64,000 nt of DNA from Methylobacter tundripaludum SV96 (GTDB lineage Bacteria; Pseudomonadota; Gammaproteobacteria; Methylococcales; Methylomonadaceae). Below the pieces are notes generated by a model. That model saw only the letters and a list, made by a program, of their open reading frames with translations. It was not told where the DNA came from and ran no database searches. The first letter of the stretch is position 1, and every line of letters begins with the position of its first letter. Positions 1 to 64,000 of the stretch are shown here, piece by piece. The stretch covers positions 620,001 through 684,000 of the forward strand of contig NZ_JH109152.1 in the NCBI RefSeq assembly GCF_000190755.2. Reading direction: 5' to 3'. The translations under genes and the position numbers were made by a program.

Positions 1-1377
1 GAACACTACGTCTGCACCTACGATCTGTTTGCAAGCATTCCTTCGCTGACTGATTCAGCCAAAAGCGTCAAAGATGAAATTGTCGAGTTTAGCCGCAAAT
101 ACGTCAGCTCCTCCAGATGTCGATTGGTCAGGGACGGCAAAAAAGTCGATGTTTCATCGTTTGAGCTGAGTGAAAATGATCGCCTGGATTTATTCGCCCT
201 GCTTATCCATTCTGAAGACTCGATTGGCGATAAGAGCATTGAAGACTGGTTTTCGCCCTCGTTTTTTGAGCATAATTTCTGGCTGATGTGGGCGACGATG
301 TTCGCGTTCCAGCCTTGGCATAGCGCGGTCGAACTCAAGCGCTATCTGTTGCGATTCATTCAATTGTTTCCCGACTTCAGCAAGATGGGTGGCGTTTGGC
401 GCACACCCTATAACCAGTATGATTCGATGATACGGCCTCTTACTGTCTGGCTCCAGGAACAAGGCGTGCATTTCTCGCTGAATACCGAGGTCACCGGGCT
501 TGATTTTGACTTGGGCGGCGGTTGGCGATCGGTTCAGGGCATTCGCTATACCTGTGATGGCGAGCCTAACACTATTGCCGTTGGCATGGATGATCGGGTG
601 TTCGTCACGCTGGGCTGCATGACGGAGGGCTCCAGTTTGGGTTCTATGACATCCCCAGCCATTCTGAACTCGGAAAAATCAGGCGGTTCATGGGACTTGT
701 GGGAAGATATTGCCAATGGCCGCCCAGGGTTCGGACATCCCGCAGTATTCGCCGAGAATATTGAACAGACCAAATGGCAGTCATTCACCGTGACCCTAAG
801 TGATCCGGCGTTCTTCACGTTCATAGAAGAATTTACCGGCAATGAGGCCGGGACGGGCGGGCTATTCACCTTGGTGGATTCGAACTGGTTTATGAGTATC
901 GTGCTGGCGCATCAGCCGCACTTTATCAATCAACCCGAGAACATCTTCGTATTCTGGGGTTACGGCTTATTCCCGGACAGGCTCGGCAACTTCGTCAACA
1001 AAGCCATGTCCGAGTGTACGGGTGAGGAGATTTTGATTGAGCTTTTCCAGCACCTCAAACTGGGCGACAAGACTCAGCCCATCATTGATGCGGCAATCTG
1101 TATTCCGTGCATGATGCCGTTCATCACCAGCCAATTCATGCCCAGAATCAAGGGAGATCGTCCAGACGTAGTGCCGCTTGGGGCGAAGAATTTTGCGTTT
1201 ATCGGGCAGTTCTGCGAAATCCCGGATGATGTGGTGTTTACCGTTGAATATTCGGTAAGGTCAGCGCAAATGGCGGCCTATAAACTTTTTGACATCAAAA
1301 GGGACATTCCACCGGTATTCAAAGGTCAGCATGATGTCGGCGTGCTCTTCAACGCACTCAAAACGATGCACAGGTAA
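1..1377 (+). CDS. Oleate hydratase, 5' end outside window
   Basis: The frame is open from base 1, so the N-terminus with the FAD-binding glycine motif lies upstream; 458 residues remain of a family usually 530-650 long. Oleate hydratases are FAD-dependent proteins that add water to the cis-9 double bond of unsaturated fatty acids, giving hydroxy fatty acids, and often work at the membrane. The segment around MFAFQPWHSAVE and RTPYNQYDSMIRPL is typical of the family, followed by NTEVTGLDF of the Rossmann-like part. The stop is 40 bases before the ATPase start. Family call is by recognition; the substrate is inferred. Confidence 0.85.
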   Translation, partial: EHYVCTYDLFASIPSLTDSAKSVKDEIVEFSRKYVSSSRCRLVRDGKKVDVSSFELSENDRLDLFALLIHSEDSIGDKSIEDWFSPSFFEHNFWLMWATMFAFQPWHSAVELKRYLLRFIQLFPDFSKMGGVWRTPYNQYDSMIRPLTVWLQEQGVHFSLNTEVTGLDFDLGGGWRSVQGIRYTCDGEPNTIAVGMDDRVFVTLGCMTEGSSLGSMTSPAILNSEKSGGSWDLWEDIANGRPGFGHPAVFAENIEQTKWQSFTVTLSDPAFFTFIEEFTGNEAGTGGLFTLVDSNWFMSIVLAHQPHFINQPENIFVFWGYGLFPDRLGNFVNKAMSECTGEEILIELFQHLKLGDKTQPIIDAAICIPCMMPFITSQFMPRIKGDRPDVVPLGAKNFAFIGQFCEIPDDVVFTVEYSVRSAQMAAYKLFDIKRDIPPVFKGQHDVGVLFNALKTMHR

Positions 1378-1417
1378 AACCAATCATTACATCAGACTCG
1401 ATATTCAGGATGACCGC

Positions 1418-3985
1418 ATGAACAAACCGAGAGTAAAAGCCAAAGCCACGTCTGAAGACCCGGCTTGGTGGCTGAAACCCCTTGCAGAACCTCGGGCTGA
1501 CTTGGCTACAGATGCAGCCGGTTTATCCAATGCCGAGGCCCGTTCCCGACTAGCGAAATTTGGACCCAACCTGTTCCGCGATCATAAGGAACGGCCTTTA
1601 TGGTTGCAATTTATCTCCCGCTTCAAGAACCCGCTGATCATCCTCCTTTTGGTGGCCAGTGCGATTTCCGCCTTTACCGGCGAATTGACCAACTTTGTCA
1701 TCATCACGGTGATGGTGCTGTTTAGCGTAACGCTGGATTTCATCCAGGAGCACCGCGCCGGCAAAGCGGCAGAAAGCTTGCGCAAGACGGTTTCGGTGCG
1801 AGCCAGAGTTATTCGAGACGGCAATTCAATGGAGGTGCCGGTAACCGAGGTGGTTCCCGGTGACCTCGTCGTGCTCTCCGCGGGTGATATGGTGCCAGCG
1901 GACGGTTTGGTACTGGAAGCGGGCGATTTGTTCGTCAAACAAGCCTTGCTGACCGGTGAATCCTACCCAGTGGAAAAACGACCGGGAGCTGCTGCCGCTG
2001 ATGCCACCGAACTCCAGGACGCCGCTAACGCCGTGTTCATGGGCACCACCGTTATCAGCGGCAGCGCCAGAATACGGGTGGTTAAAACAGGTACCGGCAC
2101 CGCCATCGGTGCTATTGCCGACAGCCTTAGCCGCCAGCCGCCGCCGACGGCCTTCGAAATCGGCACGCACCGTTTCGGTCTGCTTATCATGCGCCTGACC
2201 ATCTTGCTGGTGTTGTTTGTGCTGCTGGTGAATGCATTCATGCATAAACCCTGGCTGGAGTCCTTCCTGTTTGCCGTGGCGCTCGCGGTGGGCTTGACGC
2301 CGGAACTGCTACCGATGGTGGTGTCAGTCACGTTGTCGCGGGGCGCGTTGCTGATGGCGAAGAAACGGGTGATCGTCAAACGCTTGACCTCCATCACGGA
2401 TCTGGGATCAATGGATGTTCTGTGCACAGACAAGACCGGCACGCTGACCGAGGCGAAGATCAGGCTGGAACAGCATGTCGACCCGCAAGGAAAACCCAGC
2501 GAACGGGTGCTGGAACTCGCCTATCTCAACAGCTTCTTCGAGACCGGCCTCAAGAGTCCACTCGACGACGCAATACTGGCCCACGAAAATATCGACGTGA
2601 GCGCCTGGAACAAGATCGACGAAGTCCCGTTCGACTTTGAACGACGGCGCGTATCCGTCCTGCTGGACAAAGGCAATGGCCGGGTGCTGGTGGTCAAGGG
2701 TGCAGCCGAGGAGATTATCGCCCTTTGCACCCGTTATGAAGAACAGGGTAATGAAACCCAGATTCCGCTCGATCAAGCCGCTCGAGTAAGGATACACGAG
2801 GAGCATATCGCCCTTGAAAAAGAGGGCTTCCGCGTATTGGGCATCGCTTGGCGCGAAGTTCCGCTTGATCACTCAGATGCGGTTATCGGCGACGAAGCGG
2901 AGCTGGTGTTCGCGGGTTTTGCGGGGTTCCTCGATCCGCCTAAGGAGAGTGCCGGTGCCGCACTCGCCGCGCTCAAGGAGTGGGGCGTGACGGTCAAGAT
3001 TGTGACCGGAGATAGCGAACTGGTGACCCAGCATGTCTGCGCCCAGTTGAACATTCCGGTAACGGGGGTATTGACCGGCAAAGAGATCGCACAGATGGAT
3101 GACTCGGCCTTGCGGATCAGAGCGGAAACAGCGAACTTGTTTTGCCGGGTTAATCCCTCACAGAAAGACAGGGTGATACTCGCGCTCAGGGCTCGCGGCC
3201 ACGTGGTCGGCTATCTGGGCGACGGCATTAACGATGCGCCGTCGCTGCAGTCGGCGGATGTAGGCCTGTCGGTGGAGTCGGCGGTCGATGTCGCCAAGGA
3301 AGCGGCCGACATGATCCTTCTGGATCAAGACCTGAACGTCCTGCTTGACGGCGTACTGGAAGGTCGGCGAACTTTCGGTAATATCATGAAGTACATCATG
3401 ATGGGCACCAGCTCCAACTTCGGCAACATGTTCAGCATGGCTGGTGCGGCGCTATTCTTGCCTTTCCTGCCGATGCTGCCAACCCAAATATTACTCAATA
3501 ATATTCTGTACGACCTTTCCGAAGTGCCGATCCCGCTGGATAAAGTGGATCCCGAGGAACTCCGTAATCCTCGGATATTGGACATGAACTTTATCCGCAA
3601 TTTCATGCTGGTGATCGGTCCGATCAGTTCGGCTTTCGACTTCCTGACTTTCTATGTCATGCTGACAGTGCTGAAGGCTAATGAAACGCTGTTCCAAACT
3701 GGCTGGTTTGTCGAGTCCCTATCCACTCAAGTTTTGGTAATATTCATCATCCGTACCCGCGGCAATCCATTTAAAAGCCGTGCCCATCCGATTCTGGTCG
3801 CAACTTCGCTCGCGATTGTAGCGATCGGCGCTACAATCCCATTTATCCCTTTGGGGACGTATTTTGGCTTCGTTCCGCCGCCTGTCGAGTTTTATGCCAT
3901 TCTGGCAGCCATGGTGGTGATCTATCTGGTGATGGTCGAGGTGGCCAAGAGAGTTTTTTACCATTGGCATCGGAAAACCAAATAG
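1418..3985 (+). CDS. mgtA: MgtA-type magnesium-translocating P-type ATPase
   Basis: 855 residues, the usual length for P-type class 3B pumps that import Mg2+ across the inner membrane. The order is: cytosolic N-terminus, a membrane pair near residues 65-110, actuator domain with TGES near 180, a second membrane pair, phosphorylation motif DKTGT with the acylated Asp near 338, GDGINDAPS hinge, and about six C-terminal membrane helices. The ATG at 1418 is preferred over an upstream in-frame start at 1289 because it follows AGGA with correct spacing and the extension would overlap the oleate hydratase gene. Ion specificity is inferred from family resemblance. No Mg2+ leader or riboswitch is visible in the 40-base gap. 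Confidence 0.9.
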   Translation: MNKPRVKAKATSEDPAWWLKPLAEPRADLATDAAGLSNAEARSRLAKFGPNLFRDHKERPLWLQFISRFKNPLIILLLVASAISAFTGELTNFVIITVMVLFSVTLDFIQEHRAGKAAESLRKTVSVRARVIRDGNSMEVPVTEVVPGDLVVLSAGDMVPADGLVLEAGDLFVKQALLTGESYPVEKRPGAAAADATELQDAANAVFMGTTVISGSARIRVVKTGTGTAIGAIADSLSRQPPPTAFEIGTHRFGLLIMRLTILLVLFVLLVNAFMHKPWLESFLFAVALAVGLTPELLPMVVSVTLSRGALLMAKKRVIVKRLTSITDLGSMDVLCTDKTGTLTEAKIRLEQHVDPQGKPSERVLELAYLNSFFETGLKSPLDDAILAHENIDVSAWNKIDEVPFDFERRRVSVLLDKGNGRVLVVKGAAEEIIALCTRYEEQGNETQIPLDQAARVRIHEEHIALEKEGFRVLGIAWREVPLDHSDAVIGDEAELVFAGFAGFLDPPKESAGAALAALKEWGVTVKIVTGDSELVTQHVCAQLNIPVTGVLTGKEIAQMDDSALRIRAETANLFCRVNPSQKDRVILALRARGHVVGYLGDGINDAPSLQSADVGLSVESAVDVAKEAADMILLDQDLNVLLDGVLEGRRTFGNIMKYIMMGTSSNFGNMFSMAGAALFLPFLPMLPTQILLNNILYDLSEVPIPLDKVDPEELRNPRILDMNFIRNFMLVIGPISSAFDFLTFYVMLTVLKANETLFQTGWFVESLSTQVLVIFIIRTRGNPFKSRAHPILVATSLAIVAIGATIPFIPLGTYFGFVPPPVEFYAILAAMVVIYLVMVEVAKRVFYHWHRKTK

Positions 3986-4103
3986 TACTAAGTCAGTATT
4001 ATTATATCGGGTACAGGGAATGCTTCCTCTTGTAAACGTGCCCGTCAAAATATGAATTAAGCGAACAGCTTGTTTAATCTCTAATCTTAATATTTGCTTT
4101 TAG

Positions 4104-4169
4104 ACAGGAAGGGGGGCAGCTTTTAAAGCCGCAACTCTGACCTCAGAGTCTGCCCCTTTTGTATCCTGT
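4104..4169. terminator. Bidirectional terminator-like nested palindrome
   Basis: Outer arms ACAGGAAGGGGGGCAG and CTGCCCCTTTTGTATCCTGT enclose an inner perfect stem ACTCTGA/TCAGAGT. It sits between the convergent ATPase and PRC-barrel genes, so it can end transcription from both sides. Confidence 0.6.
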
Positions 4170-4708
4170 TATGGGTTGATGTGATAAAACTGATTGATCT
4201 CTTCGCGCTGTAGATCCCATTTATTTGAACTGTCCGGCCAATGTTTCTTATCAAACCCTGGCGCGTTTTTTAATGTCTCCTTATCCAGATCAAGGACGTA
4301 ATATTCTTTATCGCGAGTCCAATGCAGCACTGACCATGGAATGGCAAAAAGCTTGTTCCCCAGGCCCAAAATGCCGCCGAAGGAAACCACTGCATAGACT
4401 ACGTGACCGCTCTCGGGATCAATCACCAGATCCTTGATGCCGCCCAGGTTTTCTCCTTTCGTGTTTTTTACATTGGTACCGTTAATTTTGCTGGCCCGGC
4501 TCACCTGTAGCATCTCTTTATTGACTTCATGGGTAGTCTCGAGCGATTCCTTGCGGGTCTCCTGTTTAAGTTCTTTCTGTGCTTCTTTAACCTCCTGTTG
4601 TCTTTCGACTAACTCCTTTTGTTTCTCAGGGACGTCAGCCGCATAGGTAGTACTCACGAGCGTCGCACTCAGAAACGACACGGCTACGATGGGGATAAAT
4701 GATTTCAT
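4169..4708 (-). CDS. Exported PRC-barrel domain protein
   Basis: 179 residues. A signal peptide of about 23 residues ends at TYA-AD. It is followed by a charged coiled-coil-like stretch (residues 25-65, rich in KQKELVERQQEVKEAQ) and a PRC-barrel domain (about 75-150) with the typical pattern GENLGGIKDLVIDPESGHVVYAVVSFGG. PRC-barrel domains are small beta-barrels found in photosynthetic reaction centres, RimM and many stress proteins; a periplasmic role is inferred. GGAG lies 8-12 bases before the ATG. A palindromic operator-like site lies about 120 bases upstream (4827-4842), shared in type with other stress genes of the window. Confidence 0.85.
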   Translation of the reverse strand: MKSFIPIVAVSFLSATLVSTTYAADVPEKQKELVERQQEVKEAQKELKQETRKESLETTHEVNKEMLQVSRASKINGTNVKNTKGENLGGIKDLVIDPESGHVVYAVVSFGGILGLGNKLFAIPWSVLHWTRDKEYYVLDLDKETLKNAPGFDKKHWPDSSNKWDLQREEINQFYHINP

Positions 4709-4826
4709 ATTGCGTACTCCAACTTTTAAAAATGACCGGTTTCTCGATAAGTTTCGAGACTGACTCAGGTTCTTTGTGACATTTCACAAACCCGTACCCA
4801 GTCTATCTAATGCATAAAACATCGTC

Positions 4827-4842
4827 GGTACGGTATCGAACA
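4827..4842 (-). promoter_or_regulatory. Operator-like palindrome, copy 1 (PRC-barrel gene)
   Basis: GGTACG-GTAT-CGAACA on the plus strand, one mismatch in each half from TGTACG-N4-CGTACA. It lies 119 bases upstream of the PRC-barrel gene, in the same orientation relative to the gene as the other five copies. Confidence 0.5.
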
Positions 4843-5101
4843 TAAGAGTTCTAGCCCCGGTTGTGCTGAATTCAGCACAACCGATAGATAGAAGCTGCGG
4901 TTGGCGTTATGCGAACAATAAAGCAGCGCCATGAAATTTTAATAGCCATTGAGCGTTGCCGAACAAAAGCGCTATGTTCGCTGCCGCACCGAACACATTC
5001 TGGTTTACGTGTATTGTTTTCTACAAGCGATGGGAAAACATCATTCCCCGCTTTGGGCATGGCAATGTGGTCATGGTTAACTTAATTATCAGGAGACACT
5101 C

Positions 5102-5287
5102 ATGAACAAAGATCAAGTAAAAGGCAAAGTCGAAGAAGTCAAAGGTAAAGTCAAGGAAGTCGCCGGTAAGGTACTGGACGACAAAGGTATGGAGATAGAA
5201 GGAAAAGTCCAAAAGAACGTTGGCAAGGCCCGCGCAGGCCTTGGCAATCTCAAGGAAGACGTCAAGGATGAACTTGAGGACGACTAA
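5102..5287 (+). CDS. CsbD family small hydrophilic stress protein
   Basis: 61 residues, almost all charged or small, with the repeating VKGKVEEVKGKVKEV pattern and GKVLDDKGMEIEGKVQKN typical of CsbD. CsbD proteins are induced by general stress in several bacteria; their biochemical role is unknown. There is no signal peptide, so it should be cytosolic. AGGAG precedes the ATG. The next gene encodes the same domain with a signal peptide. The gap to the divergent PRC-barrel gene (about 390 bases) holds an operator-like palindrome. Confidence 0.9.
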   Translation: MNKDQVKGKVEEVKGKVKEVAGKVLDDKGMEIEGKVQKNVGKARAGLGNLKEDVKDELEDD

Positions 5288-5389
5288 AACAAGCGCTACT
5301 GAGAGCTGTGCAGTTGAGTCCGGACAAGCCGGTTCAACTGTACAGTCTTAGCGGGACGCTCACGAACCGCTTTTTTACAGGAAATGAAT

Positions 5390-5668
5390 ATGAAACTGAC
5401 TAACATGAAAAGCACCGGCTTATTGACAGCTGTCTTTTTGACCTTCTGTTCGTTTGGCGCTTATGCCGAAGAAAGCAAAATTAAGACCAACGTGAACGAA
5501 GATCAGGTAAAAGGCCGCGTCGAAGAAGGCAAAGGCAAAGTCAAGGAAATCACCGGCAAGGTACTGGACGACAAAGGTATGGAGATAGAAGGCAATGTCC
5601 AAAAGAATCTCGGCAAGGCCCAGGCGGGCTATGGCGATCTAAAAAAGGACATTAAGGACAATAAATAA
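5390..5668 (+). CDS. CsbD-like protein with signal peptide
   Basis: 92 residues. It starts with a 25-residue signal peptide ending SFGAYA-EES, then a CsbD domain whose core (DQVKGRVEEGKGKVKEITGKVL) is nearly the same as that of the preceding cytosolic CsbD gene. The signal peptide is nearly identical in protein and DNA to that of the following SmbP-like gene, which suggests a fusion after local duplication. The ATG at 5390 is chosen over 5384 because the AGGA is 7 bases away; the earlier ATG is too close. An exported CsbD protein is unusual; the role in the periplasm is unknown. Confidence 0.85.
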   Translation: MKLTNMKSTGLLTAVFLTFCSFGAYAEESKIKTNVNEDQVKGRVEEGKGKVKEITGKVLDDKGMEIEGNVQKNLGKAQAGYGDLKKDIKDNK

Positions 5669-5751
5669 CACCGGAATTATTGAGCTGCGCAGGCACTGGC
5701 CTGCTGCCCGGTAGCATCGGGATACTCTTAAACTTTTATAGGAAATTGAAT

Positions 5752-6069
5752 ATGAAACTGACTAACATGAAACACACCGGCTTATTGGCGGCTATCCTTT
5801 TGACCTTCTGTTCGTTTGGCGCTTATGCAGTAGAAAGTCACATGGAGCAAGCGCTTAAGCACGCAGAGGCTGCGGCCAAAGCTGATGATGGAAAGACTAT
5901 TGCCGAACATGCGGAAGCAGCGAAGACCCATGCGAAAACTGCCGATGAACACTTGGATGCCGGCATCAAGAGCTTGAATGATGCTATCGATCACGGCAAG
6001 ATGAAGCATCCCGAAGCAGCAAAGAAGGCCGCCGAAGAAGCTCTAACACATCTGAAAGCCGCGCAATAA
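5752..6069 (+). CDS. SmbP-like small metal-binding protein, copy 1
   Basis: 105 residues: a signal peptide (MKLTNMKHTGLL...GAYA) followed by a helical domain rich in His, Ala, Glu and Lys with repeated HAEAA/HLDAG units, as in SmbP of Nitrosomonas europaea, a periplasmic protein that binds copper and other divalent metals. The ATG at 5752 follows AGGAA; the longer reading frame starting at 5680 lacks a signal peptide at its start. Metal binding is inferred from the family and the regular histidines. Paralogues lie at 14.1 and 61.1 kb. Confidence 0.8.
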   Translation: MKLTNMKHTGLLAAILLTFCSFGAYAVESHMEQALKHAEAAAKADDGKTIAEHAEAAKTHAKTADEHLDAGIKSLNDAIDHGKMKHPEAAKKAAEEALTHLKAAQ

Positions 6070-6098
6070 ACGACCATCGTTTTTTCGGTATCACAAAG

Positions 6099-6123
6099 AA
6101 CGGCGGGTTATTTACCCGCCGTT
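6099..6123 (+). terminator. Hairpin after SmbP-like gene
   Basis: Perfect 10-bp stem AACGGCGGGT/ACCCGCCGTT, 30 bases after the stop. There is no T-run, so termination strength is uncertain. Confidence 0.5.
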
Positions 6124-6424
6124 AATTCCACATAAAGCAACGATTTATAAATGAAATAAAAATTATAAATCATTGATTGTCTGTCAGTTGGCGGCATTAA
6201 TCGCCGGATCAATCCAATACTCGCCATTTTTAATTTCAGATTTTAAGCACCCACGCTTAACAGTTTCGCTACTTCAGCACCAACTTCTGTTTCAAAATGT
6301 ATTTCACTTAAAATTTTTTCTGCAAAAACCGCGCGGGTGAGGAGGAGTGATTTTTGGCGGGGGCGGGCTTGTCTGGGATTTGCTGCGTGGCGGTGGGGGG
6401 GGCTAGAGCCCGGCTGTTGGTGGG
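6124..6424 (-). other. Gene-free stretch with coding remnant
   Basis: No complete gene is visible. On the minus strand an open frame of about 45 codons ends in a stop at 6245-6243 (C-terminus ...FETEVGAEVAKLLSVGA) but has no plausible start; it looks like the tail of a lost gene. The stretch 6355-6410 is very G-rich on the plus strand. Confidence 0.35.
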
Positions 6425-6574
6425 TTAGTGGAGGGGTGCGGCCAGATCTTTGATCAGAGTGTTGAGTAGGCAGTAGATTTGTGTGGCCGTGATGGTCTGT
6501 TGATCTACAGCGGCGCTGATGCCTTGGGCTGCACCGTTTAATGCTTCGGTGAGTTGTTCTTGTTCTTCTGTCAT
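6425..6574 (-). CDS. Small hypothetical protein
   Basis: 49 residues (MTEEQEQLTEAL...LIKDLAAPLH), acidic N-terminus and predicted helical. A strong AAGGAGAGG Shine-Dalgarno sits just before this ATG, so it is chosen over the longer frame from 6613. It follows the BRO-N pseudogene by 10 bases, so both were probably one transcript. No family recognised. Confidence 0.5.
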   Translation of the reverse strand: MTEEQEQLTEALNGAAQGISAAVDQQTITATQIYCLLNTLIKDLAAPLH

Positions 6575-6584
6575 CGTCCTCTCC

Positions 6585-7145
6585 TTATTGCGTAAGCTTG
6601 GCTTGCGAATCATCGAACAGGTCTACCTGGTTGCAGTCCTTTGCTATCCAATCGTCCGGCGGAATCGGCTGGTTGACGATGTTGCAGAGTCGGCGCAACG
6701 GGTCTTGTAGCAATTTTCTTCTGAATGCATTCTTATTATTTACGATTTGTAAGGATATGCTGTCAATTTGCCTTGATATACTGCTTCGATTTTTGATGCC
6801 GATGGTGCCGAAGAATCCGGTTTTGCGGATCTCGGGCAGGACGGTTTCACAAACCCAGTTGGCGAAGTCTTTGGCTTTGGGTTTATTAGAGCGAAAGATC
6901 AGGTGATAAAGACCGGCTTCGTTGATGAAATAGGCATCTTGTTCGCCTTTTATGGTGATGAGATTTATCACCATAAACCAGTTTTCCGGCATGTTTTCGA
7001 GGGTTGCTGATGCGCCTGACCAGACAATATCAAGCGCCTCGCAAACGTTTTTAGCGCAGAACCAGACTTCGCTGTGTTCGTCGGTGGCGGTGCGGATATC
7101 CAGCTAGGCGAACTGGAACGGATTGGCTAAGGTTTTTAAATCCAT
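6585..7145 (-). pseudogene. BRO-N domain protein with in-frame amber codon
   Basis: The original start is probably the ATG at 7145 (MDLKTLANPFQFA), followed by an in-frame TAG at 7106-7104; translation then continues in the same frame with LDIRTATDEHSEVWFCAKNVCEALDI and the BRO-N core (LYHLIFRSNKPKAKDFANWVCETVLPEIRKTG). BRO-N proteins are DNA-binding proteins common in prophages and plasmids, often antirepressor-like. The only later ATG start (6992) removes the first 50 residues of the domain. A CAG to TAG change would explain the stop. Probably a decayed mobile-element gene. Confidence 0.75.
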
Positions 7146-7676
7146 ATTACACCTCCCGAGTTATAGCTGGTGGCAACAGCTGGGCAGGCAATACACGCTT
7201 AGCGCGTTGGTAGCGGATTTGAAACAGACGGGCAGAGATTTGGTAGCGTAGCGGCGCATTGGCGACTAGTCAGGTTAATATTGTTCATGGGTGACTACTT
7301 GACTGTGGTTGTATAACCACCGACCGGAGATCTCAAACTCAGGGCGGCGGATGATGTATCGGGTTGAGATACCGGGGCAAGGATCCGGCGAGCCTCTCGG
7401 CTCCTCAATACACCACCCACCATAACTGTAAGGGCATAAAAAAAGCCATGAACCTTTCGGCGCATAGCTGCTACGCCTTGACCATACGGGATGCGAAACC
7501 CGACTCCCGTTTTTGCGAGAGCGTGATTGGGTTAGTTGTAATTTTTTAGTTTGTCAATTGAGGTGTTTGCTTGGTTGGGTTACGGCTAGTAGCTAAACTA
7601 ATCTAAGCGGCTTATTCCATGAACTATAAGTACTTGATAAACAATTTGTTAGTTTACACAGGATCGAGAATTAAGA
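7146..7676. other. Intergenic region with small palindrome
   Basis: No convincing gene. It holds a short hairpin GTGGTT-GTAT-AACCAC at 7305-7320 and a short open frame (7364-7549) without Shine-Dalgarno. It separates the divergent BRO-N pseudogene and OLD nuclease and should contain both promoters, which I cannot place with confidence. Confidence 0.4.
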
Positions 7677-9395
7677 ATGAAATTTGAAGCGATTAGAATA
7701 AAGAATTTTAGAACTATTGAGGGCGAACAGGAAATAGAACTTGGTCACGGTATCACCATTGTTGGCCCCAACAGTAGTGGCAAAACTAATATTCTTAAAG
7801 CAATCGAAATGGTGTTTACTGGCTACGAAAACAAACTTGATTATGACATTAAGGATGATTTAACTTTTGGTGTTGGTAATGGACAAACAAGTCTGATAGC
7901 TACTTTCTCAGGAGATAGGAGTAGTAAAGATAATGAATTCTTTGTTCTTTATGATGAATTAGTAGAGATGCTAGAGGCAGAAAAAGAACCTACGAATACT
8001 TTTGCGTTATATTTGTCATTTGCGAAATCTGGAAAACCAATATACCGATTTTTTTCTAATGAAAAAATGAAAAAGGATTTTCAAGCCCAGTTCTCAAGGA
8101 AACAAATGATTGCAGTCAACACCTTGCTAGATACTTTCGTTTGTCACTATGTGCCTTCTTCAAAAAGTATTAATGATTTGTATAATTCTCTGTTATTGCC
8201 ATTTATTAAGCGTGCAGTATCCCGTGTATTAGAAGATAAACTTCAAGCAATAAATGAAAGTCTACGTTTGATTTCATCACATTTGGATAAACAGCTTGCA
8301 GTTGCTGGGCTTCCGAATATTAAATCTCACTTTTATTTACCTAACGGTTCTTTAGAAGAACTATTGCATCAATTTGAATTTCAACTTTCAGACCCAAATA
8401 AAACCACTATAAATAGGAAAGGAATGGGTATCCAAGCGTCCGCGATACTTGCATCCTTCCTGTGGATCACTAAAGAGGAAAAGCGTCATGATAAAAGTCC
8501 TATTTGGCTAATAGAAGAGCCAGAATCATATTTGCATCCTCAGTTAGCCGAATCATGCCATAAAATGCTTAATGAAATTAGTATGGAGGCTTTATTAGTT
8601 ACAACAACTCATTCGCTTGGGTTCGTCAGTCAAGACCCCAAAAAAATAATTGGTACTATGCTCGATAATAATACGACGAAAGTAATTAAATATGATACTT
8701 ATGTTGGAGCTACATCTTCTATACGTAGTGCCCTTGGTGTGAGGTTTAGTGATTACTATAACTTAGGGTTATTAAATGTTTTTGTAGAGGGAAAGTCGGA
8801 CAGAGAAATATTTCAATGGTTTTTAGGTAAAGTTAAGTCACAGGAAGATGGAAAATATTCCTGGGTTCATGTTAGGGCGGCTGAGTTTCTTGATTTTTCT
8901 GGTGTTTCTGGGATAGAAGGATTTATGAAAGCTACCTATGAGTTCATATATAAAGAGCGCCCAGTCATAACTGTTCTTGATGGCGACACTGCTGGAGACA
9001 AAACGAGACGAGCACTTCAGCAATACTTTGGTAATAAGGAAGTTCCTTTTCAGGCCAATATAAATTTTATTAGTTTGCATACCGGGTTTTCTCTGGAAGG
9101 TTTGTTCCCGCATGAGTGGATAATAGATGCACATGAAGAGCATCCTAATTGGTTTAGTGAATATTCAATTGATGTGGAAGGTAAGCTACAGCCTTTTCTC
9201 ATGAAAACTGACAAAAATAAGGAGCAATTAAGACACCATTTAATTGCTAAAGCTGATATTCAAGAAAATTATGAGTGGATCGTTAGATTCGAGACGGTGT
9301 TAGATATGCTTGATAGCGGGCTAGAAAAAGCCTATTTAGACACATACGGCACAAAAATGGAAAGCTATAAGGTGGATTCGCCACTAGCCATGTAG
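7677..9395 (+). CDS. OLD family ATPase-TOPRIM nuclease, orphan
   Basis: 572 residues. N-terminal ABC-type ATPase half: Walker A GPNSSGKT near residues 30-37, Walker B IWLIEEPESYLHP near 276-288, then a His-containing switch (TTTHSLGF). C-terminal TOPRIM half: the acidic residue in FVEGKSDREIF near 368 and the DGD pair (VLDGDTAG) near 435. This is the layout of OLD nucleases, used in phage defence alone, with a UvrD-like partner (Gabija) or with retrons. No helicase or reverse transcriptase gene lies next to it. The gene is markedly more AT-rich than its neighbours. The last codons (KVDSPLAM) come from a dispersed repeat, so the native C-terminus may have been replaced. Confidence 0.85.
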   Translation: MKFEAIRIKNFRTIEGEQEIELGHGITIVGPNSSGKTNILKAIEMVFTGYENKLDYDIKDDLTFGVGNGQTSLIATFSGDRSSKDNEFFVLYDELVEMLEAEKEPTNTFALYLSFAKSGKPIYRFFSNEKMKKDFQAQFSRKQMIAVNTLLDTFVCHYVPSSKSINDLYNSLLLPFIKRAVSRVLEDKLQAINESLRLISSHLDKQLAVAGLPNIKSHFYLPNGSLEELLHQFEFQLSDPNKTTINRKGMGIQASAILASFLWITKEEKRHDKSPIWLIEEPESYLHPQLAESCHKMLNEISMEALLVTTTHSLGFVSQDPKKIIGTMLDNNTTKVIKYDTYVGATSSIRSALGVRFSDYYNLGLLNVFVEGKSDREIFQWFLGKVKSQEDGKYSWVHVRAAEFLDFSGVSGIEGFMKATYEFIYKERPVITVLDGDTAGDKTRRALQQYFGNKEVPFQANINFISLHTGFSLEGLFPHEWIIDAHEEHPNWFSEYSIDVEGKLQPFLMKTDKNKEQLRHHLIAKADIQENYEWIVRFETVLDMLDSGLEKAYLDTYGTKMESYKVDSPLAM

Positions 9396-9522
9396 CAAAT
9401 TAGCCTGGTAGGTCGGGCAACTGCGTTTTGTTGCTCGACAATTTCGATGTCAGCGCGGTAGGCTGGGTAGAGCATCGCGAAACCCAGATTTGATGCGAAA
9501 TCCGCTGGGTTTCATTACATTC

Positions 9523-9627
9523 AAAGCTGTAAGGTGGATTCGCCGTTAGGCAATCCACCACACTACGACAGGCTGTCATCGACGTTGTGCGTATGTGGCA
9601 GTTTGCTACGCGAAACCTCCCTACGGG
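9523..9627. repeat. 105-bp two-hairpin repeat, copy 1
   Basis: Contains hairpin GGTGGATT...AATCCACC and hairpin (G)GCAGTTT-GCTACGCG-AAACCTCC. It is nearly identical to 11083-11187 and related to 12267-12365. The first 28 bases recur at the 3' end of the OLD gene (about 9360-9383). Confidence 0.8.
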
Positions 9628-9657
9628 ACTACAACTTTAATCCTTCCCCTCTTATCT

Positions 9658-9685
9658 TTGTCAAGTCTTATAAAATACTTATAAT
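9658..9685 (+). promoter_or_regulatory. Sigma70-like promoter of decayed toxin-antitoxin unit
   Basis: TTGTCA, 16-base spacer, TATAAT. Three CTTATA repeats overlap and follow it, which could be an autoregulatory operator for the antitoxin at 9936. Confidence 0.5.
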
Positions 9686-9704
9686 TTGACTTATAAACAC
9701 GATC

Positions 9705-9952
9705 AGCTGGAAACCCCAAAACCCTTAAGCAGCTTTAAACGATCAAGGAAATCGCCATGCGCCAGCGGATTTTTATACCGAAGCGCAGGTATTGGCTGAT
9801 TTCCCTAATTGACAGGGCGTTAAAAAGCTGACTAACCATGCCTACAGTTACCGCCTGCGGGTAGGTGATTTCCGGGTGTTTTCGAGTTCGACGGCGACGT
9901 GCGTATTATTGACATTGAAGAGGTGAAAAAACGCGATGAGCGCATTGACTAA
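9705..9952 (+). pseudogene. RelE/ParE-type toxin remnant
   Basis: Read in one frame the region gives QGVKKLTNHAYSYRLRVGDF and, after a one-base shift near 9885, EFDGDVRIIDIEEVKKRDE, the typical C-terminal half of RelE-superfamily mRNA interferases. At least two in-frame stops (one within the CCTAATTGACAG stretch) and the frameshift inactivate it. The end overlaps the start of the intact antitoxin at 9936, the usual toxin-then-antitoxin order. Confidence 0.75.
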
Positions 9953-10268
9953 CTACCAAACCATTCTAGGCGACGACGGCAAACCGGCGTTTGTAGTGCT
10001 GCCCTATGCCGATTTCGTAAAACTGCCCGGCGTTGTCCGCCCCGGCATGATTCCGAACGCTGTCGTTGGTAAGCGCGTCATGGATGGGGTCAGTATGCTG
10101 CAAGCTTGGCGTGAATACTTGATGCTGACTCAAACCGACATGGCAGAACGCATGGGGATTAGCCAAGCAGGTTACGCGCAGATTGAGGCCGCCACGCGTC
10201 CACGCAAAGCCACACTGCAAAAAGCCGCCGATGCCTTGGGCATTACGCTGGAGCAGTTGGCGTCTTGA
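9936..10268 (+). CDS. XRE-family antitoxin, toxin partner broken
   Basis: 110 residues. The C-terminal half is a Cro/C1-type helix-turn-helix (MLTQTDMAERMGISQAGYAQIE, then KATLQKAADALGITLEQL). The N-terminus (YQTILGDDGKPAFVVLPYADF) resembles antitoxins that pair with RelE-like toxins. It overlaps the toxin remnant by 17 bases. The gene is intact although the toxin is dead, so it may survive as a repressor or simply not have decayed. A frameshifted second copy lies at 13631-13905 and a short third fragment near 10971-11023. Confidence 0.75.
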   Translation: MSALTNYQTILGDDGKPAFVVLPYADFVKLPGVVRPGMIPNAVVGKRVMDGVSMLQAWREYLMLTQTDMAERMGISQAGYAQIEAATRPRKATLQKAADALGITLEQLAS

Positions 10269-10389
10269 TTGCGTTGGGCTGAGGTACGAAACCCAGCACT
10301 ATTCGGCCCCGATCTGAGGCGCATTTTATGAGCAGTTTGGGCGGAGAGAAGATTTGACGCACTAAATAAACGTATATACAGTTATTAGC

Positions 10390-10696
10390 ATGAAAAAGGA
10401 ACTCATCTGGGACGAAACCAAACGGCAAGCCAACCTGCAAAAGCATGGATTGGACTTTGCCGAAGTGCCGGGGAAGTGTTCAAATCGCGTTATCGTTTGG
10501 ATTTAATGGTCGAGAGAAATGGCGAGCAGCGCCTACAGTCTTTTTCGTATGTGATGAATCGGCTGGCGGTTTTATCCTTGGTTCATTTGGATCGCAACAA
10601 TACGGTGCGGGTCGGGTCGTCAGCTTTCGGCCTGCAAGCCAACTAGAATCGGAGATGTATTATGAGTGGCTCGAAAACAACGTCAATGAGTCGTGA
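10390..10696 (+). pseudogene. brnT: BrnT toxin, two frameshifts
   Basis: The start (MKKELIWDETKRQANLQKHGLDFAEV) is a typical BrnT N-terminus; BrnT is a RelE-fold ribonuclease toxin. The frame is lost after GLDFAEV, resumes in another frame (EVFKSRYRLDLMVERNGE) and shifts again into VVSFRPASQLESEMYYEWLE. A functional toxin cannot be made. It overlaps the intact brnA antitoxin gene, as usual for the pair. Confidence 0.75.
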
Positions 10697-10967
10697 GCAA
10701 ATTCTTGAAGCGATGAAAACGCCACCACCCGGCGGGTATTACGTTTGGGACGGTGTTGATGAAGATGATCGCCCAGCGACTGAGGAAGAATTACGTGCAG
10801 GTATTGCGTTAGCGCGAAGCCGTGGGCGTCCGGCTGGTTCAGATAAAACCAAGATTGCATTGTGTGTTGATAATAGTGTGTTAGAGGCTTTCCGTTCCAC
10901 GGGTAAGGGCTGGCAAACACGCATGAACGAGGCATTGGAAGAATGGCTTAAAGAACATGCTGCGTAG
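10662..10967 (+). CDS. brnA: BrnA-family antitoxin
   Basis: 101 residues: a variable acidic N-terminus (YYVWDGVDEDDRPATEEEL), then GRPAGSDKTKIALCVDNSVLEAFRSTGKGWQTRMNEALEEWL, the ribbon-helix-helix region of BrnA (PF14384 type). BrnA binds BrnT and represses its own operon. Translation may start at 10662 or at an in-frame ATG at 10686 (MSREQILEAM); both overlap the brnT remnant. The toxin partner is frameshifted, so this is an orphan antitoxin. Confidence 0.75.
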   Translation: MSGSKTTSMSREQILEAMKTPPPGGYYVWDGVDEDDRPATEEELRAGIALARSRGRPAGSDKTKIALCVDNSVLEAFRSTGKGWQTRMNEALEEWLKEHAA

Positions 10968-10970
10968 TTC

Positions 10971-11023
10971 CGGCATGATCCCCAATGCCGTCGTTGGTAA
11001 GCACATTATGGATGGGGTCAGTC
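10971..11023 (+). repeat. Short third copy of antitoxin segment
   Basis: About 50 bases matching the segment of the 9936 antitoxin gene that encodes GMIPNAVVGKRVMDGVS, directly after brnA and cut off at both ends. Confidence 0.65.
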
Positions 11024-11082
11024 GTGTGGTCGGGCAACTGCGTTTCGTTGCCTGACAATAGAAGATTCTGCCGCTTTCATTT

Positions 11083-11187
11083 AAAGCTGTAAGGTGGATT
11101 CGCCGTTAGGCAATCCACCAAACTACGACAGGCTGTCATCAGCGTTGTGCGCATGTGGCGGTTTGCTACGCGAAACCGCCCTACGGG
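11083..11187. repeat. 105-bp two-hairpin repeat, copy 2
   Basis: Nearly identical to 9523-9627, with hairpins GGTGGATT...AATCCACC and GGCGGTTT-GCTACGCG-AAACCGCC. A partial extra unit follows at about 11222-11262. Confidence 0.8.
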
Positions 11188-11272
11188 TTAGGCAATCCCC
11201 TGACAGGCTTACAAAACTTAGCCACTAAAAGCTGTAAGGCGGTTTGCTACTCGAAACCACCCACAAATAAGG

Positions 11273-12163
11273 CTATTTCGCCGATTTGGAAGACCCTTGC
11301 GAATCGGCGCTTAATCCACATTCACCGATGCTTCTGACATTATTTACTTGCTTGCCGATACACTTGTATTCCGGGTTGATTTTCGTAGCCTGTTTTTTAC
11401 AGATTATGGTACTACTGACCACCGTATAAGGGTCACCGACCCCAGTTACGCCCGTTTTTCCAGAAGATTCCAACTGTATTTGAGCCCTAGCATCAGCTTC
11501 TGTGTCCGCATTTCCAGTAGCTGTTACGATGTGCTTACAACTATGCCTCTTCTGAGAATCATTAAAGCCAGCTTGTCTCTTTTCTTCGAGTTTTTGCCTT
11601 TCCTCGCCTTCAGCTATTTCTTTTTCTTTTTGAGCTTTTTCAGCAGCAAGTTGCGTCTTTTTTTCGGCGTCTAATTTTTTCTGCTCGTCGCCAATAATCC
11701 CAATCTTCTTTTTACTTGTCGGCACAAGATCTTGTGAAACTACGGATGCATTTTTCTCTCGCTTTTTTTGTGGTTGAGCCGGTTTCTGGGTGTTTTCAGT
11801 TAATTGCGAACCATCACTGTACGAGTATGGGAATTCACACTCATACTGTTGCTCCATCGATACGGTACCGAGTGTTTTGCATGTACATTCCCCGATGCTG
11901 ATCAACTTGTTGGGGCCTGAGGAAAAAGAATCGATAACTTCAGGTATACGCCTCTGGCACCACGTACTAACTTGTTTTTTATCGAGTGTTGATGAATATG
12001 CTAGTTCCTTAACAATCCGCCCCGTATCTTTTAATTTTGCTTCTTTATCAGCCTTTTCCTTATGAACCAGGTCTGAGGAGGGAACGGTGGGGTTTGTATC
12101 AACAGGTCCAGCATTAGATACGCTTGCAATTACAAGCAACAACAAAACAGCGAATATTCTCAT
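11273..12163 (-). CDS. Exported hypothetical protein with coiled coil
   Basis: 296 residues. A signal peptide (MRIFAVLLLLVIASVSNAG) is followed by a Lys/Glu-rich region, a long charged coiled-coil stretch near residues 155-205 (QKKLDAEKKTQLAAEKAQKEKE) and a C-terminal part with several cysteines (HSCKHIV, TIICKK, EYKCIGK, IGECG) that could form disulfides. A TolA-like linker is suggested by the coiled coil only; no family is recognised. The gene is AT-rich and flanked by two-hairpin repeats on both sides, in keeping with an acquired island. Confidence 0.65.
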   Translation of the reverse strand: MRIFAVLLLLVIASVSNAGPVDTNPTVPSSDLVHKEKADKEAKLKDTGRIVKELAYSSTLDKKQVSTWCQRRIPEVIDSFSSGPNKLISIGECTCKTLGTVSMEQQYECEFPYSYSDGSQLTENTQKPAQPQKKREKNASVVSQDLVPTSKKKIGIIGDEQKKLDAEKKTQLAAEKAQKEKEIAEGEERQKLEEKRQAGFNDSQKRHSCKHIVTATGNADTEADARAQIQLESSGKTGVTGVGDPYTVVSSTIICKKQATKINPEYKCIGKQVNNVRSIGECGLSADSQGSSKSAK

Positions 12164-12266
12164 TTAAGAGCTCTTTAAATTTAATAAACAAAAACCTAAA
12201 CGAATAAGAAGGCATTCGCCCAGGCCAATTAAGCCTAATTTTAACGGTTAGCGTCGGCCATTACAA

Positions 12267-12365
12267 AGCTGTAAGCCGGTTTCGCGCAAGCAATCCACCA
12301 ACATGACGGCAGGCTGTCATCGGCGTTGTACGTATGTGGCGGTTTGCTACGCGAAACCGCCTTAC
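12267..12365. repeat. Two-hairpin repeat, copy 3
   Basis: Diverged 99-bp relative of copies 1 and 2. The second hairpin GGCGGTTT-GCTACGCG-AAACCGCC is perfect, while the first is degraded. Confidence 0.75.
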
Positions 12366-12388
12366 AAACAATCAGCCTACCGCCGCAT

Positions 12389-12735
12389 TTATTTAACCCA
12401 CACCAACTCATTCCAGCTTGTCGTATAACTCTGCGACATCCGTTCCGTTCTCGACTTCCAAGTCTTATCAAAACCGGTTGCCGCGACTGAAATCGCCTTC
12501 GGAAAGCGCCGGTTGATTGGGTCGATAGCTTTCATTAATTGGCGGTTCTCGATAGGCAAGCCTGTATCGGCAAAATCGAACAATTCCAGCTGGCCGGGCG
12601 ATGATTCCGGCTGAATGTGGCTGAATTGCACGCCGCATTTATGGTAGCCGTAGCCCGCTTTGAATATTTCCTTTAGCAAGCGATTGGCGGTGGCGATGAT
12701 AGCGCGGCTGCCTTGGGTGGCGGCATCCGTTCGCG
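12389..12735 (-). pseudogene. umuC: UmuC C-terminal remnant
   Basis: Encodes the last about 115 residues of a UmuC-type Y-family polymerase subunit: RAIIATANRLLKEIFKAGYG, CGVQFSHIQPESSPGQLELF and the terminal domain (DUF4113 type) INRRFPKAISVAATGFDKTW. The catalytic palm and finger domains are absent. Upstream the frame runs into a dispersed repeat (12753-12800), so the gene was cut there. A umuD remnant on the same strand lies at 14571-14916, the expected order of a lost umuDC operon. Confidence 0.8.
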
Positions 12736-12752
12736 ATTGATGCGCTTCGTGC

Positions 12753-12800
12753 CTCGGCAACCGCTCCTGCGTTGCTCTACCTCCTGCGTCCATGCAGTCG
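12753..12800 (-). repeat. Dispersed CTGCATGGATGCAGGAG repeat, copy 1
   Basis: The reverse complement reads ACTGCATGGACGCAGGAGG...GCAGGAGCGGTTGCCGAG, matching the copies at 17441, 39892, 44057 and (diverged) 53245. It forms the broken edge of the umuC remnant. Confidence 0.75.
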
Positions 12801-12983
12801 TCAGCACATCCTACGGCCCTATATTTCTTGTGTGCAAGATGTCGACCCAAAGATTAGCACCGGGAAATTTATCCGTGAAGAGATTAAGCGTCTGTAAAAC
12901 TCACAGATGTGCCATAACACCAATAAATCAAGTGTTGGTAGGGTGCGCACTACGTACCCGACATGACTGGATTGGCGGTGCAT

Positions 12984-13023
12984 TATCAAAATAACTTGAT
13001 AATTATCTAACTATTTTGATATT
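12984..13023 (+). promoter_or_regulatory. Operator and promoter of higBA
   Basis: Inverted repeat TATCAAAATA (12984-12993) / TATTTTGATA (13012-13021) encloses TTGATA-N16-GATATT, a possible -35/-10 pair. Autorepression by the antitoxin is inferred. The start codon is only 10 bases after the -10, so the transcript may be nearly leaderless. Confidence 0.5.
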
Positions 13024-13032
13024 ATTTTCCTT

Positions 13033-13350
13033 ATGAAAAGACTGCGTTTTATCGGCTCCAGCCTGGACGACCTTAAAAATTTCCCTATTGAAGCCCGGCG
13101 CGAAGCGGGGTTTGAACTGGATGCCGTACAGCGCGGGGGCATGCCGTCCGACTTTAAGCCGTTGCCGGCGGTCGGCTCCGGCGTGTATGAGATTCGCATT
13201 CATGCGCTGGGCGAGTGGCGGGTCGTTTATGTCGCCAAGTTCGATGACGCGGTTTACGTGTTGCACGCTTTTCATAAGAAAACACAAAAAACGCGGCATG
13301 AAGATATTGAGCTGGCCGCGCGTCGTTATAAACAACTGGGGGAACGCTGA
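13033..13350 (+). CDS. higB: HigB/Gp49-like toxin
   Basis: 105 residues of the phage-derived Gp49-like HigB family (PF05973 type) in the RelE superfamily. Visible family pattern: DDLKNFPIEARREAGFELDAVQ, YEIRIHALGEWRVVYVAKF, and VYVLHAFHKKTQKTR followed by the IELAARRYKQL helix. Such toxins cleave mRNA in the ribosome. The gene is intact and overlaps the antitoxin gene (TGATG at 13348-13352), the normal higBA order with the toxin first. This is the only complete toxin-antitoxin pair in the region. Confidence 0.88.
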   Translation: MKRLRFIGSSLDDLKNFPIEARREAGFELDAVQRGGMPSDFKPLPAVGSGVYEIRIHALGEWRVVYVAKFDDAVYVLHAFHKKTQKTRHEDIELAARRYKQLGER

Positions 13351-13634
13351 TGGATAAAGAACCTGTGATTGAATCATCCGGCAATGTGTTTGCCGATCTG
13401 GGCTTTACGCCGGAAGAGGCCACACTGTTGACAATGCGCGCCGAGTTGATGGCTCGTTTGCGCGAAACGATTGCTGAACGCGGCTGGACGCAAATTCAGG
13501 CAGCCGAGCATTTAGGCATCGGGCAATCGCGCGTTTCTGATTTGGTACGCGGCAAATGGGATAAGTTTAGCCTGGACATGCTGGTCACGTTGGCCACCCG
13601 TGCCGGTCGACGGGTTGAATTAACGGCAGCGTGA
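13350..13634 (+). CDS. higA: HigA-like XRE antitoxin
   Basis: 94 residues. After an acidic N-terminus (EPVIESSGNVFADLGFTPEEA) comes a helix-turn-helix: LMARLRETIAERGWTQIQAA, then EHLGIGQSRVSDLVRGKWDK, typical of the HTH_37-type antitoxins that accompany Gp49-like toxins. It should neutralise the preceding HigB and repress the operon at the palindrome upstream. The next decayed antitoxin copy begins within its stop codon region. Confidence 0.88.
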   Translation: MDKEPVIESSGNVFADLGFTPEEATLLTMRAELMARLRETIAERGWTQIQAAEHLGIGQSRVSDLVRGKWDKFSLDMLVTLATRAGRRVELTAA

Positions 13635-13905
13635 TGGTTAAACAGTCCGATTTTGTTAAACTGCCCGGCGCTGCGCCTCCCGGTGTGATTCCGAACGCTG
13701 TCGTTGGTAAGCGCATTATGGATGAGGTCAGTATGCTGCAAGCTTGGCGTGAATATATGATGCTGACTCAAACCGACATGGCGGACGCATGGGTATTAGC
13801 CAAGCAGGTTACGCGCAGATTGAGGCCGCCAAGCGTCCACGCAAAGCCACACTGCAAAAAGCCGCCGATGCCTTGGGTATTACGCTGGAGCAGTTAGCGT
13901 ATTGA
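13631..13905 (+). pseudogene. Frameshifted second copy of the 9936 antitoxin
   Basis: About 270 bases nearly identical to the antitoxin gene at 9936-10268 and to about 40 bases after it. One base is missing in the helix-turn-helix region (encoding ...QTDMAD, then out of frame), so the product ends as a nonsense tail. The toxin part and the first 25 codons are missing; the copy is joined directly to the higA stop codon, which suggests recombination between toxin-antitoxin loci. Confidence 0.8.
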
Positions 13906-14053
13906 GATCGTTGGGCTGAGGTACGAAGCCCAACACTATTCGGCTCCGATCAGTTGGGCTTCCTTGCGTCAGCCCAATCTACGCACTGACGATTTCAGTC
14001 AACCCGCCGCTGCAAAAACAACACGCTCGAGATAGCATTCTGTTAAATACAAA

Positions 14054-14076
14054 GAAGCCGGTATAAAACCGGCTTC
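14054..14076 (-). terminator. Terminator of SmbP-like copy 2
   Basis: Perfect 9-bp stem GAAGCCGGT/ACCGGCTTC followed on the minus strand by TTTGTATTT. Confidence 0.7.
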
Positions 14077-14109
14077 CGTTAAATTCAATATACCTCTATT
14101 AAATTTACT

Positions 14110-14439
14110 TTATGAATTAGCTCCCTGGATTTCGGTTATTGCCGCGTTAAGATGTGTTTTAGCTTGATCTGCTTGACCCAAATTACCCGCATTAATAGCT
14201 TCTTCCAGATGGTTGGAAGCAGATTCCATGTGTTTTAGTGGAGCGCCTTTAAGTACTATAGCTGATGCCAGGCTATGTTCTAATGCCGCACTTGCCTGCT
14301 TCACAATTTCTTTTGCATCACTTGTTTTAGCCGCCGCATTCGCACGTTCAAGTGCGGCCTTTCCATGATTTTCAACTGCAAAAACGGCAGAGCTTGTTGC
14401 CAACAATAAACTTGAGCAAATCAGTGTTATTTTTTTCAT
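14110..14439 (-). CDS. SmbP-like small metal-binding protein, copy 2
   Basis: 109 residues from MKKITLIC (a start at 14454 adds five residues). A signal peptide ending SSAVFA-VEN is followed by a helical repeat domain (HGKAALERANAAAKTSDAKEI, HMESASNHLEEAINAGNLGQA). It has fewer histidines than copy 1 and is closer to copy 3 at 61.1 kb (both have an ASAIVLKG/AASIVAKG segment followed by a His and a helical unit). A periplasmic metal-binding or stress role is inferred from SmbP. It lies between the umuD and umuC remnants. Confidence 0.75.
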   Translation of the reverse strand: MKKITLICSSLLLATSSAVFAVENHGKAALERANAAAKTSDAKEIVKQASAALEHSLASAIVLKGAPLKHMESASNHLEEAINAGNLGQADQAKTHLNAAITEIQGANS

Positions 14440-14570
14440 TTTATTCACCATCAATAATCAAATTATCTAATACAGTTTCGTGTTTAGGAAAAACTAATTT
14501 TTCCAGGTGCCCATCTGGGGATGGCAATGATTTTTTTCAAGTGGTTTAAATTCAAACTGTTAAAAACTTT

Positions 14571-14916
14571 TTATCTATCTTGATGACATGTAGATAACTG
14601 GCCGAATAAACTTCCGCTGACCGATTCAGGGGATCGGCAGCACAACTCAGCGTAGTTCGGGTTTTCCGCTTTGAGTTGCCACTGGTCGTTGTAACGATCC
14701 AAACGTTTTACGGTCAGTTCGCCGTTTAAGGCGCAAATGAGGATTTTTCCCGGCAGCGGTTCAATGGAGCGATCGACGACCAGAATATCGTTGGGATGAA
14801 TGCCGACGCCAATCATCGACTCGTCCTGAGCGCGAACAAAAAAGGTCGCGGCTGGCTTTTGTGCCCGCCGTTTTTTTTGCGTTCCAAAATGGCATCAGCC
14901 AAGAATAAACTATCAT
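14571..14916 (-). pseudogene. umuD: UmuD-like S24 peptidase remnant
   Basis: The core FFVRAQDESMIGVGIHPNDI, LVVDRSIEPLPGKI and LNGELTVKRLDRYND matches UmuD, with the catalytic Ser in ESM and the Lys in VKRL. The frame is broken upstream of FFVRAQ (near 14865) and again after AENPNYAEL, where the C-terminal strand reads in another frame. UmuD is the LexA-like, self-cleaving subunit of DNA polymerase V. Together with the umuC tail at 12389 it marks a dead umuDC operon. Confidence 0.75.
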
Positions 14917-14927
14917 GATAATCACAA

Positions 14928-15350
14928 TCAGCTATACCGTGACCTTCGGCGGCTATGTACTGCACTGGGAGTCGCCATTGGCTGGGAATAAGGTGCCGGA
15001 GTTTGACCCGAGGCGTCCGGTTGACGGTAGGACTTCATCATCCAGACTAGAGGCAAGGCCGTGTATAAAGTTCGAGCCGAGGTTATGAGATTCAGCGCGA
15101 TCCTCAACGGTGAGCTTTCGGTAGCCTGCGGCTTGTCGACAGTGCCTGGGCGTTTTTTGGAGGTTTGACGCTTGGTGAGTTCGCCGATAATAAATCCGAT
15201 GCCGCCGGCCAGCAGCAAAGTTGCCGGAGCGATCATCTGTTGGTGTATCTTCCGAACCAATGTCGTTGTGCGGATGCCGACCTCCTGTTGACGATTCAAC
15301 ACCTGCCGTTCGGCAGCATTGATTTGAGCTGTCAGGGACTTGGGCATCAT
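14928..15350 (-). CDS. Hypothetical protein, last gene of stress operon
   Basis: 140 residues. A charged N-terminal helix (SLTAQINAAERQVLNRQQEV) is followed by one hydrophobic segment (MIAPATLLLAGGIGFIIGEL, about residues 39-58), a basic linker and a second weaker hydrophobic stretch. The start ATGATG overlaps the stop of the holin-like gene and follows AGGAG. Probably a membrane partner of the preceding DUF883 and holin-like proteins; no family recognised with certainty. Confidence 0.65.
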   Translation of the reverse strand: MMPKSLTAQINAAERQVLNRQQEVGIRTTTLVRKIHQQMIAPATLLLAGGIGFIIGELTKRQTSKKRPGTVDKPQATESSPLRIALNLITSARTLYTALPLVWMMKSYRQPDASGQTPAPYSQPMATPSAVHSRRRSRYS

Positions 15351-15787
15351 GATTTCTCCTGGTCGCGGCGCTCTGGAGGCCTGGGCCGAAGAGTGCGGAG
15401 GGTGGCCGGAAATTGCAGGTAACGACTTTTGCGGCGTATCACAGCACAGAGAATCAACGAGAGTAACAAATTGAAAACGACGGCAAGCAGTATGGCGCTA
15501 CTCGCCACGACGCCATGCTCGACCAGCCACAGCACGGCTGCGGCCAGAAGTCCCAACCACGCGCCGATTAGCAAAACGGCAACCATCACTCCCGCCATGA
15601 TCATGGACACCAAACTATCGCCCGCCCGCTGCGTTTCCAGCGCGGCGAGCCGGAAGCGATCATGGCTTAGCTCACGCAGCTCCTGCCATAACGACTGGGC
15701 ATCTTCGAGCACACCCGAACCTTTTACCGAGTCGCCGCGCGTTGCAGATTGTCCGGGAGCTTCATCATTTGCGGCGTTCGGAGCCAT
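15347..15787 (-). CDS. Holin-like / YqjE-type membrane protein
   Basis: 146 residues from MAPNAAND. The soluble N-terminus is followed by a helix (SLWQELRELSHDRFRLAALE) and two membrane segments (about 75-100 and 105-130). This resembles the phage-holin superfamily III / YqjE proteins that are encoded beside YqjD/ElaB genes in enterobacteria. The neighbour on the upstream side is a DUF883 protein, matching the yqjD-yqjE order. The function is unknown; the association with inner membrane and stationary phase comes from the enteric homologues. Confidence 0.7.
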   Translation of the reverse strand: MAPNAANDEAPGQSATRGDSVKGSGVLEDAQSLWQELRELSHDRFRLAALETQRAGDSLVSMIMAGVMVAVLLIGAWLGLLAAAVLWLVEHGVVASSAILLAVVFNLLLSLILCAVIRRKSRYLQFPATLRTLRPRPPERRDQEKS

Positions 15788-15801
15788 GATGCTTGCCCGT
15801 T

Positions 15802-16032
15802 CTAACGGCCGCTTAGCAGTCGGCTCAGCAGAAAGCCTGCCGCTACTGCGATACCCAGCGACGTTATTGGATTGTCGTGAACATAACCGCGGCACTGGTT
15901 CATCATTCGTTGCTCGGCACTTTTCAGTTGATCGCCTTTTTCACCCATTGCTTCAGCGGCTTGACTGGTTGCACTGGCTATCTTATCGACAACTTCATGT
16001 GCGGAATGGGATGCTTTGTCTATAGTTTCCAT
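15802..16032 (-). CDS. DUF883 (YqjD/ElaB-like) protein, copy 3
   Basis: 76 residues: amphipathic helix (METIDKASHSAHEVVDKIAS), then CRGYVHDNPITSLGIAVAAG and a C-terminal membrane anchor GFLLSRLLSGR. YqjD and ElaB are tail-anchored inner-membrane proteins that bind ribosomes in stationary phase. It is the third of three tandem paralogues and is preceded by an AGAGGAAACCATC leader like the others. Confidence 0.85.
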   Translation of the reverse strand: METIDKASHSAHEVVDKIASATSQAAEAMGEKGDQLKSAEQRMMNQCRGYVHDNPITSLGIAVAAGFLLSRLLSGR

Positions 16033-16078
16033 GATGGTTTCCTCTCTGTTTTGAGCCGTTTGTCATTCGGGTTTATGG

Positions 16079-16324
16079 TCATTTACGGTCGGACGGACAG
16101 CCGCTTAACAGGCGGCTCAGCAGAAAGCCGCCTGCTATGGCAATGCCTAGTGATGTAACGGGGTTGTCGCGGACATAGCCGCGACAATTTTCCATCAATT
16201 GCTGTTCGACATTTTTTAGTTGCGCTTCTTTTTCGCCAATCGCTTCGGCGGCCTGATTGGCTGCATTGGCGATCTTATCGACAGCCTCATGTGCAGAATG
16301 TGAAGCGTTGTCTATTGTTTCCAC
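16079..16324 (-). CDS. DUF883 (YqjD/ElaB-like) protein, copy 2
   Basis: 81 residues with a GTG start, close to copy 3 in sequence (METIDNASHSAHEAVDKIAN) and with the same RGYVRDNPVTSLGIA motif before the tail anchor. It has a slightly longer C-terminus (SGCPSDRK). The leader GAGAGGTAACCATC is nearly the same as that of copy 3, so the two arose by a recent tandem duplication. Confidence 0.85.
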   Translation of the reverse strand: METIDNASHSAHEAVDKIANAANQAAEAIGEKEAQLKNVEQQLMENCRGYVRDNPVTSLGIAIAGGFLLSRLLSGCPSDRK

Positions 16325-16394
16325 GATGGTTACCTCTCTAGTTTGAGCCGCATGCCAGTTACGGAGTCAAGATTTATAACGTTTAACGGTTGGC

Positions 16395-16625
16395 CTAGCA
16401 TCGGCTCGATAGACGGCCCAGAACAAAGCTGACCGCCGCCGTGATAAGTACAGACGTTATGGGATTATCGCGGACATAACCGCGACAATTCTTCATTAAG
16501 TGCTGTTCGGCATTTATCAGTTGTTCGCCTTTTTCGCCCAGTGTTTCAACGGCCTGATGGGTCGTACTGGCGATCTTATCGTAAGCCTCATTGGCCAGAT
16601 CAGCTGCTTTGTCTATAGTTTCCAT
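16395..16625 (-). CDS. DUF883 (YqjD/ElaB-like) protein, copy 1
   Basis: 76 residues, more diverged from copies 2 and 3 (METIDKAADLANEAYDKIAS; anchor ITAAVSFVLGRLSSRC) but with the same RGYVRDNPITS motif. It is the first DUF883 gene after the BON lipoprotein gene, 14 bases downstream of it, so it belongs to the same operon. Role as for the other copies. Confidence 0.85.
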   Translation of the reverse strand: METIDKAADLANEAYDKIASTTHQAVETLGEKGEQLINAEQHLMKNCRGYVRDNPITSVLITAAVSFVLGRLSSRC

Positions 16626-16639
16626 GATAGTTTCCTGGT

Positions 16640-16954
16640 TTATTTGAGACGCATGTCATTCTTGACCGAATTCACACCTTTAACGTTACGGGCAATTTCG
16701 ATCGCTTTGTTAATATCGGCACGCGAAGTCACGAAGCCGCTCAATTGAACTACGCCCTTGAAGGTTTCAACATTGATCTCGGCGGAGCTTAAGCCAGGCT
16801 CATTCAATATGGCTGTTTTAACCTTGGTGGTGATAACACTGTCATCAACATACTCGCCAGTTCCCTCGTGCTTTTCCGTCGATGCGCAACCCGCGGCAGA
16901 CAGTAATGTCAAGGTCAAAAAAAATGCGGAAAAAACTCTAATTAGGTATTTCAT
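16640..16954 (-). CDS. BON-domain lipoprotein (OsmY-like)
   Basis: 104 residues. Signal peptide with lipobox LLSAAGC near residue 23, then one BON domain (YVDDSVITTKVKTAILNEPG, VQLSGFVTSRADINKAIEIA). BON domains bind phospholipid or support outer-membrane integrity; OsmY and DolP are known relatives. It is first gene of a six-gene minus-strand operon ending at 14928. The upstream region has an operator-like palindrome 227 bases before the start and a MITE just beyond that. Confidence 0.85.
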   Translation of the reverse strand: MKYLIRVFSAFFLTLTLLSAAGCASTEKHEGTGEYVDDSVITTKVKTAILNEPGLSSAEINVETFKGVVQLSGFVTSRADINKAIEIARNVKGVNSVKNDMRLK

Positions 16955-17180
16955 GATTAAATCTCCAGTTGGTGTCTATTTCAGTAGGCTGAAGAAGCGC
17001 TTTGATAGCTTCGACAGGTTTAGGACAGGCGGTCTACCGAGATAGCTTTAAAATACAAAAAACAAGCCGACTATGATTCGACTTACGATCAGGTGCTGTT
17101 TTAGCAACCGATTACAGGTCTCGCGTCGAATACTCGACAGAAACCTTAAAGACACTTTAGCTGCAAAGTTTGCTGTAGTC

Positions 17181-17196
17181 GGTACGGTAGAGCACA
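17181..17196 (-). promoter_or_regulatory. Operator-like palindrome, copy 2 (BON/DUF883 operon)
   Basis: GGTACG-GTAG-AGCACA. The core with TAGTC before it and TA after it is identical to the copy upstream of glgP (23 bases, TAGTCGGTACGGTAGAGCACATA type), and similarity extends further upstream (TTTAGC.GCAAA). Confidence 0.5.
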
Positions 17197-17238
17197 TACC
17201 GGCAAGTGTGGGCACTTTAAGGAACGCGTACTAAATAA

Positions 17239-17603
17239 CTGATGTTACGCACGGATGGTATTTCTCCCGTTTGCCGCGCCGAGCACCGGAGCTTTATCGA
17301 GAACAGCCCGTTAGGGGCGCGGCAGGGATGCCGCGCGTCAGCAGAGGGGCAGGAGCCCCTTCTGCTGACCCTCGATAAAAGCGAGGAGCACAGGAAATAA
17401 GCGGCAACCGGGTCGCCTTTTCTTTGGTTACTTTCTTTTCGACTGCATGGATGCAGGAGGTAGAGCAACGCAGGAGCAGTTGCCGAGGCGAAGCAAAAGA
17501 AAGTAACTCGCCTTCGGGTGCGACAACCCGATTCAATCAAGTGTCGCGCTAGCGACTCCTTAATGTTAAAGCGGTCGAAATTCGAATAACTGCGAAACAT
17601 CAG
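17239..17603. mobile_element. 365-bp MITE with ends of the 23.8-kb insertion sequence
   Basis: Ends CTGATGTTACGCA (left) and TGCGAAACATCAG (right) match the 14-bp inverted repeats of the IS at 23831-24935 with one mismatch, and the element is flanked by a 7-bp direct repeat TAAATAA (17232-17238 and 17604-17610). It has no transposase gene. Inside are long palindromes (GCTTTATCGAG...CTCGATAAAAGC; TTACTTTCTTTT...AAAAGAAAGTAA) and one copy of the CTGCATGGATGCAGGAG repeat. The remaining gap 17604-17764 shows nothing further. Confidence 0.75.
17441..17487 (+). repeat. Dispersed CTGCATGGATGCAGGAG repeat, copy 2
   Basis: Sits exactly in the loop of the TTACTTTCTTTT / AAAAGAAAGTAA palindrome inside the MITE, as if inserted there. 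Confidence 0.75.
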
Positions 17604-17764
17604 TAAATAACTTCAACAGCTTGCTCCCTCTCCCTTCGGAAGAGGGTTGGGGGAGGCGATAAGATGCCCAAGTTATTTTGCGCATATTCCTAAACTGTAA
17701 TTTTCATGAAAACCTCTCCACTTTAGTTCGTCAGTGTCGACACCTCTCATGGCTGCTGTGTTGG

Positions 17765-19288
17765 TCACCATGTCAGCCAGCGCCGCAGCAGCCATTGGAT
17801 TCTCGGCGTCAGGCGCGTGCGGTTGTAGGCGTCCGCCGCTTTCTTGATCGCTTCAGCCTGGGTCGGATAGGCGTGGATGACGTGGGCGAGGGTGCGCAAC
17901 CCGATCCCCGCGACCATCGCCAGCGTGATCTCGTTGATCATATCGCCCGCATGGCGGGCGACGATTGTCGCGCCGAGTATCCGGTCCGTTCGCTCCTTGA
18001 CGTGGATTTTCACGAAGCCTACCTCCTCGTCGTCGGCGATAGCGCGGTCCACGTCGTGCATCGGGATGGTGAAAGTCTTCACCGGGATGTCCCGCTCGCG
18101 CGCCTGCCGCACATAAAGCCCGACATGAGCGATTGCCGGATCGGTGTAGGTGCACCACGGAATCGTCAGTGCGCTCAGACGCTGACGGCCGAGGAACAGC
18201 GCATTCTGGACCACGATGCGCGCCGACGCGTCGGCGGTATGGGTGAACTTGTGTTCCAGGCAGGCATCGCCGGCGGCATAGATGCGCCGGTTGCTGCTGC
18301 ACAGGAAATCATCGACCCGGATGCCTGTGATAGTGTCGAAATCAACGCCTGCGGCCTCAAGATTCAGGCTGTCGACATTCGGTACCCGGCCTGTGCCGAC
18401 CAGAATGGCATCGACCGCTACCGTGATGCTGTAGTCGTCGCTGACCAGATCAACGAGTTTTTGCCCGCCTTCCACGCGTATGTTGACGGCTTTGGTGTTC
18501 AGGCGCACCTCGATGCCGTCGCGGGCAAATGCATCCGAGAGGAGCTGTGCGGCGTCGCGCTCTTCCTTGGGCAGGAACAACGGCTTTTCCTGCGCAATAA
18601 TAGTCTGTGCTCCGAAGCGGCAGAACGCCTGGGCCAGTTCGCAGCCGAGCGGGCCGCCGCCGATGACCAGCAGGCGGCGCGGCAGCTCGGTCAGGTCGAA
18701 GATGTTCTCGTTAGTCAGATAGTCGATCTCGACGAGGCCGGGAATACAGGTTGTGTTCGGCCGCGCGCCCGTAGCGATAAGTGCCTTTTTGAAGCGCAGT
18801 TTCGTGCCATCCACGGCCAGCGTATCGGTTCCGGTGAAATACGCCTGGCCGAAGAAGACATCCACGCCGGCCGCAATCAGTCGGTGCACCGAATCGGAGC
18901 GGCTGATACGGGCGCGAATACCGCGCATGCGCTCCATCACGGCAGCAAAGTCAATGCGGATATCGCCCGGGATTTGCGCACCATACTGCTCGGCATTACG
19001 CATCTCGGCATACAGCCGCGCCGTGCGGATGATCGCTTTCGATGGCACGCAGCCAACATTCAGGCAGTCGCCTCCGAGCAGGTTGCGCTCGATCAGTGCG
19101 ACCTTAGCGCCCAGTGCCGCTGCGGCGTGCGCCGCGACCAGCCCCGCCGTGCCTGCACCGACGACCACCAGGTTGTACCGGCCTGCCGGTTGCGGATTGC
19201 GCCATCCGGTTGGATGCACGTTTTCCAGTCGCTCGCGATCATGCGCGTCCGGTGGGGCTGTCGAGTAAAAGGCGTTGCGCTGCTGCAT
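17765..19288 (-). CDS. Mercuric-reductase-like flavin disulfide reductase
   Basis: 507 residues from MQQRNAFYS (AAGGAT before it). FAD motif VVVGAGTAGL near residue 40; redox-active pair in GGDCLNVGCVPSKA; NAD(P) motif VIGGGPLGCELA; C-terminal interface with His and Glu in HAYPTQAEAI. This is the class I pyridine-nucleotide disulfide reductase fold. It lacks the N-terminal metal-binding domain and the C-terminal vicinal cysteines of true MerA, and there are no other mer genes, so mercury reduction is doubtful. It is last gene of a four-gene minus-strand run with a flavoprotein, a DUF488 gene and a glycoamylase-like gene. High GC. Confidence 0.8.
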   Translation of the reverse strand: MQQRNAFYSTAPPDAHDRERLENVHPTGWRNPQPAGRYNLVVVGAGTAGLVAAHAAAALGAKVALIERNLLGGDCLNVGCVPSKAIIRTARLYAEMRNAEQYGAQIPGDIRIDFAAVMERMRGIRARISRSDSVHRLIAAGVDVFFGQAYFTGTDTLAVDGTKLRFKKALIATGARPNTTCIPGLVEIDYLTNENIFDLTELPRRLLVIGGGPLGCELAQAFCRFGAQTIIAQEKPLFLPKEERDAAQLLSDAFARDGIEVRLNTKAVNIRVEGGQKLVDLVSDDYSITVAVDAILVGTGRVPNVDSLNLEAAGVDFDTITGIRVDDFLCSSNRRIYAAGDACLEHKFTHTADASARIVVQNALFLGRQRLSALTIPWCTYTDPAIAHVGLYVRQARERDIPVKTFTIPMHDVDRAIADDEEVGFVKIHVKERTDRILGATIVARHAGDMINEITLAMVAGIGLRTLAHVIHAYPTQAEAIKKAADAYNRTRLTPRIQWLLRRWLTW

Positions 19289-19316
19289 GGTTGTGATCCT
19301 TGAAAAAAGGAAGCGG

Positions 19317-20606
19317 CTAAAGCCAGCCGCCGCGGAATCCGGCACGCCGTAAACCGGCGTGGACATAGGGACAGTCCCGCATCAGCCGCCAGATCAGTTG
19401 GCTGCGATAGTTTTCGACCATCATCACCACGATGCCCTGGTCTAGCCCGAAGTGGCCGTCCGAAACCCAGGCGCTACTGTCGGCATTGGCGAGAGTCGGA
19501 TTGAAACTGCTGCTGTACTGCTGAGCGGTCAGCATTTCTGGATAGCGTTGCAGCATGTTGCGTATGGCGCATAAGGAGATCTCGGACGCGAACGGCAGCG
19601 ATGCCAGCGCCGCCCATCCGCTGAGCGTTCCGTCATCGGGCCCGTACGGCACGCCACGCGCGGCATAGCCGAACAAGCGCCGCCGTTCGTTGGCCAGTTC
19701 GGGCAGCAGGTTGCTCGGGCCATCGCAGGCCGTCAGGCCCCAGCAGTTTTCGTCATAACCGGCGAACCTGTTCGGGTTGCGTCGCGCGTACTCGCGCTGA
19801 ACCTCGATTGCCCGTCGGCTGTTCTCGAAATAGTCGCAGCGCTTCTCGCGCATGAAGCGATCCCGAATGCCGCGAAAATCGATCCAGGCGTGAGAGAACT
19901 GGTGCATGAACAGCGGCCCCGCATACAGGTAATCGTAGCCGTACAGATGTTCCCATTGATAGGTTGCCGTCCAAGCCTCGTAACTGTTGTCCTTGAGCGG
20001 ATGCGTCGGCGAGCCCATCGCGAGGACGTAGAGGACAATAGACTCGTTGTAACCCTCCCACCCGTAGTGCAGGAATCCGCATTCCGGCTTCCAGCCTTGT
20101 CTGATCGTTGCCGCTCCGCCCTGCGACCATCGCCAGTCGACGCGAAGGTATAGCATCTCGACGAGTTCGCGCAGCTCGTTTTCCTCTGGCGTATTCGCGG
20201 TGAAGTACATGCTTGCGGTCAGTGCGCCGGCAATCAGTAGCGCGGTGTCGATCGTCGACAGTTCCGAGCGCCAAACGCGGGCGCCGGTGCGCATGTCGAG
20301 AAAGTGATAGTAGAAACCCTTGAAGCCGGTCGCTTCCGGGCTGCCGCTTTGATCGCTGTCACGAAAGAAACGCAACACGGAAAGACTGCGTTCGACGGCG
20401 TCGGCCCGCGCCATCCAGCCGCGTTCCACCGCCACCGGATAGGCCGACAGGGCGAACCCGACGACGGCAATGCTGGCCGGAGAATTCTCGCGCGAGTTGT
20501 CGGCGATCAATCCATTGGCCGGATTTACGGTTTGCAGGAAGTAACCGAACGCGGCACGCTGGAGCTGGTCGAGCCTCTGCTCGTTGATCAAAGACTCGCT
20601 GCTCAT
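19317..20606 (-). CDS. Glycoamylase-like (GH144-type) protein
   Basis: 429 residues without a signal peptide. The sequence FYYHFLDMRTGARVW, ELSTIDTALLIAG, EYARRN...WGLTACDGPS and the closing SSAWVSDGHFGLDQGIVVMM region are characteristic of the glycoamylase-like domain (PF10091), which includes endo-beta-1,2-glucanases and domains of cyclic glucan synthases. It likely folds as an alpha/alpha barrel. The product lies 28 bases before the disulfide reductase gene. The substrate cannot be read from sequence; a role in glucan turnover is suggested by the nearby phosphorylase. Confidence 0.8.
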   Translation of the reverse strand: MSSESLINEQRLDQLQRAAFGYFLQTVNPANGLIADNSRENSPASIAVVGFALSAYPVAVERGWMARADAVERSLSVLRFFRDSDQSGSPEATGFKGFYYHFLDMRTGARVWRSELSTIDTALLIAGALTASMYFTANTPEENELRELVEMLYLRVDWRWSQGGAATIRQGWKPECGFLHYGWEGYNESIVLYVLAMGSPTHPLKDNSYEAWTATYQWEHLYGYDYLYAGPLFMHQFSHAWIDFRGIRDRFMREKRCDYFENSRRAIEVQREYARRNPNRFAGYDENCWGLTACDGPSNLLPELANERRRLFGYAARGVPYGPDDGTLSGWAALASLPFASEISLCAIRNMLQRYPEMLTAQQYSSSFNPTLANADSSAWVSDGHFGLDQGIVVMMVENYRSQLIWRLMRDCPYVHAGLRRAGFRGGWL

Positions 20607-20671
20607 GCGGCGAAGCCTCGGAAAGACAGTTCGTATGCGAGATCCGGCGTGAGTGAATCTGTTTTCACGGT

Positions 20672-21289
20672 TTAATCTTCTTTAGGCATGATTTTCGTGA
20701 CGGACTTCGGCCGGGCGTGTTTGGTCGCAGGCTGCATTTGCGTGTTCCCAAAATCCTCGGATGGATATGTGATCGAGGAGTCCCGGACGTTGGCAAACGC
20801 AGTGAGAGTATGAACCTGACGGTGAGTTGCGCTCATGATGTCCTCGGTGCGAATTCCACGAACCAACAAGGCATCTGCGATGAGTGAGCGATGACAGCGC
20901 CACGGCACCGCTTCAGCGCACATCAATACGATTTGATCTTGGTTTGCCCGGCTGATCAATTCTTCTAGGTTCTGCGCAAACTCGGGAGTTTGCATGTAAT
21001 CAGCAAATCCTCGAAAAGAGGCGTTGTGCCAGCCCACGTTTAGTGAATCGCTCTTTGCATGACGCAGGCCGCCGAGTCCAGGCATGTGAACATATTCTAA
21101 GCCGGCTTTCTTTAACGAACGTTGCAAGGTTGCTTTGTTGAACTGCGGATTGTGCCGGGAACACGGCAGGGTGCGAACATCGACTACGCACGTTGCCCCG
21201 TGTGCCTGAAGCAGGCGTATGAATTCCTCGAGCGTGTGCGTGGAATGACCTATCGTCATTACCAACGGTGAAGGGTTTTCCTTTGGCAT
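20672..21289 (-). CDS. DUF488 family protein
   Basis: 205 residues. Family pattern: MTIGHSTHTLEEFIRLLQAH, VDVRTLPCSRHNPQFN, LGGLR, and LMCAEAVPWRCHRSLIADAL near the end, which contains the conserved Cys and the CHR motif. DUF488 proteins are of unknown function. A GGAGG Shine-Dalgarno precedes the ATG. The C-terminal 50 residues beyond the family core are basic and low in structure. In the same transcription unit as the FAD reductase upstream (158-base gap). Confidence 0.88.
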   Translation of the reverse strand: MPKENPSPLVMTIGHSTHTLEEFIRLLQAHGATCVVDVRTLPCSRHNPQFNKATLQRSLKKAGLEYVHMPGLGGLRHAKSDSLNVGWHNASFRGFADYMQTPEFAQNLEELISRANQDQIVLMCAEAVPWRCHRSLIADALLVRGIRTEDIMSATHRQVHTLTAFANVRDSSITYPSEDFGNTQMQPATKHARPKSVTKIMPKED

Positions 21290-21447
21290 GTTTTATTCCT
21301 CCGTTAAGCCGTTCGGAACAGGTAGCACCCGGCGATAGGTTTGCCCATCCAAGAGATCCGCGATGTTGTCTGGACGGAGGCGCAACATCCATACCGTGAG
21401 GTCCAGGAGGAAAGGTCATATGCGTTCCAGCACAAACGTATCCCGTC

Positions 21448-22653
21448 TCATGCATCCGGTTTCGGGATTGGGGTCTTAGCCGGCAACCGCCCTTTCAGGT
21501 CCTGGGCAGTGAACGGACCCGGCTCGGCAATCAATTGGCGAGCGGCTTCCACTTGTTCCCACACATTCCACAGCAGTACGCCCCGCACGCGATCGTTCTG
21601 TAAGTAGTAGATGACGCCTTCCTCGTTGGGGCGCTTCCAGTCGGCAAAAGTCTCCAAGCGCGAGTCCAGTTCACCCACGGCTTCGTATCCCAAATCGAAC
21701 ATATCGGAGTAAAAGAAGGGCAGGTGATGATAAGGCTCGGACTTGCCGGCCATGTTCCGCCCCGCCAATCGTCCCATGCAATTGGCATTGTCCTCGTGTT
21801 CGACCCGGATGCGCTTTCCCAACGCAGGGTTGTAGAATGCGGCAACGTCTCCTGCCGCATAGATGTCGGGAAGGCTGGAATGCAGGAGCTCGTCCACGAC
21901 GATTCCGTTTTCCACCTCAAGCCCGATTGTTTGGGCAAGTTCAACGTTCGGCGTGATGCCGACTCCCGCCACCACGCCGTCCACCACGATTTCCCGGTTA
22001 GTGCGCGTTTTCAAAACATGTTGGTTGCCGCGAGTTTCCAAACCGACAATCTCTTCGCCTGCCAATATCTCAACGCCTTTTTGCCGGTAGAAGCTGGATA
22101 CAAACTGAGCGAGAGGACTCGGGAAGACGCGATCGCCAATAGCTTTGCCGGGGAAAATCATCACCACTTCTTTCCCGTTCATAGCCAGCGCCGCCGCGAT
22201 CTCGGAACCGATAAACCCGCCGCCGATGACGGCAAACCGCCGCCCTGTTTCGGTGAGCGCGCGAAGACGCCGGTAGTCCGGCAAGGTGCGGAAGTAGATG
22301 ATATGGTCGTCGCCGAACGGCAGGCGTCGCGGCTTGCCGCCCGTAGCCAACAAGAGTTTTTGATAGGTGAAAACGTCTCCCTTGTCGTCCACAACACGTT
22401 TCTGCTGGGGAAAAATTTCTTTGGCAACACGGCCAAGGTGAATCTTAACGCCTTTGTTCTCCGTCTTGCGCCAGATGACGTCCATGGGCTTGCCCTTCCA
22501 AAGCGCCTTTGACAGAGGAGGGCGGTCATACGGAGCGTCGAGCTCCGCGCTGATCAGCCCGATGCCGCCGGTTGAATCGACTTCGCGGATGCCATCCACC
22601 GCGGCGGCTGCGGTCATTCCGCCGCCGATGATCAAATACGGGTAGTTCGTCAT
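21448..22653 (-). CDS. NAD(P)/FAD-dependent oxidoreductase (ferredoxin-reductase / AIF type)
   Basis: 401 residues with two dinucleotide-binding motifs, LIIGGGMTAAAAVDG (FAD) near residue 7 and AVIGGGFIGSEIAAAL (NAD) near 143, plus the second FAD motif DIYAAGDVAAF. The layout matches reductases of rubredoxin, ferredoxin or apoptosis-inducing-factor type, which pass electrons from NAD(P)H to a small carrier. AGGAG precedes the ATG. First gene of a four-gene run; an operator-like palindrome lies 109 bases upstream. The electron acceptor is unknown; no ferredoxin gene is adjacent. Confidence 0.85.
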   Translation of the reverse strand: MTNYPYLIIGGGMTAAAAVDGIREVDSTGGIGLISAELDAPYDRPPLSKALWKGKPMDVIWRKTENKGVKIHLGRVAKEIFPQQKRVVDDKGDVFTYQKLLLATGGKPRRLPFGDDHIIYFRTLPDYRRLRALTETGRRFAVIGGGFIGSEIAAALAMNGKEVVMIFPGKAIGDRVFPSPLAQFVSSFYRQKGVEILAGEEIVGLETRGNQHVLKTRTNREIVVDGVVAGVGITPNVELAQTIGLEVENGIVVDELLHSSLPDIYAAGDVAAFYNPALGKRIRVEHEDNANCMGRLAGRNMAGKSEPYHHLPFFYSDMFDLGYEAVGELDSRLETFADWKRPNEEGVIYYLQNDRVRGVLLWNVWEQVEAARQLIAEPGPFTAQDLKGRLPAKTPIPKPDA

Positions 22654-22761
22654 GGTTGGTGTCTCCTGTCTTGTACTTACTCTTTCCAGAGTTGCTGGTC
22701 GGACTCGCGTAGCGCTCTTACAGATTGAGAAGAAATTGTCCTTTACACACAGAATGTTGTC

Positions 22762-22777
22762 TGTACGCTGACGTACG
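22762..22777 (-). promoter_or_regulatory. Operator-like palindrome, copy 3 (FAD reductase operon)
   Basis: TGTACG-CTGA-CGTACG, one mismatch in the right half. It lies in the 180-base gap upstream of the FAD reductase gene. Confidence 0.45.
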
Positions 22778-22838
22778 CAACTCCGTTTTCCGACCCACTA
22801 CGTTTCAAAGATCCTAATGAGCATAGAGTTACGGGGGC

Positions 22839-23110
22839 CTAAAATTCCTTATCCTCGAGCATGACATTCGTTGAAACTGTTTTCAAATGCGGAACCACGA
22901 TGACCCGAGGTGCCAAACGAGACGCTTTGTCTGGATGCCGCTTCGAGGCGACGCGTGCGGTTATCTCCGGCGGCAGCACGCTGTCGCGGTATTCCTGGCT
23001 CTCGAACAGTTCCCTCGACGGCATGCTGATCACGCGCGTATTGATTCCCTCTGTCTTCAATTGCTCATAAGCAGCAATGCACAGCGACTTCGCTGCCGGT
23101 TATATGCAGT
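22839..23110 (-). pseudogene. Transketolase C-terminal fragment
   Basis: The stretch KTEGINTRVISMPSRELFES followed by YRDSVLPPEITARVA matches the C-terminal domain of transketolase, and upstream ATGSEVAV in another frame fits the preceding strand. Both ends run into unrelated sequence and the rest of the gene (thiamine-diphosphate domains) is absent. It is a remnant left between the FAD reductase and DUF302 loci. Confidence 0.65.
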
Positions 23111-23181
23111 CGGCTTTGGGGATGTCCAGCAAGGTGGAAAAATCGACATTGATCAAGTCGCCGATCTGCTCAATCGTTATA

Positions 23182-23828
23182 TCAGCTTGATGCCGCCTCC
23201 TTCATGATTTTAACAATGGTGTTTTCCACATCTCGCGCCACCACTTCCAGCTGCGGCACGTTGAACATTGCCAGAAGAGTGGTTGGTTTCAATGTCGCCA
23301 GAACGGTTTTACCTTCCTCCTCGTAAATGCTGATACGGCAGGGTAGGGCCGTGGAGATGCTCATGTCTTGCTCAAGAACTTTCTTGGCCTGTTGCGGCTG
23401 ACACACTTCAAACGCTGCGAGACAGGAGTCGAGTAGTCCCCAGAAGCGATAGCGCATGTGTTTTCACGAAGTGCTTTTTGCGTAGTGAAAATGCAGGCTT
23501 TCCGACATCGCGTCGAGTCATTGCGAGAATGATGTTGGATACCCCTTGCTGGGTATCCAACGAATGAAGCAGGATGGCTGGGGCAGCCGAAGGCATTAGC
23601 GGTCGCGTAGCTTTTGCCGCTTGTTGGGCAAGGATGCCCATAAAAGCTTTCGCAAAAATAGCGACTCCCCGGAATAAGGCATTCGGGGATGAATTCCACG
23701 CCTTTTTTGGTCATGGTTTCTTTGAGGTTATGTACCTGCATAACGCCAAAGTGATTGGCCTGGACGGCGACTTGCAAGGCAGCGGCAGCCGCACTCACGG
23801 TTTTGTCGGTAGATAATTTAAATAACAT
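23182..23828 (-). pseudogene. DUF302 protein gene split by an insert
   Basis: N-terminal part (LFKLSTDKTVSAAAAALQVA, VQANHFGVMQVHNLKETMTK) from 23828 and C-terminal part (FEVCQPQQAKKVLEQDMSIS, LATLKPTTLLAMFNVPQLEV) ending at 23182 together form one DUF302 protein. Between ECLI and FEVCQP lie about 270 foreign bases (roughly 23415-23685), including a perfect hairpin GTTGGATACCC/GGGTATCCAAC. The start codon lies inside the target duplication of the adjacent insertion sequence. DUF302 proteins are of unknown function. Confidence 0.75.
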
Positions 23829-23830
23829 AA

Positions 23831-24935
23831 CTGATGTTACGCAGTCATCCCTAAATTTGGTTATTCTGTGCGAATGAAAAAAGCAGAATTAGAGTTATAC
23901 ACAGATTATTTGATAAGCACGTTTGGAGCGGCGACAGCCACGGGATTATCGTCGATGGTGGATGGAGATGTGAGCCATGACCGAGTGACGCGTTTTCTGT
24001 CAGAACGCGAATACACGTCTCGAGACTTATGGCGCCAGGTAAAATCGACAGTTCGCCAGATAGAGCGGGAAGATGGCGTGTTGATTTTCGACGACACGAT
24101 CCAGGAGAAGGCCTGGACGGACGAAAATGAGGTGATGTGCTGGCATTTCGATCATTGCAGCGGGCGTTCGGTACGGGGAATCAACTTGCTGAATGCCCTG
24201 TATTACAGCGGTGAGGTATCGATTCCGGTTGCGTTTGAGCTGGTGCGAAAGCCGCTGCAATTTTGCGATGTGAAAACGCGACAGGTGAAGCGGGCCAGTG
24301 AAGTCACCAAAAACGAATTGATGCGGTGCATGATAGCCACCTGCGTGAATAACGCCTTGAAATTTCGTTATGTGTTGATGGATAGCTGGTTCGCTTCCGT
24401 GGAAAACTTTGAGTTTATTGTGAAAAAGAAAAAGCATTTTATCGCTGCGCTCAAAGACAACCGTCTGGTCGCTTTAAGTGCAGCCGATAAGAAGCAAGGT
24501 CGCTTTGTACGGATCGATACTCTGGAATTATCGGATAAACAGGTCGTGCGCGGCTGGCTAAAAGGGTATGCAGATGAGGTCCTTTTAGTTCGGCAAGTCT
24601 TTACAAACAAAGACGGCAGCACGGGGTTGTTGAATCTGGTCTGCAGCGATTTGACGTGCAACGGCGACATGATCGCGACAATCTATCAAAAACGATGGAA
24701 AGTTGAAGTGTTTCATAAATCCTTGAAATCCAATGCCGCATTGGCAAAGTCGCCGACCCGCAGGGTTACCACGCAAAACAATCATGTGTTTATGGCGATT
24801 TACGCGGTATTCAAGCTGGAATGCCTGAAGTTAAAACACAAAACGAACCATTTTGCGTTGCGAGCTAAGCTCTTTATTAAAGCAACCCGTCAAGCCTATG
24901 CAGAACTTCAGATTCTGCAGGCTGCGTAACATCAG
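23831..24935 (+). mobile_element. 1105-bp insertion sequence
   Basis: Perfect 14-bp terminal inverted repeats CTGATGTTACGCAG / CTGCGTAACATCAG and an 8-bp direct repeat TAACATAA on both sides (23823-23830, 24936-24943). It carries one transposase gene whose stop codon overlaps the right repeat. Intact ends and target duplication point to a recent insertion. Confidence 0.92.
23874..24929 (+). CDS. DDE transposase (IS4/IS701-like)
   Basis: 351 residues from the ATG at 23874 (a GTG two codons earlier is also possible). Catalytic acidic residues are recognisable: the first Asp in VLIFDDTIQEK near residue 75, the second in YVLMDSWFAS, and the Glu in the YQKRWKVEVFHKSLK segment, which has the spacing of the Y(1)R(3)E(6)K-type signature of IS4-like enzymes. 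The family assignment is tentative because the target duplication of 8 bp and the ends would need a database comparison. The gene is complete and so is potentially active. Confidence 0.85.
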   Translation: MKKAELELYTDYLISTFGAATATGLSSMVDGDVSHDRVTRFLSEREYTSRDLWRQVKSTVRQIEREDGVLIFDDTIQEKAWTDENEVMCWHFDHCSGRSVRGINLLNALYYSGEVSIPVAFELVRKPLQFCDVKTRQVKRASEVTKNELMRCMIATCVNNALKFRYVLMDSWFASVENFEFIVKKKKHFIAALKDNRLVALSAADKKQGRFVRIDTLELSDKQVVRGWLKGYADEVLLVRQVFTNKDGSTGLLNLVCSDLTCNGDMIATIYQKRWKVEVFHKSLKSNAALAKSPTRRVTTQNNHVFMAIYAVFKLECLKLKHKTNHFALRAKLFIKATRQAYAELQILQAA

Positions 24936-25079
24936 TAACATAAGATGACCTCTCGGTTAATAGTTCACTTGGTAACAGCGCGGTGCACTGAATGATTTTT
25001 TGGACAGCCTGATGATAACGACGACCAGCAGCACGATCATCAGGATGCCGGTTATTGTCCCGCCCTTCCGACGAATGGA

Positions 25080-27623
25080 TCATCGTTGCCACAGGATGTG
25101 GGCAGCTTCCAATGGGATCGCAACACCGTCGCAGTGCGGTATTATTCGCGCCGTATAATCGTTTGCGGGACGGGTTACTGACACTGCCGCGCTGTAAACG
25201 GAGCCGTTCGACGCACCGGCCGACTGCCGCACGCGCTTCATATCCACTCGATCGGCTGCGTTATCATCAATGCCGTTAGCATAAAGTTCGACTCGCACTG
25301 CCTCTGGATTAAGATCATCGAGATATACTTGAACTTCAAATACATGTTGCTCATCGTTAGTCTCTACCTTAACTTCTCCGAAGCGTAGCGCGGCCCATTT
25401 CAGTTCCAAACTCCGCTGCCATTCGACTATTTGCATGCCGATTGCGCCTTTATTGGCAATGCGCAATTGATAAGCGGTCGCAGCCGGGAGGTAATGTTGC
25501 TCGGTGTATTCACGCACGGTGCGGTTGCCGGAGAAATGCGGGGTCAATTGCGCCATGCTTTCTCTCATTCGCGCCACCCAGCCCGTGGGAATGCCCCGTT
25601 CATCGACGGTATAAAACTCGGGGATTACCTCGTGTTCAAGCAGGTCGTAGAGAGCCTCGGCTTCGACCGCGTCCCAGACTGGATCGTGGTCGTGTTCCTG
25701 GCCGTCCCCCAACGCCCAGCCCACTTCCGGCGAGTAGGCTTCCGCCCACCAGCCGTCCAATTCCGACAGATTGAGTCCGCCATTGACCAGCACCTTCATG
25801 CCGCTGGTTCCGCACGCTTCCCAGGGCCGCCTTGGCGTGTTGATCCAGACATCCACGCCTTGCACCAACTGCTCGGTCAAATGCATGTCGTAGTCACTGA
25901 GGAAGATCACATGAGGGCGCGCCTCGGGACGTCGGATGAAATGAGTCCATTGCTGGATCAGGGCCTGCCCCTCCAAGTCTGCCGGATGAGCCTTGCCGGC
26001 AAGGATGAGTTGAACCGGTCGCTCGGCATTGGATAAAAGACGAAGCAGTCGATCCGGGTCGTGCAGCAGCAGGTTAGGCCTCTTGTAGGCCGCAAAGCGG
26101 CGCGCAAAACCCAGGGTCAATGCGGTGGGATTAAATAAATGTTTCGCTTCCTCCACCTCTTCGGGAGGCGCGTCGGAGACAGCCAGTTGCCGGGATAATC
26201 GCTCGCGGGCATATTCAACCAGGGACTTGCCGGCATCGGCACGAAATTGCCAGAGCCTGACGTCTGAAATACGGCGGATGTCTTGATCCAAGGTTTCCGT
26301 CGGCCTCAGCCAGCGCTCTTTGCCACAGGCTTCCGTCCACAGATCATCGGCCGGAGCCGAGTCCCAGGTCGGCATGTGCACGCCGTTGGTTACGTGTCCA
26401 ACAGGCACTTCGTTCACCGGCCAGCCAGGAAAAAGCGGTTCAAAGAGATGTCGGCTGACTTCGCCATGCAAACGACTTACGCCGTTTACCGCCCCGCTGC
26501 CGCGGATTGCCAGATAGGCCATATTGAAACTTTCCGACGGGTCGTTCGGGTTCCGGCGGCCTAGAGCCAGCAACTCATGGACTGTCAGACCGATATTTTT
26601 GGCATAACGGCCAAGGTATTGCTCGATCAGGGCCGGGGCGAATCGGTCGAATCCGGCGGCCACTGCCGTGTGGGTGGTGAACAGGTTTCCGGCCCGGGTG
26701 ACGGCCAGAGCGTCATGAAAGGACAGCGCGGTCTCTTTCATGAAACTGCGGGCGCGTTCCAACACCGCGAAGGCGGCATGGCCTTCGTTCAGGTGACAGA
26801 CTTCAGGATGAATATCCAGCGCCTCCAACAGCCGCCAACCGCCAATCCCGAGCAGCAGTTCCTGCTTGATGCGCAGCTCCGGTCCGCCGCCATACAGTTC
26901 GCTGGTAATCCCCCGATGAGCGGGGAAGTTTGCCGCGTCATTGCTGTCCAGCAGGTAAAGTTTTACTCTGCCGACCAGGACCTGCCAGACGCGTAGCCAG
27001 ACCGAGTAACCGGGCAAGGCGATTTCCAGGCGCAGCCATTCGCCGTTGGCTTGGCGCAACGGCGTTATCGGCAACTGTCCGGGGTCGTTATACGGAAACA
27101 GGGCTTGTTGCGCTCCGTTCTTGTCAATCACTTGGCGAAAATAGCCTTGTTGGTAGAGCAGTCCCACGCCGACCACCGGTACGCCAAGATCGCTGGCGGC
27201 TTTGAGCTGATCGCCGGCCACATTGCCGAGTCCGCCTGAGTAAATGGGCAGCGCTTCGCTCAACATGAATTCCATGCTGAAATAGGCGACGCAGGTCAAC
27301 GGAGCCTGCGGATGATGTTGCTGAAACCACGCCGGCGCTTCCATCGTTTGCCGTCTGGTCTGCACCAGGTCGTCAACGATTTTTCGGAAAACGGGATCGG
27401 CCAGCACGCGTTCTATCCGGTCGCGAGATACCGTCTGTAGAACCACCCAGGGATTCTGCGTGAGTTTCCACAGTTCCGGATCAAGTTGTTTCCATACCTG
27501 GTCGGTGGCATGACTCCACGACCAGCGCATATCCAGTGCCAGCTCCGCCAGGGAATCGAATCCCTCAACTTCAGTAGGCAAAAGGCTGTAAATCGGGTGG
27601 CTGACACGGGTTGGTTGGCTCAT
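25080..27623 (-). CDS. glgP: Alpha-glucan phosphorylase (GT35)
   Basis: 847 residues. Glycogen/maltodextrin phosphorylase that releases glucose-1-phosphate from glucan ends using pyridoxal phosphate. N-terminal DUF3417-type region (LLPTEVEGFDSLAELALDMR), YFSMEFMLSEALPIYSGGLG, HLNEGHAAFAVLE, VTNGVHMPTW, and the PLP lysine in EACGTSGMKVLVNGG. This is the shorter, Thermotoga-like phosphorylase type. The start at 27623 follows AAGGAG; an upstream frame start at 27692 lacks one. No glycogen synthase or branching gene is adjacent. An operator-like site lies 53 bases upstream. The gap 24944-25079 holds only a hydrophobic reading frame without a start. Confidence 0.93.
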   Translation of the reverse strand: MSQPTRVSHPIYSLLPTEVEGFDSLAELALDMRWSWSHATDQVWKQLDPELWKLTQNPWVVLQTVSRDRIERVLADPVFRKIVDDLVQTRRQTMEAPAWFQQHHPQAPLTCVAYFSMEFMLSEALPIYSGGLGNVAGDQLKAASDLGVPVVGVGLLYQQGYFRQVIDKNGAQQALFPYNDPGQLPITPLRQANGEWLRLEIALPGYSVWLRVWQVLVGRVKLYLLDSNDAANFPAHRGITSELYGGGPELRIKQELLLGIGGWRLLEALDIHPEVCHLNEGHAAFAVLERARSFMKETALSFHDALAVTRAGNLFTTHTAVAAGFDRFAPALIEQYLGRYAKNIGLTVHELLALGRRNPNDPSESFNMAYLAIRGSGAVNGVSRLHGEVSRHLFEPLFPGWPVNEVPVGHVTNGVHMPTWDSAPADDLWTEACGKERWLRPTETLDQDIRRISDVRLWQFRADAGKSLVEYARERLSRQLAVSDAPPEEVEEAKHLFNPTALTLGFARRFAAYKRPNLLLHDPDRLLRLLSNAERPVQLILAGKAHPADLEGQALIQQWTHFIRRPEARPHVIFLSDYDMHLTEQLVQGVDVWINTPRRPWEACGTSGMKVLVNGGLNLSELDGWWAEAYSPEVGWALGDGQEHDHDPVWDAVEAEALYDLLEHEVIPEFYTVDERGIPTGWVARMRESMAQLTPHFSGNRTVREYTEQHYLPAATAYQLRIANKGAIGMQIVEWQRSLELKWAALRFGEVKVETNDEQHVFEVQVYLDDLNPEAVRVELYANGIDDNAADRVDMKRVRQSAGASNGSVYSAAVSVTRPANDYTARIIPHCDGVAIPLEAAHILWQR

Positions 27624-27675
27624 GTTTTCTCCTTCATGACCGGAAAACGCTTTAGCCGCAAAACTAACTTTAGTC

Positions 27676-27691
27676 GGTACGGTAGAGCACA
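27676..27691 (-). promoter_or_regulatory. Operator-like palindrome, copy 4 (glgP)
   Basis: GGTACG-GTAG-AGCACA, identical to the copy at 17181, 53 bases before the glgP start codon. Confidence 0.5.
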
Positions 27692-27850
27692 TAAAGGCAG
27701 GGGCTATGGGCTTGTAATAATGATCTATTCCTTCAGCCCCCTATTCATGATTAGCGCCGCTATGCCAAATCGATCAAGGCTGTTGGGTTGGAAAAATCAG
27801 GCTATCGTCTTATAACGCACCGACTTTAACGTAGATAAGATTCTAAGTAC

Positions 27851-27891
27851 GGTGCGACCCGTTCTGAGTCGCACCGCTCAGCATGCTGAGC
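27851..27891 (-). terminator. Double hairpin after the 24-aa gene
   Basis: GGTGCGAC/GTCGCACC and, directly beside it, GCTCAGC/GCTGAGC around ATG-like centre, 5 bases after the minus-strand stop codon. No T-run. Confidence 0.45.
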
Positions 27892-27895
27892 GCGT

Positions 27896-27970
27896 TTAGC
27901 GCACGAACAACGCAATCAGAATAATGATGGGGATGGGGATACCGAGTAAGTATAAAAGTATTGAGCGCAT
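27896..27970 (-). CDS. 24-residue single-span membrane peptide
   Basis: The product MRSILLYLLGIPIPIIILIA + LFVR is one hydrophobic helix with a Gly-Ile-Pro-Ile-Pro break and an Arg at each end. A strong AAGGAGA Shine-Dalgarno lies 7 bases before the ATG, which supports translation. It follows the membrane protein gene at 28007 by 36 bases, so both are probably one operon under the palindrome at 29055. Such small proteins often modulate a larger membrane partner; that role is inferred. Too short to be found by usual gene callers. Confidence 0.7.
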   Translation of the reverse strand: MRSILLYLLGIPIPIIILIALFVR

Positions 27971-28006
27971 TGTTTGTCTCCTTAAGTAAGGTAGTTGTAT
28001 GAGTAA

Positions 28007-28996
28007 TTACATGTCACGCTGCCGACCGCCATAAGTAGCCGCAAAGCTGGCGACGAATGCACCGATGAGCAACGAGATGAAAAGCCACAGCGACGCATAG
28101 ATAAAAGCTTTGCGTGCGGAGTCGGCAGCTTCCTTGGCCGCGGTTTCCGCTTCACGTAGTTTGGTCTGTATGCGGGCATAGGTATCAAGCACTCGCTTCT
28201 CTGCGTCCAGCTCTGTCAGGCCTGTGCGCTGCGCGACAATCCGACCGACATACCTAGTGTCGTCAGCGGGCAGAGGGTCCGTGCGTATGCTGTTCATGAA
28301 GATGCGGGTAACTTCGGACCTGGATGCGGCAGTGATCGGTTCCAGATTTTCCAGATTATATCTTGGCATAGCGCCGCTTTCATCAGGAGCCGAGGCAGTT
28401 GCGGCCGCGTTGATGTCCTTTCGGAACAGCAAATCCACGAAGTACCCCATCGGTTCACCATTGTGGTACTTTGTCATATCGGACCCGACCGTCGCCGTAT
28501 TGCCCGTCGTGACCACCGCCGCAGTAGCCGCGACGCCCCCAGCCTGAATTCCACCGCTGACGATCGATCCAATCACCGAAGTGAGTAGCGCGGCGGTCGC
28601 AAGTGCTGCGACCGCCCAGGACAGGAAACCGTGAGCGGTGTCGCGGAAGTAGACCTCGTCCGTATGCACCGAAACCCACCTTGATCTCAGTCTGCCGGCG
28701 AGGTAGCCACCCATTCCGGAAGCAACGAGTTGAGTAAAGGTCAGCCACAGTATGGACGATACGCCGAAGGTGGTTGCACTTACGCCGCTGTAGGCCCAGG
28801 GTGACACCGAGGACAGACCTAAACCTGTTCCCAACATTAAAAGGATCAATGCCAGGGCTGCTGTTGCCGCGGCACCCGCCACTATGGCGCTCCACGACAC
28901 AGCGCTTGCATTGGCCTGCATGGATTCGGGATAGATACCTGACAAGGGTCGTTCACACCCGAGTTCGTCAGCGGCTGGATCAGTAGGAAAGGTCAT
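28007..28996 (-). CDS. Integral membrane protein of unknown function
   Basis: 329 residues from MTFPTDPAADELG. Membrane segments at about 33-60 (AIVAGAAATAALALILLMLG), 75-98, 125-155 and a C-terminal one at about 297-320 (LWLFISLLIGAFVASFAATY). Between them is a soluble loop of about 110 residues, ending in a helix rich in Ala, Glu and Lys (TKLREAETAAKEAADSARKA). The GGAGA before the start is well spaced. The layout resembles conserved hypothetical membrane proteins in stress clusters of proteobacteria. An operator-like site lies 59 bases upstream. Confidence 0.7.
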   Translation of the reverse strand: MTFPTDPAADELGCERPLSGIYPESMQANASAVSWSAIVAGAAATAALALILLMLGTGLGLSSVSPWAYSGVSATTFGVSSILWLTFTQLVASGMGGYLAGRLRSRWVSVHTDEVYFRDTAHGFLSWAVAALATAALLTSVIGSIVSGGIQAGGVAATAAVVTTGNTATVGSDMTKYHNGEPMGYFVDLLFRKDINAAATASAPDESGAMPRYNLENLEPITAASRSEVTRIFMNSIRTDPLPADDTRYVGRIVAQRTGLTELDAEKRVLDTYARIQTKLREAETAAKEAADSARKAFIYASLWLFISLLIGAFVASFAATYGGRQRDM

Positions 28997-29054
28997 GATG
29001 AGTCTCCATAAAGTTAAGTTTGAAACAGTATCGCGCGAATTTCCGCCACGTATC

Positions 29055-29070
29055 TGTACGGCATCGTACA
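29055..29070 (-). promoter_or_regulatory. Operator-like palindrome, copy 5 (membrane protein operon)
   Basis: TGTACG-GCAT-CGTACA, perfect inverted repeat, 59 bases upstream of the start at 28996. Confidence 0.6.
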
Positions 29071-29270
29071 TAACGATGAATAAATTACTCCGTCAGACGC
29101 CGGGCAGGCCCTGTCTGGAAGCCACCGTCAATCGCGATCACACGATATGGGCAATTGGAGGGGTGCAATGCCTCAGATGAATGGTCGTCCGGAACCAGAT
29201 CGCTGCCGAGTTCATCGCGCTCGTTGACCACGGTCCAAAGTGCTCCGCCATCCGGCTCCCAGGCTTGTTG

Positions 29271-29296
29271 AAACCCGCGTTCAAGGCGGGTTTTTT
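29271..29296 (+). terminator. Rho-independent terminator without an upstream gene
   Basis: Stem AAACCCGC/GCGGGTTT followed by TTTTTT (29291-29296). No plus-strand gene lies upstream of it back to the divergent start at 28996, so it may end a small RNA. Confidence 0.7.
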
Positions 29297-29358
29297 ATGT
29301 CAACCAGCCGGATTTGAATGTTGAAACCGGTCCCAATCAGCAACCACTCAAGACCTTA

Positions 29359-29374
29359 TGTACGATACCGTACA
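29359..29374 (+). promoter_or_regulatory. Operator-like palindrome, copy 6 (BON/DUF1207 operon)
   Basis: TGTACG-ATAC-CGTACA, perfect inverted repeat, 156 bases upstream of the BON lipoprotein start at 29530 and in the same orientation relative to the gene as the other copies. Confidence 0.6.
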
Positions 29375-29529
29375 GACCTCGCCTGATCTTGTCGTTAGAA
29401 TCCGATGCGAGTTTTCAGCTCACCGCGCTTGACCCAAAGAGAAGTTTTTCTCTGGCGATTTTTCTTTAGCGGGAGTGTCGCTAGGTCACTGGGGCACTTT
29501 TAAAAACACAATACTTTAAGGAATAACCC

Positions 29530-30006
29530 ATGAAAACGACAAATGAATACAGGCAAAATATTTTAGCGGATAGAGTTATTGTGATTGCCTGTTTATCCGC
29601 TGTTCTCGGACTGGCGGGTTGCCAACAAGAAGGCTCAGCAGAAAAGGCAGGGAAAAAAATCGATAGTGCGGCTGAAAAGGCTGAGCAAAAGATTGATCAA
29701 ACGACAGAAAAAGCAAAAAAGGAAATTGAGGGTACAAAGGAGTCGGTAACCGAAAAAACCGGAACAGCGGGAGAATACATCGATGACTCGGTTATTACCG
29801 CAAAGGTTAAGGCGGCAATTTTAAATGATCCCTTGCTTAATACATCCCATATCGAGGTGACTACAGACAAAGGCGTAGTGAAATTGAGCGGCACGGTTGA
29901 TTCCGAACCCAGCATCGGCAGAGCGATGGAAGTGGCCGGTAGCCAAAAGAATGTGAAATCAGTGCAAACTGACCTGACTGTAAATGCGAGTCTACCGAGT
30001 AAATAA
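29530..30006 (+). CDS. BON-domain lipoprotein with charged linker
   Basis: 158 residues. Signal peptide with lipobox LGLAGC near residue 31, a Lys/Glu/Ala-rich linker of about 45 residues (KKIDSAAEKAEQKIDQTTEK), then a BON domain (YIDDSVITAKVKAAILNDPL, VVKLSGTVDSEPSIGRAMEV). It is a close relative of the BON lipoprotein at 16640, differing by the linker. It should be anchored in the outer or inner membrane. It is followed two bases later by a BON-DUF1207 gene, so the pair is translationally coupled. Confidence 0.88.
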   Translation: MKTTNEYRQNILADRVIVIACLSAVLGLAGCQQEGSAEKAGKKIDSAAEKAEQKIDQTTEKAKKEIEGTKESVTEKTGTAGEYIDDSVITAKVKAAILNDPLLNTSHIEVTTDKGVVKLSGTVDSEPSIGRAMEVAGSQKNVKSVQTDLTVNASLPSK

Positions 30007-30008
30007 TA

Positions 30009-31133
30009 ATGATTTATTGTCGATTTATAACTGTTTGGGCATTTATGCTGATGCCTGTGTCTTTTGCTTATGCTACAGCTCAGGATGACATTTACATTGC
30101 CGGTTATGCCGCTGGTGTGTTGAAGCATAGTTTAAAGCTTGATATGCCGCCATTAATTGTACGGGATGGTGTAATTACTTTGCCGGTAGGTAGCCTGGAA
30201 GCTGCCGACCGAGCCAAAGCGGTACAGTTGTTATGGGAAATCCCTGGAGTGAATGCTGTAAAGACATCGGAATCTACAAGCCAACAGCGTGTGAGTTCCG
30301 GCGCAAACGCCGCCCAGGTTTCCGGTAATGAGGCAGTGCCTGCAACTGAATCGACCCTATTGCCAACAGGATTTCTACCTAAGGACCAATTATTCAAGCC
30401 ATTATTGGCAGATACGCGTTGGGCTCATTTCTCGGCCGCTTACCGCAATTACCAAAGCAAAAATTTTGATGGGATAGATATTGCCTCTGTCAGCTTCGGT
30501 GAAACTATACCGTTTTATCGCAGTAACTTCGGGCAATCCACTGCACAATGGGAAGCAGGACTTCAAGCCGGGGTCTTTAGTGACTTCAATTTGAATGCCT
30601 CATCCTCTGATCTTATCAACACCGATTTTATTGCGTCAGCCTATTCAAGTATGCGTGCCGGTCAATTTTCAGCTTTTGGCCGCCTTTATCATCAGAGTTC
30701 ACATCTTGGCGATGAATTTCTACAGCGCACTAAACTTGAGCGGGTGAACCTTAGTTATGAAGGCGTGGATCTGAAACTCTCTTATGAACTTCCTTATGGC
30801 GTACGTTTATATGGTGGCGGGGGCGGTCTGTTCCATAAAGAACCTTCGGCGCTTAAAGTGTGGTCGGCGCAATACGGCATTGAGTTTCGAAGTCCTTGGC
30901 GCATGGATTTTGCATCAATGCGGCCTATCGTTGCGGCTGACATCAAACATTATGATGAAAATAACTGGAGTACTGATGTATCAGCCAGGGCGGGCGTTGA
31001 GTTTGAAAACTTACAAGTATTAGGCCGGAAGCTTCAAATTCTTGTGGAATACTATAACGGCTTCACTCCTAGCGGTCAGTTTTATAAAGATAAAGTGGAA
31101 TATATTGGTTTGGGTGCGCATTACCACTTCTAA
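30009..31133 (+). CDS. BON-DUF1207 outer-membrane protein
   Basis: 374 residues. Signal peptide (MIYCRFITVWAFMLMPVSFA), then a divergent BON-like domain (DDIYIAGYAAGVLKHSLKLD, VITLPVGSLEAADRAKAVQL, about residues 26-90), a low-complexity linker, and a DUF1207 domain (from FLPKDQLFKPLLADTRWAHF to the C-terminal GLGAHYHF) ending in an aromatic residue as in beta-barrel proteins. Alternating hydrophobic strands support an outer-membrane barrel. The function is unknown; BON plus barrel suggests an envelope-integrity role. Coupled to the preceding BON lipoprotein gene. Confidence 0.78.
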   Translation: MIYCRFITVWAFMLMPVSFAYATAQDDIYIAGYAAGVLKHSLKLDMPPLIVRDGVITLPVGSLEAADRAKAVQLLWEIPGVNAVKTSESTSQQRVSSGANAAQVSGNEAVPATESTLLPTGFLPKDQLFKPLLADTRWAHFSAAYRNYQSKNFDGIDIASVSFGETIPFYRSNFGQSTAQWEAGLQAGVFSDFNLNASSSDLINTDFIASAYSSMRAGQFSAFGRLYHQSSHLGDEFLQRTKLERVNLSYEGVDLKLSYELPYGVRLYGGGGGLFHKEPSALKVWSAQYGIEFRSPWRMDFASMRPIVAADIKHYDENNWSTDVSARAGVEFENLQVLGRKLQILVEYYNGFTPSGQFYKDKVEYIGLGAHYHF

Positions 31134-31145
31134 TCGAAGAGTTGG

Positions 31146-31182
31146 GGATTAGTGTCGGCCTGTAAACGACAGACACTAATCC
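31146..31182 (+). terminator. Hairpin after the DUF1207 gene
   Basis: Perfect 11-bp stem GGATTAGTGTC/GACACTAATCC, 13 bases after the stop; no T-run. Confidence 0.5.
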
Positions 31183-31297
31183 GGCGCACGAAAATGCAGG
31201 CATAGAAAAGTCGGGTTTTTAATGCCGAATTGAAACATATTAGTCGCGTCAGGATATTGCTAGAATGTGGACCTCGCCTAGTCCAGGAGTGTTAACG

Positions 31298-32161
31298 ATG
31301 CGCCGCCTGCAAATAAAGCATGTAACTACTTACCAATACGCTGAACGCGTAACGCTATTGCCGCACAAATTGCTATTGCGTCCCCGTGAAGGTCACGAAA
31401 TCCGTATCGAATCGGCTGAATTGATTATCTCTCCTGCCCACCAACTGCAATGGCAGCGCGACGTGTACGACAATGCCGTGGCTCAGGCGACTTTTACTAA
31501 GCAGGACAATCGACTCTCGATCGACAGTCTTCTCATCCTTCAGCACTATGATAGCCGGCCATTAAATTTTCTGGTGGCCGATTATGCAGTGTTATTTCCC
31601 TTTCAGTACGATGCCGCAGAATGCATGGATTTGGGGCCTTACCTGTCAGTGACCTTCGATCAAGATATACCGCCATTGAGCGCCTGGTTGCGGCAATTCT
31701 GGCGCTCCGGCCAAGTAGTAGAAACTTATCTTCTGCTGGAATGGATTAATAAAGCGATTGCGAGCGGATTCACCTATCAACAACGGGAGGAACCGGGCGT
31801 TCAAACGCCTGCGACGACATTGACCCGACGCGCAGGCTCCTGTCGTGATTTTGCAACCTTGTTCATTGATGCCTGTCGTTTTTTGGGCTTGGCGGCGCGT
31901 TTTGTCACCGGCTACCAGTATTCGCCCACCCTTCTGCCGGGCCAGGGCTCAACCCATGCTTGGTCGGAAGTTTACCTGCCCGGCGCCGGTTGGAAAGGAT
32001 TCGACTCCACGTCCGGCCAAGTTGTCGGCAACGACCATATCGCCGTAGCCGTGAGTCGTCATCCCGAATTGGTGCCGCCGGTATCCGGCTCGTTTATAGC
32101 CGCCACCCACCAATCGCCACTAATGAGCGTAATGGTGGAGGTGGCTGAAATTCCGGCGTAG
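31298..32161 (+). CDS. Transglutaminase-like family protein
   Basis: 287 residues from MRRLQIKHVTTYQY, which follows AGGAG. N-terminal bacterial transglutaminase-like region (PF08379 type, LLPHKLLLRPREGH) and transglutaminase core with the Cys-His-Asp triad: GSCRDFA near residue 181, STHAWSEVY, and GFDSTSG. The fold catalyses peptidase or amide-crosslinking reactions; the actual substrate of this family is not established. Sequence GYQYSPTLLPGQGSTHAW is typical of the cytosolic transglutaminase-like proteins often found with circularly permuted ATP-grasp genes, but none are adjacent here. Confidence 0.88.
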   Translation: MRRLQIKHVTTYQYAERVTLLPHKLLLRPREGHEIRIESAELIISPAHQLQWQRDVYDNAVAQATFTKQDNRLSIDSLLILQHYDSRPLNFLVADYAVLFPFQYDAAECMDLGPYLSVTFDQDIPPLSAWLRQFWRSGQVVETYLLLEWINKAIASGFTYQQREEPGVQTPATTLTRRAGSCRDFATLFIDACRFLGLAARFVTGYQYSPTLLPGQGSTHAWSEVYLPGAGWKGFDSTSGQVVGNDHIAVAVSRHPELVPPVSGSFIAATHQSPLMSVMVEVAEIPA

Positions 32162-32479
32162 CGCCATCTTCCCCAGGATACGCACGATTGCGTAATATCG
32201 GGAGCTGCGCGGAGGGACGTCGAGACCGATTCAAGATGGAGAAAAAGACCTTCGTATTCGGCTGAGGGAAGGGCACCAAGAAGAGGGTTGTGGTGAGGCC
32301 TATGTGAAACGGACATAAGTCACATTCATGTGTCAGCACCGTCGGTTGGGTCGTGACCGGCTGAATCTACCGGTTCGGCCTATGCGGACCGGCATCTGCT
32401 TCCTGCACTGGCTGAGACCGGCAAGTTTCTGGATCAGGCGTTTTAGCATTAGCAAAATTTACCTAAGGATTTGGTTGAA

Positions 32480-32640
32480 AATAACTTCCCGAAACCACTA
32501 TTTTCGATCGTCGAGCCGTTCGTGCTGAGCTTGTCGAAGCATGATCGGCTTGACGCGGTAGGCCGAAATTTTCCCGCTCACCCTTCGACAAGCTCAGGGC
32601 GAACGGAAAAATTTCACTCAATCCATATCGGGAAGTTATT
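32480..32640. repeat. 161-bp nested inverted repeat
   Basis: Outer arms AATAACTTCCCGA (32480-32492) and TCGGGAAGTTATT (32628-32640) are perfect. Inner arms CCGTTCGTGCTGAGCTTGTCGAAG and CTTCGACAAGCTCAGGGCGAACGG pair, the latter a widespread bacterial intergenic palindrome. No coding capacity. Confidence 0.8.
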
Positions 32641-33163
32641 ACTGACCATATCCTAAGCGAGCACCCATCCATTAGTTCAGGCCTGCTTTTTTCAGGATCC
32701 GGTTGAAGGCTTTTTGAAGAGGGTTCAGCGGATTGCTTGCGACCTTCACGGACACTTCAGGCTGTTTTTTCAGGAGTTCAATGCCGATGGGGTTTAAGAC
32801 CGCATGGCTGAGCTTGTCATTATTACTTCGTGGTATGAATCACTTTGGCCCAACAAGCGAATTTGACGACAATCAAAGAGATAGAGCGTAACATAACAGC
32901 CTGCTTTTACGCCTGAACGGGGTAGTAACATCAGGGTGATCGCCTTGGACTTTTTGATTTATCGGAGAATCAATCAGTTGTGCTTTACTTGCAAATTGAT
33001 TCCGATGGATTGATGGTTTTATATGTATGTTTTTGAATTATTTATTATTTTAATGCGCTTCCTCCGGTAGCGACATGCACCGATTCAGGTGGTGGTTTTC
33101 ACTGGAGAATACGCATTTATTCAACAACGCCATCATGAACTACGATACATCACTGAGATTTTT
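32641..33163 (-). other. Gene-free stretch with C-terminal gene remnant
   Basis: A minus-strand open frame ends at 32672 with DKLSHAVLNPIGIELLKKQP ... KAFNRILKKAGLN and is open for about 53 codons, without a start codon (stop at about 32840 upstream). It may be the tail of a lost gene. The rest, including 160 AT-rich bases before the hydrogenase operon, shows no gene; no clear sigma54 or sigma70 promoter could be assigned. Confidence 0.35.
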
Positions 33164-34105
33164 ATGACGACACTACTTTGGCTACAAACCGGTTCCTGCG
33201 GCGGCGACACCATGTCGATTCTATGCGCGGACAGCCCATCACTGGAAGAACTCATTGATGAATACAGCATCGAGATGCTCTGGCAGCCCTCCCTTTCCAT
33301 AGAACCGACGAGCAGACTGGATACGTTGATCGAGGCGATTATCGCGGATCAACAAGCCCTCGACATTTTATGCATTGAAGGCAGCATCATCACCGGACCC
33401 AATGGCTCAGGCATGTACGATCCGTATCGTGGGCGTTCCAAAATGAGCCTGGTCAGTGAACTGGCCGAAAAGGCTGAATACGTAGTCGCTTTGGGTACGT
33501 GTGCGTCATACGGCGGTGTCCATGCCGCGCCGCCCAACCCGACCGACTGTCTCGGCTTGCAGTTCGACAAGCAATCTCCGGGCGGGTTATTGCCGATCGA
33601 ATGGCGATCTCGCAAAGGTCTGCCGGTCATCAATATCTCGGGTTGCCCCGCTCACCCCAATGCGATGACCAAAACCTTGGCCATGCTGGCTTCCGGACTT
33701 CCACTGGAACTCGATCATCTTAACCGCCCCAAGGCCTTTTTCAATAGCACCGTGCATCAGGGCTGCACCCGCAACGAATATCATGAGTACGACGTAGAGG
33801 ACACCGAGTTCGGCGATAAGGGGTGCATGTTCTTTAATCTGGGTTGTCAGGGGCCGGTCACGATGGCCATTTGCAATACCGAACTCTGGAATGGCCGCAG
33901 CAGCAAGACTAGGGCAGGGGTGCCGTGTTTCGGTTGTACTTCCCCCGACTTTCCGCTGGATCAGGACCTGTTCCTCACCGAAAAAATAGGCACTATTCCG
34001 GTACATCTGCCGTTGGGCGTAGAACGGGCCAATTACATGGCCTACAAAAGTCTGGCCCACGATGCGGCTCCCGACCGGCTGCTGAACAAGAAGATGGATA
34101 CTTAA
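33164..34105 (+). CDS. [NiFe] hydrogenase small subunit (group 2 / 1h-like)
   Basis: 313 residues from MTTLLWLQTGSCGGD; the family start (LWLQ.G.C) shows that the ATG at 33164, not 33089, is right. There is no Tat signal, so the enzyme is cytosolic. Iron-sulfur ligands: C12, then ALGTCASYGG, GCPAHP, GCTRNEY, GCMFFNLGCQGP and KTRAGVPCFGC. The second position of the usual CxxC is Asp15 (CGGD) instead of Cys. This subunit passes electrons from the active site through FeS clusters. The product belongs to the short, Tat-less small subunits seen in uptake group 2a, sensory group 2b/2c and high-affinity group 1h; a tree is needed to decide which. Confidence 0.9.
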   Translation: MTTLLWLQTGSCGGDTMSILCADSPSLEELIDEYSIEMLWQPSLSIEPTSRLDTLIEAIIADQQALDILCIEGSIITGPNGSGMYDPYRGRSKMSLVSELAEKAEYVVALGTCASYGGVHAAPPNPTDCLGLQFDKQSPGGLLPIEWRSRKGLPVINISGCPAHPNAMTKTLAMLASGLPLELDHLNRPKAFFNSTVHQGCTRNEYHEYDVEDTEFGDKGCMFFNLGCQGPVTMAICNTELWNGRSSKTRAGVPCFGCTSPDFPLDQDLFLTEKIGTIPVHLPLGVERANYMAYKSLAHDAAPDRLLNKKMDT

Positions 34106-34107
34106 CC

Positions 34108-35646
34108 ATGGCCAGACGAACCATCCAAATCGACCTTAACCGGGTCGAAGGCGATCTCGATTTTCAGCTGGAACTGGAGGACAACAAAGTCGTCGATGCC
34201 CGTTGTATCGGCTCCCTCTATAGGGGGTTCGAACAAATCCTCATGAGCCGTAAGCCCAAGGATTCTTTGGTGATTACGCCCCGCATCTGCGGCATCTGCG
34301 GCACCGCGCAATTAAATGCCGCAGTGCTTGCGCTGGAACATATCGGGCGAATTCCTGTGCCGCCCACGGCCATTCGCATTCGCAATCTGTGCTTGATGGC
34401 CGAGACGGTACAAAGCGATCTGCGGCAATCTTTTATGTTTTTTACTGCCGATTTTTGCCATTCCAAATACGTCGATCGGCCGTTTTATGAAAAAGCGCGG
34501 GCCGCTTTCCTGCCGTTTAAGGGCTCGGTTCACCGCGGCGCTCTCGAACATTCGCGTCATATCGTCGAAATTATCGCCCTGTTTGGCGGCCAGTGGCCGC
34601 ACTCGTCTTATATGTTGCCGGGCGGTGTGACTACGCCTGCGAGCTCTCGCCATATTATCGACAGCCTGTCCATTCTCAACAAGTTGACCCGATGGTTTGA
34701 ACAGGCCATCATCGGGACAGACCTGGATGCTTGGCTGGCAATACAATCCGCCGACGAATTCTTTACCTGGCTGACGGCGAAGGATGCCCATGCCGACAGC
34801 GCCATCGGACTGTTTACGCTGATGAGCCGCGACATAGGCCTGCACAACACGGGGTTCGGCACTCCGCATATGATCAGCTATGGCGCTTATGACGATCCGG
34901 ATGATGCCGGGACTTTTCCCCCGCATCGCAAGCACTTGTTCAGAGCCGGTTTCCTCAATGGCGATACCGGCGACATCGAGCCTTTCGAGCAAGCCGAAAT
35001 TACCGAACATGTACGCTATTCCTGGTTTCAGCCATACCAAGGCGGTCGCCATCCGTTTCAGGGGCAAACCATCCCTGATTACCAACCCCATTCCGACCGC
35101 TATACCTGGTGCAAAGCGCCTCGCTATCAAAATAAAGTCGTGCAAACCGGCCCGCTGGCAGATGCGCTAATCGACGGCGAGCCGCTGATTCGCTCGTTAT
35201 ATCAGGCGGAGGGGGGCAATGCCTGGCTGCGCCAGTTCGCGCGCTTACACCGTACCGCCCGGCTGTTGCATAAAATGCGCGAAACGCTACGCGAGCTGGC
35301 CGCACAGCCTAACGCCCCGCACATGATCTCCCCCGACGAGAAAGAAATCCCCGACGGAGAAGGCTTTGGGTTGGTAACGGCGGCGCGCGGCGCACTGGGG
35401 CATTGGGTGCAAATCACCGACGGCGTTATTAGCCGCTATCAAGTCGTTACGCCAACCGCATGGAATGCATCGCCCAAAGACAGCGAAGGCCGACACGGCC
35501 ATTGGGAAAGCAGTTTGATCGGTTTGACTGTCGACGATCCCGACGACCCGGTGGAAATCGGCCATATTATCCGCTCCCATGATCCTTGTCTGGTCTGTAC
35601 CGTGCATCTACTCGACACGGGCAAACGCATCACTGTATGGCCCTAA
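34108..35646 (+). CDS. [NiFe] hydrogenase large subunit
   Basis: 512 residues from MARRTIQIDLNRVEGDLD, two bases after the small subunit gene. It carries the active-site Ni through Cys pairs RICGIC (residues near 54-59) and DPCLVC near the C-terminus. The L1 motif reads CGICGTAQ, with Gln in place of the usual His. The middle regions ALFGGQWPHSSYMLPGG and DIGLHNTGFG match group 2 and 1h proteins. The L2 motif DPCLVCTVH is followed by a 12-residue tail (LLDTGKRITVWP), the peptide normally cut off after Ni insertion. The tail together with the protease gene next to it shows a processed enzyme. No hyp maturation genes are in the window. Confidence 0.92.
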   Translation: MARRTIQIDLNRVEGDLDFQLELEDNKVVDARCIGSLYRGFEQILMSRKPKDSLVITPRICGICGTAQLNAAVLALEHIGRIPVPPTAIRIRNLCLMAETVQSDLRQSFMFFTADFCHSKYVDRPFYEKARAAFLPFKGSVHRGALEHSRHIVEIIALFGGQWPHSSYMLPGGVTTPASSRHIIDSLSILNKLTRWFEQAIIGTDLDAWLAIQSADEFFTWLTAKDAHADSAIGLFTLMSRDIGLHNTGFGTPHMISYGAYDDPDDAGTFPPHRKHLFRAGFLNGDTGDIEPFEQAEITEHVRYSWFQPYQGGRHPFQGQTIPDYQPHSDRYTWCKAPRYQNKVVQTGPLADALIDGEPLIRSLYQAEGGNAWLRQFARLHRTARLLHKMRETLRELAAQPNAPHMISPDEKEIPDGEGFGLVTAARGALGHWVQITDGVISRYQVVTPTAWNASPKDSEGRHGHWESSLIGLTVDDPDDPVEIGHIIRSHDPCLVCTVHLLDTGKRITVWP

Positions 35647-35649
35647 GCT

Positions 35650-36102
35650 ATGGGTACGCTCCACATTGTTTGTTTCGGTAACGAACTGCACGGGGATGAC
35701 GGCTTCGGCATCCGCGTTTACGCACAGCTCTGCCGGTCGACGTGGACGAAAGATGTCGAGGTGTTCAATGCAGGCATTGCCGGACTCAATGCGCTCCGGT
35801 TTCTTGAGGATTGCAGTCAGGCGATTCTGGTCGATGCCCTGGCCAACTTCGGGAATGTCGGGGAGGTTTTCCTGTTAAGGCCGGAAGACTTGGCCGACAG
35901 ACCCGAGCAGCTCACCGGTCATGGTCTGGGAATTCCGTATTTGCTGGAGGCTCTTAAAGTCATCAGGGAACCGCAGCCGGATATTTTGATCGTGGGTGTC
36001 GAAATAGCCGCCGTCAACCCCTTTTCTCCCGGTTTGTCCGATGAAACCGAGCACGCCATACCCAAAACCGTCCAATTGATACGAGGTCTCTTGTCGGAAT
36101 GA
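35650..36102 (+). CDS. Hydrogenase maturation endopeptidase (HupD/HycI family)
   Basis: 150 residues. It removes the C-terminal peptide of the large subunit after nickel insertion. The family motif GNELHGDDGFG carries the Ni-sensing Glu (E12); the other two ligands are visible as D62 in ILVDALANF and H91 in GHGLGIPYLL. The ATG is three bases after the large subunit stop, and the gene overlaps the signalling gene by four bases (ATGA). Its presence means the operon encodes a dedicated processing enzyme for its own hydrogenase, which argues for a real, assembled Ni site. Confidence 0.9.
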   Translation: MGTLHIVCFGNELHGDDGFGIRVYAQLCRSTWTKDVEVFNAGIAGLNALRFLEDCSQAILVDALANFGNVGEVFLLRPEDLADRPEQLTGHGLGIPYLLEALKVIREPQPDILIVGVEIAAVNPFSPGLSDETEHAIPKTVQLIRGLLSE

Positions 36103-38723
36103 GCCGTCAAAATCCAAATTTTCGCGATGCCGTTGTCGAATCGGTAACGTTCCTCGACTCGACTGCTCCGCCGCGTTGGAAAGGCCGCGTACAGTTACCC
36201 GGCGAGCATCGTCCTATCGATATTCTGATTTTCAATCTTCAGGGCGAATTTCAGGCCGTCCCAGCCCTTTGCCCTCATGAAGGTTGCGATCTGACGCATT
36301 GTCCGCTGTTCAATGAAAACATCCTTGTTTGTCCGGCGCATAGCCGACGCATCGATTTGAAGATTTCCGAACTTCGCGTCAAAGAACTCGACGGTCAATT
36401 TTTGGTGTCCCTGAATACAACCAGTCTGTTTGAAACGGCTGAAAACCGGACCGAAATTACCTCCGGCAGCGAGGGTTTAGAAACAGTGCTGCAACTGCGG
36501 GAGGAAATCGACAAGTTACGGCTGGCCACTCTGAAACAGGAAAAGCAAATTCGCGTTATCACCCAAAGCATGGATGCCATGCTCTGCGAGTCGGAACAGC
36601 AAAAGCTAAAACTCAAAGAAAAGGTGCATCAGCAGCAGGCCTTAAGTCGCTTTGTTGACCGCGTCATGGATACTATTGACGATCTCCTGGTCGTCATTGA
36701 TACGGAAGGCCGGATTCTCCGGCTGAATACGGCGGTGGAGCGCGAACTCGGGCTTACCGAAGCTGAATTACTGGGAACCGGCATCGACGAATTGCTGACT
36801 CCCCTCGAACAACAGCACCTTGCAGGGCAATTGCCGGGTTTGCCCTGGCCGATTCGATCCGTGCTGTTGGAAACCATCCGGCTTAACGGATACTACGCCG
36901 GTGAACATGAGCTTCTGGGCAAAAACAGGGACAACGCAAAATCCATCTACTGGCTGAAGAGCAGTTTGCTGCATTCGGAGCAGGGAAAGCTGGAAGGCGC
37001 CGTTGTAACCGCCTTGAACATCACCGAATTGAAAAACCGGGAGACCCAACTGCAATTGAGCGCCAAAGTCTTCGAAAATAGCAGCGAGGCGATTTTTATC
37101 ACCGATCCGCAGGGCACCATCATGGAGGTCAATGCAGCATTCTGTTCAATCACCGGCTATGAGCGTTCCGAAGTGCTGGGTCGAAACCCCCGGATATTGA
37201 AATCAAAACTGCACGATAAGCCGTTTTATAAACGTCTATGGCGATCGCTATTGGATGAGGGGGGATGGAAAGGAGAAATCTGGGATCGCCGAAAAAACGG
37301 CGAATTCTGCCCGATGCTGCTCAGCATTAACGCCGTCGCTGACAAGCTGGGCCAGTTAACGCATTATGTGGCGATCTCCACGGACATCAGCCAGCAGAAA
37401 CAAACGGAACGGGAACTCAAACAGTTGGCGTACTACGATGTACTCACCAGCCTTCCCAACCGGTCTCTGTTCAAGAATCGATTTGAGCACGAAATCTGTT
37501 TGGCGGAACGTAATAATACCCGTCTCGCCTTGTTTTTTCTTGATCTGGATCATTTCAAGAACGTCAACGATACGCTCGGTCATTGGGCCGGCGACTGTTT
37601 ATTGCAGATCACCTCAACACGTATTCAAAGCTGCTTACGCAAAACAGACACGGTTGCCCGTATGGGCGGAGACGAGTTTACCATCATCCTGCCCGGTTTA
37701 ACCGGCATTACCGATGCCACCGAGCTTGCCCGAAAACTGATTGATGCCATGACCAAACCGGTGCAAATTAAAGATCACACGGTTTTCGTCGGCGTCAGTA
37801 TCGGCATCGCCATTTTTCCCGATGACGGCAATGACTTCTACACTCTGACCAAGCACGCGGATACCGCTATGTACGCGGCCAAAGCGAAAGGCCGAGGCCT
37901 GTTTCAGTATTATGAAGAGGGTATGAACGAGGCGGCACATCAGCGACTATTGCTGGAAAACGCATTGCGCTTGGCCATAGAGCGGGAAGAGTTCCAGCTT
38001 TATTACCAGCCCAAGGCCGATAGCAATTTAAGCCGAATAACCGGCGCCGAAGCGCTGATTCGCTGGAGACGTCCCGGCTTCGGCATTATACCGCCGGACC
38101 GCTTCATCGCTATCGCCGAGGAAACGGCTTTAATTATTCCGCTGGGGAAATGGATACTGAAGACGGCCTGTTTGCAAGCCAAGGTATGGGTTAATCAACT
38201 GCCAGGTTTCCGGCTCGCTATCAATTTATCGCCCCTGCAACTTCTGGCCGATGATTTTATTGTCGTCCTTGATCGCATTCTGGCCGAAACCGACACCAAG
38301 CCCGAATGGATTGAATTGGAAGTGACCGAAGGTCTGATTATGCTCGACATCGTAAAAGCGACCGAACGATTGCATCAAATCCGGGAACGCGGTATCCATG
38401 TTGCGATGGACGACTTCGGCACCGGCTATTCGTCTTTATCCTATTTGCAAAAATTGCCTATCCATACGCTTAAAATCGACCGATCGTTCATCATGGCTTA
38501 TACCAATGACCCCGCCTCGAGCGAGGCGGCATTTATCAAGACCATCGTATCCTTTGGGCAAGTTTTGAATATGACGGTTGTCGCCGAAGGCGTAGAAACC
38601 GAATCCCAGCTGGCGCTGTTACAGTCTTACGGCTGCGATGAGATTCAAGGATATTATCTCTCGCCTCCGTTGCCCGCAGATGAATTTCAGAGGCGCTGGA
38701 TTGATCATGGCGTTGTTGAATGA
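36099..38723 (+). CDS. Rieske-PAS-PAS-GGDEF-EAL signalling protein
   Basis: 874 residues. Domains in order: Rieske [2Fe-2S] domain (about 15-108) with ligands C58-P-H60 and C78-P-A-H81; coiled coil (about 128-185); PAS-like domain (about 187-310); second PAS (about 322-435, ITDPQGTIMEVNAAFCSITG); GGDEF domain with intact GGDEF at 523-527 and an RxxD inhibitory site (RKTD, 514-517); EAL domain with E651-A-L, ELEVTEG, DDFGTGYSSL and EGVETESQ. It can therefore in principle both make and break cyclic-di-GMP. The ATG overlaps the protease stop. The Rieske domain can receive electrons, which suggests that hydrogenase redox state is read by this protein; that link is inference. Rieske fused to GGDEF-EAL is rare in my experience. 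Confidence 0.93.
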   Translation: MSRQNPNFRDAVVESVTFLDSTAPPRWKGRVQLPGEHRPIDILIFNLQGEFQAVPALCPHEGCDLTHCPLFNENILVCPAHSRRIDLKISELRVKELDGQFLVSLNTTSLFETAENRTEITSGSEGLETVLQLREEIDKLRLATLKQEKQIRVITQSMDAMLCESEQQKLKLKEKVHQQQALSRFVDRVMDTIDDLLVVIDTEGRILRLNTAVERELGLTEAELLGTGIDELLTPLEQQHLAGQLPGLPWPIRSVLLETIRLNGYYAGEHELLGKNRDNAKSIYWLKSSLLHSEQGKLEGAVVTALNITELKNRETQLQLSAKVFENSSEAIFITDPQGTIMEVNAAFCSITGYERSEVLGRNPRILKSKLHDKPFYKRLWRSLLDEGGWKGEIWDRRKNGEFCPMLLSINAVADKLGQLTHYVAISTDISQQKQTERELKQLAYYDVLTSLPNRSLFKNRFEHEICLAERNNTRLALFFLDLDHFKNVNDTLGHWAGDCLLQITSTRIQSCLRKTDTVARMGGDEFTIILPGLTGITDATELARKLIDAMTKPVQIKDHTVFVGVSIGIAIFPDDGNDFYTLTKHADTAMYAAKAKGRGLFQYYEEGMNEAAHQRLLLENALRLAIEREEFQLYYQPKADSNLSRITGAEALIRWRRPGFGIIPPDRFIAIAEETALIIPLGKWILKTACLQAKVWVNQLPGFRLAINLSPLQLLADDFIVVLDRILAETDTKPEWIELEVTEGLIMLDIVKATERLHQIRERGIHVAMDDFGTGYSSLSYLQKLPIHTLKIDRSFIMAYTNDPASSEAAFIKTIVSFGQVLNMTVVAEGVETESQLALLQSYGCDEIQGYYLSPPLPADEFQRRWIDHGVVE

Positions 38724-38812
38724 ATCAAGTAATGGCGTTCTGTCACATTAATGAATCGATTGCGTTGGCCGTAAATTTGGCCGGAAGGCTACCTTTATTT
38801 GAATAACCGATA

Positions 38813-39640
38813 TTAATCGACGGTCCATTGCACCAGGCCGCTGTATGACGTGGCAATAACAAGCAAGCCGAAGACGATGCGGTACCAGGCGAAAATGATG
38901 AAGTCATGGTGGCTGATGTAACGCAATAATGCCTTGATGGCTAATAGCGCGCTGAGGAATGCGGCGACCAGGCCTGCGGCAAAATAGGGGGCGTCGGTTG
39001 CCAGGTCCAATAAATCGCGATGCTTATACAAATCGTAAATACTGGCGACGATCAGCGTGGGAATCGCCAGAAAAAACGAGAATTCGGTTGCGGCTTTGCG
39101 CGACAGTCCGAATAACAAACCGCCGATGATGGTTGCGCCGGAGCGCGAAGTTCCCGGAATCAACGCGAAAGCCTGTGCGATACCGAGTTTTAACGCATCC
39201 AATGGGCTCAAATCCTCGACTTCGTGGATACGGATATTATGTTCCCGCTTTTCCGCCCAAATAATGACGAAAGCACCGACGATAAACGCCAGGGCCACGG
39301 GAATGGGCTTGAATAACACGGCTTTGATGTATTTGCCGAACAGTAAACCGAGGCTCGCCAACGGTATGAAGGCAATCATCAGGTTAAAGGCGAATTTTTG
39401 CGCCGACTTCTGACTGGGCAGTCCTATGATAACGGCAGTGATTTTTGAGCGATATTCCCAGCACACCGCCAGGATAGCGCCGACCTGAATAACAATTTCA
39501 AATAATTTACCCTTGTCATCATTAAAGTTCAGCAAGTCGCCAACCAGAATTAAGTGTCCGGTACTGGAAACCGGCAAAAATTCGGTCAGGCCCTCAACAA
39601 TGCCCAGAATGATGGTTTTAATCGTTAATATAAGATCCAT
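38813..39640 (-). CDS. uppP: Undecaprenyl-diphosphatase
   Basis: 275 residues, eight or so membrane helices. UppP (BacA) removes one phosphate from undecaprenyl diphosphate so that the lipid carrier can be reused for peptidoglycan and O-antigen synthesis. Motifs: [17 protein letters not shown] near residues 16-32 and [20 protein letters not shown] near 160-180, with the catalytic Glu and Ser/Arg residues. Length is normal. It converges with the signalling gene at its 3' end and is monocistronic; the 427-base gap to aceE carries a dispersed repeat and no gene. Confidence 0.95.
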
Positions 39641-39891
39641 GGTTTATTAGGTAAGGTGAGTGGTTTGGGGGGAAAGTCGGTCTGCTCTGGTTTGATGCAG
39701 TGTTACCTATAATAAACCGCCGTATCGCAAAAAAACAAACATCCGATCAGTAAAATTTGCATTCGTCATCTGCTTTCAGCATCAAGATGACTAAAACGGA
39801 TGCATTGCCCCCCTCGCATTGTTTATAATATGCGCAATAATTAGAGCATTTCTGGCCTTGCTTTCACTATTTCAGTAAAATATCGGGTTAC

Positions 39892-39987
39892 GACTGCATG
39901 GACAGCTATTTGCTCCTGCAATATCTGCATTCCCCAAGTTCATGTGGGGAATGCAGGAGATAGAGCAATGCAGGAAGCTATTGCCGA
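39892..39987 (+). repeat. Dispersed CTGCATGGATGCAGGAG repeat, copy 3 with insert
   Basis: ACTGCATGGA is separated from GCAGGAGATAGAGCA...TTGCCGA by about 45 bases with its own hairpin (GCATTCCCC/GGGGAATGC). The rest of the 39641-40066 gap shows no gene. Confidence 0.7.
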
Positions 39988-40066
39988 TGCTACGCTCTTG
40001 TGCCCTATGGGTAAAACTCAACCTACATTTTTAATCCATGCATATCCGCCGTAACAGGATCAATCA

Positions 40067-42745
40067 ATGACCAATAGTTTAATCTCAAAAATCACCGGAC
40101 AGAATGACATCGATCCAGCAGAAACCAGGGAGTGGATGGAAGCGCTGCAAGCCGTGTTGGAACACGACGGCAGTGAGCGAGTACACTTCCTGATCGAACG
40201 GTTGGTTGAGGTCACCCGGCATGCCGGATTCGATATCCCTTTCAGCGCCAATACCGCCTATATCAATACTATTCCCGTTGATCAACAGGCGCAGTTTCCC
40301 GGTGACATCGATATAGAGCACCGTATTCGCGCTTATGTGCGCTGGAATGCGATGATGATGGTGTTAAGGGCGAATAAGCACACTAATGTCGGCGGACACA
40401 TTGCCAGTTTTGCTTCGGCGGCTACTTTATATGACGTGGGTTATAACCATTTCTGGCATGCGGCTTCCGATCAGCATGACGGCGATCTGATTTATACTCA
40501 AGGCCACTTAACGCCGGGTGATTATGCCCGCGCGTTTTTGCTGGGACGATTGACGCTGGAACAGATGGATAACTTTCGCCAGGAAGTGAACGGCAATGGC
40601 TTGCCGTCTTATCCCCATCCCTGGCTGATGCCGGATTTCTGGCAGTTCCCGACCGTTTCCATGGGTCTTGGGCCGATTATGGCCATTTACCAAGCGCGTT
40701 TTATGCGCTATTTACAGGATCGGGGATTTGCCGATACTTCAGAACGTAAGGTTTGGAGTTTTCTCGGTGACGGCGAAACTGACGAGCCCGAATCCTTGGG
40801 CGCGATCGGCATGGCCGGACGGGAAAAACTCGACAATCTTATTTTTGTGATCAACTGCAATCTGCAACGCCTCGACGGACCGGTGCGCGGCAACGGCAAG
40901 ATTATTCAGGAACTGGAAAGCGAGTTCCGCGGCGCCGGTTGGAATGTGATCAAGCTGGTTTGGGGGCAGCGCTGGGATGCGTTGCTGGCTCGCGATAAAG
41001 ACGGGCTGTTGGCGGCTCGTATGATGTCCTGTGTCGACGGCGATTATCAAACGTTTAAAGCTAAAGACGGCGCTTATGTGCGCGAACATTTCTTTAATAC
41101 CCCTGAATTGAAAGCGATGGTTTCCGATTGGTCGGATCGCGACATCTATGAACTTAATCGCGGCGGACATGATTCGGTTAAGGTTTTTGCCGCTTTCCAT
41201 GCAGCGGTGCATCATCAGGGGCAACCCACCGTTATTCTGGCTAAAACCATTAAAGGTTACGGCATGGGCGAATCGGGAGAAGCCCAGAATATCTCTCATC
41301 AACAGAAAAAAATGAGTCCCAGTTCATTGAGCAACTTTCGCAGTCGTTATGCGTTGCCGGTGACTGATGAAGAACTGAACAACCTGCCTTATCTCAGCTT
41401 TCCCGAAGGTTCGAAAGAACTGGCCTACATGAAGAAGCGCCGTAGCGAACTGGGCGGCCATTTGCCCTCCAGAAGGGCCAAATCTTATGCGTTGGATGTG
41501 CCGGTATTGAGCGATTTCAAACCATTGCTGGAAGCCAGCGGCGAAGGTCGGGAAATTTCCACCACCATGGCTTTTGTGCGCCTGCTTAACATTCTGACTA
41601 AAGACAGTAATATCGGCAAACGCATCGTGCCGATCGTTCCCGACGAATCGAGAACTTTCGGTATGGAAGGCATGTTCCGGCAACTGGGCATCTGGTCGCA
41701 GGTTGGGCAGTTGTATACCCCGCAAGATGCCGATCAGCTGATGTTCTACAAGGAAGATAAACACGGTCAAGTCATGCAGGAAGGCATCAATGAAGCGGGC
41801 GGATTGTGCGACTGGATTGCGGCGGGTACCTCGTATTCAACCCATAACGTGCCGATGATCCCGTTTTTTATTTACTACTCGATGTTCGGTTTCCAACGGG
41901 TTGGCGATTTAATCTGGGCGGCTGCCGATCAACGCACCCGCGGCTTTTTAATGGGCGGCACGGCGGGCAGAACCACGCTGAATGGCGAAGGTCTGCAACA
42001 TGAAGACGGACACAGCCATTTGATGTCGGCCACCGTACCTAACTGCGTGTCCTACGATCCGACTTATGCCTATGAACTGGCGGTGATCATTCAAGACGGT
42101 TTGCGACGCATGTATGTCGAGCAGGAAGATGTGTTCTATTACATCACCGTGATGAACGAAAATTATGCCCATCCTGCGATGCCTAAAGGCGCAGAGCTGG
42201 ACATACTCAAAGGCATGTACAGCTTCAAGAAAGGCGCTAAAAAGAAAGTGCCGCGCGTGCAGTTATTGGGCTCAGGAACGATTTTCCGTGAAGTCGAAGC
42301 GGCTGCCGAATTGCTGCGCAACGACTGGGGCGTTGAAGCCGATCTATGGAGCTGCACCAGCTTTACCGAATTGGCCAGAAACGGTCAATTCTGCGAGCGC
42401 TGGAATCGTCTGCATCCTACCGAAACGCCCAAGAAGCCGCATGTCACGCATTGTCTTGCCGATGCGCAAGGCCCGGTGATCGCCGCCAGCGATTACACCC
42501 GCGCTTTTGCCGAACAGATTCGCGGTCTTATTGCCGCCCCTTATACGGTACTGGGTACCGACGGTTTCGGCCGTTCCGATACGCGCGAAAATCTGCGCCG
42601 GTTTTTTGAGGTAGACCGCTATCATGTCACGATTGCAGCGCTAAAGAGCTTGGCAGACTTGGGGCAATTCGATGCCGCCAAAGTGGATGTGGCTATTGCC
42701 AAATACGGTATAAACCCTGATGTAACCGCTCCCTGGCTAATTTAA
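40067..42745 (+). CDS. aceE: Pyruvate dehydrogenase E1 component, homodimeric
   Basis: 892 residues. Decarboxylates pyruvate with thiamine diphosphate and acetylates the lipoyl group of E2. The ThDP motif GDGETDEPESLGAIGMAG and the NLQRLDGPVRGN loop identify the AceE type rather than the E1 alpha/beta type. Other conserved parts are HANVGGH-like NVGGHIASFASAATLYDVGY and GEGLQHEDGHS. AGGA precedes the ATG. The aceF gene follows after 16 bases and lpdA lies beyond a repeat-containing gap. Length and motifs are normal. Confidence 0.96.
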   Translation: MTNSLISKITGQNDIDPAETREWMEALQAVLEHDGSERVHFLIERLVEVTRHAGFDIPFSANTAYINTIPVDQQAQFPGDIDIEHRIRAYVRWNAMMMVLRANKHTNVGGHIASFASAATLYDVGYNHFWHAASDQHDGDLIYTQGHLTPGDYARAFLLGRLTLEQMDNFRQEVNGNGLPSYPHPWLMPDFWQFPTVSMGLGPIMAIYQARFMRYLQDRGFADTSERKVWSFLGDGETDEPESLGAIGMAGREKLDNLIFVINCNLQRLDGPVRGNGKIIQELESEFRGAGWNVIKLVWGQRWDALLARDKDGLLAARMMSCVDGDYQTFKAKDGAYVREHFFNTPELKAMVSDWSDRDIYELNRGGHDSVKVFAAFHAAVHHQGQPTVILAKTIKGYGMGESGEAQNISHQQKKMSPSSLSNFRSRYALPVTDEELNNLPYLSFPEGSKELAYMKKRRSELGGHLPSRRAKSYALDVPVLSDFKPLLEASGEGREISTTMAFVRLLNILTKDSNIGKRIVPIVPDESRTFGMEGMFRQLGIWSQVGQLYTPQDADQLMFYKEDKHGQVMQEGINEAGGLCDWIAAGTSYSTHNVPMIPFFIYYSMFGFQRVGDLIWAAADQRTRGFLMGGTAGRTTLNGEGLQHEDGHSHLMSATVPNCVSYDPTYAYELAVIIQDGLRRMYVEQEDVFYYITVMNENYAHPAMPKGAELDILKGMYSFKKGAKKKVPRVQLLGSGTIFREVEAAAELLRNDWGVEADLWSCTSFTELARNGQFCERWNRLHPTETPKKPHVTHCLADAQGPVIAASDYTRAFAEQIRGLIAAPYTVLGTDGFGRSDTRENLRRFFEVDRYHVTIAALKSLADLGQFDAAKVDVAIAKYGINPDVTAPWLI

Positions 42746-42761
42746 CGGAAGGAATTGAAGA

Positions 42762-44048
42762 ATGGCTGCTCTAATTGAAATTAAGGTTCCTGATGTCGGC
42801 AATGTCGCGGATATTGATGTGGTCGACGTATTGGTTAAACCGGGCGATCAGATAAAACTGGAACAAACACTGGCTGTGCTTGAAACTGACAAAGCCAGCA
42901 TGGATTTACCCTCCAGCGCGGCGGGTACGGTGCAGGAAGTGTTTATCAAGCCCGGCGATAAAGTCTCTGAAGGGACGTTGATTGCGACGGTATTGGCAAG
43001 TGCCGAAGAGAACAGTGTTGCAAAACCGGAACAGCCGCTACAGGAAGCAGTTGCACCTGCACCTGCACCGGTGGCTCCCGTCAGTGAGCCGGTCGTTATT
43101 AAGCCTGAACCATTGCCGGAAACCGTGACTGGCGGCAGTGTTTCTAGCGCAGCAGCCCACGCCACACCGGCTGTCCGGCTTTTCGCCCGCGAGCTGGGCG
43201 TTGATATACACAAAATAACAACCGGCGGCGGTCGCAAGGGACGCATCTTAAAAGACGATGTGAAAAACTTCGTCAAGAAGGTAATGGCTGAAGGCACAGC
43301 CCAAAGCGGTACCGGAATCCCGTCCATGCCGAGCGTCGATTTCTCCCAATTCGGCGATATAGAAGAGCAGAAGCTCAGCAAAATTAAGCGACTGACCGGA
43401 CAAAACCTGAGCCGCGTGTGGCTGAACCTGCCGATGGTCACTTACCATGACGAAGCGGACATCACCGAAATGGAAGCGTTTCGCGTTGCATTGAATGCCG
43501 AAAAATCCAAGGATGACGTCAAAATAACCGGCCTGGTGTTTATCATCAAGGCGCTGGTTTCTGCGATGGAACAGTTCCCGCAATTCAACGCGTCGCTGTC
43601 TGCCGATGGCGAAAAACTGATATTGAAGAAATATTTCAATATCGGTATCGCGGTCGATACGCCCAATGGATTAGTGGTGCCGGTGCTGCGCGATGTGAAC
43701 CGTAAGGGCATCAACGAATTAACCGCCGAACTGGCTGAAAAAAGCAACAAAGCCCGTCTGGGCAAGTTGATGCCTGCCGATATGCAAGGCGGTTGCATCA
43801 CTATTTCCAGTCTCGGCGGTATCGGCGGCACGGCGTTCACTCCGATCGTCAATGCTCCCGAAGTGGCCATATTCGGCGTTACCCGAGCTAAAATGCAGCC
43901 GGTCTGGAACGGCAAGGAGTTTATGCCGCGCCTGATGTTACCGCTCGATCTGACCTATGATCATCGGGTGATTGACGGTGTAGAAGGTGCGCGTTTCATG
44001 GCTGCCATCAAACAGTATTTGGGCGATATTCGCAGGTTGTTACTTTAA
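42762..44048 (+). CDS. aceF: Dihydrolipoyl acetyltransferase (E2), one lipoyl domain
   Basis: 428 residues. A single lipoyl domain (residues 1-78, lipoylated Lys in ETDKASMDLPSS), an Ala/Pro-rich linker, the peripheral subunit-binding domain (about 133-170, PAVRLFARELGVDIHKITTG) and the acyltransferase core with the active-site His in TYDHRVIDGVEG. The E. coli enzyme has three lipoyl domains; a single one is common in other groups. AAGGAA precedes the ATG. It transfers acetyl groups to CoA and forms the core of the complex. Confidence 0.95.
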   Translation: MAALIEIKVPDVGNVADIDVVDVLVKPGDQIKLEQTLAVLETDKASMDLPSSAAGTVQEVFIKPGDKVSEGTLIATVLASAEENSVAKPEQPLQEAVAPAPAPVAPVSEPVVIKPEPLPETVTGGSVSSAAAHATPAVRLFARELGVDIHKITTGGGRKGRILKDDVKNFVKKVMAEGTAQSGTGIPSMPSVDFSQFGDIEEQKLSKIKRLTGQNLSRVWLNLPMVTYHDEADITEMEAFRVALNAEKSKDDVKITGLVFIIKALVSAMEQFPQFNASLSADGEKLILKKYFNIGIAVDTPNGLVVPVLRDVNRKGINELTAELAEKSNKARLGKLMPADMQGGCITISSLGGIGGTAFTPIVNAPEVAIFGVTRAKMQPVWNGKEFMPRLMLPLDLTYDHRVIDGVEGARFMAAIKQYLGDIRRLLL

Positions 44049-44056
44049 AAAAGTAC

Positions 44057-44125
44057 AACTGCATGGATGCAGGAGATAGAGCACCAACAGTAGGCGCTTT
44101 AGGCGACGCAGGAGCAGTTGCCGAG
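44057..44125 (+). repeat. Dispersed CTGCATGGATGCAGGAG repeat, copy 4
   Basis: Starts 9 bases after the aceF stop; matches the other copies at both ends, with an internal extra segment (CACCAACAGTAGGCG...). It separates lpdA from aceF. Confidence 0.75.
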
Positions 44126-44270
44126 AACGCTGATGACGCTGATAATTATGATTTGATAAGGTTTTTCTTGATCACTCTGTGTTCATCATATCCATCTGTG
44201 TCATTTGCGTTCCGTTATATTTGATCGTACAGAGTAGTTACTTAACTTTACTTTAATCAGGAAGAATAAT

Positions 44271-45704
44271 ATGGACGCTAATCCAGCGATTAACGAGTCT
44301 ACGATACATGCCGAAGTTCTGGTATTGGGCGGCGGCCCCGGCGGTTATACGGCGGCATTCCGCGCTGCCGATTTAGGCAAGCAAGTGGTATTGGTCGAAC
44401 GCTATCCGGCTCTTGGCGGGGTGTGTCTTAATGTCGGCTGTATTCCGTCCAAGGCTCTGCTGCATGTCGCACAGATTATTCACGAAGTCGATGAATTCGA
44501 ACAACACGGCCTCAATTACGGCAAACCCACTCTTGATATAGATAAAGTTCGAGCTTGGAAAGAAAGCGTCAGCAATTCACTGGTTGATGGGCTTGCCCGT
44601 TTAGTAAAGCAACGCAAAATAACCTTGATCCAAGGTACCGGACAATTTACTTCGGAGCGCATGGTCGAGGTGAAAACCGAAACAGGCATACAGAACGTCA
44701 GCTTTGATCAGGCGATTATTGCTGCCGGATCGCATCCTACCAAAATCCCGGTTTTTCCGAATGACGACCCGCGTTTATGGGATTCGACCGACGCGCTGCA
44801 ATTAAAAGAAATTCCCAAGAAGCTGTTGATCGTCGGCGGCGGTATTATCGGCCTGGAAATGGCCACGGTTTACCATGCGTTTGGCTCGGAAATCAGCGTG
44901 GTCGAACTGATGGATCAGATCATTCCGGGTTGCGATAACGACTTGGTTACCCCTTTGTACCGGCGTATTAAAAAGCAGTATAAAAATATCTGGCTGGAAA
45001 CGCGGGTTACCTCCATTGAAAAGCATGAAGACGGCTTGAAAGTTTCCTTCGAAGGTAAAAGTGCGCCGGAGTCGGCCCTATTCGATGCGGTTTTGGTCGC
45101 CGTAGGACGTAAACCTAACGGTAAGTTGATCGGTGCTGAGCTGGCAGGCGTTAATGTCGATGAGCTTGGTTTTATTGCTGCCGATAAGCAGCAGCGCACC
45201 AACGTTCCGCATATCTTTGCCATTGGCGATATAGCCGGAAACCCGATGTTGGCTCATAAGGCTTCTCACGAAGGCAAAGTTGCCGCCGAAGTTGCGTCCG
45301 GCTTGAAAGCGGGCTTTGATGCCTTAACCATTCCAGCTGTTGCCTATACCGATCCTGAAGTAACCTGGATGGGTTTGACTGAAAATCAGGCCAAGCAACA
45401 GGGCATAGACTATGACAAAGCGGTTTTCCCTTGGGCGGCCAGCGGACGCTCATTAAGTCTGGGGCGCAAGGAAGGTTTGACAAAAATACTCTGTGAAAAG
45501 GAAACCGGCAGAATACTCGGTGCAGGCATGGTCGGTCCCAATGCGGGCGAGTTAATTTCCGAAGCGGTATTGGCTTTGGAAATGGGCGCCGATGCCGAGG
45601 ATATCGGTCTGACTGTCCACCCACATCCAATGTTATCGGAGACTTTCGCTTTCGCCGCGGAAATGATCACCGGTTCGATTACCGATCTTTATATTAAAAA
45701 ATAA
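44271..45704 (+). CDS. lpdA: Dihydrolipoyl dehydrogenase (E3)
   Basis: 477 residues. Reoxidises the lipoyl groups of the pyruvate and 2-oxoglutarate complexes. FAD motif VLGGGPGGYTAAF near residue 16, redox-active Cys pair in GGVCLNVGCIPSKAL, NAD motif IVGGGIIGLEMATVY near 185, and the C-terminal catalytic HPHPMLSE. The start is preceded by CAGGAAGAATA. It has a 222-base gap to aceF with a dispersed repeat, so it may have its own promoter. Length is normal. Confidence 0.96.
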   Translation: MDANPAINESTIHAEVLVLGGGPGGYTAAFRAADLGKQVVLVERYPALGGVCLNVGCIPSKALLHVAQIIHEVDEFEQHGLNYGKPTLDIDKVRAWKESVSNSLVDGLARLVKQRKITLIQGTGQFTSERMVEVKTETGIQNVSFDQAIIAAGSHPTKIPVFPNDDPRLWDSTDALQLKEIPKKLLIVGGGIIGLEMATVYHAFGSEISVVELMDQIIPGCDNDLVTPLYRRIKKQYKNIWLETRVTSIEKHEDGLKVSFEGKSAPESALFDAVLVAVGRKPNGKLIGAELAGVNVDELGFIAADKQQRTNVPHIFAIGDIAGNPMLAHKASHEGKVAAEVASGLKAGFDALTIPAVAYTDPEVTWMGLTENQAKQQGIDYDKAVFPWAASGRSLSLGRKEGLTKILCEKETGRILGAGMVGPNAGELISEAVLALEMGADAEDIGLTVHPHPMLSETFAFAAEMITGSITDLYIKK

Positions 45705-45721
45705 GGTTTAAAAGGATTAAT

Positions 45722-45759
45722 TGCACGCCTTGTCTACATGGAAGCAGGTAAGGCGTGCA
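45722..45759 (+). terminator. Hairpin after lpdA
   Basis: Stem TGCACGCCTT/AAGGCGTGCA, 17 bases after the stop. A weak T-rich tail follows. The rest of the gap to 46098 has no visible gene. Confidence 0.55.
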
Positions 45760-46098
45760 GACTCTTTAATATTGAATGTTGTCTTTAACAAACAATCAGA
45801 TTTAAAGGTCGATATAAGGCAGGATTTTCAGCGGCCTTGAGAAGTAAATAAATCCTTATCGGCTTTAGAACCCGTGTAAAATATTCTCCAAGCCTGCATC
45901 TTGTTGCTTAATTCTAAAAAAATATTGCCTTTCTTTGCTACCGAAGTTAAAAGTGCGATATTTTTTGGGTAAAAACGCCTTGCTTACATGACTGAGTATA
46001 AAGGGACATGAGCAGAAGTTTATATTATGAGCCGTACAAATTTTTAATCCCCAATCAAACATTATTTTTCTTAGTTCAGCGGAATACCGAGCACCTAA

Positions 46099-48729
46099 AT
46101 GAAAACCAAGATAGTCACTGTCATTGCACTCGCTCTAATCGTCTTTATTAACTTCAGTATTTGGAGTTATGTTAACAATCCTTTGCAATTGCAACCTTGG
46201 ACCAAAACCACTATGGGCGTCACTTTCGACCCCATGAGAAAGCAGGATACACAAAAAAGCGATACCTTTCCCAGCGAAGCCGATATTGACCATGACTTGG
46301 GCTTGCTTGAGAATAAAGTTCACGCCGTTCGTACCTACAGTGTGCTTAAAGGGCTGGATAAGATTCCTGAGTTGGCCGCCAAGCATAATTTGAATACCAC
46401 GGTGGGCGCCTGGATTGATAGCAATCTTGAAAAGAACCGACAAGAAATAGAAACCTTAATCAATGTCAGTCGGCAGAATAATCCTAATATCGTTCGCGTT
46501 ATGGTGGGCAACGAGGTTTTACTTCGTGGCGACATGACCGCAGAACAGCTGATCGAATATATCCGCGAAGTAAAGCGAAACACATGGCGGCCGGTGAGTA
46601 CCTCCGAAACATGGGATATATGGATTAAACATCCTGAGCTTGTTGCGGAAGTCGATTTTATAGCGGTGCATATTCTGCCTTATTGGGAAGGTATTGCCGC
46701 CGAAGATGCGGTTGATTATGTTTTTGACCGTTACCATGACGTGCAAAAAGCGTATCCGAATAAACCTATCGTCATTACCGAGGTCGGCTGGCCTTCAGAC
46801 GGACAACCTTTCAAGCATGCGACTGCATCGGTATCCAATCAGGCAAAGTTTCTGCGCGAATTCCTTAACCGGGCTGATGCCGAAAAAGTCACTTATTACA
46901 TTGTAGAGGCGTTTGATCAACCCTGGAAAATGTCTTTGGAAGGCTCTGCGGGCGCTTATTGGGGTATTTTTAATGCGGACCGGCAGCCTAAATATCCTAT
47001 GGACAGCGATGTTATTGCTATGCCTAACTGGGAACATTGGGCAACCGGCGCGGCTGTTTTCAGCGTCGTGTTGATGGGGCTGTTTTTATTTACCCGCAGC
47101 AGTATGAAACTGCCAGGTTTGTTGTTTTTCGGCTTGATTGCCAATCTTGCTGCATCGACGATATTCTGGTCGGTGTCGATTGGCGCCCAGCAATACCAAA
47201 CCAATCTTTCCATGGTCTTTTGGGGCATCCTGATATTGATGCAGGTCATGGCGGCAGTCATCCTATTGATAGAAACCCTGGAAATAGCGGAAGTCATCTG
47301 GCACCGAAAAACGGCCAGAACTTTTCAGCCGCTTAAGCCATCTCCTGAGTTTAAATATCCCAAGGTCTCTTTGCATTTGCCGATCCATAACGAGCCGCCC
47401 GATATGGTGCGCATGACGCTGGAGGCTTTGGACAGGGTGGATTATCCCAATCTGGAAGTGCTGGTGATGGACAACAACACCAAGGATCCGGCGGTTTGGG
47501 AACCGGTGAAAGTTGATTGCGAACGGTTGGGGCCGAAGTTCAGGTTCTTCCATTTGGATAACTGGCCGGGCTTTAAGGCCGGTGCGATCAATCATGCCCT
47601 TGAGCAAACGGCTCCCGATGCGGAGATTATCGCTGTGATCGACAGCGATTATATCCTGTCGCCTGACTGGCTTAACGCTATGGTGCCTTATTTCGACAAT
47701 GAAAATGTCGGTTTTATCCAATCGCCCCAGGATTATCGCGACCGCGACCAGAGCGCTTTTAAGTCTTTTTGTTACTGGGAATATGCCGGGTTTTTCAATA
47801 TCGGCATGGTGCAAAGAAACGAATACAACGCTATTATTCAGCATGGCACCATGACCATGATCAGAAAGTCTGCGTTGCTGGAAGTAGGCAAATGGTCGGA
47901 ATGGTGTATTTGTGAAGACAGTGAGTTAGGTCTGCGTCTGTATGAAGCGGGCTATGATTCGGTTTACGTTAAGGATTCATTTGGCAAAGGCGTTATGCCC
48001 GATACCATGTCCGGCTACATGACCCAACGCTATCGCTGGGTTTATGGCGCTATGCAAATCATTAAGGCGCATTGGCGCAGCTTTTTACCCTCTAAAAATC
48101 CTGTACTGACACCGGCCCAGAAGTATTATTTTATTGCCGGATGGCTACCGTGGTTTTCGGATGCGCTGGCGCTGTTATTTACCATTACCAGTTTGATCCT
48201 GACTGCCGTGATTCTTTACGATCCGATACACAGCGAACTTCCGGCCAATGCCTTTTTGTTGCCGACCGTTGGGATATTCAGTTTTAAGATCATCCGGGGC
48301 TTGTGGCTATATCAGGCCCGTGTACCATGTTCCATTTGGCAATCATTGGGTGCATCACTGTCAGGATTGGCTTTAACTCATACGGTTGCCAAGGGTACCG
48401 TGCAGGGTTTGTTTACGTCGGGCAAGCCGTTTATGCGCACTCCGAAGTTTGAACAACACAGCGCTTTATTCGTCGGCTTGGTCACCATACGGCAGGAATT
48501 GCTATTGTTGATATTGTTGAGTACGGCTATTGGTATGATGGCTTCCTTGGAGCATTTTGACAATTTTAGCGGCAAATTATGGATAGCGATTCTTTCGGTA
48601 CAAGCAGTCCCTTATGTGGCGGCTTTGTTGACATTATTGATCAGTATTGCACCGGACTATAAGTCCTACAATCCCGAGTTGGTTGTCGAAGAAACAGCGG
48701 CTAACTCTAAGTCAAAGAAGAAAAAGTAG
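46099..48729 (+). CDS. GH17-GT2 fusion, NdvB-like beta-glucan synthase
   Basis: 876 residues. An N-terminal membrane helix, then a periplasmic GH17 domain (about 35-300) with the acid Glu in VGNEVLLRG and the nucleophile Glu in ITEVGWPSDG. Two membrane segments precede a cytosolic GT2 domain (about 415-650) with DSDYILSP, EDSELGLRL and QRYRW. More membrane helices follow and the C-terminus is Lys-rich. This is the layout of NdvB in Pseudomonas aeruginosa, which makes beta-glucans linked to biofilm antibiotic tolerance. The role here is inferred. No Shine-Dalgarno stands out before the ATG. Confidence 0.9.
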   Translation: MKTKIVTVIALALIVFINFSIWSYVNNPLQLQPWTKTTMGVTFDPMRKQDTQKSDTFPSEADIDHDLGLLENKVHAVRTYSVLKGLDKIPELAAKHNLNTTVGAWIDSNLEKNRQEIETLINVSRQNNPNIVRVMVGNEVLLRGDMTAEQLIEYIREVKRNTWRPVSTSETWDIWIKHPELVAEVDFIAVHILPYWEGIAAEDAVDYVFDRYHDVQKAYPNKPIVITEVGWPSDGQPFKHATASVSNQAKFLREFLNRADAEKVTYYIVEAFDQPWKMSLEGSAGAYWGIFNADRQPKYPMDSDVIAMPNWEHWATGAAVFSVVLMGLFLFTRSSMKLPGLLFFGLIANLAASTIFWSVSIGAQQYQTNLSMVFWGILILMQVMAAVILLIETLEIAEVIWHRKTARTFQPLKPSPEFKYPKVSLHLPIHNEPPDMVRMTLEALDRVDYPNLEVLVMDNNTKDPAVWEPVKVDCERLGPKFRFFHLDNWPGFKAGAINHALEQTAPDAEIIAVIDSDYILSPDWLNAMVPYFDNENVGFIQSPQDYRDRDQSAFKSFCYWEYAGFFNIGMVQRNEYNAIIQHGTMTMIRKSALLEVGKWSEWCICEDSELGLRLYEAGYDSVYVKDSFGKGVMPDTMSGYMTQRYRWVYGAMQIIKAHWRSFLPSKNPVLTPAQKYYFIAGWLPWFSDALALLFTITSLILTAVILYDPIHSELPANAFLLPTVGIFSFKIIRGLWLYQARVPCSIWQSLGASLSGLALTHTVAKGTVQGLFTSGKPFMRTPKFEQHSALFVGLVTIRQELLLLILLSTAIGMMASLEHFDNFSGKLWIAILSVQAVPYVAALLTLLISIAPDYKSYNPELVVEETAANSKSKKKK

Positions 48730-48740
48730 GTAGGAGCAAG

Positions 48741-48766
48741 CCTGTTCTTGCACTAGCGAGAACAGG
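48741..48766 (+). terminator. Hairpin after the glucan synthase gene
   Basis: Stem CCTGTTCTTGC/GCGAGAACAGG with one G-T pair, 12 bases after the stop. Confidence 0.5.
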
Positions 48767-48967
48767 TGTTTCCGGCACAATACTTGCCATCCGGCTTGTC
48801 GGAAATCCCCACCTTGGCGCGTTTTGAACGCGGTCTACGCTAGCTACATATCGGTGGGACATCCCATTGTCAGCTTCAATACTTATTTATCCCTGTTGGA
48901 TATATTCATTACTTAGCGTTTCTTCGTGGACAATTGGTTTTTGATTCCGAGCGTCGATAAAAACATC

Positions 48968-49621
48968 CTACGTTAAACAACTTTCATCATTATGCAGGGG
49001 ATTGTTGACCCGTGTGCTGATCGGGATAACCTGCATGTTGCGGTAGGCGTCGGCGGCTAAAAAATCAGCGATCGCGATAATTGCGGTTTTCTTGTCCAGC
49101 CAACGATTGTAATCATCGGGTGCAATAATAATCGGCATTCTGTTATGAATTGGCGCTATTTTGTCGTTGGCGACGGTAGTAATGATAGTGCATGAATAAA
49201 CCGTTTCCTGATCCTGTTCCCAGTGTTCCCATAAACCTCCAAAAGCGAACAAAGCATTATCCGGTTTGTGTATATGGTAGGGCTGTTTGCCGACGTCGAT
49301 GGATTGCCATTCGAAGAAACCGGTGGCGGGAATCAGGCAGCGTCGATGTTGGTAAGCTTTTTTAAACGACGGTTTTTCAGTCAGCGTTTCCGCCCTGGCA
49401 TTGATCAAGTGACTGGAAATTGTACGGTCCTTCGACCACGATGGAATTAATCCCCAGTGCAGATTAACGGCCCTGTTACTGCCGTCTTCCAGTTGTACTA
49501 TGGCGAGAATTTTTTGTCCTGGCGGAATGTTGTAGTCAGGATTGTGTACAGGTAAACTCAGCAATCTGAAATGATCCATAATCTGTTGCCCGGTTGCGAT
49601 CAAGTTATAACGTCCACACAT
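48968..49621 (-). CDS. SRAP domain protein (HMCES/YedK family)
   Basis: 217 residues beginning MCGRYNL; after Met removal the Cys at position 2 forms a thiazolidine crosslink with abasic DNA sites. Other conserved parts are the Asn in LINARAETLTEKPSF, the Glu in ATGFFEWQ, and the His in HNRMPIIIAPDDY. Length is normal for YedK. Its start codon is two bases away from that of the divergent PLP-enzyme gene, so each gene's Shine-Dalgarno and promoter overlap the other's coding start. Protects genome from abasic lesions in single-stranded DNA. Confidence 0.93.
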   Translation of the reverse strand: MCGRYNLIATGQQIMDHFRLLSLPVHNPDYNIPPGQKILAIVQLEDGSNRAVNLHWGLIPSWSKDRTISSHLINARAETLTEKPSFKKAYQHRRCLIPATGFFEWQSIDVGKQPYHIHKPDNALFAFGGLWEHWEQDQETVYSCTIITTVANDKIAPIHNRMPIIIAPDDYNRWLDKKTAIIAIADFLAADAYRNMQVIPISTRVNNPLHNDESCLT

Positions 49622-49623
49622 AC

Positions 49624-50577
49624 ATGCACCCCGAACTCATAAAACTGGAAAAAATCTTCAATCCGTCGATTCTAACAAAGATTGATGATCCATTGCTTGT
49701 GCAATACCAAATCGAACTGTGGATGAAACGGGACGATTCGCTGCATCCGGTGATTTCCGGTAATAAATGGCGAAAGCTTAAATATATACTCGATCATGCG
49801 TTGTCGTTAGGCACGGATACCCTCATCAGTATGGGGGGCGCTTATTCCAATCATTTGCATGCTTTGGCTTACGCAGGTAAGGTGTTAGGATTGAAAACCA
49901 TCGGGCTTGTTCGTGGCGAGCAGCCGGAAACATTGACTCCGACTTTGCAAGACATGAAAAAGTGGGGGATGGAGCTGGAATTTGTGTCCCGAGCTGAATA
50001 CCGCCGGCTTAGGCACTATAAATGTTGGCATGCGCCGCATCAGCTCCCGACTGATTTGCGGCATACACGCCATCCCTGGCGATATTTGCCCGGCTTAAAG
50101 CCTCGGCAATACTGGCTCCCTGAAGGCGGCGCGCAGACATTGGCGTTGAAAGGCGTAGCTGAACTGGTTGCCGAAATAGGAATTCCATACGATACGCTTT
50201 GCGTACCCTGTGGAACAGGGACGACTTTGGCGGGTATTATTGAAGCAGTTCCGGGGCAAGCGTCAGTGCTGGGGTTTGCGGCATTAAAAAATGCAGGTTT
50301 CTTAACGGCGGAGGTTGAAGCCATGTTGTCACAATCCCGTAATAACTGGCAGATAAACTTGGATTACCATTTTGGCGGTTTCGCCAAAACTAATACCGAA
50401 TTAAACGCATTTATTGAAGACTTTGAATTAAAAACCACAATTCCTCTTGAACCGGTCTATACCGGCAAAATGATGTACGCCATCTACGATTTAATCAAAA
50501 AACACTACTTCAAGCCCGGTGAGAGTATTATTGCAGTACATACCGGAGGGTTGCAGGGAAAAAGAGGTTTTAGTTGA
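49624..50577 (+). CDS. PLP-dependent D-cysteine desulfhydrase / ACC deaminase family
   Basis: 317 residues from MHPELIKLEKIFN. Fold type II PLP enzyme: the Lys in SGNKWRKLKYIL binds PLP, GGAYSNHLHALA contacts the phosphate or substrate, and PCGTGTTLAGI forms the second loop. Substrate specificity cannot be read; D-cysteine desulfhydrase is the common annotation and 1-aminocyclopropane-1-carboxylate deaminase the alternative. Its start is two bases from the SRAP start in head-to-head orientation. It ends 48 bases before ppk. Confidence 0.82.
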   Translation: MHPELIKLEKIFNPSILTKIDDPLLVQYQIELWMKRDDSLHPVISGNKWRKLKYILDHALSLGTDTLISMGGAYSNHLHALAYAGKVLGLKTIGLVRGEQPETLTPTLQDMKKWGMELEFVSRAEYRRLRHYKCWHAPHQLPTDLRHTRHPWRYLPGLKPRQYWLPEGGAQTLALKGVAELVAEIGIPYDTLCVPCGTGTTLAGIIEAVPGQASVLGFAALKNAGFLTAEVEAMLSQSRNNWQINLDYHFGGFAKTNTELNAFIEDFELKTTIPLEPVYTGKMMYAIYDLIKKHYFKPGESIIAVHTGGLQGKRGFS

Positions 50578-50625
50578 TGAGCCCACACAAACATAATACC
50601 CACTGATTTTGAATCTGAGCAGAAC

Positions 50626-52713
50626 ATGGACATAAACGAAACAAAAGAGATCATCGATCTTCAAAAGCCGGAACTTTATATTAATCGTGAACAGAGCCTG
50701 CTGGAATTCAACAAGCGAGTTCTGGCGCAGGCGAAAGATGAGAAAGTGCCGCTGCTTGAGCGGCTTAATTATTTGTGTATTTCCTGTTCCAATCTTGACG
50801 AGTTTTTCGAGGTTCGTGTGGCCAGTGTTATCCAGATGGCGTCCATTGATCCCAAAGCCGTCGGTCCGGATGGATTAACGCCTAATGAGCAGCTGGAGCT
50901 GATTGCCGTCCATGCTCATCAACTGGTGGATGAGCAATATAAAGTCCTTAACGAGGTTCTGATTCCAAAACTGGCTGAGGAAAATATTCGTTTTATTCGC
51001 CGTAAGGAATGGACCGAAGCGCAGCTCAAATGGCTGGAAGCTTATTTTAACGATGAGTTGCTGCCGATTTTAACGCCGGTTGGACTGGATTCTGCGCACC
51101 CTTTTCCGCGCATCCTCAACAAGAGTTTAAATTTTATTATTTCATTGACCGGAAAAGATGCTTTCGGCAGAAATAGCGGCCGGGCCATTTTACAAGCGCC
51201 CCGAGCGTTGCCTCGCATCATTCAATTGCCTGCCGAGGAAACGGGCAGCGGAACGGCGGATTTTGTATTTTTATCATCAATTATTCATGCTTTTGTTGAT
51301 CAGTTATTCAATGGCATGAGTGTTAAAGGCTGCTATCAATTCAGGGTCACCCGGAACAGCGACTTTTTTGTCGATGACGATGCCATTGACGATTTATTGC
51401 TCGCGGTGGAAGGTGAGCTGGCTATGCGGAATTACGGCGATGAAGTTCGTCTGGAAATTGACGCCAAATGCCCGGATGAAACAGTCACGTTTTTACTGGA
51501 TCGTTTTGAAATGAGCCGTGATCGTTTGTTTTTGGTTGACGGGCCGGTCAATCTCAACAGAATTCAGGAAATTAATGATCTGGTCGGTCGGCCTGACCTT
51601 AAATTTCCGCCGTTTAAACCCGCTGTGCCGCAACAACTGGAACGCAGCAAAGACATTTTTGCTGCAATTAGAAAGCACGATATTTTGCTGCATCACCCGT
51701 TTGAGTCCTTTTCGCCGGTCGTTGAATTTATTCGCCAGGCGGCGGTTTCCCCTGAGGTGCTGGCCATTAAGCAAACGCTCTATCGAACCGGTGCCGATTC
51801 GCCTATCGTCAGCGCCTTAATCAAGGCGGCGAAAACAGGCAAGGTGGTGACGGTGGTTATCGAATTAAGGGCGCGATTCGATGAAAAAGCCAATATCGAT
51901 TTGGCTTCCAAATTACAAGAAGCGGCCGTGCATGTGGTTTACGGCGTGGTGGGTTATAAAACTCATGCCAAAATGTGTCTGGTATTAAGAAGGGAAGGCA
52001 AGCAATTACGTAACTATGTACATTTGGGTACCGGGAACTATCATCCCAAAACAGCGCAAATTTACACGGATTATGGCTTGTTTTCCTGCGATAAAGAATT
52101 AGGCGAGGATGTCCGGCGCGTATTTGCCCAGCTGACCAGTTTGGGGAAAGTGACCAAGTTGAATAAATTATTGCAATCGCCGTTCACCTTGCATAGCGGG
52201 TTGATGGATAAGATTGAGCGGGAAATACTTCATGCCAGAAATGGAAAACCGGCAAAAATAATTATTCAAGTGAATGCTGTTGTTGAAGAGCAGTCTATTC
52301 GGGCTCTCTACCGTGCGTCACAGGCCGGGGTCGAGGTTAAATTAATTGTCCGGGGCGTATGTTGCTTAAAACCCGGCGTTTTGGGCGTGTCTGAAAATAT
52401 AGAAGTGCGATCCATTATCGGGCGATTCTTGGAGCATGCGCGGGTTTATGCGTTTGAAAATGGCGGCGATAGAGAAGTTTACGCGTCCAGCGCAGATTTA
52501 ATGAATCGCAATATGTTCCGGCGTGTCGAAATCTGTTTTCCCATTGAAAACAAGAAATTGCAAAACCGGATTTTGCAGGATCTGAATTTGTATTTAAAAG
52601 ATAACACTCAGGCTTGGCTCTTGCAGTCGGATGGCAGTTATCAACGCTTGCAAAAAATCGACGCTGAAGAACCGATTCAAGCCCAGACTGTGCTTATGCA
52701 TGAATTGCAATGA
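50626..52713 (+). CDS. ppk: Polyphosphate kinase 1
   Basis: 695 residues. Reversibly builds polyphosphate from ATP at the membrane. N-terminal PHP-like domain start (INREQSLLEFNKRVLAQAKD, SNLDEFFEVRVA), and two HKD-type motifs in the C-terminal half: HAKMCLV (catalytic His) in GYKTHAKMCLVLRR, and HARVYAFENGG. Also HLGTGNYHPKTA. Length matches E. coli Ppk (688). It overlaps the def-like gene by four bases (ATGA), so the two are translationally coupled, an unusual pairing. Confidence 0.95.
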   Translation: MDINETKEIIDLQKPELYINREQSLLEFNKRVLAQAKDEKVPLLERLNYLCISCSNLDEFFEVRVASVIQMASIDPKAVGPDGLTPNEQLELIAVHAHQLVDEQYKVLNEVLIPKLAEENIRFIRRKEWTEAQLKWLEAYFNDELLPILTPVGLDSAHPFPRILNKSLNFIISLTGKDAFGRNSGRAILQAPRALPRIIQLPAEETGSGTADFVFLSSIIHAFVDQLFNGMSVKGCYQFRVTRNSDFFVDDDAIDDLLLAVEGELAMRNYGDEVRLEIDAKCPDETVTFLLDRFEMSRDRLFLVDGPVNLNRIQEINDLVGRPDLKFPPFKPAVPQQLERSKDIFAAIRKHDILLHHPFESFSPVVEFIRQAAVSPEVLAIKQTLYRTGADSPIVSALIKAAKTGKVVTVVIELRARFDEKANIDLASKLQEAAVHVVYGVVGYKTHAKMCLVLRREGKQLRNYVHLGTGNYHPKTAQIYTDYGLFSCDKELGEDVRRVFAQLTSLGKVTKLNKLLQSPFTLHSGLMDKIEREILHARNGKPAKIIIQVNAVVEEQSIRALYRASQAGVEVKLIVRGVCCLKPGVLGVSENIEVRSIIGRFLEHARVYAFENGGDREVYASSADLMNRNMFRRVEICFPIENKKLQNRILQDLNLYLKDNTQAWLLQSDGSYQRLQKIDAEEPIQAQTVLMHELQ

Positions 52714-53246
52714 CTAGGGTGCGCGAAATTGCCCAGCTAGGGGCCAAGGTACTCAGACAAAAAGCGGAGGCCGTTGCTGATGTACATGATGTTGAGATTC
52801 GGCAGATAATCGAAGCCATGCAAAGCACTCTGGCAACGACTTCGGGCGTAGGTATTGCTGCGCCCCAGATCAGCAAATTAAAACAGATTATCATTATTGC
52901 GTCGCGGCCTACGCCCCGTTACCCATCGGCGCCGCTGATGGAGCCGACGGTGATGATTAATCCTTGTTTTGAGGTCTTGTCGGAAGCTCAAGAAAAGGGC
53001 TGGGAAGGTTGCTTGAGTGTTCCAGGGATACGCGCTTTAGTGCCGAGGTATCAGGAAATAATGATTCACTATACAGATCAGCAGGGCGGTTTGGTGGAGT
53101 CTAAGCTGAGCGGATTTGTGGCGAGAATCTTCCAGCATGAAGTTGATCATCTGGAAGGTAAGACGTATCTGGACAGGGTTGAGAATAACGCGGATATTTT
53201 CGCGGAAAGTGAGTATGTTAAATTGGTTGACGGCATGCCTGTGTGA
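52710..53246 (+). CDS. def: Peptide deformylase
   Basis: 178 residues with all three motifs: GVGIAAPQI (I), EGCLSVPGI (II) and QHEVDHLEG (III), which carry the metal-binding Cys, the two His and the catalytic Glu. It removes the formyl group from the N-terminal Met of new proteins. It is not next to fmt, the usual partner, so the genome may carry another def; this copy is coupled to ppk. Start ATG overlaps the ppk stop. Confidence 0.95.
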   Translation: MTRVREIAQLGAKVLRQKAEAVADVHDVEIRQIIEAMQSTLATTSGVGIAAPQISKLKQIIIIASRPTPRYPSAPLMEPTVMINPCFEVLSEAQEKGWEGCLSVPGIRALVPRYQEIMIHYTDQQGGLVESKLSGFVARIFQHEVDHLEGKTYLDRVENNADIFAESEYVKLVDGMPV

Positions 53247-53315
53247 CGCATGTTCCTGCGTTACCTAAAGTACCCGCTTTTGGCGTTATACCTCCTGCAT
53301 TCATGTAGGCAACGA
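53245..53315 (-). repeat. Dispersed CTGCATGGATGCAGGAG repeat, copy 5 (diverged)
   Basis: Read on the minus strand: GCCTACATGAATGCAGGAGG ... GGTAACGCAGGAACATGCGTC, with a longer middle. It overlaps the end of def, which means the repeat supplied the last bases or lies right after. Confidence 0.55.
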
Positions 53316-53416
53316 TGATCTATAAAAAACAAATGTACTATCACCCTTATACACTTCTGTTGTTAAAAACGCGCTTATGGTATTATTGGCGGTTTTAACT
53401 ACCTGGATTATTATAA

Positions 53417-53635
53417 ATGGCAAAAGAAGATCAAATTGAAATGGAAGGGAAGGTGATTGACACGCTTCCTAACACTATGTTTCGCGTCGAACTGGAAAAT
53501 GGTCATATTGTGACTGCACATATCTCGGGAAAAATGCGCAAGCATTACATCCGTATTCTTACCGGAGACAGTGTTAAAGTTGAAATGACTCCTTACGATT
53601 TAACCAAAGGTCGTATCACATTCCGTATGCGTTAA
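53417..53635 (+). CDS. infA: Translation initiation factor IF-1
   Basis: 72 residues, the standard IF-1 length, with the S1/OB-fold core ([40 protein letters not shown]). It binds the ribosomal A site during initiation. The divergent-end arrangement with clpA (opposite strand) matches the clpA-infA neighbourhood seen in many gammaproteobacteria, including E. coli. Confidence 0.97.
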
Positions 53636-53658
53636 TCCTGTATCAACAGGATTAACGC
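53629..53658. terminator. 12-bp palindrome at the infA stop
   Basis: Perfect stem GCGTTAATCCTG/CAGGATTAACGC overlapping the infA stop codon, between convergent infA and clpA; no T-run. Confidence 0.55.
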
Positions 53659-53724
53659 AAGTTCCTTGAATAGCTAGTGCGGCTCGGTCGCCGTATTAAA
53701 AGCCAGTTATTGCACTCCGCCGAA

Positions 53725-55998
53725 TTAAAAATTGGCTTCAGGAACAATCAACTCAGCGCTGTCTATAGCGAAGTTCAGCTCATTATCCTTCACGTAAATT
53801 CGCACATGTCCACCGTGCGCCAATTCGCCAAACAGTAAGTCATTAGCCAGAGGCTTTTTGATTTTCTCTTGAATGAGTCGCGCCATCGGTCTGGCTCCCA
53901 TTTTGGGGTCGCAGCCGTTTTCAGCTAACCATAACCGGGCATCGGGATCCAATGCCAGCGTTACGTGTTTGTCTGCCAGCAAGGCTTCCAATTCAAAGAT
54001 GAATTTATCAACCACATGTCCGACAATTGAAATATCCAATGGTTTAAATTGAATGATGGCGTCCAGACGATTGCGAAATTCGGGTGAGAAGCCTTTTTCA
54101 ATAACCTTCAAGCTGTCGGTGGCATGATCCTGATGGGTAAAGCCAATAGAGGCGCGGCTGCCTTCTTCCGCTCCTGCATTGGTGGTCATCACCAGAATGA
54201 TGTTACGGAAGTCTGCCTTGCGGCCGTTATTATCGGTCAATGAGCCGTGGTCCATGACCTGCAATAACAGGTTGAATACATCTGGATGGGCTTTTTCCAA
54301 TTCGTCCAGCAGCAATACGGCATGAGGATGCTTGGTTACCTGTTCGGTTAATAAACCGCCCTGATCAAAGCCCACATAGCCTGGAGGCGCGCCTATCAGT
54401 CTGGAAACGGTGTGTCGCTCCATATACTCGGACATGTCAAAGCGAATCAACTCCACGCCCAGCACCTTGGCCAGTTGTCGTGTCACTTCGGTTTTACCTA
54501 CGCCTGTAGGCCCCGCAAAAAGAAAGGAACCGATAGTTTTCTGCGTATCTCTAAGTCCTGCCCGAGATAATTTTATGGCTGATGCCAGTGCCGAAATCGC
54601 CTCATCTTGTCCAAAGACCAGCATTTTCAGGTTCTTTTCCAAATTACCCAGCTTGTCGATGTCATTGGAAGATACCGATTTTGCGGGCACTCTGGCTATT
54701 TTGGAGACTATGTCTTCTATCTCGGCAACGTCAATGAGCTGTTTGCGATCGGCTTCAGCGGTCATGCGTTGTTTTGCACCTGCTTCATCGATAACATCAA
54801 TCGCTTTATCGGGTAAATGCCGGTCGGTAATATAGCGATCCGATAATTCCGCCGCCACGCGTAATGCCTCGGACGAATATTTAACGTCATGATGTTCTTC
54901 AAAGCGGGATTTAAGCCCTTTTAGAATCAGGATGGTGTCTTCAACGGAAGGCTCAAGTACATCAATTTTCTGAAATCTCCGCGCCAAAGCATGATCTTTT
55001 TCAAAAACACCGCGATACTCCTGATAAGTAGTAGACCCTATGCAGCGTAATTGACCGGAAGCCAGCGCCGGCTTAATCAAATTGGACGCATCCATCACCC
55101 CGCCGGAAGCCGAACCTGCCCCAATAATAGTGTGGATTTCATCAATAAACAGGATTGAGTCTGGTTCCTTGTTGAGTTGAGTTAGCAACGCTTTCAGCCG
55201 CTTTTCAAAGTCACCCCGGTATTTGGTGCCGGCAACCAGTGCGCCCAAATCCAGCGAATAAATCACGCTGTTCATCAGAACGTCCGGCACTTGCTCTTCA
55301 ACAATGCGTTTCGCCAAACCCTCTGCGATAGCCGTTTTGCCAACACCCGCTTCACCGACCAGTAGGGGGTTGTTTTTACGGCGACGGCAAAGCGTCTGAA
55401 TGGTGCGCTCAACCTCAAGGTCTCTGCCGATTAACGGGTCGATTCGACCCTTCAAGGCTTCTTCATTGAGATTGGTGGTGTACTTATCCAGTGGGCTGCC
55501 TGAGGCTTCGGCATCAGGATTGCCTGATTCCGGTGACCGGCTACTTGCCGAATCATTTTCAGGATCAATTTTTGAAATGCCGTGAGCCAGATAATTGACC
55601 ACATCCAGTCTTGAAATATCCTGTTTATTTAACAGGTAAACCGCATGGGAATCCTGCTCACTGAATAAGGCTACAAATAAATTGGCACCGGAAACCTCCT
55701 TCTTGTCGGATGCCTGTACATGAAAAACAGCGCGTTGAAGCACCCGCTGAAATCCCAAAGTAGGCTGGGTTTCCCGCTGGATACCCACTGGAATTAGCGA
55801 TGTGGTTTCGTCAATAAATTGCGTCAACTGGCCGCGTAGTACCTTAATGTCACAACCGCATGCTATCAAAATCGGCTGCGCAGACGCATTTTCGAGCAAT
55901 GCCAGCAGCAAATGCTCAACCGTGATAAATTCATGCCGTTTATCATGCGCATTTTTAAAGGCATTGTTTAACGTAATTTCAAGTTCTTTGCTTAACAT
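53725..55998 (-). CDS. clpA: ClpA ATPase subunit of ClpAP protease
   Basis: 757 residues. N-terminal Clp-N domain ([20 protein letters not shown]), first AAA+ module with Walker [10 protein letters not shown], second with [14 protein letters not shown], and the [14 protein letters not shown] segment. It unfolds substrates and feeds them into ClpP. GGAG precedes the ATG, 12 bases after the clpS stop. Length is normal (E. coli 758). Confidence 0.97.
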
Positions 55999-56010
55999 AC
56001 ACTCTCCAAC

Positions 56011-56334
56011 CTACACTTCTTCCATCGAGCACATCAACGGATGATGATGTTCTCGTGAATAGTCATTAACTATATATACTTTGGTTTCAGCAACATCTTT
56101 AGAATACATTCCGCATACACCAACCCCTTGCGTATGTACTTGCAGCATCACCTGAGTCGCCTTTTCTTCAGACATAGCAAAAAAGTCCATCAAAATCTCA
56201 ATTACAAAATCCATGGGCGTAAAATCATCATTTAACAAGATAACCTTGTATAAAGGCGGTCTCTTTAGTTTAGGTTTGGCTTCTTGAACAGCCAAACCGC
56301 CATCTTTATCTTTGAATGGGTCAAAATCGGACAT
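56011..56334 (-). CDS. clpS: ClpS adaptor of ClpAP
   Basis: 107 residues. Recognises N-degron residues and delivers substrates to ClpA. Core motifs [20 protein letters not shown] and [20 protein letters not shown] are those of ClpS. First gene of the clpS-clpA operon. No strong Shine-Dalgarno is seen before the ATG (an AT-rich stretch), as in many ClpS genes. Confidence 0.97.
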
Positions 56335-56531
56335 AATTGTAATAATAAAATATTTGAGCTTCTAACATAGTGCCAATCTTGGTGAATTTCAACTCTTATG
56401 TTTACAACAAAATAAACAAGATTTATACGAAAGTTTAGCAGGCACCTTGTATCTTCTTTCCTGCGTCTTTTTTACCAGCATAATATCTCCAAATCTAGTA
56501 AAATATTAGCTTTTACAGTTGGAATTCAGTA

Positions 56532-56993
56532 ATGGTTTGGAAACCACACGTTACAGTTGCCGCCGTTATTGAACAAGACCAGCGATTTTTACTCGTAGAA
56601 GAAGAAACCTCGTATGGACTTCAATTCAATCAGCCTGCCGGACATCTTGAAGAAGGCGAGGATCTGATTGCGGCGGTCAAGCGTGAAGTGCTGGAAGAAA
56701 CCGCCTGGGAGTTTGAACCTGAGCACATTGTTTCCATCCAACTTTGGCGAAAAAATCCTGACTTTCCCAGCTTTGTCAGAGTCTGTTTTTCCGGTCGCTG
56801 CCATTCGCACAACCCGACGCAACCCTTGGATGACGGCATCGTCGCCGCTCACTGGTTAACGCGCGATGAAATTGAAGCAGAACGACATCGTTTGCGTAGT
56901 CCATTAGTACTTATTAGTATAGACGAATATCTCAGCGGGCAACGCTACCCCTTATCCTTGCTTAAATCATTTATCGATCTTGACCATGAGTAA
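56532..56993 (+). CDS. nudJ: NUDIX hydrolase, NudJ-like
   Basis: 153 residues with the NUDIX box [20 protein letters not shown], in which the acidic Glu residues that bind Mg2+ are present; the box ends TAW instead of TG-hydrophobic, as in NudJ relatives. NudJ hydrolyses nucleoside di- and triphosphates and HMP-PP. It is followed by mnmA with an 8-base overlap and then purB, the order of E. coli nudJ-mnmA-hflD-purB with hflD missing. Confidence 0.9.
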
Positions 56994-58077
56994 AAAAGTA
57001 ATCGTCGGCATGTCAGGCGGTGTCGATTCTTCCGTAACCGCTTTGCTGCTTTTAGAGCAAGGTCATCAAGTCACCGGTTTGTTTATGAAAAACTGGGAAG
57101 AGGACGATGGCACGGAGCAATGCACGGCAATGGAGGATCTCGCTGACGCCCAACAGGTTTGCGATAAACTGGGCATCGAGTTAAAAACCGTAAATTTTGC
57201 CGCCGAATACTGGGACGAGGTATTTGAAGTATTCCTGTCTGAGTTTAAAGCAGGCCGTACGCCCAATCCCGATATTTTGTGCAACAAACACGTTAAATTC
57301 AAAGCCTTCCTGAATTATGCCATCGAAGATTTGGGAGCGGAATATATCGCCACAGGTCACTATGCTCGGGTATCCGAGCAAGACTGTGAATACTTTTTGT
57401 TAAAAGGCCTGGACCCGAACAAAGAGCAAAGCTATTTTCTTTACACGCTGGGACAAAAACAGCTGTCGCGCACGCTGTTCCCAATAGGCCATTTGCATAA
57501 ACCGGAAATCCGGGCCATGGCCGATAAAGCCGGTTTTGCCAACAGCCGGAAGAAAGACAGCACCGGCATCTGTTTCATCGGCGAGCGCAAATTCACCGAA
57601 TTTTTGCAACGCTATCTGCCGACGCAACCGGGCGAGATGCGGACCCCCCAAGGACAACATATCGGCAAGCATCACGGCTTGATGTACTACACCTTAGGTC
57701 AACGCCAAGGCTTGGGCATAGGCGGTGTTAAGAATGCGCCGGATGAGCCGTGGTATGTACTGGAAAAAGATTTGGAAAATAATATCCTGATCGTCGGTCA
57801 AGGTCACGATCACCCGTTGATGCTGCATAACACATTGGAAGCGAGCCAACTCGATTGGTGCAGCAACAGGCCGTTGACAAAAACGATACGCTGCACCGCT
57901 AAAACCCGCTATCGTCAGGCAGATCAGCTCTGTTCTTTGGAACCGATAGGTAACGACCGATGCAAAGCTGTTTTCGATCAACCGCAAAGGGCTATTACAC
58001 CCGGACAATCCGTCGTTTTTTACGACGGTGAAATATGTCTGGGCGGCGGGATTATTGAATCAAAAGCCAACGAATAA
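56986..58077 (+). CDS. mnmA: tRNA 2-thiouridine synthesizing enzyme MnmA
   Basis: 363 residues from [12 protein letters not shown]. It puts sulfur on wobble U34 of Glu, Gln and Lys tRNAs. The PP-loop GMSGGVDSS binds ATP; catalytic Cys in [11 protein letters not shown] and [18 protein letters not shown] and TGHYARV are conserved. Overlaps nudJ by eight bases, so the two are coupled. Length is normal. Confidence 0.96.
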
Positions 58078-59472
<1,395 letters not shown>

Positions 59473-59624
59473 GGTCCTGTTGGAATCCTCTCTATGTCGC
59501 ATCTTGAAACGCCTGTTCATGGTTATGCATGGAAAATCAAAAATTACCTCATGGAGAGGGTGATGAAAACAGCAAAAATCTCAAGCGTAAAACTATTTAT
59601 TAACTGTGGCGGTAGAGTTTAGCT

Positions 59625-60839
59625 ATGTTGTCTTATTCAATTATTGGCGAAAAATCGCTGACTTTTTGTCGTTGGTTGGCCATTATCACAGCCATAGCCG
59701 CGCCTATGTCGACTGCTGTAACCAGCGTTACCAGCATCGCCATGTTATTGACCTGGCTAATTTCAGGGGAACCTGTCCGCAGTTTAAAAATATCCGCTGA
59801 ACAGCCCGCAGGTAAAATGTTGTTGCTGTTTTTTGCGTGGTTATTAATAGGCACTCTCTACGCAGAGACCCCCTGGACGGAAAAAGTTGACACCTTGTTA
59901 AGCTGGAAAAAATTAGCTTTCACCTTCGTGTTACTAGGCTTGTTTTATCAAACGCATTGGAAGCGCTTGTTTGTCGGTAGTTATTTAGCCGTCATGGTTA
60001 TTGCCGGACTGGTCGCAGTGCCGCTATGGTTGGCTGATTTGTCGATAAGGTCGGGACGAGAGCCCGGTATTTTTATGACCAATTATGCCTCGCAGAGCAT
60101 GGCTTTTATTGCAGCAGTCGTCTGCTGTATTTTTTTATTAAGACAACAACTCTCCCTAAAGCATAAGTACTTGCTTTATGGTGTTATTGCCTTGTTTATA
60201 GTGAATATTTTCTTTATCAGCCCAGCGCGTAGCGGTTATGTAGCATTTCCATTTGCAGTGATATTCGCAGCTGGTTGCGTTTATGGATATAAAAAACTGC
60301 TGCCAATAATCGCCGTTACCGGTAGCGTAATGCTTGTCGCAATACTTTGCTCATCAACTTTACAGCAACGAACACAAACGGGATTGACGGAAAAAGCGGC
60401 GTATCAAACCAGCGGAGAACTGACCTCTATAGGCGTCAGGGTTATTTTTGCAAAAAACACGCTTTCGTTAATTAAAGAACACCCCGTGTTAGGTTACGGC
60501 ACTTCATCATTTAAATCGACCTACAGCCGTTATGCCGCTGCGCAATATTCAGGTTGGCGTGGAACCTCTACGTCAGATCCGCACAATCAATATCTGTTTG
60601 TTTGGCTGGAAAATGGACTGATAGGGTTGTTACTGTTTTTTGCCTATATCTATACGGCTATTCGCCAGGGACTGAACAGTCAACCCTATGGCGTAATCGC
60701 AGCGAGTTTTCTAGTCGCCGTGTGCGCCACCAGCTTATTTAATTCTCATTTTAAAACTTTTCCTGAAGGCAATTTACTCGCCTTTTTTGTCGGTATTCTA
60801 TTGGCACAACGTAACGTTGAAACCAAGGAAAGTCCTTAA
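59625..60839 (+). CDS. O-antigen ligase family membrane protein
   Basis: 404 residues with about ten to twelve hydrophobic helices and a large periplasmic loop (about residues 245-330, from EKAAYQTSGELTSIGVRVIF to GTSTSDPHNQYLFVWLENGL), the layout of the Wzy_C / WaaL family. The HPVLGYGTSSF and DPHNQYLFVWLENGLIGLLL segments are characteristic. WaaL joins O-antigen to lipid A-core; polymerases of the same fold are the alternative. No other LPS genes are adjacent, so the role is undecided. Confidence 0.82.
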   Translation: MLSYSIIGEKSLTFCRWLAIITAIAAPMSTAVTSVTSIAMLLTWLISGEPVRSLKISAEQPAGKMLLLFFAWLLIGTLYAETPWTEKVDTLLSWKKLAFTFVLLGLFYQTHWKRLFVGSYLAVMVIAGLVAVPLWLADLSIRSGREPGIFMTNYASQSMAFIAAVVCCIFLLRQQLSLKHKYLLYGVIALFIVNIFFISPARSGYVAFPFAVIFAAGCVYGYKKLLPIIAVTGSVMLVAILCSSTLQQRTQTGLTEKAAYQTSGELTSIGVRVIFAKNTLSLIKEHPVLGYGTSSFKSTYSRYAAAQYSGWRGTSTSDPHNQYLFVWLENGLIGLLLFFAYIYTAIRQGLNSQPYGVIAASFLVAVCATSLFNSHFKTFPEGNLLAFFVGILLAQRNVETKESP

Positions 60840-61057
60840 CAATCATGCTCAAAAAAATGATTTGTTGAAAATTCAATTGTTTTTAATGCATTTGTCATCA
60901 CTAAGTTTATGGGTATTGCAAAATAAATTACATGATGATATGAATATAACTGTCGATTCATAATAGTTTTCGCCCTTTTTTCAAAAGAGAAAAGTAGAAG
61001 TTTTTTGGAAACCCGGTATCGACAATCAACTATAAACATTAATATGAGGAGAGAATT

Positions 61058-61396
61058 ATGAAAAAATTAGCATCTATATGTGCAGCTTTATTATTTCTTT
61101 TGAGTACTTCTGTTTTCGCTGAAAAACATGCCTCTGAGGCACTGGAACACGCCAATGCGGCGGTAGTTCAGGGTAAAGCAGGTAAATCCGAGAAATTGGT
61201 CGAACACGCAAAGCTGGCATTGGAGCAAACACTGGCAGCGTCCATAGTAGCCAAGGGCATACCAAAAAACCATTTGGATGAGGCTGCCAAGGAACTGCAA
61301 GAAGCCATTGATCACGGTAACTTGGATCATGCCGACGTGGCGACCAAGCATGCCGAGGCGGCAATAGAGCACATTAATAAAGCCGAAACTAAATAA
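61058..61396 (+). CDS. SmbP-like small metal-binding protein, copy 3
   Basis: 112 residues: a signal peptide ending SVFA-EKH and a helical domain with spaced histidines (HASEALEHANAAV, HAKLALEQTLAASI, HLDEAAKELQEAIDHGNLDH, HAEAAIEHINKAE), the most regular of the three copies. SmbP of Nitrosomonas binds copper and other metals in the periplasm; binding here is inferred. A GAGGAGAG Shine-Dalgarno precedes the ATG and a good terminator follows, so it is monocistronic. The upstream gap (60840-61057) is AT-rich without other features. Confidence 0.8.
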   Translation: MKKLASICAALLFLLSTSVFAEKHASEALEHANAAVVQGKAGKSEKLVEHAKLALEQTLAASIVAKGIPKNHLDEAAKELQEAIDHGNLDHADVATKHAEAAIEHINKAETK

Positions 61397-61415
61397 TATC
61401 AATAGCGCTTTGGAG

Positions 61416-61446
61416 GAAAGGGGCGGCTATTCCGCCCCTTTCTTTA
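61416..61446 (+). terminator. Terminator of SmbP-like copy 3
   Basis: Perfect 11-bp stem GAAAGGGGCGG/CCGCCCCTTTC followed by TTTAAG. Confidence 0.8.
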
Positions 61447-61527
61447 AGTGGTTAATCGCTTATCCATCCGTATCGATCAGCGGTTAATAGCAAGAATTTC
61501 CTGAACATTATTCCGGGGGTGATTGAT

Positions 61528-62370
61528 ATGTCTATACAAAAAAAACTGTTACGGTTTTATCCCGCTCCCTGCGAAAAAGTCTCCATTAAAGGCCTCTATC
61601 TTGCCCATCAATTACATAAATTGGGTACGGCCGAATCGCCCTTTGTTTATGCCAATTTCCTGTCGAGCCTGGACGGGCGCATTGCCTTGGAAGATACCGT
61701 CCAAGGCACCTACATCCCCAAACATATAACAACAGCTTCCGACTTTGGCCTGTTCATGGAATTGCATGCGCAGGCAGACTGTATCATTACCCACGGCGGC
61801 TATATGCGGACCTTGAGCGAAGGACGGCTGGGTAACATATTGCAGGTCAGGGATAAAGAGCTTGTCGAATGGCGGCGGAACAATGGCTTAAAACCACAGC
61901 CTGCAGTGATCATCGCCAGCGCCAGCCTGAATTTTCCGCTCGACAACAGTCTCAAGGAACATGGGCAAGCCGTTTATATAGCCACCGGAAGCAATGCCGA
62001 TCCGGATCGTATCCGTTACTGGCAAGACTTAGGGTATCCGATACTTTTTACCGGTGAAGACCAAATGGTTCACGGCGGGCCTCTGATTGATGCACTAAGC
62101 AGCCTGAGTTACAGAACTATTTACCTTGTTGCCGGACCGCAAATGCTGGACACTGTCATCCGGGAAAAGCAGTTATCAAGGTTATACCTGACCATTACCC
62201 ATCAGCTAATAGGCGGCAAAGACTTCCGTACCTTACTGACCGGGACTACGCTTGGAGCGGAAGGCAACCTGATACTTGAAGCAATGTACTATGAACAGGA
62301 CGCGCCGCCCGGATCCGGCCAGTTTTTCATGCAATTCGGTCTGGAGCGATCCACTAGCACTGACACTTAA
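61528..62370 (+). CDS. RibD C-terminal domain (dihydrofolate reductase-like) protein
   Basis: 280 residues. A stand-alone RibD C-terminal fold: FVYANFLSSLDGRIALEDTV is the substrate-binding entry, RPAVIIAS-like QPAVIIASASLNFPL the nucleotide strand, and HGGPLIDALSSL plus VAGPQMLDTVI the late helices. There is no deaminase domain, so it is not RibD itself. Such proteins reduce pterin- or pyrimidine-like substrates with NAD(P)H. The ATG at 61528 follows GGGGGTG; a GTG at 61519 would overlap it. First gene of a three-gene operon. Confidence 0.8.
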   Translation: MSIQKKLLRFYPAPCEKVSIKGLYLAHQLHKLGTAESPFVYANFLSSLDGRIALEDTVQGTYIPKHITTASDFGLFMELHAQADCIITHGGYMRTLSEGRLGNILQVRDKELVEWRRNNGLKPQPAVIIASASLNFPLDNSLKEHGQAVYIATGSNADPDRIRYWQDLGYPILFTGEDQMVHGGPLIDALSSLSYRTIYLVAGPQMLDTVIREKQLSRLYLTITHQLIGGKDFRTLLTGTTLGAEGNLILEAMYYEQDAPPGSGQFFMQFGLERSTSTDT

Positions 62371-62394
62371 ATTCGATTTTTTAAGGGGGAGCAC

Positions 62395-63108
62395 ATGAAA
62401 CAATGGGTCTGTACAACCTGCGGCTATAACATGATCGGCGATCCCCCTGATGTCTGCCCCTTTTGCGGAGCCCATCATGATAAATTTCTCAGCTGGGAAG
62501 ACGCCGAAAAAACCTATCGCGTCACCGCCACTCAAATCAATGAGAGCGTTATCCAACTGGTTTCCGTGCCCAAACTGGGACTGGAACATGCGGCCTACCG
62601 GATTGAAACGGAAAATGAGGCTGTATGGATCGATTGTCCTTCCGCATTTAACCGCACACTGGAACCGGTGCGGAAAATATTCTTTACTCACCCGCACTTT
62701 ATGGGGGCATCCAATCAATACCGTGAGCTTTGGAATGCAAAAGTCTACCTGCATGCTTTGGACGCAGGGAATCCCTTAATCAAATCATTCCCGGTCGATG
62801 AACGTTTCAACAATGACTTTACGATTGACGGGGTGGCAGCGTACCACATAGGCGGACATACGCCGGGCTATACGCTTTATATTTATCAGGACGTGTTGTT
62901 TATCTGTGATTACGCATTTCCGCCCGGCCCCAAAATGCGTTTAAACCCCTTCGGTCCGAAAACCGAAACCTTACAAAGAGCTGAACGGATATTGACCATT
63001 ATCAACAGCTATTCATTAAAAACCGTCTGCGGCTATAACTATGTCTGCGGCTTCAAAGACTGGTTGCCGGATTTTGAACGCGCCGTTAAAGCCTCCGCTC
63101 GCGGATAA
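62395..63108 (+). CDS. Rubredoxin-type zinc/iron domain fused to metallo-beta-lactamase fold
   Basis: 237 residues. N-terminal rubredoxin-like domain (residues 1-45) with two Cys pairs, C6-T-T-C9-G and CPFCG. After a linker comes a metallo-beta-lactamase fold with FFTHPHFMGASN, YHIGGHTPGYTLYIY and FICDYAFPPG. The usual HxHxDH motif reads HPHFMG, so the second metal's Asp-His pair is missing. The protein might be an electron-transfer or hydrolase-like partner; function unknown. Starts 24 bases after the RibD-like gene and overlaps the next gene by one base (TAATG). Confidence 0.8.
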   Translation: MKQWVCTTCGYNMIGDPPDVCPFCGAHHDKFLSWEDAEKTYRVTATQINESVIQLVSVPKLGLEHAAYRIETENEAVWIDCPSAFNRTLEPVRKIFFTHPHFMGASNQYRELWNAKVYLHALDAGNPLIKSFPVDERFNNDFTIDGVAAYHIGGHTPGYTLYIYQDVLFICDYAFPPGPKMRLNPFGPKTETLQRAERILTIINSYSLKTVCGYNYVCGFKDWLPDFERAVKASARG

Positions 63109-64000
63109 TGAAGATTCTTACCGTCGCTGACATTCAAGAGCTGATACAGGTTATTGGCCTGGAAAATTTCTTCAAGCGGGTTATTACCGCTTTAGAAGAA
63201 GATTTCGGTCGTTGGAGCGAGTTTATTTTATCGCCGCGTCACGGAACCTATTATCCTGATGGCGTCATTGAGTTGATGCCCTGTGCAGACCGGCAGCACT
63301 ATGCATTCAAATATGTTAACGGCTATCCCGGCAATCCGCTTAAAGGCAAACTCAACGTTGTAGCCATCGGAGTCTTAAGCGATGCCGATAGCGGCTATCC
63401 GCTAATGATTAGCGAAATGACCTTATTGACCGCATTCAGGACAGCGGCAACGGGCGTTCTGGCAGCAAAATACCTAGCCCGTGAAGATGCAAAAACTTTA
63501 GCCATTATAGGTACCGGGGCGCAGGCGGAGTTTCAGGTACTGGCATTCGCCGGTTTTTTTCCACTGGAAGAAATCCGTTTTTTTGATAGCGATCCGCAGG
63601 CTATGGTCAAATTCTCACGGAACCTGGCCGAACAAAAGTTCAGGTTAATTCCTTGCGACAGTATCGTCGAAGCCGTGCGCGATGCCGACATTGTGATAAC
63701 GGCGACCGCCGCCAAAAAACGGCAGTCCTTGTTTGAAATTGAGGATATTGCACCGGGTGCCTATATACTTGCGATGGGCGGCGACAGCCCGGGGAAAACC
63801 GAGCTATCTGCCGAATTCCTGAAACAGGTCAGGCTGGTGGTCGAATATAAACCGCAAAGTCTGGTAGAAGGGGAGGTGCAACAATGCGAAGCCGATCTTA
63901 TCTATGCCGAATTATGGGAACTGGTCTGCAAGAATAAGCCCGGAAGGCGGAATAATCGGGAGATTACGCTGTTCGATTCAGTCGGGTTTGCGTTGGAGGA
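63108..64000 (+). CDS. Ornithine cyclodeaminase / mu-crystallin family, 3' end outside window
   Basis: At least 297 residues; no stop before the window ends. Family features: substrate segment YAFKYVNGYPGNPL near residues 65-78, EMTLLTAFRTAATGVLAAKY near 103-122, and the NAD(P) motif LAIIGTGAQAEFQVLAF near 128-145. These enzymes are NAD-linked dehydrogenases, cyclodeaminases or imine reductases, and specificity is not readable. The start ATG overlaps the previous stop (TAATG), so the three genes are one operon, of unknown pathway. Confidence 0.85.
   Translation, partial: MKILTVADIQELIQVIGLENFFKRVITALEEDFGRWSEFILSPRHGTYYPDGVIELMPCADRQHYAFKYVNGYPGNPLKGKLNVVAIGVLSDADSGYPLMISEMTLLTAFRTAATGVLAAKYLAREDAKTLAIIGTGAQAEFQVLAFAGFFPLEEIRFFDSDPQAMVKFSRNLAEQKFRLIPCDSIVEAVRDADIVITATAAKKRQSLFEIEDIAPGAYILAMGGDSPGKTELSAEFLKQVRLVVEYKPQSLVEGEVQQCEADLIYAELWELVCKNKPGRRNNREITLFDSVGFALE

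Follow-up and report, generated by a model that had tools for sequence, protein, structure and literature searches.

The operon at positions 33164 to 38723 of the window, the 64,000-nucleotide stretch of Methylobacter tundripaludum SV96 DNA that was analysed, probably encodes a cytoplasmic sensor of H2 (or of H2/redox) whose effector protein acts as the electron acceptor of the hydrogenase. According to this best reading, a [NiFe] heterodimer, matured by a dedicated protease, would oxidise H2 and dock on the long helix and PAS1 domain of the effector, as HoxBC does on the kinase HoxJ. Electrons would exit via the proximal, medial and distal clusters of the small subunit towards the Rieske [2Fe-2S] centre at the effector N-terminus, and the reduction of this centre, the docking, or both, would shift the PAS1-PAS2 relay and thereby the balance between the cyclase (GGDEF) and phosphodiesterase (EAL) activities. 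We infer that the signal is H2, where the docking takes place and that electrons reach the Rieske domain. At the level of sequence, the features that can be read directly are the gene order, the intact metal-ligand and catalytic positions, the co-inheritance, the varied outputs on a common input module and the kinship of PAS1 to group 2b kinases, and they suggest that the hydrogenase-effector cassette is a modular H2 sensor.

The four genes form one tight operon on the + strand, in the order small subunit, large subunit, HycI-type maturation protease (35650..36102; Pfam HycI, 56.6 bits, with one further HycI match elsewhere in the genome) and Rieske-PAS-PAS-GGDEF-EAL effector. ORF coordinates and Pfam confirm the spacing given in the preliminary description, with gaps of 2 bases between the subunits and 3 bases between large subunit and protease, and a 4-base overlap between protease and effector. 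Sites resembling promoters or terminators occurred no more often than in shuffled sequence. The genome holds 46 GGDEF matches, and the author's own rough estimate puts an accidental GGDEF neighbour at an event of about 1%. A survey of other genomes found the same gene order in relatives whose large subunits are 53-97% identical, which indicates that the pairing is more than chance. Among the flanking genes scanned with Pfam, which represent part of the ORFs of the window (BON, DUF1207, transglutaminase-like, BacA, NdvB-like glycosyltransferase and phosphorylase), there is no cytochrome b or other respiratory partner, as had been claimed. The NdvB-like gene (46099-48729; glycosyltransferase and GH17 by Pfam) had also been mentioned in connection with the output. 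This link is unsupported and was rejected as evidence, because the gene starts 7.4 kb past the effector and the genes past the effector vary among related loci; in the window, the interval contains BacA on the opposite strand, two pyruvate dehydrogenase-like ORFs, read by eye as E1 and E2, and one ORF of 477 aa.

The large subunit (34108..35646, +; 512 aa; Pfam NiFeSe_Hases, 273.7 bits) belongs to group 2. It contains the L1 motif C61-G-I-C64, with two of the four active-site Cys (34288..34299, +), and the L2 motif SHDPCLVCTVH (residues 490-500; 35575..35607, +), followed after the final His by a 12-residue C-terminal extension (35608..35643, +) that is the predicted target of the protease and is missing from the 2b rows examined. 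A quick tree with SH-aLRT support only, no bootstrap and long branches, from which L109, L111 and L130 were left out, places it in a supported clade apart from the uptake group 2a and the sensor group 2b, which supports the earlier placement in group 2 and outside the uptake clade. Membership in 2b or 2a is ruled out by tree and motifs: the protein lies outside the HoxC/HupV clade, does not end at the final His and has a partner other than a PAS histidine kinase, and the enzyme likewise falls outside the 2a (Huc) clade and carries D15 and H198 in place of a proximal Asn and a distal non-His residue. Additionally, the large subunit has I63/F111, presumably equivalent to the I62/F110 pair that narrows the gas channel in HoxC, and this speaks for a sensor.

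Regarding its class, the putative diguanylate cyclase-linked group 2c is a category for which Greening et al. 2016 is reportedly named alongside HydDB. The large subunit fits this group, in a tree without named 2c, 2d, 2e or 2f reference sequences, and the operon includes a diguanylate cyclase/phosphodiesterase gene, as the label expects. HydDB, in the accessible part of its description, labels group 2c 'diguanylate cyclase-linked (putative)' (PMC5037454), which means that the central idea has been published before, and the available text of another study reports 2c in Methylobacter genomes (PMC12810054). The L2 consensus of 2c is given as SFDxCLVCTVH, whereas the window has SHDPCLVCTVH, the form in 62 of 63 inner-clade rows; the remaining row has SHDACLVCTVH, a form accepted as 2c for Thiomargarita (PMC4853749).

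The small subunit (33164..34105, +; 313 aa; Pfam Oxidored_q6 and NiFe_hyd_SSU_C) retains the full set of Fe-S ligand positions of the relay. In the alignment of small subunits, its proximal-cluster motif is C12-G-G-D15 (33197..33208, +), and residue 15 separates the groups, being Asp or Glu in 74/74 labelled clade rows, Cys in 6/6 2b rows and Asn in 5/5 2a rows. At the distal position, H198 corresponds to Q in all five 2a rows, and the His is kept as in 2b. The stated lack of a Tat signal was corroborated with the NCBIfam TAT model, which does not match this protein but does match the small subunit of a group 1 hydrogenase encoded in the same genome.

The effector (36099..38723, +; 874 aa) is composed of a Rieske domain, a long helix, PAS1, PAS2, GGDEF and EAL. 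The Rieske [2Fe-2S] domain (residues 9-105; 36123..36413, +; Pfam 26.4, cut-off 20.3) has the ligands C58, H60, C78 and H81 in the CxH...CxxH arrangement. Since its sequence gave weak matches to solved structures (best E 0.021), the domain was modelled alone and fold-searched, and the predicted fold matches only Rieske structures (best E 3.7e-3); in an earlier search with residues 1-320, the list was filled by PAS matches. The ligands are invariant in 24/24 aligned domains, chosen from those at hand and including three (L041, L042 and L053) from G-numbered genomes, and 25 of the 26 loci of the Rieske class have the motif. Among those outside the alignment (L055, L058, L061, L093, L095 and L099), five carry it, and L093 has a Rieske-like stretch devoid of it. 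In L073 the last His is missing, and these two cases show that the cluster can be lost. Compared with other Rieske proteins, the domain scores 40 bits against the ferredoxin-type L164 of the same genome, 13-22 against four HucE-type proteins and 1.3 against L167, apparently a Rieske protein of the bc1 type; a special descent from HucE was rejected on these scores.

Downstream of the Rieske domain follow a predicted helix of 68 residues (125-192; 36471..36674, +, from structure prediction), PAS1 (residues 193-308; 36675..37022, +), which is common to GGDEF-EAL and kinase effectors, and PAS2 (about residues 323-440; 37065..37418, +; Pfam reports two PAS stretches). The GGDEF domain (37428..37895, +; Pfam 171.4) has its GGDEF motif and RxxD site intact, and the EAL domain (37959..38669, +; Pfam 228.4) the positions taken as its conserved catalytic ones; by its motifs, the effector has the residues of a bifunctional GGDEF-EAL enzyme. 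The retention of Rieske ligands, relay positions and GGDEF/EAL motifs, together with the predicted Rieske fold, argues for the sensor reading. The same holds for the ancestry of PAS1. An HMM built from 2c effectors only matches 2b kinases with E values of 7e-13 to 2e-9 and two HoxJ proteins with 1e-5 and 3e-5, against 0.003 for the direct control, a single generic PAS-GGDEF-EAL protein, and by this comparison PAS1 is kin to the PAS domain found in sensor kinases of group 2b.

Evidence for the sensor reading also comes from co-occurrence. In 151 related genomes, with the best 15 candidates per genome scored, the effector N-terminus was found in 20/20 genomes with a hydrogenase of at least 59% identity, directly behind the hydrogenase each time, and in 0/131 of the others. 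The signalling gene is thus inherited with the hydrogenase, and neither outcome named beforehand as contrary to the proposal, a firm position in an uptake clade or a lack of co-occurrence in related genomes, was seen. In a contig scan of the best 80 of 508 relatives, a signalling gene stands behind the hydrogenase in 68 of 69 readable loci. Outputs in the 68 classified loci, assigned with HMMs built from a few of the same loci, comprise GGDEF-EAL (28), histidine kinase (31) and kinase fused to protease (9), the last with protease and hybrid kinase in one reading frame. Pfam was applied to 20 proteins from these loci, of which 19 are effectors or ORFs at the effector position and the other is a second downstream kinase; in L110, the HisKA match falls under the cut-off and the HATPase domain is clear. 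The proposed c-di-GMP output is therefore not general, as 40/68 loci have a histidine kinase. On the hydrogenase tree, the output type switches at least 3 times while PAS1, and often the Rieske domain, is retained. Such switching on a constant PAS1, together with the fusions, points to a sensory input module. The Rieske-helix-PAS1 profile adds to this: in 369 class genomes (best 6 candidates each), all 7 matches lie at most 7 kb from a group 2 large subunit.

Several observations count against the sensor reading. The hybrid kinase on contig 76 of genome G033 resembles the effectors, and no gene for a hydrogenase lies in the part that was read, which ends with the contig 1.2 kb upstream, and the phylum genome G532 matches the input-module profile with no hydrogenase gene. 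Conversely, the profile found no match among the best 5 candidates per genome in five phylum genomes with 2c-like large subunits, and PAS1 is mostly not recognisable in distant Desulfobulbaceae-type loci. Beyond the ligand losses in L093 and L073, the Rieske domain occurs in 26/68 classified loci, alongside both output types and once in degenerate form, and was not found in the 42/68 others, which keep the hydrogenase-effector pair. Rieske reduction, proposed as the mechanism, therefore cannot serve the whole family.

This distribution also favours an unlikely alternative, in which the redox state of the hydrogenase would alter its own shape and thus the docked PAS1, and the Rieske domain would be an independent, dispensable second input (O2 or redox poise) gating the response. 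Inside the inner clade the Rieske state changes at least 3 times, which is consistent with losses. However, the small subunit keeps the complete relay positions, the Rieske ligands are invariant where the domain aligns, and H2 sensing by HoxBC is thought, in the accessible text of PMC10073562, to need turnover and electron transfer.

It is improbable that the operon encodes an uptake or recycling hydrogenase whose Rieske protein is an electron outlet to metabolism, with the effector reporting electron flux. The closest solved structures are those of the uptake enzyme Huc (2a, Mycobacterium smegmatis), the C-terminal extension and protease are as in 2a, and Huc activity needs the NifU-Rieske protein HucE, according to the available part of PMC6883350. 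Against this stand the separate clade, the proximal (D/E here, N in Huc) and distal (H here, Q in Huc) positions, the flanking genes scanned, with no respiratory partner, and the group 1 enzyme with a Tat signal, there for uptake; furthermore, the Rieske domain here shares one chain with a signalling enzyme, and by score it is closer to an ordinary Rieske ferredoxin than to HucE. Finally, mere co-transcription from a common promoter, plausible in a genome rich in such enzymes, is very hard to reconcile with the way hydrogenase and effector coincide exactly in 20 of 151 relatives, with the protease-kinase fusions and the relatedness of PAS1 to kinases of sensor hydrogenases.

Among known systems, the sensor proposed here resembles the 2b pairs HoxBC-HoxJ and HupUV-HupT in being cytoplasmic, in the related partner PAS, in the distal His and in the I/F gas-channel pair. 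It differs from them in its clade, in its C-terminal extension and own protease, in D instead of C at small-subunit position 15 and in a partner that combines a c-di-GMP enzyme and a Rieske domain. With group 2c it shares a methanotroph group 2 large subunit beside a GGDEF-EAL gene, and the coupling of 2c to c-di-GMP is a guess already published in the accessible part of PMC5037454, a text that does not mention for 2c the Rieske domain on the effector, the kinase outputs or the protease-kinase fusions of relatives. In the open-access literature searched for Rieske-bearing or c-di-GMP hydrogenase partners, no description of a Rieske domain on a 2c effector was found. What is added here, from sequence comparison, is the exact co-occurrence, the variable outputs, the Rieske domain on both output types, the PAS1-2b kinship and the Asp/Glu mark at the proximal cluster.

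A broader proposal, to which we give slightly less than an even chance, is that 2c is a family of modular H2 sensors whose signalling protein would itself be the electron acceptor. H2 electrons would pass through a proximal cluster whose fourth ligand position holds a carboxylate, and then through the distal cluster, to a built-in Rieske centre, and the Rieske-helix-PAS1 input module would be joined to c-di-GMP enzymes, kinases and phosphorelays. For the 2b sensor, H2 turnover with electron transfer is described as required (PMC10073562, accessible text) and the recipient as a 'yet unknown cytoplasmic electron acceptor' (PMC5665086, accessible text). With a predicted redox centre of known type built into the signalling enzyme, the question of signal transfer can be addressed by spectroscopy of two purified components. 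If the electron-acceptor reading is true, the effector would be the first named electron acceptor of a sensor hydrogenase, the common input module could serve directly in H2 biosensors with outputs of choice, and H2 would govern c-di-GMP in methanotrophs and so link a trace gas with their motility or attachment.

The hydrogenase operon of the window comprises four genes on the forward strand, encoding the small subunit (33164-34105), the large subunit (34108-35646), a HycI maturation protease (35650-36102) and the effector, a Rieske-helix-PAS1-PAS2-GGDEF-EAL protein (36099-38723). The ORF coordinates bear out the gene order of the preliminary description, the large-subunit gene being separated from its neighbours by 2 and 3 bases and the protease and effector genes overlapping by 4, and all domains of the four genes are backed by Pfam (Rieske 26.4 bits, cut-off 20.3). 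The lack of a Tat signal claimed there for the small subunit also stands: the TAT model, which matches this genome's group 1 small subunit, has no match in this protein. The first cluster motif lies directly after the protein start. Downstream, the neighbours (275 aa, reverse; 892 aa, forward) match those of the Methylobacter locus L056 in length and strand. The genome (4.85 Mb, 3 contigs) also encodes a group 3-like large subunit and a single HypD, which lies some 9 kb away from the large-subunit gene of the group 1 enzyme. Of its two HycI matches, one is in the window operon and the other beside that enzyme. A PAS-GGDEF-EAL gene sits roughly 3 kb from the group 3-like large subunit (locus L036, contig 1 from 1568000); its PAS differs in type from PAS1 (PAS1 HMM E 0.003). 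Elsewhere in the window, an Rfam match to C4 antisense RNA, a family known from phages, occurs at 7340-7427 on the minus strand (55.2 bits), near an AAA-ATPase gene (7677-9395).

In a large-subunit tree of 93 rows, the window protein and 76 others form one clade (SH-aLRT 98), apart from which branch six uptake (2a) rows (95) and six sensor (2b) rows including Cupriavidus necator HoxC (100). The window is one of 63 rows in an inner clade (100), its nearest relative being that of the Methylobacter locus L055 (97%), where the effector is split into two overlapping frames of 416 and 469 aa (L055:10855-13469) by sequencing error or decay. The L2 motif of the inner clade is SHDPCLVCTVH in 62/63 rows and SHDACLVCTVH in one, and the final His is followed by 12 residues in the window, 12-16 in inner-clade loci and none in 2b rows. 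At the positions of the HoxC gas-channel pair, I62/F110, the window has I63/F111; over 76 clade rows the first is always I and the second F (52), M (23) or Y (1). Small-subunit position 15 carries Asp in 63 and Glu in 11 of the 74 labelled clade rows, against Cys in 6/6 2b rows and Asn in 5/5 2a rows; 2c and 2b retain the distal His, which is Gln in 2a. In Huc, a 2a enzyme, all three clusters are [3Fe-4S] (PMC10017518).

Large-subunit matches (E <= 1e-60) occur in 27 of 151 related genomes, 20 at 59-100% identity and seven at 37-45%, and effector residues 1-313 find matches in those same 20. Two of the checks suggested in the preliminary description, a subunit phylogeny and a survey of other genomes, place the large subunit outside 2a and 2b and show the effector N-terminus co-occurring with the hydrogenase. 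The match includes the Rieske domain in 16 of the 20 and begins at residue 125-128 in four; within the genus (23 genomes), ten have both hydrogenase and effector and 13 neither. An extra, weaker effector match (36%), on contig 76 of genome G033, is to a hybrid kinase; the stretch read there contains no hydrogenase gene, and the contig ends 1.2 kb upstream. Among 369 genomes of the class, a Rieske-helix-PAS1 profile matches in seven, in each case no more than 7 kb from a group 2 large subunit; three matches are 2c effectors, and the other four fall in ORFs about as long as HoxJ-type kinases (459-480 aa). Among 398 phylum genomes, six matches fall in five genomes; five matches have a large subunit no more than 10 kb away, and the sixth, in G532, has none. 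The profile has no match in five other genomes of the phylum whose large subunits are 2c-like (E 1e-157 to 1e-171); in the two inspected, the protease is followed by a PAS-GGDEF protein (G541) and a PAS hybrid kinase (G561). The three samples overlap, G000 being in each. On contig 20 of G541 (L180), the 2c-like hydrogenase precedes a PAS-PAS-GGDEF protein that lacks EAL; on the other side lie a REC-GGDEF gene and a hybrid kinase, and a second 2c-like large subunit is encoded on contig 10.

The outputs vary. The loci from a contig scan, the best 80 of 508 relatives, included four with other hydrogenases (L131-L134), leaving 76, seven of which are too truncated for the effector to be classed (L073, L074, L096, L101, L106, L109, L119; PAS1 still visible in L073 and L101). 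In L108, a Pyrinomonadaceae record, inner-clade hydrogenase and protease lack an effector, the next ORFs lying on the other strand. The 68 classed loci, checked with Pfam on representatives, comprise GGDEF-EAL proteins with (15) or without (13) Rieske, kinases with (11; the Rieske encoded separately in L069, degenerate in L093) or without (20) Rieske, and nine fusions in which, downstream of the large subunit, the maturation protease and a mostly hybrid PAS histidine kinase share one frame (L080, L086, L090, L091, L098, L102, L112, cut short, L115, L128). These fusions mostly carry a receiver and often Hpt domains, and their loci form one clade on the hydrogenase tree. In another phylum genome (L178), a Rieske-PAS-GGDEF-EAL protein again lies beside the hydrogenase. 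Output type changed at least three times on the tree and Rieske state at least four, three of them inside the inner clade, which fits, and does not prove, one gain and three losses. Across 29 GGDEF-EAL rows, the motif and catalytic positions checked are intact with few exceptions: L066 and L114 each deviate at a single GGDEF or RxxD position, L071 deviates at several EAL positions, L085 and L100 have V in place of the A of EAL, and L067 is cut.

All four Rieske ligands are invariant in 24/24 aligned domains, which share only seven invariant columns and fall to 22% identity to the window; outside this alignment are the degenerate domain of the L093 effector (L093:11971-14058), without ligand motif, and a separate Rieske gene (L073:3648-4007) missing the last His ligand. 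Modelled alone, the domain reaches pLDDT 87.7, and all 50 fold-search matches listed are Rieske ferredoxins or Rieske oxygenases (best E 3.7e-3); effector residues 1-320 are predicted as Rieske, a 68-residue helix and PAS (mean pLDDT 84.9, pTM 0.49). The Rieske HMM has no preference for HucE over a common Rieske ferredoxin. An HMM of PAS1 built exclusively from 2c effectors matches the kinases at four loci of the 2b type with E 7e-13 to 2e-9; for HoxJ it gives 1e-5 (C. necator) and 3e-5 (Afipia), and for the control, one generic PAS-GGDEF-EAL protein of the window's genome, 0.003. HoxBC forms a complex with HoxJ, and its sensing of H2 is considered to require continuous turnover with electron transfer (PMC10073562); the acceptor in a 2b-type sensor has been called unknown (PMC5665086). 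By analogy, the window hydrogenase may dock on the helix/PAS1 region, and the Rieske cluster, adjoining the helix, would be the obvious acceptor of its electrons where present. Loci without Rieske need another signal route, which makes sensing by contact with PAS1, the Rieske serving as a separate input rather than taking hydrogenase electrons, a plausible though less likely alternative.

In HydDB, group 2c is entered as 'Diguanylate cyclase-linked (putative)', with the remark that it 'May sense H2 and regulate processes through cyclic di-GMP production' (PMC5037454), so that the central proposal of the preliminary description, H2 acting on cyclic di-GMP, is a published guess. A Methylobacter survey reports groups 1d, 1e, 2c and 3d (PMC12810054), and a 2025 neighbourhood study treats EAL/GGDEF/PAS and NifU/Rieske genes near [NiFe]-hydrogenases as separate clusters (PMC12727194). 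The operon is real and conserved, and as a putative H2-sensing module fits the published group 2c. To this group are added a Rieske-bearing input, varied outputs, fusions of protease and kinase, the relation of PAS1 to 2b kinases and the Asp/Glu signature; searches of an open-access collection, covering sources other than the founding paper (Greening 2016), found none of these described.
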